A stretch of DNA of 64,000 bases from Arenibacter echinorum. GTDB lineage: Bacteria > Bacteroidota > Bacteroidia > Flavobacteriales > Flavobacteriaceae. Under the pieces are notes generated by a model. That model had not been told where the DNA came from. It was given only the letters and a program-made list of their open reading frames with translations, and did not search any database. Where the stretch lies: the NCBI RefSeq assembly GCF_003259375.1, contig NZ_QLLN01000001.1, positions 225,360-289,359 on the forward strand, in the 5' to 3' direction. Shown here in pieces: positions 1-64,000 of this stretch; positions within the stretch are counted from its first letter, which is position 1; every line of letters begins with the position of its first letter. Position numbers and translations under genes: made by a program.

Positions 1-722
1 CTAGGGACCCTATTTCAGGAGAGCCGACTCATGAAAAGGAGATTTATGGTGAAATTATCGAGGGCATTAGAAAGCATGCCCCTTACCTTGTTATCTGTGT
101 ATCCCTTAGTGGAAGAAATGTAAAAAAACTAGAATTAAGGGCAGATCCGTTGATGTTGGAAGGGCCATTAAAACCCGATTTTGGTAGCTTAACCCTAAGC
201 TCTTTAAATTTTAACCAAACGGCAAGTATAAATTCCCCCTCAATGGTACAAGATTTGGCTGCACTTATGAAAGAAAAAGGCATTGTTCCGGAATTGGAAG
301 TATTTGATATTGGAATGATCAACTATTCCAAGTATTTAGAAAGGAAGGGGCTTATTAAATCACCATACTACTTTAATCTGCTATTGGGAAATATTGCTTG
401 CGCTCAAGCCGATATTCTACATACAGGTGTTATGATTCGTGATATTCCTGAAGATTCAATTTATAGCTTGGCAGGAATTGGAAATCAACAGTTGAAGATG
501 AACTCATTGGCTATTGCTATTGGTGCTGGGGTAAGGGTAGGATTGGAGGATAATATTTGGTTTGATACCTCAAGGACGAAACTAGCTACCAATATAGGTT
601 TACTAGAAAGAATTCATACTATAGCTAAGGCTAATGATCGAGAAATTATGACGCCGCAAGAATTTAGGTTGAAAATGAAACTGGAGCCTGGAAATGGAAA
701 ATATGGAAGAAAAGCATCCTAA
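1..722 (+). CDS. Beta-keto acid cleavage enzyme (BKACE, DUF849 family), 5' truncated by window edge
   Basis: The frame is open from base 3 through the stop at 720-722 and gives about 239 residues. Family members are usually near 270-310 residues, so roughly the first 50 or more lie outside the window. The internal TTG at 150 is not the start: in-frame sequence upstream already matches the family (RDPISGEPTHEKE, then a hydrophobic strand ending ICVSLSGRN). Further family signatures are KPDFGSLTLSSLNF, PELEVFDIG and, near the C-terminus, GAGVRVGLEDN. BKACE enzymes are zinc-dependent and condense a beta-keto acid with acetyl-CoA, giving acetoacetate and a new CoA thioester. The N-terminal metal-binding His pair is off-window, so activity cannot be judged. 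The substrate is unknown. The stop overlaps the next gene by 29 bases, which suggests co-transcription. Confidence 0.85.
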   Translation, partial: RDPISGEPTHEKEIYGEIIEGIRKHAPYLVICVSLSGRNVKKLELRADPLMLEGPLKPDFGSLTLSSLNFNQTASINSPSMVQDLAALMKEKGIVPELEVFDIGMINYSKYLERKGLIKSPYYFNLLLGNIACAQADILHTGVMIRDIPEDSIYSLAGIGNQQLKMNSLAIAIGAGVRVGLEDNIWFDTSRTKLATNIGLLERIHTIAKANDREIMTPQEFRLKMKLEPGNGKYGRKAS

Positions 723-1383
723 TTCAATAGAGATATCTTTAAAGGAGAGTAAAAAGATATCAACAGTCAAAAGATTTTTGAACATTATTAAAAATGGAAT
801 GTTCCTATTTGGCTTGAAAAATCGTTTGGCAAAAATTGGGATTAACATTAAACCCTATTACTGGGTAAAAGAAGAGGTGGAAAAAAGTGAGGAACCAAAA
901 ATTAAAGGTAATGTTTCAGAATTCACTTTTAGGGAGTTAAGTCTGGATGAAATGAAATTGATTAGTAAAGGCATAGACAATCTTAGTATTGAAAATTTGA
1001 TGGAAGATTATGAGAATTGTCAGCTATGTATGGGGTTGGAACATAAGGGTGAAATTGCAGCTTATATGTTTATCGGCCTGAACGACTTAAATTTTAAAGG
1101 CAAAATATTCCACATAAATGGGAATGAGGCATATCTTTATAACATGTGGACCTTTCATTCTTTTAGGGGTAGAAACCTTGCTCCCTATTTGCGTTATAAA
1201 TGTTATGAACTTTTGAAGGACCAAGGGAGAGATACCAAATATAGCGTCACCGACTATTTTAACAAGTCCTCTATAAAGTTTAAAAATAAACTCAATTCCA
1301 AGAACTTGCAACTTTATATATATATTGACTTGTTTGGTAAATGGAAAAGACACTACTTGCTAAAATCTTATACAGATAAATGA
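694..1383 (+). CDS. GNAT-like N-acetyltransferase
   Basis: A 229-residue soluble protein. The C-terminal half reads like a GNAT fold: a strand-rich stretch (YLYNMWTFHSFRGRNLAPYL) with an R-G-R-N-L-A turn in the place of the acetyl-CoA pyrophosphate loop, a helix (RYKCYELLKDQG) and a closing segment of the type seen in GNATs (VTDYFNKSSIKFKNKL). The first 60 residues are basic and have no recognised domain. The ATG at 694 lies 29 bases inside the preceding BKACE gene; a second ATG at 703 is possible. The overlap implies translational coupling. The acceptor is unknown; the BKACE partner suggests small-molecule (amine or CoA-ester) chemistry, but that is inference. Confidence 0.6.
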   Translation: MENMEEKHPNSIEISLKESKKISTVKRFLNIIKNGMFLFGLKNRLAKIGINIKPYYWVKEEVEKSEEPKIKGNVSEFTFRELSLDEMKLISKGIDNLSIENLMEDYENCQLCMGLEHKGEIAAYMFIGLNDLNFKGKIFHINGNEAYLYNMWTFHSFRGRNLAPYLRYKCYELLKDQGRDTKYSVTDYFNKSSIKFKNKLNSKNLQLYIYIDLFGKWKRHYLLKSYTDK

Positions 1384-1510
1384 AACGTGCTTGTGAAATT
1401 CACGGCAGTGGTGCAATTTGCTCATTCGCTTTTAATTTAGAGACATAGATAAGGAACAATAAACGGTTAATCCACTGTTTTGTGGATGTATTCTTTTGTA
1501 CAGTACATGC

Positions 1511-2221
1511 TTATAGTGATCTTGTCCGCTTGCGGAGTTTCATGAGTCGATCCTTATAGTAGGCCTTCAATTCGTCCAAAAAGCTTATCGGGTTTTCGTA
1601 TTCCGTCAATACTTTGTATGTATGCCTGTTTTTGGCCGCTGCCAGTTCCTCCTGCAGTTTTTTTAGCTCCATTTTTAAATACGTAAGTTCGGGACCTTTT
1701 GCGGGATTTTGTTTTTCGGGAGTCTTTATCAAGGTGTTGCCACTAAAAATATGTGCATGATAAGCCTTTAGGGCAGCCAAATCCCCAGATCGATATATTT
1801 CTATGAGCTGGGTCGTGATCTCCGTGGCCAAGTCCAATTTATCGGTTTGCATAGAAAATTTATCGGGATGTACGTATAGCATGGCCTCTCGGTACAATTG
1901 CTTCCTTTGTTGTTGTTCCCTTGAATTCTTTTCTGGAACCGGTTTCGATTGGCCTGTGATTAGGATTCCGGCTTGATCATAGTTCTTTCCGCGCTTTTTT
2001 TGCGCCAAGCGTTTAGCCTTTTTTGCCTTTTTCTGTTGCTTATAGAGTAGTGAAAGTTCTTGTTCCTCAATTAATTCATCCTCTATTCTGGTCCGAAGTA
2101 GGTTTTCAAAAGCGGATATTTTTTGAATTATTCCATTGATTTCCATTTGCAGGCTATTAATCTCCGCCTGTAGGAGTTGAATTTGGGTCGGGAGTTCACT
2201 GGGAAGGTGATTTTTAGTCAT
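1511..2221 (-). CDS. Coiled-coil protein with a J-domain-like HPDK motif
   Basis: About 236 residues from the ATG at 2221. The frame stays open 60 bases further upstream, but only to a TTG, so ATG is preferred. Residues about 8-60 are heptad-like helix (ELPTQIQLLQAEINSLQMEI), followed by a very basic stretch (KKAKKAKRLAQKKRGK). Around residues 105-150 is LYREAMLYVHPDKF, matching helix II and the HPD loop of J domains, the part that stimulates DnaK ATPase. A second coiled coil (LKMELKKLQEELAAAKN) follows. There is no signal peptide, Gly/Phe region or zinc fingers, so this is not DnaJ itself. It may be a DnaK co-chaperone with a private client; a chance HPDK match is possible. Confidence 0.6.
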   Translation of the reverse strand: MTKNHLPSELPTQIQLLQAEINSLQMEINGIIQKISAFENLLRTRIEDELIEEQELSLLYKQQKKAKKAKRLAQKKRGKNYDQAGILITGQSKPVPEKNSREQQQRKQLYREAMLYVHPDKFSMQTDKLDLATEITTQLIEIYRSGDLAALKAYHAHIFSGNTLIKTPEKQNPAKGPELTYLKMELKKLQEELAAAKNRHTYKVLTEYENPISFLDELKAYYKDRLMKLRKRTRSL

Positions 2222-2409
2222 GGGTTCCAGGGCAATGATAATCTTATTTAGATGGCAATTTAAACAATAAAAATTGCCCAAACGGAGTTCTTATGGTGAT
2301 ATGCCTCAATTGGAAATATGTAATAAAATTATCATGGGCATTCTTTTAAGTGGGTTTATTTATAAATTTTATTGTCTGTAAAACAATTCTGATTCAAAAA
2401 AATAAAGAG

Positions 2410-2844
2410 ATGGGAAATTTTAAAGCTATTGTCAAGACGGGATTTTTAGTATACACCTTGTTATTGGGGTTTTCTTCCTTTGCTTCTGACAATGTAAATC
2501 AATTTAATATAGGGGTAAAAAATAGCCCCACACTTTTTGGCGAGGAAAAATTTCTGGGAAATTGGAAATATTCTGCCGAAAATGTGCCTTATGAATATGC
2601 TAAGGGGATATTGTTTATTTCTAAAAAGGAAGGCGTACTTGCAGTTGTGGTTGCCTTACGAGGCGGGGAACGCAAGGCACAGGACGTTAAGGTAGAAGAT
2701 AATACTTTGACATTTGACCTTAATTTGGAGGGCCAAATAGTATCCGTGAGTATAACGGCGGAAGGTGATAAGATAAGTGGAAAGGCAAGTTCTCAGGACG
2801 GTATTTTCCAATTAACAGGGGAAAGGCGATTAGATCCTGAATAG
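2410..2844 (+). CDS. Small exported protein of unknown function
   Basis: 144 residues from ATG 2410. This start puts a textbook signal peptide at the N-terminus (basic MGNFKAIVK, hydrophobic FLVYTLLLGF, cleavage near SFAS) and has a purine-rich AAAGAG just upstream. An in-frame ATG at 2350 would add 20 residues that bury the signal. The mature part is short beta-rich sequence with a lipocalin- or immunoglobulin-like pattern (FLGNWKYSAE, GVLAVVVALRGG, KISGKASSQDG, FQLTGERR). I do not recognise the family. It ends just before a bidirectional terminator shared with the convergent DUF2911 gene. Confidence 0.6.
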   Translation: MGNFKAIVKTGFLVYTLLLGFSSFASDNVNQFNIGVKNSPTLFGEEKFLGNWKYSAENVPYEYAKGILFISKKEGVLAVVVALRGGERKAQDVKVEDNTLTFDLNLEGQIVSVSITAEGDKISGKASSQDGIFQLTGERRLDPE

Positions 2845-2892
2845 GATTTGATTTTTAATCTTTTTAGGGCTCTATGTATTCCCTTAAGACAT

Positions 2893-2928
2893 AAAAAAAA
2901 CCGAAGTTAAAAACTTCGGTTTTTTTTA
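2893..2928. terminator. Bidirectional rho-independent terminator
   Basis: Stem CCGAAGTT / AACTTCGG with a short A-rich loop, A-tract on the left and T-tract on the right, so it works in both directions. It sits between the convergent exported-protein gene and the DUF2911 gene. Confidence 0.9.
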
Positions 2929-2946
2929 TGTTACAAATTATTTCCC

Positions 2947-3486
2947 TTAAAAGGTAATTGGTAAGGAAACTCTGGTGTTTCCCCATCCTAAAACCATATG
3001 GGTACCATTGTCTACATCTTTATAAGCAATGGAAAAGGCATCCAATGATTCGGATGCATTGCTTACACTGGCAGGTACACGCACTACATCAGCATTTTCC
3101 TGGTAGGAATATGCACCCCATTGATTTAAATTTTTGTTCAGTATTATGGTCCATTCCTTATCACCTGGGATGGTAAATAGGGAATAGGTACCAGCGGCAA
3201 CTGCTTTACCACCTACGGTAGCAGCCTTGTAAAAAATAATTTCAGCTGCCTCATTGGCTCCAGTTCTCCAAACCTTACCGGCTGGGGCTAGTTCCGAAAT
3301 TGAACGTCCTTTTAATTGTGGGCGACCATAAGTCACTCGAACCAATTTTTCCGAAACTTTATAATCAGTAGGATAAGAGGCAATGTCCGCTGGACTCTTG
3401 TCCAATCCACTGAATTTCTGTGCCAAAGCTTCAGAGCTAAAGGTCAGAGCAATAACCATAAGTGTAATCGTAAATAAATTTTTCAT
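2947..3486 (-). CDS. DUF2911 family exported protein
   Basis: 179 residues. The signal peptide MKNLFTITLMVIALTFSSEA ends at ALAQ, a typical Bacteroidota cleavage site. The rest follows the DUF2911 pattern known from many Bacteroidota: SPADIASYP, VRVTYGRPQLKGR, VWRTGANEAAEI, GTYSLFTIPGDKEWTIILNK, WGAYSY. The function of the family is not established; the protein should be periplasmic. A TAAATTTG box on the minus strand at 3510-3517 may be its -7 element, though no good TTG lies at the right distance upstream. Confidence 0.85.
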   Translation of the reverse strand: MKNLFTITLMVIALTFSSEALAQKFSGLDKSPADIASYPTDYKVSEKLVRVTYGRPQLKGRSISELAPAGKVWRTGANEAAEIIFYKAATVGGKAVAAGTYSLFTIPGDKEWTIILNKNLNQWGAYSYQENADVVRVPASVSNASESLDAFSIAYKDVDNGTHMVLGWGNTRVSLPITF

Positions 3487-3728
3487 TTTTTTTTAGTTTT
3501 AGTGATTGTCAAATTTAAGTAGTATTCCTATTAATTTGAATTAAAAGTCGGTAAATTTTGGACACCTTACAAAATAGATGGTTGGTGTAAGTGAATTCAT
3601 TTAAATCATAACAATACAACAGTATTTGACCATTATTAGTTATAAATTATAACTAATAATGGGTTTTGTGTTTTATAATATATATATTAACTCGATATTT
3701 GCTTAAAAATTGACATAAATAATATTGT

Positions 3729-5399
3729 ATGTGTGGAATTGTATGTGCCTTTGATGTAAAAGAGAGTACCGAGGTTTTAAGGCCTCAATTGCTGGAAATG
3801 TCCAAGAAAATTAGACATAGAGGGCCAGATTGGAGTGGGATATTCTCCGATGATAAGGCTATTTTGGCTCATGAACGTTTGGCAATCGTTGATCCGGCAT
3901 CGGGGAAACAACCTTTGTTCAGTCCGGATAAGAAATTGGTTTTGGCCGCTAACGGTGAAATATATAACCATAGGGAATTGCGTAAGCAATTTGCTGGAAC
4001 CTATGATTTTCAGACCGAATCTGACTGTGAGGTAATTTTGGCCCTATATCAGAAGAAAGGGGTTGATTTCTTGGATGAAATGAACGGTATTTTTGGTTTT
4101 GCCATCTATGATTCGGAAAAGGATGAATATTTTATTGCAAGAGATCATATGGGGATAATTCCACTATATGTAGGTTGGGATATTAATGGTACCTTTTATG
4201 TAGCTTCAGAGCTAAAAGCTTTGGAAGGAACCTGTACCAAGATACAGTTGTTTCCTCCAGGTCATTACATGCATAGTAAGGACGGGGAGTTTAAAAGATG
4301 GTATTCCCGTGATTGGATGGAATACGATGCAGTAAAGGACAATGAGACTAGTATACAGGCTATCAAAGAGGCTTTGGAAGCCGCTGTACATAGGCAATTA
4401 ATGTCCGATGTACCCTATGGTGTATTGCTTTCGGGCGGATTGGACTCATCGGTAACTTCTGCCATAGCAAAAAAATATGCACAGAAGAGAATTGAGTCGG
4501 ATGACACTACGGATGCGTGGTGGCCGCAATTGCATTCATTTTCGGTAGGATTGGAAGGTTCCCCGGATTTGGCAGCAGCACAAAAGGTTGCAAAACATAT
4601 CGGTACCGTGCACCACGAAATAAAATTCACCATTCAAGAAGGTTTGGATGCCATTAAGGATGTAGTATACAACTTGGAAACTTATGATATTACTACTATT
4701 AGAGCGTCCACTCCAATGTACCTAATGGCCAGGGTTATAAAATCCATGGGTATTAAAATGGTTTTGTCGGGCGAAGGAGCGGACGAATTATTTGGGGGTT
4801 ATTTATACTTTCATAAGGCGCCAAATGCAAAGGAATTCCATGAGGAAACAGTTCGTAAATTGGATAAGCTTCACATGTACGACTGTCTAAGGGCCAATAA
4901 ATCCTTGGCCGCTTGGGGTATAGAAGGAAGGGTTCCATTTTTGGATAAGGAATTTATGGATGTAGCCATGAGAATCAATCCTAAGGATAAGATGATCAAC
5001 GGGGAACGCATGGAGAAATGGGTAGTTCGTAAGGCTTTTGAAGATATGTTGCCGGAAAGTGTTGCATGGAGACAAAAAGAACAATTTTCGGATGGAGTTG
5101 GTTACAGTTGGATAGATACTCTTAAGGAAATGGTTCAAAAGGAAGTTACGGATGATCAATTGGCAAATGCCAAATACAGATTTCCTTTGCAAACACCTAC
5201 GTCCAAAGAAGAATTTTATTACCGCTCAATTTTTGAAGAGCATTTTCCATCCGATGCTGCGGCATTATGTGTTCCACAAGAACCTTCGGTGGCATGTAGT
5301 ACCAGAATTGCTCTGGAATGGGATGAGGCCTTTAAAAACATGAACGATCCGTCCGGTAGGGCTGTGTCAAAGGTACATTCCGATGCTTATGTAAAGTAA
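3729..5399 (+). CDS. asnB: Asparagine synthetase B, glutamine-hydrolysing
   Basis: 556 residues, the same size as E. coli AsnB. Met1-Cys2-Gly-Ile gives the N-terminal nucleophile Cys of a class II glutamine amidotransferase; RHRGPDWSG, HERLAIVDP and NGEIYNH line the glutamine site. The synthetase half has the PP-loop SGGLDSS at about residue 236, SVGLEGSPDLAAA, and SGEGADELFGGY. It makes asparagine from aspartate, glutamine and ATP in the cytoplasm. It stands alone: the DUF2911 gene diverges from it and a terminator follows. Upstream is a very AT-rich stretch with a partial promoter match (TTG at 3666, GATATTTG at 3694), with spacing longer than usual. Confidence 0.97.
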   Translation: MCGIVCAFDVKESTEVLRPQLLEMSKKIRHRGPDWSGIFSDDKAILAHERLAIVDPASGKQPLFSPDKKLVLAANGEIYNHRELRKQFAGTYDFQTESDCEVILALYQKKGVDFLDEMNGIFGFAIYDSEKDEYFIARDHMGIIPLYVGWDINGTFYVASELKALEGTCTKIQLFPPGHYMHSKDGEFKRWYSRDWMEYDAVKDNETSIQAIKEALEAAVHRQLMSDVPYGVLLSGGLDSSVTSAIAKKYAQKRIESDDTTDAWWPQLHSFSVGLEGSPDLAAAQKVAKHIGTVHHEIKFTIQEGLDAIKDVVYNLETYDITTIRASTPMYLMARVIKSMGIKMVLSGEGADELFGGYLYFHKAPNAKEFHEETVRKLDKLHMYDCLRANKSLAAWGIEGRVPFLDKEFMDVAMRINPKDKMINGERMEKWVVRKAFEDMLPESVAWRQKEQFSDGVGYSWIDTLKEMVQKEVTDDQLANAKYRFPLQTPTSKEEFYYRSIFEEHFPSDAAALCVPQEPSVACSTRIALEWDEAFKNMNDPSGRAVSKVHSDAYVK

Positions 5400-5454
5400 T
5401 GATGCCGGAATAGTGAATAAGAATTCAATAAATCTAGTTTTAGTTTATTAGTGT

Positions 5455-5486
5455 AAGAGGCATCCTTTAGGGGGTGCCTCTTTTAT
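5455..5486 (+). terminator. Rho-independent terminator of asnB
   Basis: Stem AAGAGGCAYCC / GGGGTGCCTCTT with loop TTTAG, followed by a T-rich tail, about 55 bases after the asnB stop. Confidence 0.85.
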
Positions 5487-7892
<2,406 letters not shown>

Positions 7893-7911
7893 AAAATAGT
7901 GTTTACACAAC

Positions 7912-7941
7912 AAAAACTCGCACTACTGGTGCGAGTTTTTT
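7912..7941 (+). terminator. Rho-independent terminator of gyrB
   Basis: Perfect stem ACTCGCAC / GTGCGAGT with a TACTG loop, flanked by an A-tract and a T-tract, 20 bases after the gyrB stop. Confidence 0.92.
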
Positions 7942-7965
7942 AGTTTTAGCAAAAATCTATGAGTT

Positions 7966-8976
7966 ATGAAATATTTATTTTTAACGGGAATTTTGTTTTT
8001 TAGTGTAGCGGGTTTTTCACAATCCAACTTGAATGAGCTATTTGCTGCAGGGATTAATGATGCTGAAAAATTCTCCGATAGTTATTTCGGCCCAGTGTCC
8101 GAGGGTGCTATTTACAGTTTGTCCAATGGATGGTACAATTCCGCCGATTCCAAACCCTTGGGGGGTTTTGAGATTTCCATAATTGGTAATATGACCTCTT
8201 TTAAAAATAAGGAAGACAAAAAGACATTTGTTCTAAATACAGCTGATTATGAAAATCTGCAGTTCGTAGATGGAAGCACTTCCCAACCGGTTTCCACTGC
8301 TTTGGGGAACCTTGAGGGGATTAATGTTTTTGTTGAAGGTGATGTGCTTGGAGTAACTACGAGGGAGGAATTTGAATTGCCGACCGGGCTGGCTTCGGAA
8401 AACATCAATTTTATTCCAACGGCCTTTTTACAGCTAAGTGTAGGATTAATCAAGGGTTTGGAAGTTAAGGCCAGGTTTTTGCCTAAAATTGATACGGAAG
8501 ATGTTGCGGTAGGATTATACGGTCTTGGCCTACAATATGACTTTTCCAAATTGTTGCCTGCAGATAAAATATTGCCAGTTGCGCTTTCCGCTGTGGCGGG
8601 ATATACGCATTTGAATGCCTCCTATGATTTTACTGACAGTAATATTGTGGATGGTAGCGATCAGAAGATAGAAGTGGACATGAATGTTTTAACGGTTCAG
8701 GCCGTGGCCTCCACCAAGCTTCCAGTAATCAATTTTTATGGGGCTATTGGATATGTTTCCGGAAAATCTACAACAGATGTTTTAGGGACCTACCGAGTGC
8801 AGTCAGGGCCATTTCAAGAAACTTATGTAGATCCTTTTTCTTTGACCAGAAAGGCCAGTGGAGTCTCGGGAACTTTAGGTGCCAAATTAAAACTTGGATT
8901 CTTTAGGTTGCACGCGGATTATTCCTTGGCAGAATTTAATAACCTAACTGTAGGAGTAAATTTTGGATTTAGATAA
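7966..8976 (+). CDS. DUF6588-like outer-membrane beta-barrel protein
   Basis: 336 residues. The signal peptide MKYLFLTGILFFSVAGFSQ is cleaved after a typical ..FSQ. Early mature sequence has GWYNSADSKPLGGFEISI, and the C-terminal two thirds alternate hydrophobic and polar residues as in membrane beta strands, ending in GVNFGFR with a terminal aromatic pattern typical of Bam substrates. It resembles DUF6588 proteins, outer-membrane proteins of unknown function found in Bacteroidota. It begins only 25 bases after the gyrB terminator. The family assignment is from memory of the N-terminal motif. Confidence 0.65.
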   Translation: MKYLFLTGILFFSVAGFSQSNLNELFAAGINDAEKFSDSYFGPVSEGAIYSLSNGWYNSADSKPLGGFEISIIGNMTSFKNKEDKKTFVLNTADYENLQFVDGSTSQPVSTALGNLEGINVFVEGDVLGVTTREEFELPTGLASENINFIPTAFLQLSVGLIKGLEVKARFLPKIDTEDVAVGLYGLGLQYDFSKLLPADKILPVALSAVAGYTHLNASYDFTDSNIVDGSDQKIEVDMNVLTVQAVASTKLPVINFYGAIGYVSGKSTTDVLGTYRVQSGPFQETYVDPFSLTRKASGVSGTLGAKLKLGFFRLHADYSLAEFNNLTVGVNFGFR

Positions 8977-9000
8977 ATCCAAAATTTACCCTTTATTGCT

Positions 9001-9375
9001 TTATTCCCTTATTGCCAAAACGTTGCCTTCGGTATCGGCCAATATAATGCCATTCTCGGACTCGGTCATGAGTACTATGTCTTCCTCTTTATCAAGGCCG
9101 GGATAGGAAATAACATATATACTGTCCTTGTGGACCCATTTAAAGTCCGAAATAACCGTTAAATTTTTGTTGTGATAGGTGTGGTATCTACCTAGGTAGG
9201 CATCATTAAATATCCACTCCTGTCTAACTGTAACATCCTGTTTTTGGGTAGCGCTTCCATCCGTGGAAATATGGGACCATATCCCAATTACCGGATCATT
9301 GTTTTCTGTGATTCTGGTGCAATTACTGGCCAGTAGGATGCCAATTATCGCCAAGAATGAAAATAATTTCTTCAT
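9001..9375 (-). CDS. Small putative lipoprotein of unknown function
   Basis: 124 residues. The N-terminus MKKLFSFLAIIGILLASNC has a charged start, a hydrophobic core and a Cys at residue 19 in a loose lipobox (L-A-S-N-C rather than L-A-G-C). The mature domain (IGIWSHISTDGS, RQEWIFNDAYLGRYHTYHN, SDFKWVHKDSIYVISY) has the GxW start of small lipocalin-like periplasmic proteins. The family was not recognised. It lies convergent with the DUF6588-like gene, 24 bases apart. Confidence 0.6.
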   Translation of the reverse strand: MKKLFSFLAIIGILLASNCTRITENNDPVIGIWSHISTDGSATQKQDVTVRQEWIFNDAYLGRYHTYHNKNLTVISDFKWVHKDSIYVISYPGLDKEEDIVLMTESENGIILADTEGNVLAIRE

Positions 9376-9613
9376 TTTGTAGGAATTTTCTTAGATTTGG
9401 GTACTTACTATTGAACGCTTAGTTTCAACCTTCTATTATATTAATTCGACGTATGGAACAGTATTTTAACTTTTTTCGATAAAAGGTCTTTTTATTACGT
9501 TCAGTATAAAACAGGATTGGGCTTTATTTGCAATTACTTTTTCTAAAGCCAATAGAAAAAGACAAATTCTACTTCGCGATAAAATTTAGTTGGTTTCTAT
9601 GGATAGGGTGGTA

Positions 9614-9640
9614 TTGTTCTGTTAAAAATCAGTACTTTTG
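9614..9640 (+). promoter_or_regulatory. Candidate promoter of mdh
   Basis: TTG at 9614-9616 and a perfect TAnnTTTG box (TACTTTTG) at 9633-9640, spacing 16, one base short of the usual range. The ATG follows 33 bases after the box. The rest of the 297-base gap 9376-9672 shows nothing else. Confidence 0.5.
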
Positions 9641-9672
9641 AAAGATAAATTTTAACTTAAAATAACCTTATA

Positions 9673-10599
9673 ATGAAAGTTACCGTTGTTGGAGCAGGTG
9701 CTGTTGGCGCAAGTTGTGCAGAGTACATTGCTATAAAGAATTTTGCATCTGAAGTAGTTGTTTTGGATATTAAGGAAGGTTTTGCTGAAGGCAAGGCCAT
9801 GGATTTAATGCAAACCGCTTCATTGAATGGTTTTGATACCAAAATAACCGGGATTACAAATGATTATAGCAAAACAGCGGGAAGCGACGTGGCTATTATC
9901 ACTTCTGGTATTCCACGTAAGCCGGGAATGACCCGTGAAGAGTTGATAGGGATAAATGCAGGGATTGTAAAAACGGTTTCTTCCAATTTATTGGAACATT
10001 CTCCCAACGTAATTTTGATCGTGGTTAGTAATCCAATGGATACCATGACTTATTTGGTTCATAAAACTACTGGTTTGCCCAAGAATAGAATTATAGGAAT
10101 GGGTGGTGCTTTGGATAGCGCAAGGTTTAAATACAGGTTGGCCGAGGCATTGGAGGCTCCGATTTCCGATGTGGATGGCATGGTTATCGGGGGTCATAGT
10201 GATACAGGTATGGTACCTTTAACAGCACATGCAACCAGGAATAGTATTAAGGTGTCCGAATTTTTGTCCGAAGAGCGTCTTGCTCAAGTTTCTGAGGATA
10301 CCAAAGTGGGTGGTGCCACGCTTACAAAATTATTGGGTACCAGTGCTTGGTATGCACCAGGTGCTGCCGTTTCATCTATGGTACAGGCAATTGCCTGTGA
10401 TCAGAAGAAGATGTTCCCTTGTTCTGCATTTCTGGAAGGTGAGTACGGTCTTAATGATATTTGCATCGGGGTGCCGGTACTTTTAGGGAAAAATGGTATC
10501 GAAAAAATTGTAAAAATAGAATTGGCCGAGGCAGAAAAAGCAAAAATGAAGGAAAGTGCTGAAGGCGTAAGAAAGACAAATAGCTTATTGACCCTATAG
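9673..10599 (+). CDS. mdh: Malate dehydrogenase (LDH-like type)
   Basis: 308 residues, the normal size for the LDH-like class. The Rossmann loop is GAGAVGASCAEYIA (residues 7-20) with the NAD-selecting acid at VVLDIKEG. Substrate-binding arginines lie in GIPRKPGMTREEL, followed by VSNPMDTMTY and the catalytic His in IGGHSDTGMVPL. The Arg of RKPGMTR, in place of the Gln of lactate dehydrogenases, indicates oxaloacetate/malate specificity. It is a cytoplasmic TCA-cycle enzyme and fits the methylmalonyl-CoA route to succinyl-CoA encoded later in the window. It is monocistronic, between its own promoter and a long hairpin. Confidence 0.95.
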   Translation: MKVTVVGAGAVGASCAEYIAIKNFASEVVVLDIKEGFAEGKAMDLMQTASLNGFDTKITGITNDYSKTAGSDVAIITSGIPRKPGMTREELIGINAGIVKTVSSNLLEHSPNVILIVVSNPMDTMTYLVHKTTGLPKNRIIGMGGALDSARFKYRLAEALEAPISDVDGMVIGGHSDTGMVPLTAHATRNSIKVSEFLSEERLAQVSEDTKVGGATLTKLLGTSAWYAPGAAVSSMVQAIACDQKKMFPCSAFLEGEYGLNDICIGVPVLLGKNGIEKIVKIELAEAEKAKMKESAEGVRKTNSLLTL

Positions 10600-10623
10600 T
10601 TTATTGGGGTTGCCAAATATTTA

Positions 10624-10673
10624 GGGCATCCGCCCCATTTGTTTCCGAATACATCGGAACGGGGCGGATGCCC
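10624..10673 (+). terminator. Long hairpin terminator after mdh
   Basis: A 13-bp GC-rich perfect stem GGGCATCCGCCCC / GGGGCGGATGCCC encloses a second inner stem (TTCCGA / TCGGAA), followed by TTATTTTATAA. It is longer than the other terminators in the window. Confidence 0.8.
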
Positions 10674-10698
10674 TTATTTTATAAAACTGATAAATATA

Positions 10699-10729
10699 TT
10701 GTTAGTTCCTATGGGAAATAATATATTTG
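10699..10729 (+). promoter_or_regulatory. Promoter of secDF
   Basis: TTG at 10699-10701, spacing 20, TATATTTG at 10722-10729: a full match to the flavobacterial consensus, 41 bases before the secDF ATG. Confidence 0.7.
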
Positions 10730-10770
10730 CACGCTATTTAAGAATACCATTTTAAATTAATATATAACCA

Positions 10771-13734
10771 ATGCAAAATAAAGGACTTATAAAGCTTTTC
10801 GCTTTTTTGTTTGGGCTAGTCAGTATTTATCAGCTATCCTATACATTTATTACCAATAAAGTAGAAAAGGATGCAACTGTCTTTGCTACCAATAAAATTT
10901 CAGAATCTGAAGAGGATTACCTTGAAAAAAGGGAAGCGCTGGAGGCAAAATATTTAGACTCTATAGGAGGGAATTCCATTTTGGGATTTACTAATTATGA
11001 CGAAGCCAAGAAAAAGGAACTTAATAAGGGTCTGGATCTAAAAGGGGGAATCAATGTTACCCTGCAAATTTCTGTAAAGGATATTTTAAAAGGCCTTGCC
11101 AACAATACCAAGAATCCGGTTTTCAACAAAGCCTTGGCCGACGCCGATGCCGCTTCTAAAAATAGTGATGCTACTTATATAGACCTGTTCTTTGAATCTT
11201 TTGACAAAATAAAGGGAGATACCAAATTGGCCTCTCCAGATATTTTTGCAAATAAAGGTTTGAGTGATGTCATCAATTTTCAAATGACAGATGATCAGGT
11301 AAAACCAATTATTAGGACTAAGATTGATGAATCCATCGTTTCTGCTTTTGAAGTACTTCGTGAGCGTATAGATGGCTTTGGTGTTACCCAGCCCAATATT
11401 CAACGTGAAGGTAATTCTGGTCGAATTTTGGTTGAATTGCCTGGAGCAAGGGATATAGGACGTGCACAGGATTTATTGTCCAGTACGGCCCAATTGGAAT
11501 TTTGGGAAACTTATAAACAGAGCAACCCTAGTTTAAGTACATTTTTACAGGCCGCCAACGAGAGGTTGAAGACTTTGGTAGAGGTTGAAAAGCCGGAAGA
11601 AGTGGTTAAGCCGGAATCCGAACTGGATTCTTTGTTGTCTGATGTTGCCCAAGATTCATTAGATTTTTCCCAAGATGTAAATCCACTTTTCAGCTTGCTT
11701 ATCCCAGCAAATCCTAACGGAAATGCCTTGGTAAGTGCTGCTATTCAGGATACGGCTAAAATTGGGGAATACCTTAGAATGAAGGAAATTCGCAGATTGA
11801 TTCCAGCGGATATACAGTTTGTTAAGTTTGTTTGGGAACGTCCAACCGAAGGTTCGGAAGTTGTTGAATTATATGCCTTAAAATCAAACAGGGATAATAC
11901 ACCAAGAATAAGTGGTGATGTTGTTTCCGACGCTTCGGATACTTTTGATCAATATAACAAACCTGCGGTTTCAATGACCATGAATACCAAAGGGGCAAAG
12001 GAATGGGAGAAATTAACAGGTGATGCCTTTAATAATCAAACTGGTATTGCTATTGTATTGGATAATAAAGTATATACTGCTCCTGGAGTATCTTCAGGAC
12101 CAATTTCTGGCGGTCGCTCTGAAATTACAGGAACTTTTACCATTAACGAGACCAAAGATATTGCGAATGTTTTAAGGGCTGGTAAATTACCTGCTTCCGC
12201 AGAAATCATTCAATCGGAAATTGTAGGACCTTCCTTGGGACAGGAAGCTATCAATAGTGGTTTCTTCTCCTTTATGATCGCAATGGCTATAGTATTGTTA
12301 TGGATGATATTTTACTACGGTAAGGCTGGTATTTTTGCCGATATCGCATTGCTTCTTAATATCATGTTGATCTTTGGGGTACTGGTTAGTTTAAATGCCG
12401 TTCTTACCTTGCCGGGTATAGCAGGTATTGTATTGACCATTGGTATGTCCGTGGATGCGAACGTACTTATTTTTGAACGTATTAAAGAGGAATTGGCTAA
12501 AGGTAAAGGACAGAGTCAGGCAATTGCGGATGGTTTTGGTAATGCACTTTCTTCTATTTTGGATGCCAACATTACCACTGGTCTAACGGCGCTTATATTA
12601 TTTATATTTGGTTCAGGACCTATTAAAGGTTTTGCTACCACCTTATTAATAGGTATTGTTACTTCCTTGTTTACCGCCATATTCATCACTAGACTTTTGG
12701 TTGATTGGTATGTGAGTGGAAAAGGAAGAAAATTGGATTTCTCCACGGCCATGACCAAAAACCTGTTCAAGAATATCAATATCGATTTCTTGGCAAAAAG
12801 AAAGATTGCTTACATAGCTTCTTCCATTTTAGTGGCAATAGGACTGTTTTCATTATTTACCCAAGGTTTACAACAAGGGGTCGATTTTGTTGGAGGTCGT
12901 TCCTACACAGTAAGATTTGAGAAGATGGTAAATCCATCTGAAATCGCTTCGGAGTTGAATACTGTTTTTGGAAGTGGTACCAATGTTAAGACTTATGGCG
13001 AGGCCAATCAAATAAAAATTACCACTCCTTATAAAGTGGATGTTGAAGGAATTGAGGTGGATAATGAAATTCAGAACAAACTGTACACTTCCCTTCAAAA
13101 ATATTTGCCGGATGGTACCAGTTTTGACAATTTCACTATAGGTAGTGGAGAAAAATCTATAGGTATCCTTCAATCTGTAAAAGTGGGTCCAACCATTGCG
13201 GATGATATTAAAAAGAATGCCTTCTTGGCCATTATTGGTTCATTGGCGGTAGTTTTCCTTTATATCTTATTTAGGTTCCGCAAATGGCAGTTCTCTTTGG
13301 GTGCGGTGGCTGCTGTATTCCATGATATTTTGATTGTGTTGGGAGTGTTCTCCATCTTTGGTAAGTTGATGCCTTTTAATATGGAGATCGATCAGGCCTT
13401 TATTGCAGCAATACTAACGGTTATTGGTTATTCCTTGAACGATACAGTGGTAGTATTCGACCGTATTAGGGAGATTATAGCTGAAAAAGGATGGAAAGCA
13501 GGTGAGAATACCAACTTGGCCCTTAATAGTACATTAAGTAGAACCTTGAATACCTCCATGACTACCTTGGTTGTGTTGTTAGCAATATTCATATTTGGTG
13601 GTGAATCCCTAAGAGGATTTATGTTTGCAATGATTATAGGTATCATTGTTGGAACTTATTCCTCTTTGTTCATTGCAACTCCTGTAATGTTCGATACATT
13701 GAAGAAGAAAACTCAATTAGGTAAGGAAGAGTAG
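10771..13734 (+). CDS. secDF: Protein translocase SecDF, fused SecD and SecF
   Basis: 987 residues; SecD and SecF are one chain, as usual in Bacteroidota. One N-terminal membrane segment (LIKLFAFLFGLVSIYQLSY) precedes the first periplasmic domain with GLDLKGGINVTLQ, the SecD D1 motif. LRERIDGFGVTQPNIQREG and ILVELPGARD follow, then five membrane segments with TIGMSVDANVLIFERIKEEL. The SecF half begins near residue 665 (DFLAKRKIAYI), has GVDFVGGRSYTVRF, and ends with GYSLNDTVVVFDRIRE. The Asp residues of these motifs serve proton-coupled pulling of exported protein. An acidic insert near residues 270-310 is probably a lineage feature. Confidence 0.95.
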   Translation: MQNKGLIKLFAFLFGLVSIYQLSYTFITNKVEKDATVFATNKISESEEDYLEKREALEAKYLDSIGGNSILGFTNYDEAKKKELNKGLDLKGGINVTLQISVKDILKGLANNTKNPVFNKALADADAASKNSDATYIDLFFESFDKIKGDTKLASPDIFANKGLSDVINFQMTDDQVKPIIRTKIDESIVSAFEVLRERIDGFGVTQPNIQREGNSGRILVELPGARDIGRAQDLLSSTAQLEFWETYKQSNPSLSTFLQAANERLKTLVEVEKPEEVVKPESELDSLLSDVAQDSLDFSQDVNPLFSLLIPANPNGNALVSAAIQDTAKIGEYLRMKEIRRLIPADIQFVKFVWERPTEGSEVVELYALKSNRDNTPRISGDVVSDASDTFDQYNKPAVSMTMNTKGAKEWEKLTGDAFNNQTGIAIVLDNKVYTAPGVSSGPISGGRSEITGTFTINETKDIANVLRAGKLPASAEIIQSEIVGPSLGQEAINSGFFSFMIAMAIVLLWMIFYYGKAGIFADIALLLNIMLIFGVLVSLNAVLTLPGIAGIVLTIGMSVDANVLIFERIKEELAKGKGQSQAIADGFGNALSSILDANITTGLTALILFIFGSGPIKGFATTLLIGIVTSLFTAIFITRLLVDWYVSGKGRKLDFSTAMTKNLFKNINIDFLAKRKIAYIASSILVAIGLFSLFTQGLQQGVDFVGGRSYTVRFEKMVNPSEIASELNTVFGSGTNVKTYGEANQIKITTPYKVDVEGIEVDNEIQNKLYTSLQKYLPDGTSFDNFTIGSGEKSIGILQSVKVGPTIADDIKKNAFLAIIGSLAVVFLYILFRFRKWQFSLGAVAAVFHDILIVLGVFSIFGKLMPFNMEIDQAFIAAILTVIGYSLNDTVVVFDRIREIIAEKGWKAGENTNLALNSTLSRTLNTSMTTLVVLLAIFIFGGESLRGFMFAMIIGIIVGTYSSLFIATPVMFDTLKKKTQLGKEE

Positions 13735-13757
13735 TAATCTCTAACCGACTATAATAC

Positions 13758-13787
13758 AAAAGGCCGCTGATCAGCGGCCTTTTTTTA
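13758..13787. terminator. Bidirectional terminator between secDF and the ABC protein gene
   Basis: Perfect palindromic stem AGGCCGCTGA / TCAGCGGCCT with A-tract and T-tract on either side. The stop codon of the convergent ABC gene (13785) lies in the right-hand T-tract. Confidence 0.9.
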
Positions 13788-15032
13788 TATTATTTTTCCA
13801 TGGGATCCTTCAGGTGATGCTTGTAGCTCGTAGATATATTGGGGTTCCAATCCAGGTTCTTTCCTATGGGATACAAAAACAATGGCAGTTTTGCTCTCCC
13901 TGGCAATTTTGTTTACGAGGGATATAAAAAGCATCGCGCTGTCATCATCCAAACCTGCCGTAGGTTCATCTAAAATTAATAATGGCGGATGTTTTATCAT
14001 GGCCCTGGCCGTCATGATCATACGCTGTTGGCCCGTTGATAGGTCGGCGAAATAAACATCCTTTAGGTGCCACATATCCAAAATGAGCAACCATTCTTTG
14101 GCAAGAGCCTTTTGGTTTTCTGTAGCCCTTAGATAGAGTCCAACAGAATCGTTCATCCCGGAGATAACCATGTTTAGACAGGAGTGCAGGCCCGAAAATT
14201 TATCGGTCATGGCAGGGGTGTAGTATCCAATCCTTTTCTTGATGTCCCAAACGCTTTCCCCACTGCCTTTACGATGGCCAAAAAGGTATAGTTGCTGTCC
14301 GTAACCTTTGTGGTTGTCACCCGTAATCATGGAGAGTAGTGTTGATTTTCCACTTCCGTTTGGTCCTATAAGTTGCCAGAACTCCCCTTTTTTAATGGTC
14401 CAGTTAATTTTGTCCAGTACTTTTTTATCCCCATATATGACGCTTATGTCCTTGCAGTCTATTAAAACGGATTCTTCATAGTCCGTAGGTGTTATAGGCA
14501 TGGGAATTCTACCGGCAAAAGAAGCACTTATGGATGGATGATCTTCCTTATTGACTTTGGAGCCATTGGTAAGCTGTCTTATTTTGGATCCTTCCAAAAT
14601 CATCTCTTGGGTTATAAACGGTAGAATATCGGCTTTTCTGCTTATGAGCTGAATAATAAATGTGTTTTTGGAAATGTGGTCAAGAGAGGCTTTTAAGTCT
14701 TTTTGGGCGTCCTTATCCAAATTATCGAAGGGATTGTCCAAAACAATATAATCGGGCTTTAGATGAAAGATATATTTCAATAGCGCCTTTTTTTGTTCCC
14801 CACTGGACATCGTCTTAAGCAATTGCTGTGAATTTTTATTGATAATCTGGATGCCGTGCCTTTCCTCTTCGTCTATAAACTGGTTTAAGGTTATTTTTGA
14901 AAATAGGGCCCCATTCAAATTCTCCAGGGCGTCAAATCCTTCCGGGAGGGGTCCTTCCAATACATTTTTTATGAACTGGTCCTTATGTGAATTGTTGCTG
15001 ATAAATACGGCCCAGTGTATTTTTTTGTTCAT
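13785..15032 (-). CDS. Tandem ABC ATPase (ModF/PhrA-like) with degenerate first nucleotide-binding domain
   Basis: 415 residues, two ABC domains without membrane segments. The second (about residues 195-410) is complete: Walker A GPNGSGKSTLLSMITG, signature LSTGQQRMIMTARAM, Walker B LLILDEPTAGLDD and switch His in VSHRKE. The first half keeps a signature-like SSGEQKKALLKY and a Walker-B-like DYIVLDNPFDNLD, but where Walker A should be it has SNNSHKDQF, and the catalytic Glu is Asn. Two-domain soluble ABC proteins of this shape include ModF/PhrA. No permease gene is nearby. The function could be regulatory or ribosome-related; unknown. Confidence 0.8.
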   Translation of the reverse strand: MNKKIHWAVFISNNSHKDQFIKNVLEGPLPEGFDALENLNGALFSKITLNQFIDEEERHGIQIINKNSQQLLKTMSSGEQKKALLKYIFHLKPDYIVLDNPFDNLDKDAQKDLKASLDHISKNTFIIQLISRKADILPFITQEMILEGSKIRQLTNGSKVNKEDHPSISASFAGRIPMPITPTDYEESVLIDCKDISVIYGDKKVLDKINWTIKKGEFWQLIGPNGSGKSTLLSMITGDNHKGYGQQLYLFGHRKGSGESVWDIKKRIGYYTPAMTDKFSGLHSCLNMVISGMNDSVGLYLRATENQKALAKEWLLILDMWHLKDVYFADLSTGQQRMIMTARAMIKHPPLLILDEPTAGLDDDSAMLFISLVNKIARESKTAIVFVSHRKEPGLEPQYIYELQASPEGSHGKII

Positions 15033-15096
15033 GGTAATGGCATTTTATACAATTCAATGGAAATATATAATCAATTTTGTTTTGAGATCTGTGGTC

Positions 15097-17322
15097 TTAT
15101 TTATTGAACCAATAAGTGAATTTTAAAGTCAAAGCCCAATTTCTTCCTTCTAGGGGTTCAATAAGGTAGTTGTTACTGTACACCAAAAACAAGTCGGACG
15201 CTGGCTTATAGCGCCATTGAAACCGCGAATTTAGATTAAAGTTTTTGGATTGCTCATTGTATTGGAACAAGGTCGCAAAGAATAATTTATTGGTAAAAGT
15301 TATATCGACCTCCGAGCCAATTAGCCAGAATTCTGTAGTGTTCCATGGTGCTGGTAGATTGATGTGGTTATAACTTAAATTACTGCTTAGACTTACAAAG
15401 GGTTGAAAACGGTAACCCAATTCACTAATAAGGCTCGTTCTATGGCCTTCGGAATAATAACCTCCAAAACGCCCACCAAAGGAATAGGTAAACATACTCT
15501 GCGGCTTGGAAATGAAATCGAAGGTATAGGCATTCCAATGGTGCAGGGTTCCAATGTCCAATAATTCCTTGCCCGATCTTGTAGGGTCAAAAGGTGATAG
15601 TAGTTCCACGTATTCGTCGGATACACCAAAGTTTAATTTGGAACGGTCCCGAAAGTCTAACAGGTACTCAAAAAGGGTAATATTGTCCGTACGCTCCAAT
15701 TTTTCACTAAAAAAATAGCTGGCGCTAAGTTTGGGGCCATGACTTAAAATGGTACTTTTCTTTGGAAAGAATAAATATCCTGCGTAAGAGGTTATGTTGA
15801 CATATCCATTTCGCGGAACAAAACCTACTTCAGCTGTATAATCGTCCTCTACCGACTCTTCCTGTATTCGCCAATTCCATTTACGGCTTTTATACTCCAG
15901 GTGTGCTGCTTGGGTAAAACCGTTGCCATTCTTGTTGGGAGCGAATGACTTCAGGAAAAAGGCTTTCCCTGTCCATTGGTTATTGGCGGAGGCCAAATTA
16001 TATTCCAAGCCCACATTTCTATTAAACTTTGGAAACACTGTTCTTAGGGAATCCGTATCCTGAGGGTAATTAAAAGATTCCTTGTTGACCAACATTAGAC
16101 CAATGCTGGAACGGGCGAAAACTTTTCTTTGCAAAGAAAGTACTCCAAAATTCTGACTGGGAAGGCCTGTTTCCTCTATACTTGCGGTTTGCATATCCAT
16201 TAACCCCAGGCGCCATTTGTTATTGAGGTTTCCGCTTACCCTGGCACCTGCCCTTATGGGTACACCCAATCCTATTCTCCTAGAAAAGAAGGGACGTATG
16301 GTGGCATATCCAAAGTTGGCAAAAAGATCTCCGTTCTCCAAAAAGAACTGTCTTTTTTCAGGGAAAAAAAGTTCAAACCGGTCAAGATTGGTTACTTGGC
16401 GATCTACCTCTACTTGGGAGAAATCTGGGTTTACAGTCAAGTCCAAATTCAAGGAGGTACTCAGACTTAATTTAACATCCCCTCCAATTTTTTTGTCATA
16501 CTGGGTATCAGTGTTATTTTCCTTATCCTGGTTGATGCCTCCTAGAACATATGGAATAATGGAAAAATTGCTGCTAGGGGAGGGAGGAGGGGAATCCCAG
16601 ACCAAAGTTCCGGTATAGGCCAGGGAAGCGGTGGGAAATTGTCGTGGAATGGGAGTCCAACTCGATTTTTCGCCCGACTTTAAATCCAGTCGACTAAAGT
16701 TAATGCCCCAATCCATAACGCCGTCCTCATAACGTATGGATTTGAAGGGGATGGCCATTTCAAAGACCCATTTTTCTTCATCACTTGTTACTGCAGAGAT
16801 CCATTTGCTATCCCAATTGAGATCTACACTGCCTCCACTGTGCATGGTTCCGTCCCATTGGGCACCGGCCGCGTTGGAGCCAAAAGAATAACCGGTGGTT
16901 TGGTTGTTAAAGGGATCCATAAACAATAAAAAGTTGTCATTTTTTCCAAAAATAAAATCGCGTCGCAATGATTCTACATAGTAAGGACCTTTGGTGGCGT
17001 TGTAAAAAGTGGCCAAGAGGTAGAGATTGTTTTCGTCGTAGGTCATTCGGATTTCAGAGGGTTCATTCGCCATTCCGTTATCCATGGGCAATACCATGTA
17101 GAAGTTGGTTGCCACATCGGTATCCTGCCAGGCCAAATCGTTCCCAATGCCATCTATTTCTATAGCCGCTGTAGTCTTGCGGATATGAAGTTGAAAGGAC
17201 TGGTTTTTTTTCTGAGCTGCAAGGGGTAAGGCCAAAGCAAGGGCTAAAAGAGTTAGGGGCACTTTTATATAGGCTGACAAAGGAATGGTATTTTTGTTGG
17301 TTGAACTCACTAAAATAGGCAT
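15097..17322 (-). CDS. DUF5916 outer-membrane protein with N-terminal CBM9-like domain
   Basis: 741 residues. An N-terminal hydrophobic segment (VPLTLLALALALPLAAQ) is a signal peptide, although the 18 residues before it look long; the true start may be internal. Residues about 45-240 form a CBM9-like beta-sandwich (IDGIGNDLAWQDTD, EIRMTYDENNLYLLATFYN, FLLFMDPFNNQTTGYSF, FEMAIPFKSIRY). The remainder is the DUF5916 barrel with VNPDFSQVEVDRQVTNLDRFELFFPEKRQFFLENG split over two strands. Such proteins are common in marine Bacteroidota and often lie near glycan or peptide degradation genes; the ligand is unknown. No operon partner is evident. Confidence 0.85.
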   Translation of the reverse strand: MPILVSSTNKNTIPLSAYIKVPLTLLALALALPLAAQKKNQSFQLHIRKTTAAIEIDGIGNDLAWQDTDVATNFYMVLPMDNGMANEPSEIRMTYDENNLYLLATFYNATKGPYYVESLRRDFIFGKNDNFLLFMDPFNNQTTGYSFGSNAAGAQWDGTMHSGGSVDLNWDSKWISAVTSDEEKWVFEMAIPFKSIRYEDGVMDWGINFSRLDLKSGEKSSWTPIPRQFPTASLAYTGTLVWDSPPPSPSSNFSIIPYVLGGINQDKENNTDTQYDKKIGGDVKLSLSTSLNLDLTVNPDFSQVEVDRQVTNLDRFELFFPEKRQFFLENGDLFANFGYATIRPFFSRRIGLGVPIRAGARVSGNLNNKWRLGLMDMQTASIEETGLPSQNFGVLSLQRKVFARSSIGLMLVNKESFNYPQDTDSLRTVFPKFNRNVGLEYNLASANNQWTGKAFFLKSFAPNKNGNGFTQAAHLEYKSRKWNWRIQEESVEDDYTAEVGFVPRNGYVNITSYAGYLFFPKKSTILSHGPKLSASYFFSEKLERTDNITLFEYLLDFRDRSKLNFGVSDEYVELLSPFDPTRSGKELLDIGTLHHWNAYTFDFISKPQSMFTYSFGGRFGGYYSEGHRTSLISELGYRFQPFVSLSSNLSYNHINLPAPWNTTEFWLIGSEVDITFTNKLFFATLFQYNEQSKNFNLNSRFQWRYKPASDLFLVYSNNYLIEPLEGRNWALTLKFTYWFNK

Positions 17323-17390
17323 TTTATGAGTATCTGAACCATTTAGCTTCCCTTACTTTCAATGCCAAATACAACATTCTTACTCGCCAG

Positions 17391-17882
17391 TTATGGTGTT
17401 TTCCTATATGCAATGGAATCCCCCACGGCTAAAGACCATTTGTCCGTCATACCAGCATTTACTTCCAGAACATATTTTACGGGAACTTTGGAAGACAAGC
17501 TATTTTCCTTATAGGGTTGTGCATTTTTTTGAAAACTGGCGATTTTCAATTGGTCGTCCACAAAGATGAGATCTAAGGGAAACTCAGTGTTTTTCATATA
17601 AAAGTAATGCATGGAAACATCATCAAAAACAAACAGCATGCCCTGGCTTGGCTCCATGGAACTGCGGTACATGAGGCCAGTTTCCCTTTCATAGTCGGTA
17701 TCCGCTATCTCTATGTCCAGAGTGGTTAAAAGGGAATCTGATTCTTTCTTAAGTATGCGGAGATCGCCTTCCTTTTTAAAGGTAACCGGAGCTGTTTTTA
17801 TAGCTTTTTTCGATTCTTCCTTGCAGGAAAGCTGAATGATAAAACAAACAACAAAGAGTAGATAGATTTTATTATTTCGCAT
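17391..17882 (-). CDS. DUF192 family lipoprotein
   Basis: 163 residues. Lipobox Q-L-S-C at residue 20 after a hydrophobic leader (IYLLFVVCFIIQLSC). The DUF192 core follows: TLDIEIADTDYERETGLMYR, SMEPSQGMLFVFDD, HYFYMKNTEFPLDLIFVD, and near the end KYVLEVNAG. DUF192 proteins are small periplasmic or exported proteins of unknown biochemical role. It sits upstream of the DUF5916 gene and 44 bases downstream of lgt on the same strand; co-transcription with lgt is possible. Confidence 0.85.
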   Translation of the reverse strand: MRNNKIYLLFVVCFIIQLSCKEESKKAIKTAPVTFKKEGDLRILKKESDSLLTTLDIEIADTDYERETGLMYRSSMEPSQGMLFVFDDVSMHYFYMKNTEFPLDLIFVDDQLKIASFQKNAQPYKENSLSSKVPVKYVLEVNAGMTDKWSLAVGDSIAYRKTP

Positions 17883-17926
17883 TTTACAATTTCTGTTTGC
17901 TGCAGCTGCCTTTAATCTTTTGCAGC

Positions 17927-18895
17927 TTACTTTTTAGAGGTGCCCGATTTAGGTCTAAAGATATAATAGAATCCAACTAGAATAAATGGTATACTCAACC
18001 ATTGACCGGTGGATAACAAACCAAGTGATTCCTCAAATCCGCCTTGACTTTTCTTTACGTATTCCACAAAGAAGCGAACCGTCCATAAAAGCACTAGGAA
18101 TACCCCAAATAGATATCCAAGTTTATCCTTTTTATCTGTTTTCCAATATAGATAATACAAAATGGCAAAAACAAAAATATAACAAAACCCTTCATAGAGT
18201 TGTGCTGGATGCCTGTAGGGAATAGCCTCTAAGTACTCGGCAAAACGTGGGTCTTTTTCAATAAGGTTGTAAGCGGCATTTACGGTTTTTTCCTTGGTAA
18301 TGGCCAATGCTTTGTATGCAGGCATGTCGTCGGAATCGCGCACAAACCTAGTGGCCAAGGCAAAAGATTTTTCCACAGGTTTACCGTTGATCTCCGAATT
18401 GAAGAAATTCCCCAAACGAACACAGAAAGCACCAATGGACACTGGAATAACTATACGATCCAGAATCCATAGAATTTTAAATTCAGGATATTTTCTGGTG
18501 TAGAGGTACATGCCAATTATAATTCCAATGGCCGCTCCATGACTTGCTAAACCAGTAAACCCTGTAAACTCGTAACCATTGATAAACCCGAAAAGTGTGC
18601 TATCGGCACTTTCTCTAATGGGCAGTAAAATTTCCAATAAATGGTTTTGGTAATATGGCCAATCGTAAAAGAACACGTGCCCCAATCTTGCCCCCAACAT
18701 GGTAGCCAGAACGGTATAGATAAAAAGGGAGTCCAACTGCTCCAGGGATTTTTTTTCTTTTAAAAATATCTTCTTCATGAGATACCAGCCCAATGCGAAA
18801 GCAATTATCCAAAGAAGATTGTAATATTTTATTTGAATTACCCCAATTTTAAAAAGGGTATCGGCGGGATTCCAAGTAAAGCCTAAAAAGTACAT
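17927..18895 (-). CDS. lgt: Prolipoprotein diacylglyceryl transferase
   Basis: 322 residues with about seven membrane segments. Lgt signatures are GARLGHVFFYDW, the RLGNFFNSEINGKP motif containing the essential Arg, and HPAQLYEGFCY. A periplasmic-side insert of about 40 residues (AITKEKTVNAAYNLIEKDP) separates the last two motifs, longer than in E. coli. The enzyme moves diacylglycerol from phosphatidylglycerol to the lipobox Cys of prelipoproteins; the window encodes several such lipoproteins, including the DUF192 neighbour downstream. Confidence 0.95.
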   Translation of the reverse strand: MYFLGFTWNPADTLFKIGVIQIKYYNLLWIIAFALGWYLMKKIFLKEKKSLEQLDSLFIYTVLATMLGARLGHVFFYDWPYYQNHLLEILLPIRESADSTLFGFINGYEFTGFTGLASHGAAIGIIIGMYLYTRKYPEFKILWILDRIVIPVSIGAFCVRLGNFFNSEINGKPVEKSFALATRFVRDSDDMPAYKALAITKEKTVNAAYNLIEKDPRFAEYLEAIPYRHPAQLYEGFCYIFVFAILYYLYWKTDKKDKLGYLFGVFLVLLWTVRFFVEYVKKSQGGFEESLGLLSTGQWLSIPFILVGFYYIFRPKSGTSKK

Positions 18896-19074
18896 CTACG
18901 ATTTTTTTAAGCGACTAAGATAAGTAAATACTGCAAAGAATAGTGGACGGAAATAGGTTAATTTGGAAATGCAGGTATGAATAAATTTGGAAAAGCTTTG
19001 CTGCATCTCTATGCAATTATGTCAAAATTGGCTTGATAAATAATTATTAAAATAGAAATTTGGGAACAAAGAAA

Positions 19075-19296
19075 TTATGGTACCGGGTCGTAACCACTTC
19101 CGCCCCAAGGATGACAACTAAAAATTCTTTTTAAGGCTAGCCACCCACCTTTGAAAAGACCATGTTTCTGGAGGGCTTCCAAAGTGTATTGTGAGCAGGT
19201 GGGGGAATAGCGACATGAGGCCGGGGTAAGAGGGGAAATAAAATTTTGGTAAAATTTCACCAATAGTACAAAGGGGGCAATTAATATTTTTTTCAT
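19075..19296 (-). CDS. yidD: Membrane protein insertion efficiency factor YidD
   Basis: 73 residues, the normal size. The family hallmark is nearly invariant: [20 protein letters not shown], then [20 protein letters not shown] and [13 protein letters not shown]. The amphipathic N-terminal helix associates with the inner membrane and helps YidC-dependent insertion. Here it is apart from rnpA and yidC. Confidence 0.95.
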
Positions 19297-19445
19297 CTAT
19301 TCAAAAATTTTGTACTATTCTGAAAATGAACTTAATAAATTTTTTCGCATAGGTCTAACGCTTCACTTATGGGCTTAAAAATTGATCATTTTGGTCGATA
19401 AGTTTAAAATCAATTTTGTTTATGCGCGTATCCAGAAGGCCTAAT

Positions 19446-20927
19446 TTAGCTGAGACTAAAAGTAGTGCCATCTTTTCCATCATTCAATTGAATTCCCATC
19501 CCTGCCAGTTGGTCCCTTATTTTGTCCGATGTGGAGAAATCTTTATTGGCACGTGCTTCATTTCGTAACTGTATAAGAAGACCAACAACACTGCTTAATT
19601 TATCAGAATTAAGTAGTGCACTATTTTGATTTTCCAAACCTAATATATCAAAAACAAAATTATGCATGGACTCAATAAAGAGTTCCTTGTCCTTTTCGGT
19701 TATAGTTTCCTTGCCCTCTTTTATTAAATTGATTCTTTTCACGGCTTCAAATAAATTGGCCGTTAGCATAGGGGTGTTGAAATCATCGTTCATGGCATCG
19801 TAACCCTTCTGTTTCCATTCCTCCAAATTAAAGCTAGATGATGGACTGGTAGTTAGGTTTTCCATGCTGTCAATGGCATCCATCAATTTTTGAAACCCTT
19901 TTTCTGATGCGGCAAGCGCTTCATCGCTAAGGTCCAATATACTGGTATAGTGTGCCTGCATCATAAAGAAACGCACCACAGATGGTGTATATGGTTTACT
20001 TAGAATTTCATTCTCTCCAGAAAACATTTCATTGGGCAGGATGTTGTTTCCTGTGGATTTGGCCATTTTTTTTCCGTTCAAGGTCAGCATGTTGGCATGC
20101 AACCAATATTTTACGGGAGCATGTCCGTTGCAGGCTTCGGCCTGGGCTATTTCACACTCATGATGTGGAAATTTTAGGTCCATACCGCCACCATGTATGT
20201 CAAAAGTTTCACCTAGATACTTGGTGCTCATAGCGGTACATTCCAGGTGCCAACCAGGAAAACCATCACCCCAAGGAGAAGGCCAACGCATTATATGCTG
20301 GGCTTCTGCTTTTTTCCACAACGCAAAGTCCTGGGGACTCTTTTTTTCATCCTGAGCGGCCAATTCACGGGTATTGGCAATCATATCCTCCAATTTTCTC
20401 CCACTTAATTTACCGTACTCATTGGTCTTGTTGAATTTTTCAACATCAAAATAAACAGACCCGTTAATTTCGTATGCATATCCTTTTTCAAGAATATTCT
20501 TTATTATTTCAATTTGTTCAATAATGTGTCCGGTAGCGGTAGGTTCAATGCTTGGAGGCAATAAATTGAATTTTTGCAGTATACTGTGAAAATCCAGGGT
20601 ATATTGTTGTACCACTTCCATGGGTTCCAGTTGCTCCAGTCTCGCTTTCTTGGCAATCTTATCCTCTCCGTCTTCCGCATCATTTTCCAAATGCCCGGCA
20701 TCTGTAATATTCCGTACATATCTCACCTTGTAACCCAAATGCTTTAAATACCTGAAGATCATGTCGAAAGACATAAAAGTTCGGCAGTTGCCCAAGTGTA
20801 CATTGCTGTAAACAGTTGGTCCACAGACGTACATGCCTACATGACCCTCGCTTAAAGGTTCAAAAACTTCTTTTTCTCCCGAAAGGGAATTGTAAACTTT
20901 TAATTTTTGAGTTTGGTACAAAGACAT
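19446..20927 (-). CDS. cysS: Cysteinyl-tRNA synthetase
   Basis: 493 residues from ATG 20927 ([20 protein letters not shown]); the open frame runs 15 bases further to a TTG, which is less likely. Class I HIGH motif as [15 protein letters not shown], zinc site beginning with the Cys of YVCGPTVYS and including WHLECTAMS and HHECEIAQ, and KMSKS as KMAKSTGN. Charges tRNA-Cys. The stop lies 19 bases after the folE stop on the same strand, so folE and cysS form an operon driven from the promoter at 21647-21679. Confidence 0.95.
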
Positions 20928-20942
20928 TATTGAGTGGGACAA

Positions 20943-21623
20943 TTAAAATTTAGTATCGATGTTTATATAGTCCAAAAATTCTCGTCTAACGGCTTCTTCC
21001 TTAAATTTTCCTCCATATTCTGCCGTTACTGTACTACTTTCAATGTCGCGTATCCCTCGGGAATTCACGCATAAATGTTTGGCATCTATAACACAGGCAA
21101 CATCTTCCGTCCCTAAAACCTGTTGAAGTTCCCTTACAATCTGAATATTTAGTCGCTCCTGGACCTGTGGTCTTTTGGCGTAATAATCCACTACCCTGTT
21201 CATTTTGGATAAACCTACAACGGTGCCTTTGGAGATATAGGCCACATGTGCTTTCCCTACTATAGGCAATAAATGATGTTCGCAGGTGGAGTAAAGTGTA
21301 ATGTTTTTTTCTACTAACATTTCACCGTACTTGTATTTATTGTCGAAGGTGGATGATTTGGGCCGTCGTTTTGGATTAAGTCCTCCGAAGATTTCTTGAA
21401 CGAACATTTTAGCCACCCTATTAGGTGTTCCCTTTAAACTGTCGTCCTCTAGGTCGAGGCCCAAAGTCAGCATTATTTCGTTTACACTAGCCCTGATACG
21501 GGCTATTTTTTCTTCATCACTTAGCACAAATGCATCCTTACGTAAAGGTGTGTCCTCAGCAGCGGAAACGTGATCGTCCCCTAACTCTTCAAAATGCTTT
21601 TCCAATGCGTTGTCGATTTTCAT
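20943..21623 (-). CDS. folE: GTP cyclohydrolase I
   Basis: 226 residues from ATG 21623 (MKIDNALEKHFEELGDDHV). A longer frame to 21659 exists, but its start would lie upstream of the -7 box at 21647-21654, so the transcript could not contain it. Signature motifs: GLDLEDDSLKGTPNRVAKM, LYSTCEHHLLPIVGKAHVAY with the zinc Cys and His, VGLSKMNRVVDYYAKRPQVQ, and HLCVNSRGI. It converts GTP to dihydroneopterin triphosphate, the first step of folate (or tetrahydrobiopterin) synthesis. Upstream member of the folE-cysS operon. Confidence 0.95.
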   Translation of the reverse strand: MKIDNALEKHFEELGDDHVSAAEDTPLRKDAFVLSDEEKIARIRASVNEIMLTLGLDLEDDSLKGTPNRVAKMFVQEIFGGLNPKRRPKSSTFDNKYKYGEMLVEKNITLYSTCEHHLLPIVGKAHVAYISKGTVVGLSKMNRVVDYYAKRPQVQERLNIQIVRELQQVLGTEDVACVIDAKHLCVNSRGIRDIESSTVTAEYGGKFKEEAVRREFLDYINIDTKF

Positions 21624-21646
21624 TAAAATATTGCTTTTTAAGGCAG

Positions 21647-21679
21647 CAAAGATATACATAATATGCCACTTTATACCAA
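21647..21679 (-). promoter_or_regulatory. Promoter of folE-cysS
   Basis: On the minus strand TTG (21679-21677), spacing 22, TATCTTTG (21654-21647), 24 bases before the folE ATG. It fixes the folE start. The divergent plus-strand gene has its own box TACTTTTG at 21728-21735. Confidence 0.65.
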
Positions 21680-21760
21680 GTTTGCCTAGTTACACAACAT
21701 AAATTAGTGTTAACTAAACTAGGGTGTTACTTTTGAAATTCCCAAATTTTCTAGGTATTC

Positions 21761-23566
21761 ATGAACAGGTTGGTCGTCGTTTTAGGTGTTATTTGGTGTC
21801 TAGGTACTGCTTTGGCCAGGGCCCAAGTGGCTCCGGATTGCTCAAATGCGGTGCCAATTTGTAACAATACACCGGTCAACGGGGGTACCAATGGCTATGG
21901 TTCGGATGACTTTAAAGGTGCCGGTAAATCCGGTTGTTTGGAAAAAACACTCTCCGGCGCAATTGAATCCAATGCTGCTTGGTATAGATTTAGGACTGGG
22001 GCTTCAGGGCAATTAGGATTTAATATTGGTTTCGATTCCAGTGAAGATTGGGACTTTGCCCTATATAAGGCCAGTGATTGCAATTCCCTTGGCGACCCCA
22101 TACGTTGTAATTTTTTTGACAATAGGGATGCCAATAGTTTTATTGGTGTAGGGGTGGATCCACAAGGGGCAACGGATAATGTTCAATACGAAGATTGGCT
22201 GGAGGTATTGCCCGGAGAGGACTACTATTTATTGGTGAATAACTTTAGTAATATTAATTCAGGATTTTCCATTCAGTTCACAGGTCAAATCTTTGTTACC
22301 AACCCTTATGACGCATTGGATTGCGCCATAATCAACAATCTTTTGGGACCTCCAATTGCAGCTTGTAACAATGAAAATATTGTTTTGGATGCCACTACTG
22401 CGGATGTGGTAAGTTATACCTGGTATAAGGATATAGGAAATGGTTATGCTGTAATTCCAGGGGAGGTTTCCGCTACCTTAAATGTGTTGGAAGCTGCTTT
22501 TTACCGAGTGGAAGTAATAACCCAGTCCCAGAATAATATTATTAGTGATGTACAAGTAGGATTTTCCCAAGCGCCCACAACTTCTCCTGTAAATGATGAA
22601 CACCTTTGCTTGGATTCCGGTTATTTTTATTTAAGTGATAAGGATCAAATGGCTTTGGGTAGCCAATCTTCGAACGAGGTAATTATATCATATCATAGTA
22701 GTTTGGCCGATGCGCAGGCAGGGATAAATGCCCTTCCTTTGGAATATGCGTTGCAGGCAGGGGAACAACAGATATACATTAGGGCCACCTCTGTACAGAA
22801 TCCAAGATGTTATGATGCTTCAGAGAATTTTAAATTAACGGTCCATGAACCTTTGATTGCTAATTTTCCCTTGGAAGTTTTTCTTTGTGAAGGTGAACTC
22901 AGCGCTTTAATAGGGGAGACGGTTCCAGATCCAGAATATAATTATCTTTGGAATACTGGCCAGTCAACTTCCAGTATAACCGTTACCCAAGGCGGGGAAT
23001 ATTCCCTAACGATTACCGATAAGCTTGGTGTTTCAGCATGTGACAATACCTTTATGATTAATGTTTATGCTTCAAAAACACCTCATATAGAGGAGGTGAT
23101 AATAGATGATCTGCAGGATAGCAATACTGTTACTATAGTTCCCGATAGGGAGGGCGATTTTGAATATCGTTTGGATGAAGGAGCATATCAGCCAGATAAT
23201 AAATTTTATAATGTACTTCCCGGTAGGCATAGCGTTACATTGAACGATTTAAATGGTTGCGGAACTGCTACGGAAACTATAGTCGTGGTAGGATTTCCCA
23301 AGTTTTTCACTCCCAATGGGGACGGGGCAAACGATGTTTGGAATATTGTTGGTATTTCCAGTTTGGAAGAACCTATATTAACGGTTTATAACAGGTATGG
23401 AAAGTTGCTTAAACAATTGTCCCAAAATAGCATGGGTTGGGACGGCAACTATAATGGTGTGGCATTGCCATCGGACGACTATTGGTTCAAACTTAGTTTT
23501 AAAGATCAAGACGGCCAGCGTATAGTGGCCAAGTATATTAATAATCATTTTTCCTTAAAACGTTAA
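21761..23566 (+). CDS. Secreted protein with type IX secretion type B C-terminal sorting domain (paralogue 1)
   Basis: 601 residues. Signal peptide MNRLVVVLGVIWCLGTALA then RAQ. The mature N-terminus has a Cys-rich module (VAPDCSNAVPICNNTPVNGG, ESNAAWYRFRTG, DWDFALYKASDC, GEDYYLLVNNFSNINSGF), then Ig/PKD-like stretches. The last about 90 residues are the type B sorting domain: PKFFTPNGDGANDVWNI, YNRYGKLLKQL, GWDGNYNG, LPSDDYWFKLSF and terminal FSLKR. Such domains direct proteins through the type IX secretion system, often to the cell surface (gliding or adhesion). It has a close paralogue immediately downstream. Confidence 0.88.
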   Translation: MNRLVVVLGVIWCLGTALARAQVAPDCSNAVPICNNTPVNGGTNGYGSDDFKGAGKSGCLEKTLSGAIESNAAWYRFRTGASGQLGFNIGFDSSEDWDFALYKASDCNSLGDPIRCNFFDNRDANSFIGVGVDPQGATDNVQYEDWLEVLPGEDYYLLVNNFSNINSGFSIQFTGQIFVTNPYDALDCAIINNLLGPPIAACNNENIVLDATTADVVSYTWYKDIGNGYAVIPGEVSATLNVLEAAFYRVEVITQSQNNIISDVQVGFSQAPTTSPVNDEHLCLDSGYFYLSDKDQMALGSQSSNEVIISYHSSLADAQAGINALPLEYALQAGEQQIYIRATSVQNPRCYDASENFKLTVHEPLIANFPLEVFLCEGELSALIGETVPDPEYNYLWNTGQSTSSITVTQGGEYSLTITDKLGVSACDNTFMINVYASKTPHIEEVIIDDLQDSNTVTIVPDREGDFEYRLDEGAYQPDNKFYNVLPGRHSVTLNDLNGCGTATETIVVVGFPKFFTPNGDGANDVWNIVGISSLEEPILTVYNRYGKLLKQLSQNSMGWDGNYNGVALPSDDYWFKLSFKDQDGQRIVAKYINNHFSLKR

Positions 23567-23773
23567 TGGTAAATAGGGGGTAACTTAGTCCTATCCTGCT
23601 AATCATAGTAGCCATTATCTGCAAATACAAATAATCCAATCACATACAGGAAAGAGTATCTGGGATAGGCCAAAGCCCTATGAATACCTGTTAAGAGGCC
23701 CAAGTTTTTGTGATAAAATATACCGGTTATATACTAAATCTTTTTCATAAGAGTTATTATACTTGATTTAAGA

Positions 23774-25231
23774 ATGTATTTAGCCCCAATTTCTATGCGG
23801 ACACTTATCTGTTCTATATGTGTTATGTTTCTGTTTGTCAGTAATATAGTTGCACAAAACTCACCTGATTGTAGGACTGCTATTCCTGTTTGTGCAGATG
23901 GCCAGCCAATTATGCCAATTGTTGATGGCGGTGGAGATATAGATGATTTTGACCCTGATGTAATTCGGCAAAGTGGTTGTTTGGAGAAAGGGAGTGTAAG
24001 TTCTGCGAATCTCGAAAACAACACCTCTTGGTTCGTTTTTAGGGCAGGTACGGGAGGACAGGTAGGTTTTGACATTGAAGCTTTGCCGGTTACGGGTACT
24101 ACAATAACAGCGGAATGGGACTTTGCGGTTTATGGTCCTTATGATCAAACAAGTGGGCAAAATTTCTGTTCGATTATTGGAAGTGGAACAGAACCTATCC
24201 GTTGTAATTACGAAGCCAATAACACGCGTTTTACAGGAATAGGCATTAATCCGGAGAATGGGGATGTGGGTGCACCTTTTTTAAAGCAAAGCCAAAACAC
24301 ATATGATGAATGGTTAGATGTACTCCCAGGAGAAATCTACTATATTTTCGTTAATAATTTCAACACCAATTTCGATGATGATGCCGAGCAATTTTCATTG
24401 ACTTTTACGGGTAGTTCGGTTGATGCCGATCAAGATAATGCGTTGGATTGTACCTTACGTGACGAATTTTTAGGTTTGGATATAATTGCTTGTGAGGGTG
24501 ATCCGGACATCACCCTATCTGCACTGAATTCTCCTTTTGGACCTGATATTGCAACTGTTGTTTGGACTGTGGATTATGAGGATGATGGCGTTATTGATGC
24601 CACCTTGCCGGGATCCGGACCTTCCAATGCCGAATTGGTGGTGAGCAGCCCCAATTCTGGTCGCTATTTTGTTGAACTAACCAACAGTTTTGGAAATGAC
24701 GTAGGTGATGATATACTAATCACCTTTTTTGGAACCCCAGTTTTACAAGAAGTTATCGTCAGGGACGACCTTTCCGATAACAACATTGTAGAAATAGTAG
24801 TGGCCAACCCGGATGGTAATTACGAATATGCCATTAACGGTGGTGAGTTTCAGGATGACCCTGTTTTTAATAATGTTCCACCGGGTGTAAATACGGTAAT
24901 TATTAATGATAAAAATGGTTGCGGAACTACAGAGCCCATCGAGTTTTTAGTGGTAGGCTATCCAAAATTCTTTACACCCAATGCCGATGGTATCCATGAC
25001 CGTTGGAATGTATATGGAATCTCCACCTTGATAGATCCGGTGGTATTTATATTTGATCGTTACGGCAAACTCCTTAAGCAAATTGATGAAACCACAATAG
25101 GGTGGGACGGTACCTTTAATGGAAGGCCAATGCCTTCATCGGACTACTGGTTTAGGATGGACTATTCACGAGACGAAGACGGAATAGTAGTGGCGCGTTC
25201 GGTTAGGACCCACTTTACTTTGAAGCGATAA
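23774..25231 (+). CDS. Secreted protein with type IX secretion type B sorting domain (paralogue 2)
   Basis: 485 residues from ATG 23774; ATG 23795 (MRTLICSICVMFLFV) gives a cleaner signal peptide ending at NIVAQ and may be the true start. The same N-terminal module as its neighbour is present (SPDCRTAIPVC, LENNTSWFVFRAG, EWDFAVYGPYD, PGEIYYIFVNNFNTNFDD), a shorter middle part, and a C-terminal sorting domain PKFFTPNADGIHDRWNV, FDRYGKLLKQI, GWDGTFNGRPMPSSDYWF and terminal FTLKR. The two genes are tandem paralogues; the first has about 110 extra middle residues. Extracellular or surface location is inferred from the sorting domain. Confidence 0.87.
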   Translation: MYLAPISMRTLICSICVMFLFVSNIVAQNSPDCRTAIPVCADGQPIMPIVDGGGDIDDFDPDVIRQSGCLEKGSVSSANLENNTSWFVFRAGTGGQVGFDIEALPVTGTTITAEWDFAVYGPYDQTSGQNFCSIIGSGTEPIRCNYEANNTRFTGIGINPENGDVGAPFLKQSQNTYDEWLDVLPGEIYYIFVNNFNTNFDDDAEQFSLTFTGSSVDADQDNALDCTLRDEFLGLDIIACEGDPDITLSALNSPFGPDIATVVWTVDYEDDGVIDATLPGSGPSNAELVVSSPNSGRYFVELTNSFGNDVGDDILITFFGTPVLQEVIVRDDLSDNNIVEIVVANPDGNYEYAINGGEFQDDPVFNNVPPGVNTVIINDKNGCGTTEPIEFLVVGYPKFFTPNADGIHDRWNVYGISTLIDPVVFIFDRYGKLLKQIDETTIGWDGTFNGRPMPSSDYWFRMDYSRDEDGIVVARSVRTHFTLKR

Positions 25232-25250
25232 TCATATTATTCTAAAATAA

Positions 25251-25276
25251 AAAAGACGGGTAAATCCCGTCTTTTT
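25251..25276. terminator. Bidirectional terminator
   Basis: Stem AAAAGACGGG / TCCCGTCTTTTT with loop TAAA, 20 bases after the sorting-domain gene and just before the 3' end of the convergent FadL-type gene. Confidence 0.88.
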
Positions 25277-25298
25277 AGTTTCTAAAATATTTTCTTCG

Positions 25299-26807
25299 TT
25301 AGAAATTCAGGGTATAGCCCAAACTTACAACGGAGTTTTTATTGGTTATACTGGCCGGTGTAGGAAGGCCAACATCAAACAGTTGTTTGTTTATGTCCTG
25401 GGTGGAGTAGTTGTAGGAAAGGTCTAGCCTGCTTCCCCCAAAATTATAACCTATACCACCTGAATAGCCGTTTAAATCACCAATGGTATTGCCACTGGCG
25501 TACGGACTCTGTTCAAATCTGTATCCTGCCCTTAAGCTTAGGGCTTCAATGCGGTACTCCCCACCTAATCTAAATGTTGAAACTGTACTTAGCTTATCGG
25601 AGATATAATTGTTTTCCGAGGCAAAACTAGGATCTGAACCAGGTCTTAACTCTGCTTTTGACATGTCTTGATAACTATAGTCGAAACTTATAAGGCCATC
25701 CTGACCAAATATCATAGCTATGCTACCTGTTAATTTCCCTGGTATTTTAATGGTATAGTCCTCAAAAACATTAATGATATTAAAGTTGATAAATGAAATA
25801 TCGCTATCCGCCAGATCCGAATATATTTTTTGGGAGGTTTCATCCGATAAATTGTACCAGGTTGGGGATTGATAACTACCACCTATTCTAAAATTTTCAT
25901 TTAATTTCCCAATGGCGCCCAAGCTAAAGGAAAAACCATTTCCCTGAGTCCTAAGCAAATTATCGAAGGTTATGGTCTGAATTTCCGAATCGGAATCAAA
26001 GCCTCTTTCGGACAATTGGGTAAGTTTGTCCAGGAATACACTGTGAATGTTCAGGGAAGCTCCCAAATACAAATTATCACCGTACTGTGAGGCTAAATTT
26101 GCAGTAAACTTACTATTGTATCCAGCAGTGATCTGAGAGTAATCTTGGTTAAGGGTACTGTATTTTGCATTGGAGATGTAATCCGTATTATTGTCGTCCG
26201 AGAAATCTACAGGGTCTATTATACCACCGTAATATCCCAAAAATGCTTGTTGGTCCACAAAACCTAAGGTGGATCCTATATCCAAATAGGCTTCTTCTAT
26301 ATACTCGTCGTCCTGTATTAAAAGTGGTCCAAAGGGTACTCCATTGGCCAAATCCAAAAAGTAATTATCTATGCCCTGATTGCTGTTACCGGAAACAAAA
26401 AGGTCATCGTCAAAATTTTTGATCAGGTCATAGTTAAATGCCAATGCAAGTTTTCTCCATGGAGAACTGGTGTTGGTACTTTTAAATACAAAAACACCCC
26501 CAACTTGATTAAGGTCCAATGAATTTAAGGAGGTGCTGGAGCTACTGTTGAAATAGCGGGAATCATTTTTAGTATTGTAATTTGATCCAGTTAAGGATAA
26601 CAAGCTGTTGTTGAAAACAGCTGAACCGGCAGGATTTATGTTTAGGGAGGACAAATCTCCTCCCAACGCACCAAATGCGCCATTTAATCCTTGAAAACGT
26701 GCTGTTCCATAAGAACCCTCTCCGCTCAACCTTAAAACATCATTGATGTTCTGAGCGCTGGCAAAGGCACATACCAATAGTAGAATGAAAGTGTAATTCC
26801 TTTTCAT
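25299..26807 (-). CDS. FadL/OmpP1-type outer-membrane transport protein
   Basis: 502 residues. Signal peptide MKRNYTFILLLVCAFASAQ. The N-terminal mature segment (GSYGTARFQGLNGAFGALGG, DLSSLNINPAGSAVF) is the FadL/OmpP1 hatch signature in its Bacteroidota form. The rest is a 14-strand-like barrel with repeated GxSYQSPTWY- and SFDYSYQDM-type strands, ending in VVSLGYTLNF. FadL-type proteins let hydrophobic compounds cross the outer membrane; the substrate is not predictable. It sits 46 bases downstream of the low-complexity lipoprotein gene on the same strand, so the two may be co-transcribed. Confidence 0.85.
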   Translation of the reverse strand: MKRNYTFILLLVCAFASAQNINDVLRLSGEGSYGTARFQGLNGAFGALGGDLSSLNINPAGSAVFNNSLLSLTGSNYNTKNDSRYFNSSSSTSLNSLDLNQVGGVFVFKSTNTSSPWRKLALAFNYDLIKNFDDDLFVSGNSNQGIDNYFLDLANGVPFGPLLIQDDEYIEEAYLDIGSTLGFVDQQAFLGYYGGIIDPVDFSDDNNTDYISNAKYSTLNQDYSQITAGYNSKFTANLASQYGDNLYLGASLNIHSVFLDKLTQLSERGFDSDSEIQTITFDNLLRTQGNGFSFSLGAIGKLNENFRIGGSYQSPTWYNLSDETSQKIYSDLADSDISFINFNIINVFEDYTIKIPGKLTGSIAMIFGQDGLISFDYSYQDMSKAELRPGSDPSFASENNYISDKLSTVSTFRLGGEYRIEALSLRAGYRFEQSPYASGNTIGDLNGYSGGIGYNFGGSRLDLSYNYSTQDINKQLFDVGLPTPASITNKNSVVSLGYTLNF

Positions 26808-26853
26808 TTTAAATAATTTTGAAAGTTTTTATTGAAATAAGGGGCCATGTTTT

Positions 26854-28113
26854 TTAGTTGCGCCTTCCGCTGCTCCTACTAGTGGATGACGATGATCTTG
26901 AAGAAGAACTGCTAGAGCTTCTTACACTTCCACTGGAACTGTTGGAGCTGCTGGAACTTCTATAAGTGCTACCCGATGATCTTGATGGGGTGCTACTGGA
27001 GTTACTTCTATAGGTTCCACTTGAAGATCTTGTTGGAGCAGAGCTTCTGTAGGTTCCACTTGAAGACCTTGTAGGAGTACTACCGGAACTTCTATAGGTA
27101 GAGGTTCTAGGAGCGGTGCCTTTATAGGTTCCACTAGATGAATTGCTTCTGTATGTCTGATTACTTCTGGAACTGCTGTTGTAATTGGGTACCGCCCTTG
27201 TGCTTCTGCTGGTGCGGTAAGATCTGTTTCTTTCCAATGCATCAACCCCAACATTACTTCGCGATGTAGTTCCACTTCTATTGACATTACTACGTCCGGT
27301 GGTACTTCTATATCGGCTGGTGCTTGTTCGGTTTGCGGTGCCAATATTTGATCTTCCGTTCAGAGCAGTGCTCCTAAGGTTGGAATTAGAGTTGTAAACG
27401 CCCCTCCTACTAGCGCTATAAGCGTAATTTCTATTGTAGTAATTATTGCCGAACCTACTGCGGGAATAGTAATAAGGGTAGTTTCGATAAGGAGAATAGA
27501 AGTAAGGACTGTAATAACCGCCCCATCCGTAGCCTCCCCAGCCCCAATTGTTATAGCCATAGCCTCCCCAACCCCAGTTGTTCCAGCCATTTCCATATCC
27601 GAAACGGTTCCATCTCCAAGGGTTGTATCCGTAATAACCTCCGTAGAAGCCACCATAAAAACCACCATATCCCCATGCAAATGGAGATCCGCCCCAACCC
27701 CAGTCATCATAAATGTTGATGTTAACATTGGTGGCATTATCCCCCCAAGATCCGTATCCATTATAGTCATTGTTGGTGGCATCATAGCTGAGATCCTGGC
27801 TGTAGTTAAGGCTGTCGGATTCCATATCGCTATAGTAACCGTCAACATCGGTGAATACCTCACTATCCAGAATTTCTCCATATTCATCCGCCTTTTGCCC
27901 AAAATAATCGCCATAGGCATTTGGTTTTTGGGTGGGCTGTTGGGTTCTTGGCCGTTGTTCGGTTACCCTAACTTGTTCGGTCCTATTGGAATAGATGCCG
28001 TCATTATCGTAATAGGACGCTTGCTGGTAAGACCCGCAAGATGCCAATACTATGCTAAGGAGTACAACAGTTGCTGCTATATGTATTCTTCGGTGGGGTA
28101 GAGAATGTATCAT
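26854..28113 (-). CDS. Low-complexity lipoprotein (Gly/Tyr/Trp-rich middle, Ser/Arg-rich tail)
   Basis: 419 residues. Lipobox L-A-S-C at about residue 26 after a hydrophobic leader (IAATVVLLSIVLASC). Residues about 125-210 are built of Gly, Tyr, Trp and Asn (WGWGGSPFAWGYGGFYGG and similar); about 215-419 are Ser/Arg/Thr-rich with recurring units such as GTYRSS and PTRSSS. Bacteroidota genomes contain similar 'vitellogenin II'-like low-complexity lipoproteins, but function is unknown. The DNA repeat structure creates long open shadows in the other minus frames. It diverges from proS. The composition suggests an intrinsically disordered, cationic surface tail, possibly binding polyanions; that is inference. 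Confidence 0.8.
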   Translation of the reverse strand: MIHSLPHRRIHIAATVVLLSIVLASCGSYQQASYYDNDGIYSNRTEQVRVTEQRPRTQQPTQKPNAYGDYFGQKADEYGEILDSEVFTDVDGYYSDMESDSLNYSQDLSYDATNNDYNGYGSWGDNATNVNINIYDDWGWGGSPFAWGYGGFYGGFYGGYYGYNPWRWNRFGYGNGWNNWGWGGYGYNNWGWGGYGWGGYYSPYFYSPYRNYPYYYSRSRFGNNYYNRNYAYSASRRGVYNSNSNLRSTALNGRSNIGTANRTSTSRYRSTTGRSNVNRSGTTSRSNVGVDALERNRSYRTSRSTRAVPNYNSSSRSNQTYRSNSSSGTYKGTAPRTSTYRSSGSTPTRSSSGTYRSSAPTRSSSGTYRSNSSSTPSRSSGSTYRSSSSSNSSSGSVRSSSSSSSRSSSSTSRSSGRRN

Positions 28114-28127
28114 CGCTGTAAATTTAA

Positions 28128-28158
28128 TTGTTGAACATTGTAAAAATAGTTAGTTTTG
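28128..28158 (+). promoter_or_regulatory. Promoter of proS
   Basis: TTG at 28128-28130 (spacing 20) or 28131-28133 (spacing 17) and TAGTTTTG at 28151-28158, 54 bases before the proS ATG. Confidence 0.6.
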
Positions 28159-28212
28159 CCGAACTATTTCATTTAATAATAAGGTCGCAAGTTTTGTGCC
28201 AAACTTACTGGT

Positions 28213-29688
28213 ATGGGTAAAAATTTAACGAAAAGAGCAGAGGATTATTCCAAATGGTATAATGAACTTGTAGTGAAAGCGGATTTGGCTGAAAATTCGG
28301 GAGTTAGGGGTTGTATGGTCATTAAACCTTATGGTTACGCCATTTGGGAAAAGATGCAGGCCCAATTGGATATTATGTTCAAGGAAACTGGACATGAGAA
28401 TGCCTATTTTCCATTGTTTATACCTAAGTCCTACTTGAGCAAAGAGGCCAGTCATGTGGAAGGTTTTGCAAAGGAATGTGCCGTTGTGACCCATTACAGG
28501 CTAAAAAATGCCGAGGATGGTAGTGGTATTATTGTGGACCCCGAAGCCAAACTGGAGGAAGAGCTAATCGTTAGACCTACATCTGAAACAATTATATGGG
28601 ATACCTATAGAAGATGGATTCAGTCTTATCGCGATTTACCACTGCTGATCAACCAATGGGCCAATGTAGTGCGTTGGGAAATGCGGACCCGCCTTTTCTT
28701 GAGAACTGCAGAATTTTTATGGCAGGAGGGGCATACCGCGCATGCTACAGAAAAGGAAGCTGTTGCCGAAGCGGAACAAATGATGAACATTTATGCGGAA
28801 TTTGCGGAGAATTATATGGGGGTACCTGTTATAAAAGGAACTAAAACGGCAAGCGAACGTTTTGCCGGTGCATTGGAGACCTACTGTATAGAGGCTTTAA
28901 TGCAGGATGGTAAGGCTTTGCAGGCAGGTACATCACATTTTTTGGGGCAAAATTTCGCAAAGGCTTTTGACGTGAAGTTTGCTACTAAGGAAGGGGTGCA
29001 GGAGTATGTATGGGCAACCTCTTGGGGAGTTTCCACAAGATTAATAGGGGCCTTGATTATGGCTCATAGTGATGATAACGGTCTGGTATTACCGCCTAAA
29101 TTGGCGCCTATACAAGTCGTAATTGTGCCTATATATAAAGGTGAGGATCAATTGGACGCTATTTCGGAAAGAGTGGCGCCTATGGTAAAGGAATTACGTT
29201 CCAAAGGAATCTCTGTAAAATATGATAATCGCGATACACAGAAACCGGGATTTAAGTTTAATGAGTACGAGTTGAAAGGGGTGCCTGTTCGTTTGGCGAT
29301 AGGGCAGAGGGATATGGATAATGGTACTTATGAAGTTGCGCGAAGGGATACTTTTGAAAAGGAAACCGTAAAGGGCGATGAGGTAGTGGCCAAAATTGAG
29401 TTTTTGTTGGAGGATATCCAGACAAATATTCATAATAAAGCCTTGGAATATAGAAAAACACATATAACCGAGGTAAATTCTTATGAAGAATTTAAGGAGG
29501 TTTTGGAAAGTAAAGGTGGATTTTTATCGGCACATTGGGATGGGACAGCAGAAACCGAAGAATTGGTGAAAGAGCAAACAAAAGCTACTATTCGCTGCAT
29601 TCCTATTGATGCCAAAGAAGAAGCCGGAGTCTGCATGGTAACGGGAAAACCATCCTCTAAAAGAGTGCTTTTTGCCAAGGCGTATTAA
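28213..29688 (+). CDS. proS: Prolyl-tRNA synthetase, archaeal/eukaryotic-type (ProS type 3)
   Basis: 491 residues. It lacks the large editing insertion of bacterial-type ProRS and has the C-terminal extension ending KRVLFAKAY, so it is the type 3 form common in Bacteroidota. Class II motifs: [15 protein letters not shown] (motif 1 region), [15 protein letters not shown] and [20 protein letters not shown] with QEGHTAH (motif 2), and [20 protein letters not shown] (motif 3). The anticodon-binding domain follows ([13 protein letters not shown]). Charges tRNA-Pro in the cytoplasm. It precedes the tRNA-Glu pair but has its own promoter. Confidence 0.95.
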
Positions 29689-29715
29689 AAGATTTTAAAA
29701 AAATTTATTTAGGTC

Positions 29716-29745
29716 TTGCGATAGTAAAAAATAATTGTATTTTTG
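29716..29745 (+). promoter_or_regulatory. Promoter of the tRNA-Glu pair
   Basis: TTG at 29716-29718, spacing 19, TATTTTTG at 29738-29745: perfect consensus. The first tRNA starts 24 bases after the box. Confidence 0.75.
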
Positions 29746-29768
29746 CATCCGCAATTATGCGATTTGAT

Positions 29769-29840
29769 GGTCCGTTCGTCTAGGGGTTAGGACGCCAGGT
29801 TTTCATCCTGGTAACAGGGGTTCGATTCCCCTACGGACTA
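29769..29840 (+). tRNA. tRNA-Glu(TTC), copy 1
   Basis: 72 bases. Acceptor GGTCCGT pairs with ACGGACT (first pair G-U), anticodon stem CCAGG/CCTGG with loop TTTTCAT giving anticodon TTC, T arm AGGGG TTCGATT CCCCT. CCA is not encoded. Confidence 0.96.
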
Positions 29841-29912
29841 CTAAGGTTATTTTGAAATTTTGGGGTACTGATGGCAACTTAAAAATTCTGTCCGTACTTG
29901 AAACCAAAAAAT

Positions 29913-29984
29913 GGTCCGTTCGTCTAGGGGTTAGGACGCCAGGTTTTCATCCTGGTAACAGGGGTTCGATTCCCCTACGGACTA
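29913..29984 (+). tRNA. tRNA-Glu(TTC), copy 2
   Basis: Identical over all 72 bases to the copy ending at 29840, separated from it by 72 unrelated bases. Same arms and anticodon TTC, no encoded CCA. Probably one transcript with copy 1 and possibly with rpsT downstream, since no terminator is seen between them. Confidence 0.96.
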
Positions 29985-30035
29985 CACAGTATGTTTAGGG
30001 GTATAACCCAATAAAAAAAATTAATTAGATAGAAA

Positions 30036-30287
30036 ATGGCAAATCATAAGTCAGCATTAAAGAGGATTAGAAGGAACGAAGCGGTAAGATTACGTAATAG
30101 GTACCAGCATAAAACAACCCGTAACGCGATCAGAAGATTGCGTACCGAGGAGGATAAGAAAGCTGCAGAAACTTTGTTGCCAAGCGTGGTAAGTATGATC
30201 GATAGATTGGCCAAGCGCAATATTATCCATTCCAACAAAGCTGCAAACTTAAAGAGCAAGCTGACTAAGCAAGTAGCTGCACTATAA
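30036..30287 (+). CDS. rpsT: 30S ribosomal protein S20
   Basis: 83 residues, strongly basic and helical: [20 protein letters not shown], then [14 protein letters not shown] and, at the C-terminus, [17 protein letters not shown], the bS20 signature. Binds 16S rRNA in the small subunit. It follows the second tRNA-Glu by 51 bases without an evident promoter of its own and is closed by a hairpin terminator. Confidence 0.95.
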
Positions 30288-30308
30288 GTTTTATAATTTA
30301 TATCAAGG

Positions 30309-30340
30309 AACGCCCTTCGTAAGAATGGGCGTTTTTTTTG
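30309..30340 (+). terminator. Rho-independent terminator of rpsT
   Basis: Stem AACGCCC / GGGCGTT with extra TTC/GAA pairing around a GTAA loop and an eight-base T-tract, 20 bases after the stop. Confidence 0.88.
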
Positions 30341-30503
30341 TTTTTGCTATCCGCCATATTTCTCATGATATAAAAGTGTTTCTTATCACATAAATTATGA
30401 AATTATTAAAAGAAGTTAACCTTTATGGTTTGCTTCTGTGAAGTCTAGGTAATTTCAATGAATCATATTATATTGGACTTCTAAAAAAAATGAACTAAGA
30501 ATA

Positions 30504-31931
30504 ATGGGATTACTACGAGCTAAACAAAATTTAGGATTTATTTTATTCGTGATTCTTTTAGGTTGTAAGTCACAACAGGAAAAAGTACCGCATAGTCACT
30601 CCTCTGAAACTGATCACTCCCATTCCCATTCGCATAGCCATTATCCGGAACATGATTCCATAACGGCCCATAAATTAATGTTTCCATCCCGAGTACCGGA
30701 TAGGGTCATTGCCAATTTAACGGCGGATCCAGCCCATAGTATGGCTGTGAATTGGAGAACAGATCAGCAAGTGGAAGCTGGATTTGTTGAAATTGCCGTG
30801 GCGACCGATGGACCGGAGTTTTTATTAAAAGACGTAAGAAGAGTGGAGGCTAAAAGTGAAATTTTTCAAAATCAGAACAGAAAGGAGCCTCTTGTAAAGG
30901 CAGTATATCATTCTGCAGTAGTGAACAATTTACAGCCAAAAACCACCTATGTATACAGGGTAGGTAATGGAAAGGAGGGTAACGACGGTTGGAGCGAATG
31001 GTTTCAATATACCACGGCCAGTGACACTGGAGACCCTTTTAGCTTTATTTATTTTGGGGATGCCCAAAATAATGTAAAAGCCCTATGGTCCAGGGTAATA
31101 CGAAATTCTTACCGAAAATTTCCAGAAGTTGATTTTATGTTGCACGCTGGCGATCTAATAAATGACAGGGATGCCAATCTGGAATGGGGGGAATGGTTTT
31201 ATGCAGGTAGCTTTATTCATGCCACGGTGCCAAGTGTTATGACGCCGGGTAATCATGAATACAGGGATGGTGTATTGACCTCTTTATGGAAACCACAATT
31301 CACTTTGCCCGAAAATGGACCAATTGAGGAATTAAAAGAAACGTGTTTTGTAATTGATTATCAAGACATGAAATTGATTTCTATCGATAGCGAAGGTTAT
31401 GATGAAAGTTTGGAAGCCCGTTCGGCACAGATAAAATGGCTAGATTCTGTATTGCAATCAAACACTAAAAAATGGATAACCATTTTCACGCATTATCCAG
31501 TTTATTCTACCAAAGAAGGGCGAGACAATTGGGAACTGAGAGAAGGTATTAAACCTTTGATAGATAAATATGGGGTAGATTTAGTATTACAAGGGCATGA
31601 TCATACATATGCAAGAGGCTATCCTGATAACGAAGGTAAGGGTCTGACACTTTTGGACCATGCCGGTACCGTTTATGCGGTTTCCGTAAGTGGACCTAAA
31701 ATGTACGAATCCGCGGACCAGGATTGGATGGTACGAAGGGGGGAATACACCCAGTTGTTTCAAATAATTACGGTTGCCAAGGATACCATTAAATATGAGG
31801 CATACACTCCCATTGGAAACCTGTATGACGCCTTCGACCTTATTAAAAAAGACGGCAAAAAACAGCTGATCAATAGGGTGCCGGACAGTCCTATCCGACT
31901 AAAAAAGGACTTCGTGGGAGAAGATAAATAG
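30504..31931 (+). CDS. Purple-acid-phosphatase-like metallophosphoesterase, lipoprotein with His-rich linker
   Basis: 475 residues. Lipobox L-L-G-C at about residue 21 (FVILLGC). A His/Ser-rich linker (HSHSSETDHSHSHSHSHY) follows, then a fibronectin-like PAP N-terminal domain (ANLTADPAHSMAVNWRTDQQ, PKTTYVYRVGNG). The calcineurin-like phosphatase domain begins near residue 175 with all five metal motifs: YFGDAQ, HAGDLINDRD, GNHEYRDG, FTHYPVYS and LQGHDHTYARGYP. Such enzymes hydrolyse phosphomonoesters or nucleotides outside the cytoplasm. The linker may capture divalent metal. The 213-base gap upstream contains no clear promoter. It is monocistronic. Confidence 0.88.
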   Translation: MGLLRAKQNLGFILFVILLGCKSQQEKVPHSHSSETDHSHSHSHSHYPEHDSITAHKLMFPSRVPDRVIANLTADPAHSMAVNWRTDQQVEAGFVEIAVATDGPEFLLKDVRRVEAKSEIFQNQNRKEPLVKAVYHSAVVNNLQPKTTYVYRVGNGKEGNDGWSEWFQYTTASDTGDPFSFIYFGDAQNNVKALWSRVIRNSYRKFPEVDFMLHAGDLINDRDANLEWGEWFYAGSFIHATVPSVMTPGNHEYRDGVLTSLWKPQFTLPENGPIEELKETCFVIDYQDMKLISIDSEGYDESLEARSAQIKWLDSVLQSNTKKWITIFTHYPVYSTKEGRDNWELREGIKPLIDKYGVDLVLQGHDHTYARGYPDNEGKGLTLLDHAGTVYAVSVSGPKMYESADQDWMVRRGEYTQLFQIITVAKDTIKYEAYTPIGNLYDAFDLIKKDGKKQLINRVPDSPIRLKKDFVGEDK

Positions 31932-32089
31932 AGAATTCTATTTATTGTTGTGCATTGATCCGAAGATATGGACTGGTACTAAGTTCTACGATACCAAAAT
32001 GGGTATTTTAGGAGGATAACCATATACCAGATCTTGCCTCATTGGGTCTTATAAATAGTTTTTTTATTTTTACCGAAGGTAAATTATTG

Positions 32090-32932
32090 TCATCGCTGTC
32101 TGCGGTAATCCGTTGGAGTAACGCCTTTAATTTCTTTAAACTTCCTGTTGAAGTTGGCTATGGTTCTAAATCCGCATTGTTCGGATATCATGGAAATTGA
32201 AAGGTCGGGGTTGCTATTGATAAGTTTACAGGCATTTTCAATTCGTATTTCAATCAAAAATTGAAAAAATGTTTTGTTGGTTCGTTTTTTAAAATAGCGG
32301 CAAAAGGAATTCTTGTTCATATGGGCCTTGTCCGCAATCTCTTCCAAAGTAATAGGTTCGTAAAACTTTTCCATAGCATATTCGAACACATCGTTCATGC
32401 GTTTTCCCTCGTCGTCCGTAAACCTCTTTTTGTAAACAAAAGAAGATAGGGGAGTTGTTTCCGCTATACTGATTAAATTAAGTATTTTTAAAAGCGTAGC
32501 TACCCTTTCTAACTTATTTTGATGGCTTAACTTATTGAATTGTTTTGTGATTTTCTGTTTTTTGGATAGCACCTTCAACCCGTATTCCGAACCCTTAAAG
32601 AATTCCTTGGTTTCTGCCATATCCGTTAACTCGAAAAAATGCCTTCCAAACGCGTCCTTTTTAAAAAATAAGGAGCACATGATGGATTCATCACTTTTGT
32701 GGGAATCACTTTTAAAAACATGGGGAAGATATTCACCTATTGCCAAAATGTCGCCTTCCTGATATTCATTTATAGTGTCTGCCACAACAAAGGAACCGGA
32801 TCCTTTTACGATAAGGCTTATTTGTATTTCTTGATGTTGATGAAGTTGGCCATAGAGTATTCTATCGCGATCCTCCTGGTAGATGAGTGCTTCGTTTTTT
32901 GGTTTTGGTATTTTAAATGGCAGTACCTTCAA
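32090..32932 (-). CDS. AraC family transcriptional regulator with cupin sensor domain
   Basis: 280 residues. The N-terminal half is a cupin (HQHQEIQISLIVKGSGSFVV, GDILAIGEYLPHVFKSD). The C-terminal about 100 residues hold two helix-turn-helices (LEEIADKAHMNKNSFCRYFK and SISMISEQCGFRTIANFNRK), ending in the AraC signature FKEIKGVTPTDYRRQR. The start must be non-ATG: the first usable codon is TTG 32932, and no ATG lies upstream in frame before the sequence becomes AT-rich non-coding. It is isolated, so its target and inducer are not indicated; the cupin half of such regulators often senses sugars or aromatics. Confidence 0.88.
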   Translation of the reverse strand: MKVLPFKIPKPKNEALIYQEDRDRILYGQLHQHQEIQISLIVKGSGSFVVADTINEYQEGDILAIGEYLPHVFKSDSHKSDESIMCSLFFKKDAFGRHFFELTDMAETKEFFKGSEYGLKVLSKKQKITKQFNKLSHQNKLERVATLLKILNLISIAETTPLSSFVYKKRFTDDEGKRMNDVFEYAMEKFYEPITLEEIADKAHMNKNSFCRYFKKRTNKTFFQFLIEIRIENACKLINSNPDLSISMISEQCGFRTIANFNRKFKEIKGVTPTDYRRQR

Positions 32933-33065
32933 GTTATGTTTTTTGCAAATATTATTTAAAAATATAATATTATGCCATATATGGGGTAATATAGTATAAT
33001 AATATGCTATTCTGGAATAATTATAAGCCTTTAATAGATAACCTATTATACCTGTGAACCAGCAA

Positions 33066-33216
33066 AGCTCCGTTTTGCAAATAAGAAACCCCGCAGCTAT
33101 CGCTGCTGGTTCTTTGTTTTACTCCAAAACCTCAAACTACGTTTGGCTTTTTCCGCAAAAAAAAGAACCACGCCTAAAAGACGTGGTTTCTTGCTTGTGG
33201 TGACCTCGACTGGATT
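33066..33216. repeat. 151-bp perfect direct repeat, copy 1 (carries a tRNA-Arg 3' fragment)
   Basis: Base-for-base identical, as far as I can read, to 33235-33385, with 18 bases between the copies. Its right end contains the last bases of tRNA-Arg (TGGTGACCTCGACTGGATT, that is TPsiC-arm-to-CCA on the minus strand) but then diverges, so this copy is only a tRNA remnant. It also contains both downstream hairpins. Confidence 0.93.
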
Positions 33217-33234
33217 ACCTTAGGTTTTCCATTG

Positions 33235-33385
33235 AGCTCCGTTTTGCAAATAAGAAACCCCGCAGCTATCGCTGCTGGTTCTTTGTTTTACTCCAAAACC
33301 TCAAACTACGTTTGGCTTTTTCCGCAAAAAAAAGAACCACGCCTAAAAGACGTGGTTTCTTGCTTGTGGTGACCTCGACTGGATT
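33235..33385. repeat. 151-bp perfect direct repeat, copy 2 (overlaps the intact tRNA-Arg)
   Basis: Second copy, offset 169 bases. Its last 19 bases are the 3' end of the functional tRNA-Arg gene, and the rest is the 3' trailer with two hairpins, one at about 33253-33284 and a terminator at 33326-33362. Confidence 0.93.
33326..33362 (-). terminator. Terminator of tRNA-Arg
   Basis: On the minus strand: GAAACCACGTC / GGCGTGGTTC stem followed by an eight-base T-tract, directly after the tRNA 3' end. An identical copy is at 33157-33193 in the upstream repeat. Confidence 0.8.
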
Positions 33386-33443
33386 CAAACCAGTAACCTT
33401 CTGAGCCGTAATCAGATGCGCTATTCAGTTGCGCCACGAGGCC
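33367..33443 (-). tRNA. tRNA-Arg(ACG)
   Basis: 77 bases including an encoded CCA. Acceptor GGCCTCG pairs with CGAGGTC (one G-U), anticodon stem TCTGA/TCAGA with loop TTACGGC giving anticodon ACG, T arm ACTGG TTTGAAT CCAGT. Encoded CCA distinguishes it from the tRNA-Glu genes in the window. Confidence 0.95.
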
Positions 33444-33478
33444 GTTGTAAAAATTCATTTTTCCCGTTTAACGGGCTG

Positions 33479-33508
33479 CAAATATATTTCTTTTTAAATT
33501 TACCACAA
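33479..33508 (-). promoter_or_regulatory. Promoter of tRNA-Arg
   Basis: Minus strand TTG (33508-33506), spacing 19, TATATTTG (33486-33479): perfect consensus, 35 bases upstream of the tRNA. Confidence 0.75.
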
Positions 33509-33528
33509 AATTACAGCAACCAAAATAA

Positions 33529-34041
33529 ATGGATTTAAAGAAATATGTTCGGGAAATCCCGAATTTTCCCGAAGAAGGAATCTCTTTTAAGGATATTACC
33601 CCCCTGTTAAAGGACGCTAAGGCCTTGGAGAGCGCAGCCGAAGCATTGTTTGAATTGATCAAAAATAAAAAGGTGGACAAAGTGGTGGGTATGGAGAGTC
33701 GCGGATTTTTCTTTGCACCTCTACTGGCAACCCGACTCAATGCCGGCTTTGTCCCGGTGAGAAAGCGCGGAAAGTTGCCGCATCAAACAATTAGTGAGCC
33801 CTATGCCCTGGAATATGGTAGGGATGTTCTGGAAATTCATGTGGATGGCATATTAAAAGGGGAGAAGGTGCTAATTCATGATGATGTACTGGCTACTGGA
33901 GGGACTGCCAAAGCCGTATGTAAACTTATAGAAAAGTTAGGTGGAGAAGTTGTGCAGTGCAACTTTTTGTTGGAACTAAAGTTTTTAAAGGGCAGGGACA
34001 AGTTATCCGGTTACCCGGTTGAGGCCCTTATACAGTATTAG
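33529..34041 (+). CDS. apt: Adenine phosphoribosyltransferase
   Basis: 170 residues, normal length. N-terminal IPNFPEEGISFKDITPLLKD is the Apt hood signature; VVGMESRGFFFAPLLA and FVPVRKRGKLPH follow; the PRPP loop is VLIHDDVLATGGTAKA. Salvages adenine to AMP with PRPP. It is divergent from tRNA-Arg. Its stop codon overlaps by three bases the stop codon of a convergent 50-residue gene. Confidence 0.95.
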   Translation: MDLKKYVREIPNFPEEGISFKDITPLLKDAKALESAAEALFELIKNKKVDKVVGMESRGFFFAPLLATRLNAGFVPVRKRGKLPHQTISEPYALEYGRDVLEIHVDGILKGEKVLIHDDVLATGGTAKAVCKLIEKLGGEVVQCNFLLELKFLKGRDKLSGYPVEALIQY

Positions 34042-34190
34042 TCCAAGGAATTAGTAGTTACTAGGTAGCGCCATCCTATAATGGCCATTTGCATTTTTGT
34101 AGCTTTTGAAAGGTCCAACTGTTTTTTGGAATAGGAAGGTAATACCAACTTGTTCATTTTTGCCAGAAGTTTAAAGAATGCTTTTTTCAT
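34038..34190 (-). CDS. 50-residue conserved flavobacterial-type small basic protein
   Basis: Read directly from the minus strand: ATG 34190 to TAA 34038. It begins MKKAFFKLLAKMNKLVLPSY and ends with GWRYLVTTNSLD. The protein is basic at the N-terminus, with a conserved-looking YSKKQLDLSKATK core. I recall near-identical short proteins in many flavobacterial genomes, sometimes labelled 'SsrA-binding protein', a label that their size does not support. A minus-strand -7 box TATATTTG lies at 34250-34257, about 60 bases upstream. The stop overlaps apt tail-to-tail. Function unknown. Confidence 0.75.
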   Translation of the reverse strand: MKKAFFKLLAKMNKLVLPSYSKKQLDLSKATKMQMAIIGWRYLVTTNSLD

Positions 34191-34369
34191 CCGTTACAAT
34201 TATTTTGTGGGTTAGATCCTAAATTTAGTGGCCTATGTTCATATTGGTACAAATATAAGGACTAAGTGGAAAAAAGGTATACGGTTTCGCTTTGACGGTT
34301 AAAGTACACCGTGAAAAGGTTGGCATCGTCGGTAAAGTGTATTAAAGATCATAAGATGCACCTCAAATA

Positions 34370-34399
34370 TTGCGAGTTTTAGAATAAAACGTATTTTTG
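34370..34399 (+). promoter_or_regulatory. Promoter of ndk
   Basis: TTG at 34370-34372, spacing 19, TATTTTTG at 34392-34399, 18 bases before the ndk ATG: perfect consensus and a very short leader. Confidence 0.75.
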
Positions 34400-34416
34400 C
34401 GCAAAATTTTAGAGTA

Positions 34417-34836
34417 ATGAGCACAAATAGAACTTTTACCATGATTAAGCCCGATGCCGTTGAGAATGGACACATCGGTGGAATTTTGGACAAAATAACT
34501 TCGGCCGGATTCAAGATCGTTGCAATGAAATATACGCAATTGAGCAGAAGGGATGCACAAGCGTTTTATGCAATACATAAGGAACGTCCTTTTTTTGGGG
34601 AATTGGTTGACTTTATGACCAGAGGGCCAATTGTATCCGCTATCCTGGAAAAGGATAATGCAGTTGAAGATTTTCGCGCCTTGATCGGGGCAACAAACCC
34701 TGCAGATGCTGCAGAAGGGACTATACGAAAATTGTTCGCTACCTCAATAGCTGAAAATGCGGTACATGGTTCTGACAGTGATGAAAATGCAGCCATTGAA
34801 GGTTCATTTCATTTTGCTGGAAGGGAAATTTTCTAA
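34417..34836 (+). CDS. ndk: Nucleoside-diphosphate kinase
   Basis: 139 residues, normal length. [22 protein letters not shown] at the start, with the KPDAV motif, [26 protein letters not shown], and the catalytic phospho-His in [12 protein letters not shown]. It equilibrates nucleoside di- and triphosphates in the cytoplasm. The gene is monocistronic, with its own promoter and terminator. Confidence 0.97.
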
Positions 34837-34856
34837 GAAAATTTTGTTTATAGAAT

Positions 34857-34889
34857 TAAAAACCACGCCCAAGGGCGTGGTTTTTTTTA
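34857..34889. terminator. Bidirectional terminator after ndk
   Basis: Stem AACCACGCCC / GGGCGTGGTT with an AA loop, A-tract on the left and eight T on the right. It serves ndk and the convergent DUF721 operon. Confidence 0.92.
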
Positions 34890-34908
34890 GTTAAATTATA
34901 ACGGAATC

Positions 34909-35205
34909 TTATCTAAGAACAATTTTTGTGATTAGATCCTTTCCCAATTCCTCGTTCAATAATTTTATGATCTTGGATTTGCCCAAGCTTAGCTCCTCTC
35001 TAAGTACGGATGAAGATAGCGAAACAAAAAGGGTGTCGCTCCGTAATTCAATGGCCGTGGTATAGTTGTTAACGCCATTGCCCATTAGATTTATCCAGGC
35101 TTCCCTTGCGTTAACCCGGTCCATTCCTTTTTGTAGCTTGTTTTCGACAATAAATTCCTGTAAGGCTTCACCAAGGCGAAGGTTGTCATTTTTTCTTTTG
35201 GCCAT
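34909..35205 (-). CDS. DUF721 (DciA-like) protein
   Basis: 98 residues: LGEALQEFIVENKLQKGMDR, REAWINLMGNGVNNYT, LFVSLSSSVLREELSLGKSK, and terminal LNEELGKDLITKIVLR. This is the DUF721 fold related to DciA, the helicase loader of bacteria without DnaC, and to proteins next to recF. It is last in the recF-lipoprotein-DUF721 minus-strand group, two bases after the lipoprotein stop, and consistent with a replication role. The shortness means only the core domain is present. Confidence 0.85.
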   Translation of the reverse strand: MAKRKNDNLRLGEALQEFIVENKLQKGMDRVNAREAWINLMGNGVNNYTTAIELRSDTLFVSLSSSVLREELSLGKSKIIKLLNEELGKDLITKIVLR

Positions 35206-35207
35206 TT

Positions 35208-35624
35208 TTACTCAATATTAATGGGTTCAAATCTTTTGTAGTGGTATTTTATGTTTTCCTCACTTAGAACTGTAAAGCTATTCTCCGATAGATTAACAAT
35301 TTTTTCATGCCATTCGCTAAGATCTGTTTTATAATTTAATGTAAAAACTCCTTCGTTTTCATAAATAGTAAACAATTCCGCATCATTGGAAGTATCGTAG
35401 GTTCCGTTAAATTTTGGTTGTACCTTTTTTCGATATCCCTTTAGGTCATTTATTTCAATGTAGTCTATACTGGTATTAACTGTGTATTCCTTTTCGGTGC
35501 CATCCGGGAAAGAAACTTTTTCTATTTCCCAGTAGCCGTTCAAATAGGGTAAATCCGATTTGTTCACTTTATTTTGGCAGCCAGCAAGGCTAATTAAGGT
35601 AGCTATAATATAAACATATCTCAT
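35208..35624 (-). CDS. Small lipoprotein of unknown function, between recF and DUF721
   Basis: 138 residues. Lipobox L-A-G-C at residue 16 (IIATLISLAGC). The mature part is lipocalin-like in pattern: LPYLNGYWEIEKVSFPDG, FNGTYDTSNDAELFTIYENE, NSFTVLSEENIKYHYKRFEP. The family was not recognised. It lies one base after the recF stop and two bases before the DUF721 start, so it is co-transcribed with replication genes although its product is exported. Confidence 0.75.
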   Translation of the reverse strand: MRYVYIIATLISLAGCQNKVNKSDLPYLNGYWEIEKVSFPDGTEKEYTVNTSIDYIEINDLKGYRKKVQPKFNGTYDTSNDAELFTIYENEGVFTLNYKTDLSEWHEKIVNLSENSFTVLSEENIKYHYKRFEPINIE

Positions 35625-35625
35625 A

Positions 35626-36705
35626 CTATAATTTAAATATTTTATATGATTGATGTATTTTTTTTACAACTTCCTCTGTTCTATCGGCATGGGTATCACT
35701 AAGGAATATTTGTCCAAAATTTTCTTCATCTACCAAATTAATAATATGGGCCACCCGGTTTTCGTCCAATTTGTCAAAAATATCATCTAAAAGTAACAAG
35801 GGCGTAGTTCCGGCCTGTTTTTTTATAAAGTAAAATTGAGCCAGTTTTAAGGCTATCAAGAACGATTTCTGCTGCCCTTGGCTACCAAATTTTTTTATAG
35901 GGTGACCGTCTATCTCAAAGTTTAGGTCATCTTTATGTGTGCCAACACTTGTGTATTGAAGGGCTTTATCCTTTTCCAGACTCCGCTCCAATAAAGTTAA
36001 GAGATCGTTGTCCAATAACTTACTGTCATATGTTAAATTTACGGGCTCTTTTCCACCCGAAATAGCAAGATACTGTTCCTTGAATATAGGTATGAACTCT
36101 TCCAGGAATTTGGCCCTTTTCGAAAAAATTGTACTTCCGTATTCCTGAAGCTGTTCATTATAGATGGCCAAAGTGGTTTTGTCAAAAGTCTGGTTAACGG
36201 CAAAATACTTTAGAAGGGAATTTCTCTGGCTTAGGGTCTTGTTGTACTTGATCAGATTTTGAAGGTATTCCTTGTCGGACTGGGAAATTACGCCATCCAT
36301 AAACTTTCTTCTGGTTTCACTGCCTTCAATGATTAGATCGCGGTCTGCGGGCGAAATAATGACCAAGGGCAGAAAGCCTATATGGTCGGAGAATTTATCG
36401 TAAGCCTTGCCATTGCGTTTGATAATTTTCTTCATCCCCTTTTTTAGACTGCAGAGAATCCTTTCTTCCCTGTCATTTTTTTGAAATTCCCCATCGATCA
36501 CGAAAAAGTCCTCCTCGTGTTTTATATTTTGGGTGGCAACTGGATTAAAGTAACTTTTTCCAAAGGAAAGGTGGTAAATGGCGTCCAAAACGTTGGTTTT
36601 ACCTACTCCATTATCGCCTACGAAACAATTTATTTTAGCATCGAATTCGAAGTTTTCGGACGCAAAGTTTTTATAATTAATTAGTGATAATTTCTTTAGA
36701 AACAT
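35626..36705 (-). CDS. recF: DNA replication and repair protein RecF
   Basis: 359 residues from ATG 36705 ([20 protein letters not shown]). The longer frame to 36759 would start inside the -7 box CAAAAATA (36757-36764, minus TATTTTTG), so it is rejected. Walker A is [20 protein letters not shown], followed by [30 protein letters not shown], and the ABC-type signature [18 protein letters not shown] with Walker [14 protein letters not shown]. It loads RecA at gaps with RecO and RecR. It heads the recF-lipoprotein-DUF721 operon; dnaN is not adjacent. Confidence 0.95.
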
Positions 36706-36756
36706 TCTGGCTTGTAAAATATTTAATTTTAATCCTCCCGGAAACTGTAAAATATC

Positions 36757-36808
36757 CAAAAATAACGAATAAATACCCGTTCGGTTTTGGATAAAAACTT
36801 TATTTTTG
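36757..36808. promoter_or_regulatory. Divergent promoter region recF / TPR protein
   Basis: Minus-strand TATTTTTG at 36764-36757 (52 bases before recF) and plus-strand TATTTTTG at 36801-36808 (22 bases before the TPR gene). Both -7 boxes are perfect; neither has a TTG at the standard distance, so the pair rests on the -7 boxes and position. Confidence 0.5.
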
Positions 36809-36829
36809 CGCGATTAATAAAATTCAAAA

Positions 36830-37594
36830 ATGGCAACATACAAGAAAAGAGGTTTTAAACCAAAAAATAAAGAGGAGGAGAATTTGTTGGATGAGCAGGA
36901 AAGTACAACTGCAGAAGTATTTAGTTCCTTGGATGAAGGAGCTTCCAGATCCGAGGAATGGGTTTCCAGAAATCAAAATTATATTCTTGCCGTAATTGGG
37001 GTTATTGCCGTGGCCGTTTTGGGATATATGGCCTATTTTCAATTTGTGGAGAAGCCAAAGGAAGCAAGTGCTGCCAATGAAATGTTATATCCACAACAAT
37101 ATTTTGATCAAGCATTGTCGGCTACTGCCGAAAAGGATTCCCTATTTACCCTGGCCTTGAACGGGGCAGAAGGTAAGTATGGATTTTTGGATATTATTGA
37201 AGAGTACAATGGTACTCCTGCCGCCAATTTGGCCAAATATTCTGCCGGCATGGCATTTTTGAATATGCAGAAGTACGATGAGGCCATTAAGTATTTGGAA
37301 GGATTTTCCTCAGATGATTTTATCTTGGGAGCCTTGGCCAAAGGGGGATTGGGAGATGCTTTCTTGCAATTGAACCAACCTGGTGATGCTTTGGGGTACT
37401 ACGAACAAGCTTTTGCCCATAGTGCCAACGATTTTACAACACCAAAATTCTTATTTAAAGCTGGTGTTACTGCATTGGAGTTAAAGGAAAATGATAAGGC
37501 CCTTAAATATTTTCAAAGAATAAAGGATGAATATCCAAGTTCGGAAGAGGCTAGGACTATAGATGCATTTATAGGTAAGGCAAATAACAACTAG
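36830..37594 (+). CDS. Membrane-anchored tetratricopeptide-repeat protein (YfgM-like)
   Basis: 254 residues. The cytoplasmic N-terminus is charged (KKRGFKPKNKEEENLLDEQE), there is one membrane segment (YILAVIGVIAVAVLGYMAYF, residues about 56-75), then TPR units (NLAKYSAGMAFLNMQKYDEA, GGLGDAFLQLNQPGDALGYY, KFLFKAGVTALELKENDKAL). The layout is that of YfgM, an ancillary subunit near SecYEG that works with periplasmic chaperones. It begins a tight plus-strand run: ribH starts one base after its stop. Confidence 0.8.
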   Translation: MATYKKRGFKPKNKEEENLLDEQESTTAEVFSSLDEGASRSEEWVSRNQNYILAVIGVIAVAVLGYMAYFQFVEKPKEASAANEMLYPQQYFDQALSATAEKDSLFTLALNGAEGKYGFLDIIEEYNGTPAANLAKYSAGMAFLNMQKYDEAIKYLEGFSSDDFILGALAKGGLGDAFLQLNQPGDALGYYEQAFAHSANDFTTPKFLFKAGVTALELKENDKALKYFQRIKDEYPSSEEARTIDAFIGKANNN

Positions 37595-37595
37595 T

Positions 37596-38075
37596 ATGGC
37601 TACGGCTAATAAAAATTTATCGGCTTACGATAAAACAACAATCCCAAGCGCGAAGGATCTTCGGTTTGGGATTGTTGTTTCAGAGTGGAATGAAGCAATT
37701 ACCGAAGGACTTTACGATGGGGCCATGGAGGCACTTTTGGATTGCGGTGCCAATGCAGAAAATATTATTAGATGGAACGTTCCAGGGAGTTTTGAGCTTA
37801 CTTTTGGTGCCAAGAAAATGATAGAATCCAAGAAGGTGGACGCTGTTATTGCCATTGGAAGTGTAATTCAGGGGGAGACCAAGCATTTCGATTTTGTTTG
37901 TAGCGCTACCGCTCAGGGGATAATGGATTTAAACGTAAGGACGCAAGTACCTGTTATTTTTTGTGTGTTAACGGACAACAATATGCAGCAGGCCATAGAC
38001 CGTAGTGGGGGTAAACACGGTAATAAGGGCGCCGAAGCGGCTATAGCAGCCATAAAGATGGCAAACCTAGGTTAG
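37596..38075 (+). CDS. ribH: 6,7-dimethyl-8-ribityllumazine synthase
   Basis: 159 residues. FGIVVSEWNEAITEGLYDGA at the N-terminus, WNVPGSFELTFGAKKM, IGSVIQGETKHFDFVC with the catalytic His, and VPVIFCVLTDNNMQQAIDR. It condenses 3,4-dihydroxybutanone phosphate with the ribityl-pyrimidine to make the direct precursor of riboflavin, generally as an icosahedral or pentameric assembly. It follows the TPR gene by one base; no other rib gene is nearby. Confidence 0.96.
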   Translation: MATANKNLSAYDKTTIPSAKDLRFGIVVSEWNEAITEGLYDGAMEALLDCGANAENIIRWNVPGSFELTFGAKKMIESKKVDAVIAIGSVIQGETKHFDFVCSATAQGIMDLNVRTQVPVIFCVLTDNNMQQAIDRSGGKHGNKGAEAAIAAIKMANLG

Positions 38076-38210
38076 TTTCTGAAAATTTTTCTTTTTTAAG
38101 CTTGTTGGTTTTGAGAAAAATAAGCTTCTTTCCTCTAATTGTTAACATTTTTTGGCAAGGGATTTAAGGCATATTTTTTGTTTTTGAGTAACTTTGAAAC
38201 AATAAGGATT

Positions 38211-38501
38211 ATGGGAAAGTTTTCAAAATTACGTAAAAACAAAAAGTACAATTATACACCTCGATACTTCGATGATAAAGGTGAGGGAAATCCGTACAAA
38301 ATAGAACATAAACTGGACAAATTTAGACCTACTATGGACGGTCGTAGCGGGCTTAAAGGTAAGTTCGGTAGGGCTGTGGACGATTTAAAACGATCCGGTA
38401 ACCGAAATCAAAATATTAGAACCCTTATAATAATTGCCATCCTGATTCTTATCTTTCTTTACATCATAGATTTTGATCTATCTATCTTTACAACTCGATA
38501 A
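38211..38501 (+). CDS. Small single-pass membrane protein between ribH and mutL
   Basis: 96 residues from ATG 38211 (MGKFSKLRKNKKYNYTPRYF); the ATG at 38139 is in frame but adds an unlikely hydrophobic leader before this very basic start. A basic soluble N-terminus (EHKLDKFRPTMDGRSGLKGK) is followed by one C-terminal membrane segment (TLIIIAILILIFLYII), i.e. a tail-anchored layout. I recall homologues in flavobacteria labelled 'riboflavin synthase subunit beta', probably only from the ribH neighbour. Its stop shares one base with the mutL ATG. Function unknown. Confidence 0.7.
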   Translation: MGKFSKLRKNKKYNYTPRYFDDKGEGNPYKIEHKLDKFRPTMDGRSGLKGKFGRAVDDLKRSGNRNQNIRTLIIIAILILIFLYIIDFDLSIFTTR

Positions 38502-40354
38502 TGGCAGATATTATTAAGCTTTTGCCAGACCATGTTGCCAATCAGATTGCTGCAGGGGAAGTAGTTCAACGTCCAGCCTCGGTAGTGAAGGAGCTTATGG
38601 AAAACGCTATTGATGCAGGGGCTTCTACCATAAAATTAGTGGTGAAGGACGGCGGAAAGACACTTATTCAGGTAATTGATGATGGTGTAGGAATGAGCGT
38701 TACCGATGCCCGACTAAGTTTTGAGCGGCACGCAACCTCCAAGATTCAGAAAGCGGAAGATCTTTTTCAGTTGAATACCAAGGGTTTCAGAGGAGAGGCC
38801 TTGGCCTCCATTGCCGCTATTGCCCACGTGGAAATGCAAACAAGGACGGATGAAGATGAGGTGGCAACGCATATAAAAATTGAGGGTAGTAAGATTATCT
38901 CACAAGAAGTAACCGTGGCTCCTAAGGGAACTTCCATGATGGTGAAGAATTTGTTTTTTAATATTCCTGCCAGACGCAATTTCCTTAAATCCAACAATGT
39001 GGAGCTGCGTCATATTATGGATGAATTCCACAGAGTGGCCCTGGCCCATTCAACTATCAATTTTCACTTTTATAATAACGGTAGTGAATTGTTCAACCTG
39101 CCCACTTCCAACAGTAGACAGCGTATTGTGAATGTTTTTGGAGCCAAGACCAATGAAAAGTTGGTTCCGGTAAATGAGGATACACAGGTAGTTCAAATAA
39201 GTGGATATATAAGTAAGCCGGAATTTGCGAAAAAGAGTAGGGGAGAGCAGTTCTTTTTTGTAAACAATAGGTTTATAAAAAGCCCATACCTGCATCATGC
39301 TATTTTGGGTGCTTTTGATGGACTTATAAAAAAGGAAAACCATCCTGGTTATTTCTTGTATTTAACTGTTGATCCTGGTTCTATCGATATCAATATCCAT
39401 CCTACCAAAACGGAAATTAAGTTTGATGATGAGCATACCCTTTATGCTATCTTAAGATCTACCGTGAAACATAGTTTGGGGCAATTCAACGTAATCCCGT
39501 CCCTGGATTTTGAGCAGGATCAAAATTTGGAAACTCCATATAACTATAAGGATAAATCTGCGGAATTACCGAGAATTAACGTTGATTCCAGTTTTAATCC
39601 TTTCAAGGAAGGCCCAGGAGCCGGAACGGCACAGAGGCCGAGCTTTCATAAACAGAATACAAAAAGTTGGGATAGTTTATATGTTGGAATGGAATCCAAT
39701 ATAGGTAAGAATTCAGGATTTAGTAGTGTAAGTTTCGAATCCGATACTATTACAGGTTCTATTTTTGAGAATAAAAAAGAGACCATAGACACGGGTACGA
39801 CCACTTTTCAATTAAGGAGAAAATACATTGTGACAACCATAAAATCTGGTATGGTGGTCATAGACCAGAGTAGGGCGCATCAAAGGGTACTCTACGAAAA
39901 GTTTTTGAAAAACATAACCATCAAGGAGGCCGTTAGCCAACAACTGTTATTTCCCTTATCTTTGACGTTTTCCACATCTGATTGCGCTATTATCGAGGAA
40001 ATTCAGGATAGCTTAACCACGGTAGGATTTGTTTTTGAAAGTATTAGCGGGGAAGAGGTAACGGTCACGGGGGTACCCTTGTCCGTCCCGGAGAGTGAGG
40101 TAGGTATTATTCTAGATCAATTGATATCGGACTATCAACAGGATTTTGTGGTTGATGGCTTTTCGCAGACCGATATACTAGCAAAAACCTTGGCCAAATC
40201 CTTATCGGTAAAAACAGGAGAGATATTGGACAGCGATTCCCAGTTGGCCCTGGTAAACGATTTGTTTGCCTGTAAGGAATATGGGGTAAGTCCTTTTAAT
40301 AAGCCAATATACGTCACCATTACCGAGGACGATATTGATAAAAAATTTATATAA
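38501..40354 (+). CDS. mutL: DNA mismatch repair protein MutL
   Basis: 617 residues. N-terminal GHKL ATPase: IAAGEVVQRPASVVKELMEN, DAGASTIKLVVKDGG, DDGVGMS, RHATSKI, NTKGFRGEALASI; the transducer has VNNRFIKSPY. The linker (about 330-415) is low-complexity. In the C-terminal dimerisation domain the endonuclease motif normally written DQHA(X)2E is DQSRAHQRVLYEKF, with His to Ser and Glu to Gln, and the late Cys-Pro-His-Gly-Arg-Pro-type motif is YGVSPFNKPI. A nuclease-dead MutL is therefore likely. Translation is coupled to the preceding small membrane protein (1-base overlap). Confidence 0.93.
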   Translation: MADIIKLLPDHVANQIAAGEVVQRPASVVKELMENAIDAGASTIKLVVKDGGKTLIQVIDDGVGMSVTDARLSFERHATSKIQKAEDLFQLNTKGFRGEALASIAAIAHVEMQTRTDEDEVATHIKIEGSKIISQEVTVAPKGTSMMVKNLFFNIPARRNFLKSNNVELRHIMDEFHRVALAHSTINFHFYNNGSELFNLPTSNSRQRIVNVFGAKTNEKLVPVNEDTQVVQISGYISKPEFAKKSRGEQFFFVNNRFIKSPYLHHAILGAFDGLIKKENHPGYFLYLTVDPGSIDINIHPTKTEIKFDDEHTLYAILRSTVKHSLGQFNVIPSLDFEQDQNLETPYNYKDKSAELPRINVDSSFNPFKEGPGAGTAQRPSFHKQNTKSWDSLYVGMESNIGKNSGFSSVSFESDTITGSIFENKKETIDTGTTTFQLRRKYIVTTIKSGMVVIDQSRAHQRVLYEKFLKNITIKEAVSQQLLFPLSLTFSTSDCAIIEEIQDSLTTVGFVFESISGEEVTVTGVPLSVPESEVGIILDQLISDYQQDFVVDGFSQTDILAKTLAKSLSVKTGEILDSDSQLALVNDLFACKEYGVSPFNKPIYVTITEDDIDKKFI

Positions 40355-41101
40355 ATGGGTAGGATTACGGACGCAGTAAAGCATTTGATAATTGTTAATG
40401 TGCTGTTTTTTGTGGCGACACAATTATACGGCGATCAAATGTACCAATGGTTTTCCCTTTGGTTTCCGAAAAATGAAAATTTTGAATTTTGGCAGGTTAT
40501 ATCCCATATGTTCATGCATGGTGGATTTATGCATATATTGTTCAATATGTACGCCTTATGGGCTTTTGGTTCGCCACTGGAGCGCATGTGGGGAAGAAAT
40601 AAATTTTTCTTCTTTTATTTCTCAGCTGGAATTGGGGCCGCCTTGATTCATACAGGCGTAAATTACTATTATTTTAATCAAGGAATGGATGCATTGATAG
40701 GTGCCGGCATTCCCAAGGAACAGATAATGGAAATTATTACTGGAGGCAAATACAGTCCTAGTTGGTACGATGTGGCCTCCAAGAGTACCATAGATAATTT
40801 TTTGGGTGCTTTTAATACCCCTGCGGTAGGAGCCTCTGGTGCCATATACGGTGTTTTGGTGGCCTTTGGCATGTCTTACCCCAACAGCGAACTTTTTTTA
40901 ATGTTTATTCCAGTGCCCGTAAAGGCCAAATATTTTATCCCTGTATTAATTGGGCTTGATCTGTTTTCAGGGGTAACTGGGTATTCGATTTTTGGAAATG
41001 GAATAGCTCATTTTGCCCATGTTGGGGGTGCATTGTTCGGGTTCATTATGATGTGGTATTGGAAAAAAAATCAGTTTAACAACAATCGCTGGGACAGATA
41101 A
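40355..41101 (+). CDS. Rhomboid family intramembrane serine protease (1)
   Basis: 248 residues, about six membrane segments. Family motifs in order: FWQVISHMFMHGGFMHILFN with the rhomboid HxxxxHxxxN array, ERMWGRNKFFFFY, the catalytic Ser in VGASGAIYGVLVA, and the catalytic His in IAHFAHVGGALFGF. It cleaves transmembrane helices in the inner membrane. It starts on the base after the mutL stop and its last base overlaps the start of the second rhomboid gene. Confidence 0.93.
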   Translation: MGRITDAVKHLIIVNVLFFVATQLYGDQMYQWFSLWFPKNENFEFWQVISHMFMHGGFMHILFNMYALWAFGSPLERMWGRNKFFFFYFSAGIGAALIHTGVNYYYFNQGMDALIGAGIPKEQIMEIITGGKYSPSWYDVASKSTIDNFLGAFNTPAVGASGAIYGVLVAFGMSYPNSELFLMFIPVPVKAKYFIPVLIGLDLFSGVTGYSIFGNGIAHFAHVGGALFGFIMMWYWKKNQFNNNRWDR

Positions 41102-41973
41102 TGGGCAATCAGAACATTAGATATTATTACAACAGGTTAAATATTGCAGAAAGGCTTATAGTCATTAATGTAGCGGTATTTATTCTAAGTGGATTGCTAA
41201 AGATATTGTTTGGTTTTTCAGGGGATAGCATTACTGGATGGTTTGAACTTCCAAAAGACTTTTTTCATTTTCTTACCCAGCCATGGTCCATAGTTACCTA
41301 TTCTTTTTTCCATTCCGGCTTGGGCCATATTTTCTGGAACATGTTGATGCTGTATTTTGCAGGCAGAATTTTTTTGAACCTCTTTGATAACCGCAGGTTT
41401 CTCAATGTGTATTTTTTAGGGGTAATTCTTGGTGGGATGATATTCTTGTTGAGTTATAATATATTCCCAGCGCTATTAGGTATAAATACCTCCTTGATCG
41501 GTGCCTCTGCCGGTGTTACCGCTGTACTAATATTTGTGTGTTCCTATTTGCCCAATCAGGAGGTGAGGGTTATTTTTTTTAATGTAAAGCTGTGGCATAT
41601 TGGGGTCTTTGTAGTGCTGCTGGATCTTATTCAAATTTCAATTGGAGGTAATGTAGGAGGTCGTTTGGCTCATTTGGGCGGTGCTGCATTGGGTTATTTT
41701 TATGCACGCCAGCTTATTAACGGCAACGATATTGGCAGCGGCTTTGCGAAGCTTTTGGATAGCATTGCCAATTTATTTAAGCGTAAAGAGAGAAAAGCAC
41801 CCTTAAAAACGGTTTATCGCAAAGAGAACCGTGGAGGTGCCAGTACGGACCATTATGACAAAGAAAGTCGGCAACGTAAAATAGATGCTATTTTGGATAA
41901 GATTAGCAAGTCTGGTTACGAAAGTCTTTCCAAAGCTGAAAAGGATTTTTTATTTAAAGCAGGAAAAGAATAA
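41101..41973 (+). CDS. Rhomboid family intramembrane serine protease (2) with cytoplasmic C-terminal tail
   Basis: 290 residues. TYSFFHSGLGHIFWNMLMLY is the HxxxxHxxxN region, catalytic Ser in LIGASAGVTAVLIF, catalytic His in RLAHLGGAALGYFY. A soluble basic tail of about 70 residues (from FKRKERKAPLKT) ends in a small helical module (SRQRKIDAILDKISKSGYES, LSKAEKDFLFKAGKE), which I recall as DUF6576-like. It overlaps rhomboid 1 by one base and is a distinct paralogue, not a close duplicate. Confidence 0.92.
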   Translation: MGNQNIRYYYNRLNIAERLIVINVAVFILSGLLKILFGFSGDSITGWFELPKDFFHFLTQPWSIVTYSFFHSGLGHIFWNMLMLYFAGRIFLNLFDNRRFLNVYFLGVILGGMIFLLSYNIFPALLGINTSLIGASAGVTAVLIFVCSYLPNQEVRVIFFNVKLWHIGVFVVLLDLIQISIGGNVGGRLAHLGGAALGYFYARQLINGNDIGSGFAKLLDSIANLFKRKERKAPLKTVYRKENRGGASTDHYDKESRQRKIDAILDKISKSGYESLSKAEKDFLFKAGKE

Positions 41974-41976
41974 ATC

Positions 41977-43011
41977 GTGAAGAACCTTAATTTTATTGAT
42001 AAATTCTTGTTCTTCATAAATGCAATTTTTGCCATTCTGTTGTTTATTTCCTGTTTTGTGCCACAAATTTCTGTGACGCATTTTGCTTATTTTTCTATTC
42101 TGAGCCTTACGGTCCCCGTATTGGTTCTTTTCAATTTAATTTTTTTGACTTACTGGTTGTCCAAAAGAAAGAAACAATTATGGTTATCTGCCTTTGTATT
42201 GGTGCTGGGATATATTTGTTTGGGAAACTTTTTCCGATTTAAATTGGCCGAGGAGGAGATCAAAGAAAGTGATTTAAGTATCATGAGTTATAATGTTAGG
42301 GGATTCAATAAGTACGATTTGCTTAATGACCCATCGGCTGAGGGGCGTATAATGGAATTTATTTCCTCGGAAGACCCTGATATATTATGTATTCAGGAGT
42401 TTCATCGGGTTAAGGATAGGAAGCTAAAAAAGATGTATCCCTTTAAATATATTACTGACTATAAATCTAGTGAAAGAAAATCCATCCAGGCTATTTATTC
42501 TAAATTCCTCATAATCAATAGCGGATCTTTGGATTTTCCTGATAGTGCAAATAATGCCATATTTGCCGATATCGTTGTGAAAAAGGACACCTTAAGGGTA
42601 TATAACCTTCATTTGGAGTCGCATAGGATCTCACCCAGTGTAAGGCGATTATCAAATGAGCCCAAGGGGAGGTTGCTAAAAAGGTTAAGTAAATCCTTTG
42701 CGAAACAGGGAGAGCAGGCGCAATTGGTTGAGAAGAATATTGAAGCCACTCCCTATAAGAAAATTGTATGTGGGGACTTTAACAACACCCAGTTTTCCAA
42801 TGTCTATAAGGTGATCAAGGGGGATATGAAAGATTCCTTTACAGAGCAGGGAACGGGTTATGGCAGGACCTTTAATTTTAGATATTATCCGGTTAGAATT
42901 GATTTTATTTTGGCCGATGAAGCTTTTGAAATTGCGGCCCATAAGAATTTTGACATAAAATTATCGGACCATTTCCCGGTCATGGCATCGATTAAAATTG
43001 ACTCCAAATAG
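41977..43011 (+). CDS. Membrane-anchored endonuclease/exonuclease/phosphatase family protein
   Basis: 344 residues from GTG 41977, three bases after the rhomboid stop. Three N-terminal membrane segments (FLFFINAIFAILLFISCF, FSILSLTVPVLVLFNLIFL, LWLSAFVLVLGYICL) precede an EEP catalytic domain: SIMSYNVRGFN, DPDILCIQEFH (catalytic Glu), VYNLHLESH, VCGDFNNTQFS, RIDFILAD and terminal LSDHFPVMA. The active site is complete. The substrate could be a phospholipid, nucleic acid or phosphoester; topology puts the domain on one face of the inner membrane, probably periplasmic. Last gene of the mutL run. Confidence 0.88.
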   Translation: MKNLNFIDKFLFFINAIFAILLFISCFVPQISVTHFAYFSILSLTVPVLVLFNLIFLTYWLSKRKKQLWLSAFVLVLGYICLGNFFRFKLAEEEIKESDLSIMSYNVRGFNKYDLLNDPSAEGRIMEFISSEDPDILCIQEFHRVKDRKLKKMYPFKYITDYKSSERKSIQAIYSKFLIINSGSLDFPDSANNAIFADIVVKKDTLRVYNLHLESHRISPSVRRLSNEPKGRLLKRLSKSFAKQGEQAQLVEKNIEATPYKKIVCGDFNNTQFSNVYKVIKGDMKDSFTEQGTGYGRTFNFRYYPVRIDFILADEAFEIAAHKNFDIKLSDHFPVMASIKIDSK

Positions 43012-43338
43012 TTCTTCTCCCAGATAATTGGAATACCTAATTTTTCAATAATCGTTATCCCCGATTTTTATATAAATCACTTCTTCACGGGTTGGCTGAA
43101 TTTATAGATTTTCAATCTTTCATTTTTTTTGTCGATTGGATTTAACTTTTTTAAAAGTCTATACAAAATAGCAATTACTTCCTTAACCTTATAAATGACT
43201 TTTACTGGGTTATTATATTAGGGAACTTCTATTATTATTAAGGTAAATTACGGGGGAAATGAGGCCACCAGCTATAATTGGATAAAATAGGAGGTAAGTG
43301 TATTTATGTTAATGGTAAATTCGTAGGCCGAAACGACT
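43012..43338. other. 327-base intergenic region without recognisable feature
   Basis: Between the convergent EEP gene and the DUF6122 gene. No coding frame, tRNA, convincing hairpin terminator or repeat was seen; it is AT-rich in parts. Confidence 0.5.
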
Positions 43339-43647
43339 TTACATTAAATAGCAGTCTACGGTATCGGCCAAAATATGTATTAAAAAGGCAATTCCAAAGA
43401 TCCTGGTTTTTGTAAAAAAAAGCATGAGGAAATAACCTGCAATGGCCCAATACATGTGTAAGGGGTGAAAGTTGATACTACATCGGTTTGGGTCAAAAAT
43501 TGGATCGGCCAATAGGTGATCTAAATCCAAAAGAATTCCGGCCAAAAGTATCAAGATTATTTTTAGACGGTGTTTTTTAAAAAAAACCAGACCAATAATA
43601 ATTGGAAGTATAAAATGAATGCCATAATGCAAACAAAACCTAAGCAT
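43339..43647 (-). CDS. DUF6122 family membrane protein
   Basis: 102 residues, three to four membrane segments. MLRFCLHYGIHFILPIIIGL, then LAGILLDLDHLLADPIFDPN and INFHPLHMYWAIAGYFLM; the last segment has LIHILADTVDC. The conserved His/Asp pattern (LDHLLADP, FHPLH, HILAD) resembles membrane metal-dependent hydrolases of the YdjM type, but the family (which I recall as DUF6122) is uncharacterised. Its start overlaps the 3' end of the WbqC gene by eight bases. Confidence 0.78.
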   Translation of the reverse strand: MLRFCLHYGIHFILPIIIGLVFFKKHRLKIILILLAGILLDLDHLLADPIFDPNRCSINFHPLHMYWAIAGYFLMLFFTKTRIFGIAFLIHILADTVDCYLM

Positions 43648-44272
43648 TGGATAGATTTAGGTTCAGGTTTTTCAAATAGGTTAAAGCGTTGGTGCCTTCA
43701 TTGAATAAAAGGTCCAGAATACTTAAATTAGGAATAAAGTCATTTCTGTCATCGAATACCTGCACATATTCCGGCTGTTGAAATTGAAGCTTTGTTTTGG
43801 AATTTATTAAAGTCCTCCCATCAATTTTGTCGGTAACATCAACCTGAAAGACTTTTGTCCTTTCCAAAGGCATTTTAATTTGCAAACATTCGCATATGGT
43901 TTCGATTGTCTTCAAGTTAAAATCCAATAAGGAGTGGAATGTATTGTGGTACAAGGGGGCAATATCATCTTCATAGAACTCAAAGAAGGGTGAGGTCCTA
44001 TAAGCTGTTTCCAAGGTTCGCCAATGCTGTCTTTGCCAAGGATAATCATTGTCTATTTGTACATCACTGTACCTTTGCTTCCCTTTTTTGTTCCCTACGT
44101 GTTTTATAGGTATAGTGAGCATATGCATACCGAGATCCGTACCTATATAACACCTGTTGCGAAAAGTTTGTTTTTGAAAATTGTCCATTGCTTCCCAACA
44201 AATATCATTTTGAACAATAGCGGCAAAGTTGGCGATATTGGGAAAATAACCAGGATGTAGCAGCAGTTTCAT
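43640..44272 (-). CDS. WbqC-like family protein
   Basis: 210 residues: LLLHPGYFPNIANFAAIVQN, then FQKQTFRNRCYIGTDLGMHM, LTIPIKHVGNKKGKQRYSDV, QIDNDYPWQRQHWRTLETAY. This is the WbqC pattern (YFP...FQK..RNR..I.....LTIP....Q.......W...H..TI...Y). WbqC-like proteins occur in O-antigen and exopolysaccharide clusters, role uncertain. Here the gene is isolated from glycan loci but is co-transcribed with the DUF6122 gene. Confidence 0.85.
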   Translation of the reverse strand: MKLLLHPGYFPNIANFAAIVQNDICWEAMDNFQKQTFRNRCYIGTDLGMHMLTIPIKHVGNKKGKQRYSDVQIDNDYPWQRQHWRTLETAYRTSPFFEFYEDDIAPLYHNTFHSLLDFNLKTIETICECLQIKMPLERTKVFQVDVTDKIDGRTLINSKTKLQFQQPEYVQVFDDRNDFIPNLSILDLLFNEGTNALTYLKNLNLNLSNA

Positions 44273-44360
44273 GGTCTAATTTGAAAATATATCGATTCGA
44301 AAATGTATCAATTTATAAATTGATTTATTATTTAGTGTCAAGTTAACCGTGAAATGACTT

Positions 44361-44410
44361 CTCGACTCCGCTCGAAGTAACGATCGATTGTCTGGTCGAG
44401 CGGAATCGAG
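44361..44410. repeat. Intergenic palindromic repeat
   Basis: Left arm CTCGACTCCGCTCGA and right arm TCGAGCGGAATCGAG are nearly perfect inverted repeats around a 20-base centre. This type of CTCGAC-n-GCTCGA element recurs between genes in many flavobacterial genomes, from memory. It lies in the 296-base gap between the wbqC and lepB genes, which otherwise shows nothing. Confidence 0.6.
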
Positions 44411-44568
44411 ACCTGAATGCAATGACAAAACATCCCTAACCTAATACAAGTTAAAACGCTGCCTATGTCGGCAGATATGTAATTTTATGGCATAATTGTT
44501 TAGTTGGCCATTGGCAGTATTCGAAACCATAATTGTCCCATTGGTACATTAAATCATTGCTACATTAA

Positions 44569-46302
44569 TTAATTACTGTCCACTTTCTTCTTTTTCCTAA
44601 AGAAATCAAATATGAACCAAGCGGCCAACAAGATCAGGAAATACTTAAAGTATGAGGTAGGCTCACCATCGCCGTTTACCGTAGTAAAGACCCTGTCCCA
44701 TCTTACCTTCCAATTACTCATGCCATCGTTGATACCATCAATACTCATCCATATAAAAATTGGGGTCCCCACTATATGGTCTTCAGGTACATAACCCCAG
44801 AATCTACTGTCTTCCGATCTATGTCTGTTATCGCCCATCATCCAATAGTAATTCTGTTTAAATGTGTAGGAATTGGCAATTTCACCATTAATCATGATTT
44901 GATTTCCATTTATTTTAATATTGTTTCCTTCGTATTCGTTAATTATTTTTTTATAAATAGGAAGTACCTCTATATTGAGCGGCACCGTTTTTCCTTTTTC
45001 TGGAATATAAATTGGCCCTATATTGTCTACAGTACCTGTATGTGCCGCATCTTGGGGGAATACCGAAGTATCAGGATTTTTATATGAAAATTTTGTGATA
45101 GAGGTAATTCCATCCTTTCCAGTATAATTTTTGGCTTCTTGCTCTGTTAAATTAAAGAGTGCCATGTTCTTCATGTCTTCGGACTTTAAGTAGTCCTTTA
45201 CCTTTTGGTTGCCCACATTGCCGGCGTAATAGGTGTAGGAAGAATCCGATTTTATCTGTTCCAGATTCATGGCCTGTATTACCTCTGTAGCCCGTTCCTG
45301 TTGGAGAGCGCTGTTGGGAACACGTATTACATTCCCCGATAGGTTTTCCCTGCCCAAAAGTTCTATAGCGGCATTGGAAAATTGTCCGTCTACGGTAACG
45401 GTATGAAGGAATTCTGGTTTTGCCCTATAGGGTAAAACCGTTTTTTCACCGTTGATATAAACATAGCCATCTTTAAGGGTCAATGAATCTCCCGGTACAC
45501 CAACGCAACGTTTTACATAGTTGGATTTTTTGTCGATGGGTTTGCGTACTCCTTGCTGTCTTTTAAAGAATTGGTATACGGTATCCGCGGGCCAACTAAA
45601 TACAACAATATCGTTTCGTTTTACCTTTTTAAAGCCGGGAAGTCTTAAATATGGTAATTGTAATTTATTCCAAATAGAAGTTTTGTAGGTAGCAGGGTCT
45701 ACATCGGCAACATAGGATCTGGATTTTAGTATGGGCAGGGTATCGTGGACCATGGGTGCAGCTACAGTGGTCATTGGTATCCTTGCCCCATAATGAAATT
45801 TACTTACGAAGAGGAAATCACCTACCAGTAGGGTTTTTTCCAAGGAACTGGTAGGAATAACAAAAGGTTGAATTAAATAGGTGTGGACCAAAGTAGCGGC
45901 CACAATGGCAAATACAATGGAACTAACCCATTCTCCGAGGGCAGTTTTGGGATGGATGTCCCTGTTTTCAACATATTTTACATCTTCAAAATAGTTCACA
46001 TAATAGATATACAGCCCAAGCGTCAATATAGCCAACCAGGTATCCAGTAAACTATTTTTTCCAAAACTTCTAAGTGTTTCGACCCAGACTACAGGAAACA
46101 TCAATAAATTAATAATTGGTATAAAAAGCAATATTACCCACCATTTAGGCCTATTGATAATCTGCATCAGAATAATGGCATTATAAACAGGGATAGCCGC
46201 TTCCCAAGCTTTTCTTCCTGCTTTTACATATAATTTCCAGGTGCCTAAAAAATGTATCACCTGAATAATTAAAATAAAAATAATCCACTGTGTGCCGTTC
46301 AT
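44569..46302 (-). CDS. lepB: Signal peptidase I, extended form
   Basis: 577 residues against about 324 in E. coli. The first 120 residues carry four membrane segments. Catalytic Ser lies in IQPFVIPTSSLEKTLLVGDF, which aligns with the usual PSxSM motif, and the general-base Lys in NYVKRCVGVPGDSLTLKDGY. A large insert of about 150 residues (about 335-480) separates these from YYWMMGDNRHRSEDSRFWGY. A C-terminal membrane segment (YFKYFLILLAAWFIFDFF) precedes a KKKK tail. It removes signal peptides at the periplasmic face; the insert and terminal anchors are typical of Bacteroidota. Confidence 0.93.
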   Translation of the reverse strand: MNGTQWIIFILIIQVIHFLGTWKLYVKAGRKAWEAAIPVYNAIILMQIINRPKWWVILLFIPIINLLMFPVVWVETLRSFGKNSLLDTWLAILTLGLYIYYVNYFEDVKYVENRDIHPKTALGEWVSSIVFAIVAATLVHTYLIQPFVIPTSSLEKTLLVGDFLFVSKFHYGARIPMTTVAAPMVHDTLPILKSRSYVADVDPATYKTSIWNKLQLPYLRLPGFKKVKRNDIVVFSWPADTVYQFFKRQQGVRKPIDKKSNYVKRCVGVPGDSLTLKDGYVYINGEKTVLPYRAKPEFLHTVTVDGQFSNAAIELLGRENLSGNVIRVPNSALQQERATEVIQAMNLEQIKSDSSYTYYAGNVGNQKVKDYLKSEDMKNMALFNLTEQEAKNYTGKDGITSITKFSYKNPDTSVFPQDAAHTGTVDNIGPIYIPEKGKTVPLNIEVLPIYKKIINEYEGNNIKINGNQIMINGEIANSYTFKQNYYWMMGDNRHRSEDSRFWGYVPEDHIVGTPIFIWMSIDGINDGMSNWKVRWDRVFTTVNGDGEPTSYFKYFLILLAAWFIFDFFRKKKKVDSN

Positions 46303-46318
46303 ATTGGTAATTGTTATT

Positions 46319-46355
46319 TAATGCTTGATAATTTAAAAGAACCTATCAAGCATTA
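46319..46355 (-). promoter_or_regulatory. Perfect 12-bp hairpin between dapB and lepB
   Basis: TAATGCTTGATA and TATCAAGCATTA, 13 bases apart. On the minus strand the hairpin ends 16 bases before the lepB ATG, and no T-tract follows, so it is not a standard terminator. It could shape the lepB leader or be an RNA-processing site. Confidence 0.5.
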
Positions 46356-46386
46356 AGTCATTTTAAGTTGTACTTTGTTACGTTCT

Positions 46387-47088
46387 TTAACTAAGGTTTA
46401 ACACGTCCTTCATTGTGAAAACCCCTGTTTTTCGAACGATCCACTCCGCAGCGATCACTGCTCCTAGGGCAAATCCTTCCCTGTTATGGGCGGTATGCTT
46501 AATTTCAATGCTATCCACTTCACTTTCATAAGATACGGTATGGGTCCCTGGAGTATCGGCGATACGTTTGGCCGTGATTGGAATTTCCCTGTCCCCTGCG
46601 CTGTCCAATTTCCAATTGGCGTAGTCGGTATTGTCAATAACACCTTCGGCCAAAGTAATGGCTGTTCCGCTGGGGGCATCCAATTTTTGGGTATGGTGTA
46701 TTTCCTCCATGGCAACGCTATATTGATCCTGGGAAGCCATTAGTTTTGCCAAATAGGAGTTCAGCTCAAAAAAAAGATTGACACCCAAACTAAAGTTGGA
46801 GGCATAAATGAATGCTCCGTTATTTTTTTTACATAATTCAACTGCTTTTTGGTAATCCTGTAGCCAACCGGTTGTTCCGGAAATTATGGGAACATTGTGT
46901 TCCAGACAGTTCTTAATGTTTCCAAAAGCTGCGTTGGGCATACTAAAATCGATGGCAACATCGATATCGGAAAAATTTATATCCGTAGCGTCCAAATCAA
47001 TTTTAGCTACAATAATATGGTTTCTTTTTATGGCGATTTTTTCAATCATTTTACCCATTTTACCATATCCGAACAAGGCAATATTCAT
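46387..47088 (-). CDS. dapB: 4-hydroxy-tetrahydrodipicolinate reductase
   Basis: 233 residues, slightly shorter than E. coli DapB. NAD(P)-binding MNIALFGYGKMGKMIEKIA, DFSMPNAAFGNIKN, GTTGWLQDYQ, and the catalytic His and Lys in EEIHHTQKLDAPSGTAITLA. The C-terminus has HTAHNREGFALGAVIAAEW. It reduces the dihydrodipicolinate precursor in lysine and diaminopimelate synthesis. It starts three bases after the DUF5683 stop in the parA-parB-DUF5683-dapB-lepB run. Confidence 0.95.
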   Translation of the reverse strand: MNIALFGYGKMGKMIEKIAIKRNHIIVAKIDLDATDINFSDIDVAIDFSMPNAAFGNIKNCLEHNVPIISGTTGWLQDYQKAVELCKKNNGAFIYASNFSLGVNLFFELNSYLAKLMASQDQYSVAMEEIHHTQKLDAPSGTAITLAEGVIDNTDYANWKLDSAGDREIPITAKRIADTPGTHTVSYESEVDSIEIKHTAHNREGFALGAVIAAEWIVRKTGVFTMKDVLNLS

Positions 47089-47091
47089 AAA

Positions 47092-47739
47092 TTAAAACTT
47101 AATGGTTAATGCCATACCATAAACTGGTTTGGCGGTAATAGCGTCCATGTCCAAATATGGTTTTAAATCCATACTAAGGTCATCATCCACGTTAAATTGC
47201 TTTAAATGGGAATCAACATTGGCATCGACAATATTTAGGGCGTACATCGCAATGGTGACAAGAAGCCATAAATCCCGATCTTCCTGATATCTTTCCTGTG
47301 CACTTTCCAAAGCGGCATCTGAAAAGTCAGGATCTGCCCCAGGGGCATTGGGTGTGCCAAGATCATAGAATTCATCATCGGTAAAACCAGCCTGTCGTCG
47401 CTTAAATGCGGTTCTAAAACGGTCATAGAGGTCGTCGTTATATATATAGCCATATATTCCACCACCAATAATGGCGTAAACTATGGGAGCTTTCCAATAA
47501 CGTCTGTTGTATATTTGACCAAGTCCGGGAAACACAGCGGAATAAAAGGCGGCCTTGCTTGGGGCCAAAGGATTAATGGCCTTTTTTTTGACTTTAAGGG
47601 TGTCGACCACGGTAATCCCCTCTTTTTTAAGAGAGGCTGTAATAGAATCTGATGCCTGGGTATTGCTTTCTTCCTCTTGCGCTAGTCCAAAGGTGATAAC
47701 AAGAAAATAAAGTGCCAGTGATACAAAATATTTACTCAC
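47092..47739 (-). CDS. DUF5683 domain protein
   Basis: 215 residues. A signal-like N-terminus (FVSLALYFLVITFGLAQ), an unstructured stretch, then the DUF5683 core: KAAFYSAVFPGLGQIYNRRY, WKAPIVYAIIGGGIYGYIYN and LWLLVTIAMYALNIVDANVD. Two or three membrane segments. Known only as a conserved Bacteroidota family, regularly between parB and dapB. Its start overlaps the parB 3' end by eight bases. Confidence 0.88.
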   Translation of the reverse strand: MSKYFVSLALYFLVITFGLAQEEESNTQASDSITASLKKEGITVVDTLKVKKKAINPLAPSKAAFYSAVFPGLGQIYNRRYWKAPIVYAIIGGGIYGYIYNDDLYDRFRTAFKRRQAGFTDDEFYDLGTPNAPGADPDFSDAALESAQERYQEDRDLWLLVTIAMYALNIVDANVDSHLKQFNVDDDLSMDLKPYLDMDAITAKPVYGMALTIKF

Positions 47740-48658
47740 CCGTAATCAATTTTTTTAACCGATTGAATTCTTCCTTGGAGTGAAAGGGGATGGTGATTTT
47801 TCCCTTACCTTTTTCTGAGGCTTTAATGTCTACTTTTACCGATAAATAATCTGAAAACGCACCAAGGTTTTTGTCAATGAAATCTGGGTTTATGGCAGAT
47901 TTCTTTGGCTCTTTTCCAGATAGGGCCGCAACCGGGGCTACCTGGTTATTGCCTTCCTGATAATCCTTTACTGCTTTTTCCGTATCCCTTACCGATAGAT
48001 TTTCGCCTACTATTTTTTCGTACAGGGCAATCTGGTCTTGCTTTTTTTCCACATTTACCAATGCCCTACCGTGGCCCATACTTACAAAACCATCACGTAT
48101 ACCGGTCTGTATAATTGGATCCAATCGCAATAATCGCAAATAGTTGGTAATCGTAGAGCGTTTTTTACCTACCCGTTCGCTCATTTTTTCCTGGGTCAAT
48201 TGAATTTCATCGATCAACCTTTGGTAGGATAGTGCAATTTCAATGGGATCTAAATCCTGTCGTTGAATATTTTCAACCAAGGCCATTTCCAGGGATTCCT
48301 GGTCGTTTGCAATACGGATATAGGCTGGTATGGTCTCCAGTCCTATTAATTTGGATGCCCTGTACCTTCGTTCCCCTGAAACTAATTGATATTTATTAAA
48401 ATCAATCTTTCTTACAGTTATTGGCTGAATTACCCCCAATTCCTTTATGGAAGAGGCCAATTCCTGTAGTGCTTCATCATTGAAATTGGAACGGGGCTGA
48501 AATGGATTCACATCTATAGAGTCCATATCCAATTCCACAATATTGCCCACAACCTTATCGGCATTCTTGTCGCCAGCCGACTGAATATCGTTTTCCGGGT
48601 CTTTTAATAGGGCCGATAATCCGCGGCCCAACGCTTGTTTTTTTATCGCTTTCGCCAT
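47732..48658 (-). CDS. parB: Chromosome partitioning protein ParB
   Basis: 308 residues. N-terminal ALGRGLSALLKDPEND, CTP/parS domain with VNPFQPRSNF, QPITVRK, YQLVSGERRYRASKLIG and ALVENIQRQDLDPIE; helix-turn-helix around LTQEKMSERVGKKRSTITNY; C-terminal dimer domain with GKGKITIPFHSKEEFNRLKK. It loads on parS sites and works with ParA in segregation. No parS 16-mer (TGTTTCACGTGAAACA type) was found in the window. Its start shares a base with the parA stop. Confidence 0.95.
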   Translation of the reverse strand: MAKAIKKQALGRGLSALLKDPENDIQSAGDKNADKVVGNIVELDMDSIDVNPFQPRSNFNDEALQELASSIKELGVIQPITVRKIDFNKYQLVSGERRYRASKLIGLETIPAYIRIANDQESLEMALVENIQRQDLDPIEIALSYQRLIDEIQLTQEKMSERVGKKRSTITNYLRLLRLDPIIQTGIRDGFVSMGHGRALVNVEKKQDQIALYEKIVGENLSVRDTEKAVKDYQEGNNQVAPVAALSGKEPKKSAINPDFIDKNLGAFSDYLSVKVDIKASEKGKGKITIPFHSKEEFNRLKKLITGE

Positions 48659-49431
48659 TATACTGTCTCCTTGTTTTTCACAACTACTTCATTTGCCAAA
48701 TTTAAATAATTGGCAGCTCCTTTACTACTGGCATCATATTTAATAATGCTTTCACCATAACTAGGGGCTTCGCTCAACCTTACATTTCTTTGAATGATGG
48801 TATCGAAAACCATTTCAGAAAAGTGCTTTTTTACCTCTTCCACTACTTGGTTGGAAAGCCTTAATCTGGAATCGTACATGGTAAGTACCATTCCTTCTAT
48901 ATCCAAATCGGGATTGTGTATTTTTTGAACACTCTTAATAGTATTTAATAATTTGCCTAATCCTTCCAATGCAAAATATTCACATTGTATAGGAATCATC
49001 ACAGAATCGGCCGCTGTAAGGGCGTTCAATGTTAAAAGACCAAGGGAAGGCGCACAATCTATAAGAATATAGTCGTATTTGTCCTTAAGATGGCGAATGG
49101 CTTTTTTCATCATATATTCCCTATCGTCTTTGTCCACCAATTCAATTTCGATGGCTACAAGATCAATATGTGCCGGGATAAGATCTACATTTGGGGAGGA
49201 GGTCTTAATGATGGTTTCTTCGGCGGTTTTGGTATGTTCCAATAGTTGGTAGGTTCCCAATTCAATACTATCTACATCCAAACCTAGTCCGGAAGTTGCA
49301 TTAGCTTGGGGGTCAGCGTCTATTAGTAATACTTTTTTTTCCAATACACCCAAAGAGGCGGCTAAATTTACCGAAGTAGTAGTTTTTCCTACACCACCTT
49401 TTTGATTAGCAATAGCAATTATTTTGCCCAT
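48658..49431 (-). CDS. parA: Chromosome partitioning ATPase ParA
   Basis: 257 residues from ATG 49431 (MGKIIAIANQKGGVGKTTTS); an ATG two codons upstream (49437) is equally open. Deviant Walker A KGGVGKTTTSVNLAASLG, switch I LIDADPQANATSGLG, and Walker B DYILIDCAPSLGLLTLNALT. A ParA/Soj ATPase acting with ParB. First gene of the conserved parA-parB-DUF5683-dapB-lepB run; a TATTTTTA stretch about 20 bases upstream may be a degenerate -7 box. Confidence 0.95.
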   Translation of the reverse strand: MGKIIAIANQKGGVGKTTTSVNLAASLGVLEKKVLLIDADPQANATSGLGLDVDSIELGTYQLLEHTKTAEETIIKTSSPNVDLIPAHIDLVAIEIELVDKDDREYMMKKAIRHLKDKYDYILIDCAPSLGLLTLNALTAADSVMIPIQCEYFALEGLGKLLNTIKSVQKIHNPDLDIEGMVLTMYDSRLRLSNQVVEEVKKHFSEMVFDTIIQRNVRLSEAPSYGESIIKYDASSKGAANYLNLANEVVVKNKETV

Positions 49432-49437
49432 TATCAT

Positions 49438-49762
49438 AGTAAGTTAGGGGGTAAAAATACGATTATTTAAGTTGTTATAAAATGTATTTTGTTAACACTG
49501 GGTGAATAACTGTAGTCTTTGGCGTTAAAGTACGTTAAAGTTGTATGCGATTTGTTGTCAGGCTATTAGTGGTTTATTATTTTTTTGCGAATCACTTATA
49601 CACAACTTATTAATGGAACCCAATTATTAAAAGCCTCGGTCACATTGTAGGAAAATTGTAGAACGAAGGCCCAAAAAGGAGGAGTCATTGGTTAAATATC
49701 CTAGCCTTTGAGCTTATTTTCTAATAATGATCCACAGTTTGCCTGACAATGAACTACGAATA
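49438..49762. other. 325-base parA leader region with one perfect DnaA box
   Basis: Between the mcm large-subunit 3' end and parA. The 9-mer TTATACACA, a perfect TTATNCACA DnaA box, lies at 49596-49604 in AT-rich sequence. No other strong box, parS palindrome, coding frame or terminator was seen. Confidence 0.45.
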
Positions 49763-51937
49763 TTATGTACTTAGGATTTTTAATATTTCGATGGCCGTAT
49801 CGCTTATTTTAGTGCCGGGACCAAATATTGCTGCGGCCCCTGCTTTATATAAAAAGTCATAATCCTGTTTGGGTATTACCCCACCCACAATTACCATAAT
49901 ATCTTCGCGTCCATAGGCTTTTAATTCCTGCAGTACCTGAGGCACCAAGGTCTTATGTCCGCCTGCCAAGGAAGAGATCCCCAAAACATGGACGTCGTTT
50001 TCCACGGCTTGTTTTGCGGCTTCGGCCGGGGTTTGGAACAAGGGGCCAATATCCACATCAAAACCCAGATCGGCATATCCTGTTGCCACAATTTTGGCAC
50101 CACGGTCATGACCGTCCTGCCCCATTTTGGCAATCATTATTCTAGGCCTGCGACCTTCCTGCTCGGCAAAACTGTCGGCCATTTTCCTGGCTATGCCAAA
50201 GCTGTCATCTCCTTTTATCTCTTTTGAATACACTCCGGTAAATGAATTTATAATTGCCTTGTGCCTGCCAAAGGCATTTTCCAAGGCCGTACTGATCTCG
50301 CCCAGCGTAGCTCTTGCCCTGGCAGCCTTTATAGCTAAAGCTAAGAAATTTTCCTCTTGCAGAGCATTTAAATTGGCAGTTTTGGAGGAATTGGGCTTCA
50401 TTCTTTCATTTGCAACTTTGGTAAGTGCCGAAAGTACTTGCTGCACTTCATGTTCATTCCTATTTGCCCTGACCCTTTCTAAACGTGCCAATTGCTGTTT
50501 TCTGACCTCGGCATTGTTCACCTCCAATATTTGAAGTTCATCTACTGTTTTGGAAGGGTATTTGTTTATACCAACAATGATATCCCTGCCACCATCTATA
50601 CGGGCCTGTTTTTTAGCGGCGGCCTCCTCTATCCTCAATTTTGGAATTCCAGCGTCGATGGCCTTGGTCATTCCCCCCAATTCTTCCACCTCTTCTATAA
50701 GGGCCCATGCCTTTTGTGCAATTTCGTCAGTTAGTTTTTCTATATAATAACTGCCGGCCCAAGGGTCTACAGTTTTGGTGATTTCGGTCTCCTTTTGCAA
50801 ATATAATTGAGTGTTTCTGGCAATACGCGCCGAAAAATCCGTTGGGAGGGCAATGGCCTCATCCAAAGCGTTGGTATGTAGGCTTTGTGTGCCGCCAAAA
50901 ACTGCTGCAGCCGCCTCTATGGTCGTTCTGGTTATATTGTTGAAAGGATCTTGTTCAGTAAGGCTCCATCCGCTGGTTTGGCAATGGGTCCTTAAGGTGA
51001 GCGACTTTTCATTCTTGGGGTTAAATTGTTTTACCAATTTGGCCCAGAGCATTCTGGCGGCCCTCATTTTGGCAATTTCCATAAAATGATTCATCCCGAT
51101 TCCCCAAAAGAAAGATAATCTTGGGGCAAAATCATCAATATTCAATCCTGCTTTCAAGCCGGTTCTAATATATTCCAATCCATCGGCCAAGGTATAGGCC
51201 AATTCAATATCGGCAGTGGCCCCGGCCTCGTGCATGTGATAACCGGATATACTTATACTATTGAATTGAGGCATGTATTTACTGGAATATTCAAAGATAT
51301 CGGCAACGATCTGCATGGATGGGGCAGGAGGGTAGATGTAGGTGTTCCTTACCATAAATTCCTTAAGAATATCGTTCTGTATGGTTCCCGAAAGATCTTT
51401 TGGTAACACTCCCTGTTCCTCTGCTGCTACGATATAAAAGGCCATTATGGGCAACACGGCTCCGTTCATGGTCATGGAAACCGACATCTCATCCAATGGA
51501 ATATCCTGAAACAAAATTTTCATATCCTCCACGGAATCAATGGCAACGCCGGCTTTACCAACATCTCCCACCACCCGCGGATGATCACTGTCATATCCCC
51601 TATGGGTTGGTAGATCAAAAGCTACGGATAGTCCTTTTTGACCTGCCTTTAGATTTCGTCTGTAAAATGCGTTGCTTTTCTCTGCGGTAGAGAATCCTGC
51701 ATACTGCCTTATAGTCCAGGGCCTACTGACGTACATGGTGGAATAGGGGCCGCGGAGAAAAGGAGGTATGCCTGCTGCAAAATTTAAATGTTCCACACCC
51801 TCAATATCTTCCTTAGAATAGTTTTTTTTCAGTATTATTCCTTCCGCAGTCTCATATGGCAAAATGGAGTCTTGATCCAGAGTATTCTTTTCTGGAACTG
51901 ACTTCAGTTGAATATGTTGAAGATTTTTTCTTGCCAT
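49763..51937 (-). CDS. scpA: Methylmalonyl-CoA mutase large (catalytic) subunit
   Basis: 724 residues. The TIM-barrel domain begins near residue 55 ([40 protein letters not shown]), with [39 protein letters not shown] and [17 protein letters not shown]. The C-terminal B12 domain has the base-off motif [20 protein letters not shown] (DxHxxG), then [13 protein letters not shown] and [15 protein letters not shown]. It interconverts (R)-methylmalonyl-CoA and succinyl-CoA, linking propionyl-CoA to the TCA cycle. The small-subunit gene lies 76 bases upstream on the same strand. Confidence 0.96.
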
Positions 51938-52013
51938 GTTTTTGTTCGTCTTGTCCTAAACTATACTTATCTGTTGCAAATAAAATTGCCCTTTGAAAAC
52001 AGTTGTAACTGCT

Positions 52014-53396
52014 TTATTCAGTTTTCAATCGCTCCTGTTCCCATTCTTCGGACAATCTTTTTTCAAAGATCGGTTCTATCAAGGTTTTGCGGGTATTGGT
52101 TTTTACAAAGGGGTATATTTCCAGATCATCTTTCATTTTATCCAATCTGGATGCATATTTATTGGTTCCTACCAGGATTTTATCGAGGCTATTAAAACTT
52201 TCCTGTTCCTTGGTGGCACTTTCCTTTATCTTTTTTTGAATGAGATGTTCCTTTAATTGCACAAGAAATCCACCACCTACTTCAATTTGCTTAAATAATT
52301 CCAATGCTTTGGATGAGAGTTGATGTGTTACGGACTCAATATAATAGGCCCCATCGGCCGCATTGTTCACCTTGTCAAAATAACTTTCATTTTTTAAGAT
52401 CAACAGTTGATTCCTGGCCATACGCTCCCCAAACTCATTGTCCTTATGGTATATGGCATCATACGGCGTATTCAATATTGTATCTGCTTCCCCAAGAATG
52501 GCAGACATACATTCCGTTGTCGTTCGAAGCATATTGGTGTTATAATCGTACAAGGTTTTATTTCTCAGAGTGGGCGTAGCTATTATACGGCAATGCTCCA
52601 AAGCTCCATATTCCCTTGCAAGGGTCCCGAACAAAACCCGTAAGGCCCTCAACTTTGCTATTTCAAAGAAATAGTTGCTCCCAACGGAGACCTTAAAGGT
52701 TATTACAGCACTTTTTAGCTTGTCTTTGTGGTGGTCGTTTAAGTGATTTAGATATTCATTGGCGTGCGAAAGGGCATAGGCCAATTGCTGTACCATGTTG
52801 GCTCCTGCATTTCCATAGAGCGCCACATCCACACCCAAGGTTTGGTCGTGATTTAAATTTATAATTTCCCCTAACAGTTTGTGATCTTTATCGAGGTTGT
52901 ATTGCCAGTTGCCATTCCTTGCCAAATGACCTATAATATCGACATTGGTGAAGACCTTTTGATGATGGTTTTTTGTAGCTGCCAGAATCGATTTTACAAA
53001 GTCGTAAGATAGAAATTGAAGATTAAAATGGATACATGTTTTGTCCAGGTCAATTTCATTTAGCAGTTCATGAATATTTAATTCTGTGGAAGGAATGGTA
53101 AAATAAATACATTCAGCGCCCCTGATTATAGCATCCGAGGCTTTTTTGTTGGCCATTTTAGCATTCCCAGCGTATATGCCCTGTGCTATGTTCCAGCCAT
53201 TTTCTCTGTGTAATTCGGATATATCGAGCGCCTTTAGGTCTTCAGAGTTGTAGAAGGGTTTTACTTTAATGCCTTCGGGAGATTCCCAAACCAATTTATC
53301 GTTGTAATCCTCACCTTGCAACTCATACTGGATCTTTTGCTTCCAAGCTTTGGAAGAAATCTCCTGAAAATCGCTAAAGAGTTCGGATTTACTCAT
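52014..53396 (-). CDS. mutA: Methylmalonyl-CoA mutase small subunit
   Basis: 460 residues. It follows the mutase barrel in outline (WKQKIQYELQGEDYNDKLVW, PFYNSEDLKAL, LAYALSHANEYLNHL, KLRALRVLFGTLAREYGALE, TECMSAILGEADTILNTPYD) but lacks the large-subunit active-site motifs and has no C-terminal B12 domain, so it is non-catalytic and shorter than the about 640-residue propionibacterial MutA. This form appears usual in flavobacteria. Its start overlaps the DivIC-like gene by eight bases, so transcription runs udk-divIC-mutA-scpA. Confidence 0.93.
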   Translation of the reverse strand: MSKSELFSDFQEISSKAWKQKIQYELQGEDYNDKLVWESPEGIKVKPFYNSEDLKALDISELHRENGWNIAQGIYAGNAKMANKKASDAIIRGAECIYFTIPSTELNIHELLNEIDLDKTCIHFNLQFLSYDFVKSILAATKNHHQKVFTNVDIIGHLARNGNWQYNLDKDHKLLGEIINLNHDQTLGVDVALYGNAGANMVQQLAYALSHANEYLNHLNDHHKDKLKSAVITFKVSVGSNYFFEIAKLRALRVLFGTLAREYGALEHCRIIATPTLRNKTLYDYNTNMLRTTTECMSAILGEADTILNTPYDAIYHKDNEFGERMARNQLLILKNESYFDKVNNAADGAYYIESVTHQLSSKALELFKQIEVGGGFLVQLKEHLIQKKIKESATKEQESFNSLDKILVGTNKYASRLDKMKDDLEIYPFVKTNTRKTLIEPIFEKRLSEEWEQERLKTE

Positions 53397-53721
53397 CTTC
53401 CTTGGTTTTTACACTATCCTCATATTCAATTAAATAAATTTCCTCATTTTTCTTTTTTAAATAATATTGTTCCCTAGCAAATTTTTCCAATTCCTCGGGG
53501 TCCGATAGCTTTTCTATAATTTTTTTATCTCTGTCTATCTCTTCATGAAGAAATTCTTTTTGTTTTTCCAGATTATTTATTTGTTTTTTAAGCTCCCAAT
53601 GTATTAGAAGGGAGTTGGTATCGAAAAAAACCATCCAAACCACAAAAACGGTCAGTACCAATACATACATATTGGTAACCACCCCAAACCATTTCTTTTT
53701 TCTTATCCCTTTTAGTCCCAT
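53389..53721 (-). CDS. Septum formation initiator (DivIC/FtsB-like)
   Basis: 110 residues: a short basic N-terminus, one membrane segment (VTNMYVLVLTVFVVWMVFFD), then a leucine-zipper-like coiled coil (LKKQINNLEKQKEFLHEEID, RDKKIIEKLSDPEELEKFAR) and REQYYLKKKNEEIYLIEYED. The E-x-x-A-R-E-x-Y-x-x-K-x-x-E-E signature is that of the FtsB/DivIC family, which bridges FtsL and FtsQ at the division site. It follows udk by six bases and overlaps mutA. Confidence 0.88.
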   Translation of the reverse strand: MGLKGIRKKKWFGVVTNMYVLVLTVFVVWMVFFDTNSLLIHWELKKQINNLEKQKEFLHEEIDRDKKIIEKLSDPEELEKFAREQYYLKKKNEEIYLIEYEDSVKTKEDE

Positions 53722-53727
53722 AGGTGA

Positions 53728-54336
53728 TTAGCTTAATTTTTCGTTGATTATGGTCCTTACAATGTCTATGGCCACGGTATTGTACTTATTGTTTGGAATT
53801 ATAATGTCCGCATATTCCTTGGTTGGCTCAATAAACTGATTGTGCATAGGCTTTAGCGTGTTTTGATATCGCGTTAGAACTTCATCCAAATCCCTGCCAC
53901 GCTCGGTGATGTCCCTTTTTAAGCGCCTTATCAAACGTTCGTCCGAATCGGCATGTACAAAGATTTTAATGTCGAACATCTCCCTGATCTTGGGATTTGT
54001 CATGATAAGGATACCTTCTACGATCATGACCTTTCTTGGATGGGTTAAAATGGTATCGGTGGTGCGGTTGTGTTTAACAAATGAGTAAACAGGTTGGTGA
54101 ATTGGAATACCTTTCTTTAAATCCTGAAGGTGGTTGCCCAACAATTCAAAATCTATGGCACGGGGATGGTCAAAATTTACTTGTGTACGCTCGTCATAGG
54201 TTAAATGGGAAAGATCGCAATAATAGGAATCTTGGGAAATAACCCCTACTTCCTCATACGGCAATTCATTTATAATTTGATTTACAACCGTAGTTTTTCC
54301 ACAACCTGTTCCTCCGGCAATCCCAATAACCAACAT
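53728..54336 (-). CDS. udk: Uridine kinase
   Basis: 202 residues. Walker A is GIAGGTGCGKTTVVNQII; SQDSYYCDLSHLTYDERTQV and NFDHPRAIDFELLGNHLQDL bind the nucleoside, and VEGILIMTNPKIREMFDIKI and HADSDERLIRRLKRDITERG form the lid region. Phosphorylates uridine and cytidine. A minus-strand -7 box TATTTTTG at 54361-54354 lies 18 bases upstream, without a standard TTG partner. It heads the udk-divIC-mutA-scpA transcript. Confidence 0.93.
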   Translation of the reverse strand: MLVIGIAGGTGCGKTTVVNQIINELPYEEVGVISQDSYYCDLSHLTYDERTQVNFDHPRAIDFELLGNHLQDLKKGIPIHQPVYSFVKHNRTTDTILTHPRKVMIVEGILIMTNPKIREMFDIKIFVHADSDERLIRRLKRDITERGRDLDEVLTRYQNTLKPMHNQFIEPTKEYADIIIPNNKYNTVAIDIVRTIINEKLS

Positions 54337-54538
54337 GCATTTCTAATTTGTTCCAAAAATAACAATTTGCAAGCAAACCGTAATGATTAAAATAGATGCC
54401 TTGCCCATATACACGTAAACTTTTTACGCGCCTCCAACGTAAGTATAGGAAGTGTTAGTGATGTCTATATTTTTTCTTTAGGCCATTGGAATAATTTTTT
54501 CATAATCTGAAATTAATTTAACAGATAAAAATCAGATA

Positions 54539-54709
54539 ATGATAAAATTAGCGTTATATTCTTTGGGTGTAATTTTTTATATGAAGTTTAAAAAATTAAC
54601 AGATACCCAACACGAATATGGAATATATTTGATTGTTTTTTTGGTAGTTCTTTTTTATAGTGATTCGTACTTTTTTCTTAATAACCAGTATTTTATTATT
54701 CTTTTATGA
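54539..54709 (+). CDS. Possible 56-residue hydrophobic leader ORF, ATGA-coupled to the next gene
   Basis: ATG 54539 to TGA 54707-54709. The product would be mostly hydrophobic (MIKLALYSLGVIFYMKFKK at the start, IYLIVFLVVLFYSDSYFF later). Its stop overlaps the start ATG of the serine-hydrolase-fold gene as ATGA, the classic coupling arrangement. The region is very AT-rich, which makes such frames likely by chance, and no homologue is recalled. The rest of the 369-base gap 54337-54705 shows nothing. Confidence 0.25.
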   Translation: MIKLALYSLGVIFYMKFKKLTDTQHEYGIYLIVFLVVLFYSDSYFFLNNQYFIILL

Positions 54710-55650
54710 CGGGTAGAACTCATTTTCAATTCAATGCACGCCTAATTTTAATGTTGGGTGTAATTTTCTGCTGTAGTTTGGTGTACTCTCAAAAGGACTT
54801 GCCCATAAACATAGATGATGCCAAAGTAAAGCCACTTCCCAGTTTGGTAAATAGCGACTTGCAGAAAAGTTTGGAAAAGGAGCTTATGTCCAATCCCAAC
54901 TGGAAATCCTTAATGAACAAGAACAAGATGGCTGTTGGCATAGTAGACCTGTCAAATCCTGAAAATGCAAAATATGCCAGTATTAATGGGGATTATATGA
55001 TGTATGCTGCCAGTTTGCCTAAAATAGCCGTGCTCTTGTCCTCTATGGATGCTATAGAAAAAGGGGAGCTTAAGGAAACCCTGGAAATAAAGAAGGATAT
55101 GCGTTCTATGATCAGCAAATCCAACAACGAAGCAACTACAAGAATGATCGATCGTTTGGGCTATGATAAAATTCAGTCCGTTATGACCGATCCAAAATAC
55201 ATGTTCTATGATGAAAGTAGTGGTGGCGGATTATGGGTTGGTAAAAGATATGGAAGTGGTGGGGATACCAATAGGGAACCCTTGAAGAATTTGTCCCATG
55301 CTGCCACAGTAAACCAGGTATGTAGGTATTATTATCTGTTGGCCAATGGCAAATTGGTGAATAAGGGTAGGTCCAAACAAATGTTGGATATCATGGGAGA
55401 TCCCGAACTACATCATAAATTTGTAAATACCTTAGACAATATAGCTCCCGATGCCAGATTGTACAGAAAGTCGGGCTCTTGGAGAACCTTTCATTCCGAT
55501 TCTATTTTGGTTTGGGGAAACAATCCCAATCGCCGTTATATTTTGGTCGCTTTAATAGATGATGCAGGAGGTGAGCAAATCATTAGGGACTTGGTAAGAC
55601 CTGTAGAAAAAGTGTTGAAGGCAGAGCGGGTGCATTTTGCCGTTAACTAG
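54706..55650 (+). CDS. Exported class A beta-lactamase-fold serine hydrolase (1)
   Basis: 314 residues. Signal segment LILMLGVIFCCSLVYSQ. The three active-site motifs of the class A/penicillin-binding fold are present: Ser103-Leu-Pro-Lys106 (YAASLPKIAVLL), Ser139-Asn-Asn141 (SKSNNEATTRMID) and Lys255-Ser-Gly257 (LYRKSGSWRT). The Glu of the omega loop of true class A enzymes is not evident, so hydrolysis of beta-lactams is uncertain; a peptidoglycan or ester substrate is equally possible. Start ATG 54706 may be coupled to a 56-codon leader frame. The nucleotide transporter gene follows after 126 bases. Confidence 0.85.
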   Translation: MTGRTHFQFNARLILMLGVIFCCSLVYSQKDLPINIDDAKVKPLPSLVNSDLQKSLEKELMSNPNWKSLMNKNKMAVGIVDLSNPENAKYASINGDYMMYAASLPKIAVLLSSMDAIEKGELKETLEIKKDMRSMISKSNNEATTRMIDRLGYDKIQSVMTDPKYMFYDESSGGGLWVGKRYGSGGDTNREPLKNLSHAATVNQVCRYYYLLANGKLVNKGRSKQMLDIMGDPELHHKFVNTLDNIAPDARLYRKSGSWRTFHSDSILVWGNNPNRRYILVALIDDAGGEQIIRDLVRPVEKVLKAERVHFAVN

Positions 55651-55776
55651 ATCCATTTAGTATATTTCCTTTTGTTTATTCGTATAATGTTTGCCAATGA
55701 ATTAATTTTGGTCCTAATCTTCTATGGATTGGTTTTAGATAGGAGTGCTGTTGGATATTACTAAAACGCATGAAAA

Positions 55777-58632
55777 TTGAACTACCTTATTTCATTTATT
55801 AAAACGTTTAAAACCTACATTCTAAAGGCATTTGATTTAAAAGAGGAGGAACTGACCAAAACACTTCTACTTCAATTAAATATATTCCTCATTATTACGG
55901 TTTTATTGATAGTAAAACCTACTATAAATTCACTTTTTCTTTCGGAACTTTCTTCGGATGCACTGCCATTGGGCTATGTTTTAACAGCTATCATGGCCGT
56001 ATTGGGCTCTTTTTTTTACGACAGGGCCTTGGAAAAGTATCCATTGAATATTATTGTGGACCGCACCTTGATAGGATCCGTTATTTCTTTGGTAATATTT
56101 GGAGTAGCCTTAAATTTTAACCTTGGGTATGGATTTGCATTGTATATACCCTATGTCTGGGTGGCTATTTTTGGGTTGTTGACCGCTTCTCAATTTTGGG
56201 TAATGGCAAATCTGGTCTATAATGTTAGGGAAGCCAAACGCGTATTTGGGTTTATTGGTGCCGGTGCCATTGGCGGGGGAATATTTGGGGGGTACTTAAC
56301 CTCTTTATTGACCACTATTCTTAACACTGAGGATTTATTGTTTGTTGCTGCAACTCTCTTAATGTGCTGTTTGCCCATTACCCGTTATATCTGGAAGAAC
56401 GAAGTGTTGAAACTCAACCCTTTTCAAGTTTCCAGTCGCTCCAATCCCAAAGCCGAGTCCCCTTTTAGGTTGATAAAACAATCCAAATTACTTAGCCTAA
56501 TTGCGGTAGTCATCGGAATAAGCGTTTTGGTGGCCAAATTGGTAGATTACCAGTATAGTGATTACGCCTCTAGGTTCATTAAAGATCAGGATGAATTAAC
56601 ATCCTTTTTTGGATTTTGGTTTTCTACCTTGAGCGTTATTTCACTTTTAATTCAATTATTCCTCACTAAACGTATAGTGGGCACTTTCGGCGTAGGTAAA
56701 TCCTTATTATGGTTGCCTTCGGGCATATTGTTGGGATCTTTTTTGTTATTGATAGTGCCGCAACTTTGGGTGGTGGTATTTATTAAAATTGTGGACGGAA
56801 GTTTAAAGCAGTCGGTAAACAAGGCGGCTACGGAATTACTTTCCATACCCATTCCTATAGAAATTAAAAAGAAGACCAAGACATTTACGGACGTGGTCGT
56901 AGACAGCATAGCTACGGGAATGGCGGGCTTTATTCTAATCTTTTTTATTAATGGACTGGATATATCATCCACCTACATTAGTATAATTATTATAGGTCTT
57001 ATTTTAATCTGGTTGTACTTTATATATCATTTGAGGAATGAATATATAATTTCCTTTAAGAGCTTGTTGGAATATAACCCTACGAGAAAAGAGAAGGCCA
57101 CCAAATCGGAAATAAAGGTTACCTCAATCATAGAAACGGTAATCAGGGTATTTGAAACAGGGAACGAGAATCAGATATTGCATATGTTGCACAAAACATT
57201 GGAAGTAAAGGATGAGCGTTTCTTTTTTGCAATTAAAGCCCTATTGAACAATCCGTCTGCCAAGGTGAGGGCTTTGGCCATTGAAAATCTTTATTTTTTG
57301 AATACGGAGAATTTATGTCCAGCTATAGAGCCCATGATCTATGATAAGGATCAACAAGTGACCACCTCTGCCTTTCGATATCTCTTGAAGCGTTATCAAC
57401 AAAACCCAGTAGAACTTTTGGACAAATATTTATCGGTAGAGGACAATACCATAGCCAATGCGGCCCTTATTGGCTTATCCATGGAATTGCGAAATAATAG
57501 GGTAATGCAGGACCGATTTAGTTTGGAACAAAGAATTGAAAATACCCTAGCCCAGTTATCGCAAACCAATACAGAACTGGAAAGAACCAATAAGATCCTG
57601 GCCATTCTTGAAACTATTGGGAATGCCAAGCTAGAAACTTTCTACCCAGTTATAAAAGCACATTTATATTCCGATAATGTTCTAATTGCAAATACCGCTA
57701 TATTGGCGGCATCCAAAACATTGGACAAACAGTTTATAGATCTAATTGTTTCCAGATTATCGGGCAAGGATACCAGGAAATCGGCAATGGAGGCCCTCTA
57801 CTTTTATGGGGAGCCCATTATCGATATTATGTTCGAGGGATTAAGAATGGAAAGTATTGACCCGGACGACAGTGCCTACGTGGTTATGGTTATTGGAAAG
57901 TTCGATTCACAAAAGGCCATTAATATTTTGATGAAACTTACGGAGGATATGGAACATACGGTGAAAATTGAAGCTATTGAAGCTTTAAAGCACCTAAAGT
58001 GGAAATATCCCCACCTAAAAATAAGGGATCAATTTATTGTGGATAAGATCTTGGACGAGTGTCACCTATATCAAAGTACCCTATCTGTAATCCATACCCA
58101 AATAGTACTACAGTACAAAAAGAACCCGGAAAAGCAGGAAACCAAGGAAGAAAATGAAGCCAGAAATGGGCTTATACATTTGTTGGAACTGAGGTTGGAC
58201 AGGCAATTAAAACGAATTTTTCAATTCTTGGGAGTAAAATACCCGCCCCAGGATGTGGACCCCATTTTAAATGCCATACTAAAAGGTCAGGAGGAGCAAC
58301 GCATACATGCCATTGAATTTCTGGACAATATTCTGGATATTCAACTCAAAAAGGAATTGATTCCTGTTGCGGAATCCATTATACAAGCAGGGGTTATTTC
58401 CGAAGAAAATCTGAAAAATCTGAATGTAAAGGTTCTTAGCGAATCCGAAAGCTATTTGGCCCTATTAAAGCGTAAGGATATTAAGCTGAAACTGGCGGTA
58501 CTCTACTTGATCGAAAAAACCAAGGACCCTAAATTTACCCCCCTTTTGGAAATGATTTTGGAGGATTCTAATGAGAAGGCCAGAAAAAAGGCGGCCGAAA
58601 TCTTGAGTGATTTTAAAAAAATCAGCGTTTAA
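55777..58632 (+). CDS. Npt/Tlc-type nucleotide transporter fused to C-terminal HEAT-like repeats
   Basis: 951 residues from TTG 55777, the only usable start because an in-frame TGA lies just upstream and no early ATG follows. Residues about 25-420 contain some 12 membrane segments (LNIFLIITVLLIVKPTINSL, FWVMANLVYNVREAKRVFGF, IGAGAIGGGIFGGYLTSLL), the pattern of ADP/ATP-carrier-like Npt proteins. Residues about 440-951 are soluble alpha-helical repeats of HEAT type (NPSAKVRALAIENLYFL, DKDQQVTTSAFRYLLKRYQ, DTRKSAMEALYFYGEPIIDI). Whether it exchanges ATP and ADP or carries another nucleotide is unknown. It converges with the second serine-hydrolase gene (11-base overlap). Confidence 0.72.
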   Translation: MNYLISFIKTFKTYILKAFDLKEEELTKTLLLQLNIFLIITVLLIVKPTINSLFLSELSSDALPLGYVLTAIMAVLGSFFYDRALEKYPLNIIVDRTLIGSVISLVIFGVALNFNLGYGFALYIPYVWVAIFGLLTASQFWVMANLVYNVREAKRVFGFIGAGAIGGGIFGGYLTSLLTTILNTEDLLFVAATLLMCCLPITRYIWKNEVLKLNPFQVSSRSNPKAESPFRLIKQSKLLSLIAVVIGISVLVAKLVDYQYSDYASRFIKDQDELTSFFGFWFSTLSVISLLIQLFLTKRIVGTFGVGKSLLWLPSGILLGSFLLLIVPQLWVVVFIKIVDGSLKQSVNKAATELLSIPIPIEIKKKTKTFTDVVVDSIATGMAGFILIFFINGLDISSTYISIIIIGLILIWLYFIYHLRNEYIISFKSLLEYNPTRKEKATKSEIKVTSIIETVIRVFETGNENQILHMLHKTLEVKDERFFFAIKALLNNPSAKVRALAIENLYFLNTENLCPAIEPMIYDKDQQVTTSAFRYLLKRYQQNPVELLDKYLSVEDNTIANAALIGLSMELRNNRVMQDRFSLEQRIENTLAQLSQTNTELERTNKILAILETIGNAKLETFYPVIKAHLYSDNVLIANTAILAASKTLDKQFIDLIVSRLSGKDTRKSAMEALYFYGEPIIDIMFEGLRMESIDPDDSAYVVMVIGKFDSQKAINILMKLTEDMEHTVKIEAIEALKHLKWKYPHLKIRDQFIVDKILDECHLYQSTLSVIHTQIVLQYKKNPEKQETKEENEARNGLIHLLELRLDRQLKRIFQFLGVKYPPQDVDPILNAILKGQEEQRIHAIEFLDNILDIQLKKELIPVAESIIQAGVISEENLKNLNVKVLSESESYLALLKRKDIKLKLAVLYLIEKTKDPKFTPLLEMILEDSNEKARKKAAEILSDFKKISV

Positions 58633-59881
58633 TAATTTTGTCGATACTACTGGCCAAGGTCATATGGTCTGTTGCTGAATTCTTTCGCAATACATTGGTC
58701 ATAAGTACCACCATATATTTACAATTGTCCGGATGTTCTACAATGGCTACAGAATTCATGTAGTTGGTAACATTGCCCATATATTTTCCACAGGCTTCCC
58801 CTGTACTTCTATCACATTTGTATAAACTCCCCGATTTAAAATATACGGCAGCAGGTTTCAGGGCCGGGGATTGTGCATATCTTATCCTTCGGTCCGTCAT
58901 ATACATAAGGCGTTTCATTTCCAGGCTGGATTCTTGGTCCACCACCTTGCCCTGCTCCAACTGTATCAAGAATTTCATCAACCCTAATGGAGACCCTATA
59001 CTGCCCCCTTTATCGCCTACATAGCGGTTGGGGCCTGAGGTAAAAAAGCTGCCTAAACGCCATTCGTCAGTTGTAATTCCAAGTTCCCGTAAGGGTAGGT
59101 TTACCACATCATTGGCCAAATCGGTCAATTCCTTTTTTGGGGTAGTGCTGAAGTAGGTATCCGCTTCTTCCTGGGTCAGGCTGGGGTAGGATTCTCCGAA
59201 GGCGGCCATCAATAAGGCCTCCCGCCATACAATACTGGCAGCCCCGTTATTACTAACGGAAAGCATATGGTCTGCCCACTCAAACAGGGTAAAAACATCA
59301 CTCGCTATTACTTGTCTTTTTAGTAATTTATTCGTTTCCAAATTGAAAATGGGCACAGTGTGCTCATCTGTCAATCCCCAAACTCCCGACTTCACGGATT
59401 TGGATCGTAAAAGCTCCAATCGCTTTTCAAAGGAATCCGGGTATATTTTTTTTAATTGGGTAAACAAAGCTACCATTACGGCCAGTTTGCCAACACTTCC
59501 TGGTTGATAGCCGGCAGTTTCGTTTCTCTTGGCATATCTAACACTGTCTATATCCGAAATATCCAATACGGCAATGGAATAACTCTTGTCCAACCCCCTG
59601 AAAAGCGCGTTGATGTCCTTTTGGAACTGTTCATCTACACTTAGGAAGGCGGCAGTGCTGTCCTCCTTTTTGGATATTAGGTTCAGTTCAATATCCATAT
59701 AGGACTTTTGGGCGCCTGAAGGGATAACGGTGGTCGACTTTAGTTCCCCACTTTTAACGAGCTCCAAGTATTTTAGCCTTTTGATTCCCGTATGCAAATA
59801 GCCATCAATGGGGTAATAACTCATGGTGGTAAAGGCGGAACATACCAGTAATAGAAAAATATATTTTATATTCTTTTGCAT
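58622..59881 (-). CDS. Exported serine hydrolase of class A beta-lactamase fold (2)
   Basis: 419 residues. N-terminal membrane/signal segment IKYIFLLLVCSAFTTM. Active-site motifs: Ser129-Val-Gly-Lys132 (QPGSVGKLAVMVALF), Ser210-Asn-Asn212 (LSVSNNGAASIVW) and Lys349-Ser-Gly351 (VYFKSGSLYKCD). About 100 residues precede the fold, including a basic segment near residues 33-50. Different enough from the 314-residue protein to be an old paralogue. It starts one base after the stop of the swivel/ATP-grasp gene, so the two are co-transcribed. Confidence 0.82.
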   Translation of the reverse strand: MQKNIKYIFLLLVCSAFTTMSYYPIDGYLHTGIKRLKYLELVKSGELKSTTVIPSGAQKSYMDIELNLISKKEDSTAAFLSVDEQFQKDINALFRGLDKSYSIAVLDISDIDSVRYAKRNETAGYQPGSVGKLAVMVALFTQLKKIYPDSFEKRLELLRSKSVKSGVWGLTDEHTVPIFNLETNKLLKRQVIASDVFTLFEWADHMLSVSNNGAASIVWREALLMAAFGESYPSLTQEEADTYFSTTPKKELTDLANDVVNLPLRELGITTDEWRLGSFFTSGPNRYVGDKGGSIGSPLGLMKFLIQLEQGKVVDQESSLEMKRLMYMTDRRIRYAQSPALKPAAVYFKSGSLYKCDRSTGEACGKYMGNVTNYMNSVAIVEHPDNCKYMVVLMTNVLRKNSATDHMTLASSIDKIIKR

Positions 59882-59882
59882 C

Positions 59883-62789
59883 TTACATTTTTTTAGAAAG
59901 GGGAATACTTTTATCCAAATCTATTTTTGGCGTAATAGATTCCAAATAATTGGAACTCAACGCTTTCTTATTCTCTACAAAGGGGCGTATTTGAAACAGC
60001 CACAACTTATTGTTTTTGAATCCCAGTTCTACATCATAGGCCCCTTCATAATCCGATTTGGTTTCGGTAGCCATAGTTTCGCGAATAGTTTTGGCAAATG
60101 CCCTTATTTCCTCAATGTTGTTTTGGTTTAGGATGAAATCCTCAAAGGTGGACATTCTTTTTTCCGTTCCTCCCGCATTCGGAAGTCGATTGTGGTACAT
60201 TTCCCTAGCGGGGGCCAAGAGTTGGGTACCGCCAATATCCCTAATTAAATAAGTTTCCGCCGATTGACCATCTACAGCACCCCCGGCCCCCCTGCTAAAG
60301 GCAATGGTAAGATCGTCCAGATGGCCCGAACTGATGCCCTTGGTGATCAATACCCCGGAATAATCCACATCCACACTGGGGATTATCAAAATGGAAGGGA
60401 ATACATTTTCAGGGTTTAGGAGATATTTTTGGCGCCATTTAAAACTGCGTTCGGAATAGGGGGATGCCCAAACATCCTTAATTCCTGATATGATTTTTTC
60501 CTTGGCGGCTACATTGAATACAGTAAGGTTTAATCCGGCCCCGGTAAAATTCTTCAAATCTTCCATGTTGGTGTCACTTCTTAGAAAAACCGGGATTTCA
60601 CCGATTGGTTTTCCCAATACTTCTGTAAACCCCTCTTCCAGTTGTGTAATGAATTCGGACTTCATTGGCATTTTCTTTATGGCCTCCCTTAGGATTTCCA
60701 ATTGCCTTAGTTGATAGTTTTCAACCTCGCCTTCGGCAATGCCTTGGGAACGCATATTCTCCGCTTCCTTGAAGGTGGAATTTAAAAATTCCCAATAGCT
60801 GCCCTGCTGATCGGGCATGGGTTGGTCCATATGGTCCCTAAAGATGCCGAAGGGAATCACCAGACCTTCGACCACCATATCCGGGAACATTTTTTTTAAC
60901 TGTCCCAAATTGGCCGCCTTTGGACCGCAAAGTTTACCTGAATCTTCGGCATCCACCGCCCTTAGGTTTAATATGGAATTTTCGTCCAAACGGATATTCT
61001 CTATGGGCACTTCAATTCTTTCTTCTTTACGCTCTATTTTAATAAACAAATTGCGTTCCTCCTCGGACATGTCTTTTTCCAACTTCATAATAATGTTTCC
61101 CTTGTTGGACACCGCATAAAATACCTTTTCTCCGTTGTATTTTTGAAGACTTTTAAGATTTTCATCACTTAGGGCGGCATTGGGGATACCCATATTCCTT
61201 GCAAGCAATTGCACATGAGACACCATGTTTCCTTCTGATACCGTGGCAATTCCGGCCACTGGCTTAAGGTCAGACGGGGGCCGTTGAAAAATATAGATTT
61301 TGTCTGAAGTTACCTCAATGTCATCTGGAGATCCGCTGACCACTACCAATTCGCCTAAGGCATATCCAGGATTTAGGCCTCGTAGGCCACTTTGATTGTC
61401 TATGTCCATCACCATATTGGTCAAGGCGGACTCCTGGGCAATGATATCGCCCAGTTCTCCCACGGTTTGACCTAAATAAAGGGCAATGGAACCTCGAATT
61501 TTATCATCAATAAATCCATACGCCTTGGGTTCAAAAGCGGTGTAAATGTCTACTATCTCCTGATAATTGGCCTTTACCATGGAGGAACTCCATTCCACTT
61601 CCCTACGTGCATTTTCCAATATTGAGGTAAGCTGCCCTAAGGACATGGCATTGCTATTGGATCCCTTTAGGGATAGATTGAGTTGTTCCCATTCTGCCAG
61701 TTCTATATATCCTGCACCGGCATTCGCCATGCCCAAATAACAAACCTTGTCCAATAGACCGTTTAAGTCTTCCGGTTGCCATTGGGGAGAATTTTTAAAT
61801 ATTACTTCTTCCAACTTAAGGGAGGCGTCCAATAACTGAAGTCGGGCTACCGCATTCACTTCCTTTAGAAGGGCCTGTCTTATATCCAATAGCAATTCGG
61901 CTGTAGCAGGAATAAGCACAGCTGCATTTGTTTCGTTACTATAGCTAGAGGTAAAGTTTTTTATGGAAACCCCAATAGGGCTATCCTTGACAAGGGGGGT
62001 ATTTTTTTGTATTTGTGCAATATCTACTGGTTTGTAGAAATTAGCCATGGTCACCACTAAGGCATCAATTTGTGCTTTTACCTCATTCGTCAGCTTGTTG
62101 CTATTTTTAGACTTAAAGTCTTTTACTTTGTTTATATCCCCAGCATCGGGCTGACTATGGATTTTAACCCTTAAGTCCATAAATTCTGGGATTATGTCCG
62201 AAATTACCTTTGAATCACTCCTTATTTTTTGGGCTAGATTATCGTCACCATTATGGGGTATGTCTTTTAAGGACTGGCGAATGAGATAAAAATTTTGGGC
62301 TAAATTTTGAGTGTCGGATAATAGCCATTTATAAAAGTCAACGCCCCATGCTTCTTCGTCCTCGGCCTGAATGGCCCCGCGATAGAACTGCCCCTTTTCC
62401 AGGATCCAGCCATTATCAACAGTTTTTAAATACTTGTCCAATTGATATTGTTTAAGACGGGAATGGTTGTTTTCGGCGTCCCAAAATTCCTCCTTGGAGG
62501 TATAGGATAAAATTTGACCCAAATAGAGGTGGTTGCTCTTACCTAAATCGATAATTGAGCTTTTATAGGTGGCGTGCTGTACTCCAGGACCAATGTTATC
62601 GGGACAGGGGTCTTTGGGTTGGCGTATACTTCCATCCGTACAGAACCAGCGAATTTCTTTGTAAGGTCCGCGGATATCCTTTTTGTATGAGTTGATAAGA
62701 TCCTTTATTTCCTGATTGCCCAATTTTTGGCCTGGGCTTAATAATGGAAAGCAAAAGAGTAGGATATATATGAATATATGTTTTTTCAT
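59883..62789 (-). CDS. Exported dikinase-like protein: phosphohistidine swivel domain then PPDK/GWD-type ATP-grasp domain
   Basis: 968 residues from ATG 62789; the open frame to a TTG at 62810 is unlikely. Signal peptide MKKHIFIYILLFCFPLLSPG then Q. Residues about 30-410 are helical without recognised domain. About 470-570: swivel domain, VSHVQLLARNMGIPNA, with His525 as the phosphoacceptor. About 610-940: ATP-grasp, GPKAANLG (Lys624), VIPFGIF, FLRSDTNMEDLKNFTGAG (Arg737), IKDVWASPYSERSF, YSGVLITKG and FQIRPF (Gln933, Arg935). The order swivel then ATP-grasp and the KDVWAS..ER motif recall alpha-glucan water dikinase. No PEP-binding TIM barrel follows. The substrate is unknown. Confidence 0.75.
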   Translation of the reverse strand: MKKHIFIYILLFCFPLLSPGQKLGNQEIKDLINSYKKDIRGPYKEIRWFCTDGSIRQPKDPCPDNIGPGVQHATYKSSIIDLGKSNHLYLGQILSYTSKEEFWDAENNHSRLKQYQLDKYLKTVDNGWILEKGQFYRGAIQAEDEEAWGVDFYKWLLSDTQNLAQNFYLIRQSLKDIPHNGDDNLAQKIRSDSKVISDIIPEFMDLRVKIHSQPDAGDINKVKDFKSKNSNKLTNEVKAQIDALVVTMANFYKPVDIAQIQKNTPLVKDSPIGVSIKNFTSSYSNETNAAVLIPATAELLLDIRQALLKEVNAVARLQLLDASLKLEEVIFKNSPQWQPEDLNGLLDKVCYLGMANAGAGYIELAEWEQLNLSLKGSNSNAMSLGQLTSILENARREVEWSSSMVKANYQEIVDIYTAFEPKAYGFIDDKIRGSIALYLGQTVGELGDIIAQESALTNMVMDIDNQSGLRGLNPGYALGELVVVSGSPDDIEVTSDKIYIFQRPPSDLKPVAGIATVSEGNMVSHVQLLARNMGIPNAALSDENLKSLQKYNGEKVFYAVSNKGNIIMKLEKDMSEEERNLFIKIERKEERIEVPIENIRLDENSILNLRAVDAEDSGKLCGPKAANLGQLKKMFPDMVVEGLVIPFGIFRDHMDQPMPDQQGSYWEFLNSTFKEAENMRSQGIAEGEVENYQLRQLEILREAIKKMPMKSEFITQLEEGFTEVLGKPIGEIPVFLRSDTNMEDLKNFTGAGLNLTVFNVAAKEKIISGIKDVWASPYSERSFKWRQKYLLNPENVFPSILIIPSVDVDYSGVLITKGISSGHLDDLTIAFSRGAGGAVDGQSAETYLIRDIGGTQLLAPAREMYHNRLPNAGGTEKRMSTFEDFILNQNNIEEIRAFAKTIRETMATETKSDYEGAYDVELGFKNNKLWLFQIRPFVENKKALSSNYLESITPKIDLDKSIPLSKKM

Positions 62790-62841
62790 AGTCTTGTAAT
62801 GGCAGTTCAAAGTGTAATCAAATGTAATACCAATTTTAATG

Positions 62842-62849
62842 CAAATATA
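62842..62849 (-). promoter_or_regulatory. Candidate -7 element of the dikinase-like operon
   Basis: Minus-strand TATATTTG, a perfect TAnnTTTG box, about 53 bases upstream of ATG 62789. No TTG at the usual distance, so only the -7 box supports it. It favours the 62789 start over the TTG at 62810 only weakly. Confidence 0.4.
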
Positions 62850-63012
62850 CTTTTTAAGCCTAGTTTCGATGGCCTGACCAAATAAACCATGCCATATAGC
62901 AGGGAAATTGTTTTAGGAGTGGAAATTAGCCTATATTCCTTTAGAATGTAAGCAATTGAAGGAAGATTTACAAATTGATTTTTTATTGGCGTTACCAAGA
63001 CCAAGTATCAGT

Positions 63013-64000
63013 TTAGAGTCGGTGGTCTATCACAATAACGGGTTTTCTACTCATTTTTGGAAATCGCAACTCCTGAAGGGTTTTAAAATCGTGGAATTCG
63101 ATTTTGGGGAGTACCCTTAGTTTTGCCCTAAAGTGATCCTTTATAGTCTGCAATAAATCATTTGTAGGGTTGGAAGTAGCTATTTTAATACAAATTTCAT
63201 CCGTACCTATGTCGTTATGGTCTATCTCTATTACAAAGGCGTCTATTTCATTAAAATAGTTAAGTACGTTGTACATGGCCGGAGGGTATAGCGTGGTCCC
63301 CTTGTATTTTATCATTTGTTTCTTCCTGCCAATAACAGGGCCTAAGCGCTGTGTATTTCTTCCACAGGAACATTTTGATGAGTGCGCTTGGACAATATCA
63401 CCGGTTTTAAATCTCAGCAATGGTATACCTTCAACCCCTAGGGTAGTAATGGTCAGCTCTCCCGGCATTCCTTCTTCGACTTGTTGTTCTTCCTCATCCA
63501 AAATTTCGATGATGATCAATTCTGGATGATGGTGTCCTCCCTGTCTTGCAGAACATTCGGTAAAGGCCGTACTCATCTCTGTGGAGGCATATGTGGAATA
63601 AAGGGGAATGTTCCAATCTTTCTTTATTTTGGCTGCCAGCGTGTTCAATGAAAAGTCTTCATTCCGCAGTGCTTCCCCGATACATATGGCGCCTTTAATC
63701 CCAGATTCGTTGGGGTCAATACCGTGCTGTTGGGCATATTCTATGAGTTTCAATAAAAAAGAAGGCACAACGATAAGGTAGGTTGGCTTAAACTTAAGGA
63801 TGGAGTCCCATTGAAGTTCAGGAATTCCGGCACCTACCCTAATAATTCCGGTGCCTAACTTCCGAGCGCCCAAAAAATAGGCCAATCCGGCCATAAACCG
63901 TCGGTCTATAGTTGTTGTTAATTGTAAAATATCGTCTGCCGTAACGCCGGCGCAGTCAAAGGAGATGGCCTCGTTGTAAGCCAATCGATTTAGATCATTA
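63013..64000 (-). CDS. PaaK-like adenylate-forming ligase (phenylacetate-CoA ligase family), 5' truncated by window edge
   Basis: The frame is open to the window edge, so the apparent start TTG 63984 is not real; upstream in-frame sequence reads NDLNRLAYNEAIS. About 329 residues are visible of a family near 430. Family features: FKPTYLIVVPSFLLKLIEYA, GEALRNEDF, the AMP-binding YSTYASTEMSTAF, GELTITTLGVEGIPLLRFKT, TGDIVQ, and a CxC-type pair (SKCSCGRNTQRLGPVIGRKK). The C-terminal lid has KYKGTTLYPPAMYNVLN. It activates a carboxylic acid through its adenylate; the acid and acceptor are unknown. The 223-base gap to the dikinase-like gene contains no gene. Confidence 0.85.
   Translation of the reverse strand, partial: NDLNRLAYNEAISFDCAGVTADDILQLTTTIDRRFMAGLAYFLGARKLGTGIIRVGAGIPELQWDSILKFKPTYLIVVPSFLLKLIEYAQQHGIDPNESGIKGAICIGEALRNEDFSLNTLAAKIKKDWNIPLYSTYASTEMSTAFTECSARQGGHHHPELIIIEILDEEEQQVEEGMPGELTITTLGVEGIPLLRFKTGDIVQAHSSKCSCGRNTQRLGPVIGRKKQMIKYKGTTLYPPAMYNVLNYFNEIDAFVIEIDHNDIGTDEICIKIATSNPTNDLLQTIKDHFRAKLRVLPKIEFHDFKTLQELRFPKMSRKPVIVIDHRL

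Follow-up and report, generated by a model that had tools for sequence, protein, structure and literature searches.

Four genes, encoding an exported dikinase-like phosphotransferase (DIK), two exported serine hydrolases (HYD1 and HYD2) and a homologue of NTT-type ATP/ADP carriers fused to HEAT repeats (NTT-HEAT), are kept or lost together in many marine Bacteroidota. We propose, with a probability of about 0.6, that they form one envelope system in which NTT-HEAT supplies periplasmic ATP and DIK phosphorylates an envelope acceptor. An enzyme driven by ATP would be unexpected in the periplasm, and the NTT-type carrier gene that lies two genes from DIK offers, judging from its sequence, a candidate answer to how ATP might reach the enzyme. 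The original prediction for this window (the whole stretch of 64,000 nucleotides that was analysed) had described DIK as exported and equipped with intact dikinase machinery, with a swivel domain ahead of the ATP-grasp domain and no C-terminal TIM barrel, a description that stood, and as a member of the glucan water dikinase (GWD) family, an assignment that did not. It had also raised the question of ATP supply, without noticing the carrier. The four-gene neighbourhood of DIK, NTT-HEAT and two exported serine hydrolases is the new result relative to that reading. The features concerned are as follows.

59883..62789, minus strand: DIK, exported dikinase-like phosphotransferase, 968 aa (residues numbered from the ATG at 62789)
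62727..62789, minus strand: signal peptide of DIK, MKKHIFIYILLFCFPLLSPGQ, approximately residues 1-21 (cleavage site placed by eye)
61425..62717, minus strand: DIK N-terminal region, mostly helical, residues 25-455 (homologue alignment and AlphaFold model)
61035..61415, minus strand: DIK phosphohistidine swivel domain, residues 459-585 (sequence alignment and structure search)
61215..61217, minus strand: codon of His525, predicted phosphoacceptor, EGNMVSHVQLLARN (His in 72/72)
59952..60986, minus strand: DIK ATP-grasp (PPDK_N) domain, residues 602-946 (PF01326 E 5e-24; Z 21.3 to 5hv1)
58622..59881, minus strand: HYD1, exported or membrane-anchored serine hydrolase, Beta-lactamase2 fold (PF13354 E 4e-9)
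55777..58632, plus strand: NTT-HEAT, 12-helix NTT-type ATP/ADP-carrier homologue fused to HEAT repeats (PF03219 and HEAT_2)
55843..57072, plus strand: NTT-HEAT membrane (NTT-like) domain, residues 23-432
57127..58626, plus strand: NTT-HEAT HEAT-repeat domain, residues 451-950
54706..55650, plus strand: HYD2, exported serine hydrolase, Beta-lactamase2 fold (PF13354 E 6e-19)

DIK carries intact dikinase residues and an export signal

The DIK reading frame, open across 968 codons, is far beyond chance, since full-length homologues at 42-93% identity occur in many genera. The dikinase profiles gave a divided result: PF01326 (PPDK_N; Pfam) matched residues 621-946 at E 5e-24, scoring 85.6 bits (cut-off 27) and covering profile positions 4-318 of 328, which places the protein in this family, whereas PF00391 (PEP-utilizers; Pfam) matched the swivel domain below its cut-off (E 0.013, 15.6 vs 23.1 bits), as it also did in the homologue L084 (18.6 vs 23.1 bits). 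The AlphaFold model (pLDDT 83.4) supports both domains. In the structure search, residues 602-939 aligned with rifampin phosphotransferase (5hv1) at Z 21.3, and residues 459-585 aligned with the swivel domains of PPDK, Enzyme I and pyruvate kinase at Z 6.5-8.5, a middling score when taken alone. The loop of residues 519-526, which adjoins His525, is modelled at pLDDT <50; sequence alignment places His525 opposite the SHAA-motif histidine of PEP synthase 8a8e.

The phosphoacceptor His525 and the ATP-grasp residues Lys624, Arg737, Gln933 and Arg935 lie where the original prediction had located them and, together with Glu921, are invariant in 72/72 homologues. These 72 rows include two genomes twice (L033/L093 and L034/L095; L033 is from Cellulophaga baltica, an environmental bacterium with the cassette), and the invariance was counted separately from alignment A1, which took 54 of them. 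The swivel domain precedes the ATP-grasp domain, and the protein ends 22 residues past the latter, with no C-terminal TIM barrel, both as foreseen. The N-terminal 455 residues matched no Pfam family, and for this region the structure search gave only helical-bundle-type and similar rows, none of them convincing. It contains the invariant Cys50 and Cys62 (WFC..DG...CP), a pair kept in all 71 rows that reach it, and is possibly the acceptor-binding part of the protein.

Signal peptides were scored by a simple rule, not by SignalP. The rule was passed by 69/72 DIK homologues, in agreement with the signal peptide predicted for DIK, and many of the printed leaders end in a cleavage-site-like manner (..FSQ, ..AQ). 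Inspected by eye, the three that failed are L031, whose ORF is truncated, L085, whose start is misplaced, and L116, which has a hydrophobic leader lacking K/R. Among other PPDK_N proteins, 7/33 passed when any candidate start was allowed, and restriction to the first Met left 1/33 (L210, by eye not leader-like); the exported L021 also passes at the first Met.

NTT-HEAT and the two hydrolases

NTT-HEAT is convergent with HYD1, with an overlap of 11 bases. It matched PF03219 at E 1e-8 (34.9 bits against a cut-off of 21), covering only profile positions 162-491 of 491, and HEAT_2 (Pfam) at E 9e-18, while the profile comparison with AtNTT1 gave E 1.4e-11. The top three Foldseek matches (9j3n, 9j3l and 9j3m) are ATP- or ADP-bound NTT1 structures; NorA and VMAT2 ranked below them, and outward-open NTT1 was eighth. 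On the basis of the model, NTT-HEAT is thus predicted to have the NTT fold rather than the general MFS fold. Its inner loops hold 19 K+R, compared with 2 in the outer loops. The carrier alignment, A2, took 41 of 62 carriers. According to PMC5381601, NTT-HEAT proteins occur from cyanobacteria to Chlamydia and the functions of these fusions were unknown as of 2017. The cassette suggests a possible job for them.

HYD1 and HYD2 both carry the SxxK, SxN and K[ST]G motifs that define penicillin-recognising serine hydrolases. In HYD1 these are S129xxK132, S210-N-N212 and K349-S-G, kept in every row that covers them (70-71/71, with one row truncated where its contig stops), and in HYD2 they are S103xxK106, S139-N-N141 and K255-S-G, kept in 63/63. 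The leader rule was passed by 71/71 HYD1 and 61/63 HYD2 proteins. HYD2 is located upstream of NTT-HEAT in the same direction. The sole beta-lactamase-type model passed by either hydrolase is the broad PF13354, and both remain below the class A beta-lactamase cut-offs (NCBIfam SubclassA2 14/320 bits, class A 12.8/200); sequence searches that allowed E up to 0.1 gave no solved relatives of HYD1 or HYD2.

The four genes are conserved as a set

We examined 72 loci that were selected for holding DIK and include two genomes twice. HYD1 was directly downstream of DIK in 69/72 and within the fetched stretch in 71/72, while HYD2 and NTT were found within about 8 kb of DIK in 63/72 and 62/72 loci, respectively; the next most frequent neighbour families reached 9/72. 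The exact order >DIK >HYD1 <NTT <HYD2 was present in 49 of the 72. A link to the adjacent flexirubin gene FlxY was considered and dropped, the family being present in 9/72 loci, namely the window's own and those of eight records that bear the name Arenibacter. Scans for promoters and terminators yielded little beyond the shuffled background, and PADLOC, searched for a defence origin, returned a HEAT-repeat match only.

Across the Flavobacteriaceae, DIK was found in 71/397 genomes; exactly these 71 also have NTT-HEAT at E 1e-160 or better, and the remaining 326 do not, the two 397-genome samples being taken as identical from their equal size and matching handles. HYD1 and HYD2 were each present in 36/36 genomes with DIK and 0/44 genomes without it; the positives comprised 35 of the 71 in the family plus G593, and the 44 negatives were drawn from the 326, picked partly by handle number. 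Such co-occurrence counts ignore shared ancestry, although contrasts within a genus exist: of 17 other Arenibacter genomes, 16 carry both DIK and NTT, and the seventeenth lacks both. In G593, all four genes are retained though scattered over two contigs; the link among them outlasts the loss of adjacency.

The DIK tree shows carrier subtypes I and II in alternation, for example between G008 and G012 of Arenibacter, and the supported branches of this quick tree (SH-aLRT only) force at least three changes for each subtype. Several switches of carrier subtype seem to have taken place, with the pairing to DIK retained. G597 and G612, the most distant of the genomes with DIK, are without a cassette-type carrier: a divergent NTT-HEAT lies elsewhere in G612, and G597 has a single-domain NTT only. 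Divergent NTT-HEAT proteins (E 1e-98 to 1e-55) without DIK were detected in 9/395 genomes of the phylum. Over 50 loci, the four proteins show correlated distances (Spearman 0.71-0.84, lowest for the carrier against the dikinase and hydrolases), but this was not used as evidence because shared ancestry alone can produce it.

Proposed mechanism

In the proposed system, NTT-HEAT would be an inner-membrane protein whose HEAT domain lies in the cytoplasm, and it would swap cytoplasmic ATP for spent periplasmic nucleotide. Periplasmic DIK would take up this ATP and become phosphorylated at His525, and the swivelling domain would then hand the phosphate to an acceptor bound by the N-terminal region, with release of AMP and phosphate. 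HYD1 and HYD2 may be serine acyl-enzymes that work on this envelope material too, either ahead of phosphorylation or following it. Because these partners have a penicillin-binding/beta-lactamase fold, we guess that the accepting hydroxyl belongs to an envelope glycan or a peptidoglycan-linked compound. The data establish the linkage of the four genes, the rule-based export signals, the preserved active-site residues and a predicted carrier fold; outward movement of ATP, the phosphorylation, its acceptor and the hydrolase roles are inferred. We would give even odds to the fuller picture of a dedicated periplasmic ATP-chemistry system in free-living bacteria, in which the carrier exports ATP and probably returns AMP, the dikinase phosphorylates the envelope and two acyl-enzymes process that material as well. 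The weak sequence match of the swivel domain and the poorly modelled active loop count against the cassette model.

A review cites measurements of ATP in the E. coli periplasm and calls it unclear how ATP crosses the inner membrane there (PMC7432876). E. coli has no carrier of the NTT-HEAT type, so such a carrier may not be required for ATP in that compartment. A carrier homologue found in precisely the genomes, out of a family sample of 397, that have an exported ATP-using enzyme makes a concrete, testable case of this question. If our reading is true, the cassette would represent a new type of periplasmic phosphorylation and a bacterial counterpart of the ATP supply to plastids and the endoplasmic reticulum.

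Alternative explanations

The cassette might instead serve nucleotide salvage, with NTT-HEAT importing a product that DIK generates by running in reverse or by combining AMP and a phosphorylated compound into nucleotide on the outside. NTT carriers are exchangers whose direction is set by the gradients, and PPDK-type reactions are reversible, both of which favour such a scheme. The NTTs of intracellular bacteria are described as importers in PMC5381601. Those of intracellular parasites import as well. We consider salvage unlikely, since DIK is without the phosphoenolpyruvate-binding TIM barrel, there is no nucleotidase among the conserved neighbours, and the two serine hydrolases would have no obvious role.

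It is also improbable that DIK modifies or inactivates a periplasmic small molecule (Rph-like) or joins two compounds (PigC-like), with the hydrolases as beta-lactamase-like detoxification enzymes. By structure the ATP-grasp domain is closest to rifampin phosphotransferase, but a match of this kind is common to the superfamily (PEP synthase 2ols, Z 20.5); the partial NCBIfam matches of DIK include PigC and Rph, but the curated Rph model gave 41 bits against a cut-off of 999 (NCBIfam), and the domain order is unlike that of Rph. The beta-lactamase fold of the HYD partners fits a detoxification role, whereas HYD1 and HYD2 fall below every beta-lactamase model's cut-off. The cassette is, moreover, largely syntenic across genera and not mobile, plasmid and phage collections having given distant, partial matches only.

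An exported glucan water dikinase acting on alpha-glucans or algal glucans is quite unlikely. The swivel-then-ATP-grasp order and the SHV..xARN-type swivel motif of DIK are in its favour, as is one pairwise comparison, in which residues 511-843 matched a reconstructed GWD fragment at E 3e-8 for that single comparison. The reconstructed fragment is matched by PF22973 (GWD1_pHisD) at E 1e-31, whereas the same profile gave no match to the window's DIK at E up to 0.1, no match to the homologue L084 at E up to 5, and E 0.23 in the homologue L074 (11.5 bits against a cut-off of 27). Pfam scans of these three proteins detected no CBM, including CBM45. GWD1 phosphorylates glucans at C6; in PWD, a CBM20 precedes the swivel and ATP-grasp domains, and the enzyme acts on phosphoglucan C3. 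The order of the ATP-grasp motifs differs as well, RSD..EDL standing before VWAS in DIK, as in the PEP synthases compared, and after VWAS..ER in the reconstructed GWD fragment. Glycoside hydrolases are absent among the four families conserved around DIK, and in an ATP-grasp tree of Bacteroidota proteins only, with no GWD included, the DIK proteins form their own clade. The GWD membership that had been suggested was rejected on the profile, CBM and motif-order results: judged by sequence, DIK is most probably not a glucan water dikinase.

That DIK is no extracytoplasmic kinase, being an ATP/AMP-binding sensor or scaffold or having an inward-facing membrane anchor for a leader, is very unlikely, for although the region around His525 is modelled at pLDDT <50, the catalytic residues checked, including His525, are invariant, many of the printed leaders end like cleavage sites and the cysteine pair is kept.

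Comparison with known systems

No exported bacterial dikinase and no such four-gene cassette was recognised among the matches listed from open-licence PMC papers. PEP synthase and PPDK (PF01326 and PF00391) share with DIK the ATP-grasp Lys, Arg, Glu and Gln-x-Arg set and the phosphoacceptor His of the swivel domain; they differ in being cytoplasmic, with the ATP-grasp domain first and a C-terminal TIM barrel, whereas DIK is exported, swivel-first and barrel-less. Plant GWD1, and probably PWD, resemble DIK in having the swivel before the ATP-grasp domain, no TIM barrel, and RSD.N.EDL and VWAS..ER motifs. Unlike GWD1, DIK is bacterial and exported, has neither CBMs nor a significant PF22973 match, and carries RSD before VWAS, the GWD order being that of the reconstructed fragment. 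Rph and PigC likewise combine PPDK_N and swivel domains on a non-PEP acceptor, but they have another domain order and are cytoplasmic, and we know of no N-terminal helical region of the DIK kind in them.

Another comparable protein is L183, an exported PPDK_N protein of 1324 aa from another Flavobacteriales family. Like DIK, it has a signal peptide, an SHV swivel-like motif before the ATP-grasp domain, and RSSTNNEDL and QARP motifs, and it occupies an adjoining branch (98/90, long branches). It differs from DIK in its type IX secretion tail (Por_Secre_tail) and CARDB domains, and the identity is about 28% over part of the protein. Its 9.7-kb contig has one other ORF of at least 300 aa (798 aa).

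On the carrier side, AtNTT1, Chlamydia NTT1 and the NTT-HEAT fusions described in PMC5381601 share the 12-helix fold with the cassette protein, and the latter also share the HEAT fusion. Unlike these known NTTs, the cassette carrier is linked with an exported dikinase and a pair of hydrolases that are also exported, and its proposed role is to move ATP outward rather than to take it up from a host.

Conservation and layout of the cassette

The gene for the exported dikinase-like protein (DIK) lies beside three others, and the four together are referred to as the cassette:

59883-62789, minus strand: DIK, 968 residues from an ATG start in the window translation
58622-59881, minus strand: HYD1, a serine hydrolase
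55777-58632, plus strand: NTT-HEAT, an NTT-type ATP/ADP-carrier homologue fused to HEAT repeats
54706-55650, plus strand: HYD2, a second serine hydrolase

Among 397 Flavobacteriaceae genomes, DIK was found in 71, and NTT-HEAT matches at E 1e-160 or better occurred in exactly these 71; two further genomes held weak, shorter NTT matches without the HEAT part. The hypergeometric value for this overlap (~1e-80) ignores shared ancestry. Contrasts within genera are more telling for the DIK/NTT-HEAT link. The window's genus is represented by a further 17 genomes, of which 16 encode both proteins and one encodes neither; four more genera each include a sampled member with both and another with neither (G277/G049, G278/G050, G287/G062 and G289/G064), with a weak, short NTT match in G049. 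HYD1 and HYD2 were each present in 36 of 36 DIK-positive and 0 of 44 DIK-negative genomes. Within the sampled family the four genes are thus passed on together, and we put the probability that they constitute one functional unit at 0.95.

In a phylum-wide sample, DIK was present in 13 of 395 genomes, and NTT-HEAT at E 1e-150 or better was found in 11 of these 13 and in no DIK-negative genome. The most distant DIK genomes, G597 and G612, have divergent NTT proteins only. Weaker NTT matches occurred in 15 DIK-negative genomes, nine of them long (E 1e-98 to 1e-55), so NTT-HEAT as a whole has further uses besides its pairing with DIK. In G612, a single-domain NTT gene directly adjoins a divergent NTT-HEAT gene (L188:3880-8256), with similar matches in G609 and G753, a different nucleotide-carrier pairing seen in several distant Bacteroidota.

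ORFs around DIK were clustered for 72 loci selected for DIK (the window, 60 genome loci and 11 records, some cut by contig ends). The recurring families were DIK (72, by selection), HYD1 (71), HYD2 (63) and NTT-HEAT (62), and those ranking after them were found in 9 loci. HYD1 lies directly downstream of DIK in 69 of the 72, and the exact order >DIK >HYD1 <NTT <HYD2 is kept in 49, several others deviating only through extra called ORFs. In the broken cassettes L185, L186, L187 and L190, HYD2 and NTT remain together, apart from DIK-HYD1, so the two pairs look like two transcription units. Exceptions are G140 (L100, L184), where the carrier alone is relocated, and G175 (L118), where HYD2 alone is; G593 keeps all four genes, though scattered.

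Other neighbours were also recorded. An incomplete ORF at the window end (63013-63999, minus strand) matches the NCBIfam flexirubin biosynthesis ligase FlxY (E 2e-173); of the 72 loci, 9 have it next to the cassette, namely the window and eight Arenibacter records. Two methylmalonyl-CoA mutase-type ORFs (52014-53396 and 49763-51937, both minus strand), one Pfam-confirmed and the other assigned by shared cluster, adjoin the window cassette. At the distant G597 locus, a 342-residue protein bearing a type IX secretion tail (L084:13568-14596, minus strand) adjoins HYD2, and no carrier gene is nearby.

Export, domains and classification of DIK

A signal peptide had been proposed for DIK, and a leader rule (charged start, then hydrophobic core), which is a rule of thumb rather than SignalP or a localisation experiment, supports it: the rule is satisfied by 69 of 72 homologues, as against 1 of 33 other PPDK_N proteins (29 loci from a phylum search plus 4 more) at the first Met. 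That single control, L210, is not leader-like in appearance; with all candidate starts permitted, more controls pass, at internal positions. The three misses among the homologues resemble a truncated ORF, a misplaced start and a leader without K/R, and many of the homologues' leaders end in SQ or AQ.

The expected similarity to dikinase profiles is significant for PPDK_N, on residues 621-946 (Pfam, E 5e-24); the PEP-utilizers match, on 508-536, stays below threshold. In an AlphaFold model (mean pLDDT 83.4, 54 homologues as input), rifampin phosphotransferase matches residues 602-939 through its ATP-grasp domain, with Z 21.3 and an rmsd of 3.4 over 308 residues. Residues 459-585 resemble swivel domains (Z 6.5-8.5, middling taken alone). 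The catalytic residues named in the original prediction are present and invariant: His525, Lys624, Arg737, Glu743, Asp919, Glu921, Gln933 and Arg935 are identical in 72 of 72 rows, a set that counts two genomes twice, as are Cys50 and Cys62 in all 71 rows extending that far. By its residues DIK is a dikinase-like member of the PPDK_N superfamily, and it is very probably an active exported phosphotransferase.

The proposed kinship with plant glucan water dikinase (GWD) held for domain order but not for other features. PF22973, the GWD phosphohistidine domain, is absent from the Pfam listing of the window DIK and reaches only E 0.23 in one homologue. A hand-typed GWD fragment matches PF22973 at E 1e-31, and PPDK_N in three stretches. 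That fragment aligns to DIK 511-843 (E 3e-8 for one comparison). The motif order differs, however: RSD.N.EDL follows VWAS..ER in the GWD fragment and precedes it in DIK, as in the PEP synthases compared. Pfam scans of the window DIK and of the homologues L074 and L084 contained no CBM. We therefore reject DIK as a GWD. In an ATP-grasp-domain tree of Bacteroidota rows only, 17 dikinases form a single group of their own (support 100/99), whose neighbour is an exported protein that carries a type IX secretion tail (98/90), on long branches that may attract one another.

This neighbour, found in another Flavobacteriales family (L183:5628-9602, plus strand; also L021), is an exported PPDK_N protein of a second kind. 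It lies beyond the 33 controls, is 1324 residues long and has a leader; CARDB and a type IX secretion tail accompany its ATP-grasp domain and swivel-like SHV motif.

The carrier and the hydrolases

NTT-HEAT has 12 predicted membrane helices and, with helix limits set by hand from the model, 19 K+R in inner against 2 in outer loops, which places the HEAT domain in the cytoplasm by prediction. Its profile matches AtNTT1 (E 1.4e-11), and nucleotide-bound NTT1 structures occupy ranks 1-3 of the fold matches (TM-score 0.72-0.77 by target length), so the predicted fold is that of an NTT carrier. Eleven membrane-domain residues were checked, and each is identical in all 62 rows or in 61 of them. Carriers were divided by identity to the window carrier, with ad hoc cut-offs, into subtypes I, II and III (29, 14 and 19 rows); on a quickly made dikinase tree these require 7 changes, and supported branches force at least 3 for subtype I and at least 3 for subtype II. 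Subtype II occupies the same slot in two genomes of the window's genus. These changes suggest that carrier replacement, or differential loss of paralogues, occurred several times while pairing with DIK was retained. Within that genus, the carriers at loci L017 and L019 are of a different subtype (45% identity), whereas the same slot in L015, L016, L018 and L020 contains carriers 77-97% identical.

HYD1 and HYD2 are distinct Beta-lactamase2-type proteins. Both have leaders by the rule above, and their SxxK, SxN and KSG motifs are intact. Their scores fall far under the cut-offs of true beta-lactamase models.

Proposed mechanism and comparison with known systems

By the leader rule, DIK, HYD1 and HYD2 all carry putative export signals. 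NTT-HEAT would deliver ATP into the periplasm, where DIK would autophosphorylate on His525. The N-terminal region of DIK would recognise the acceptor to which the phosphate is then passed, and the hydrolases may work on the same material. The reaction would be modelled on those of PEP synthase, PPDK and GWD; GWD and PWD (phosphoglucan water dikinase), as described in PMC7569903, transfer the beta-phosphate via His to glucan and the gamma-phosphate to water. ATP supply by NTT-HEAT is somewhat favoured, the direction of the carrier being the weakest step, and any particular acceptor class is doubtful.

E. coli is without such a carrier, and ATP in its periplasm has been reported; a review of bacterial extracellular ATP treats the way ATP reaches the periplasm as unexplained (PMC7432876). 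A 2017 paper presents NTT-HEAT fusions as widespread and uncharacterised (PMC5381601). Among the matches listed from the open-licence literature, the DIK/NTT-HEAT pairing was not recognised and the system itself was not found described; its parts belong to known families.
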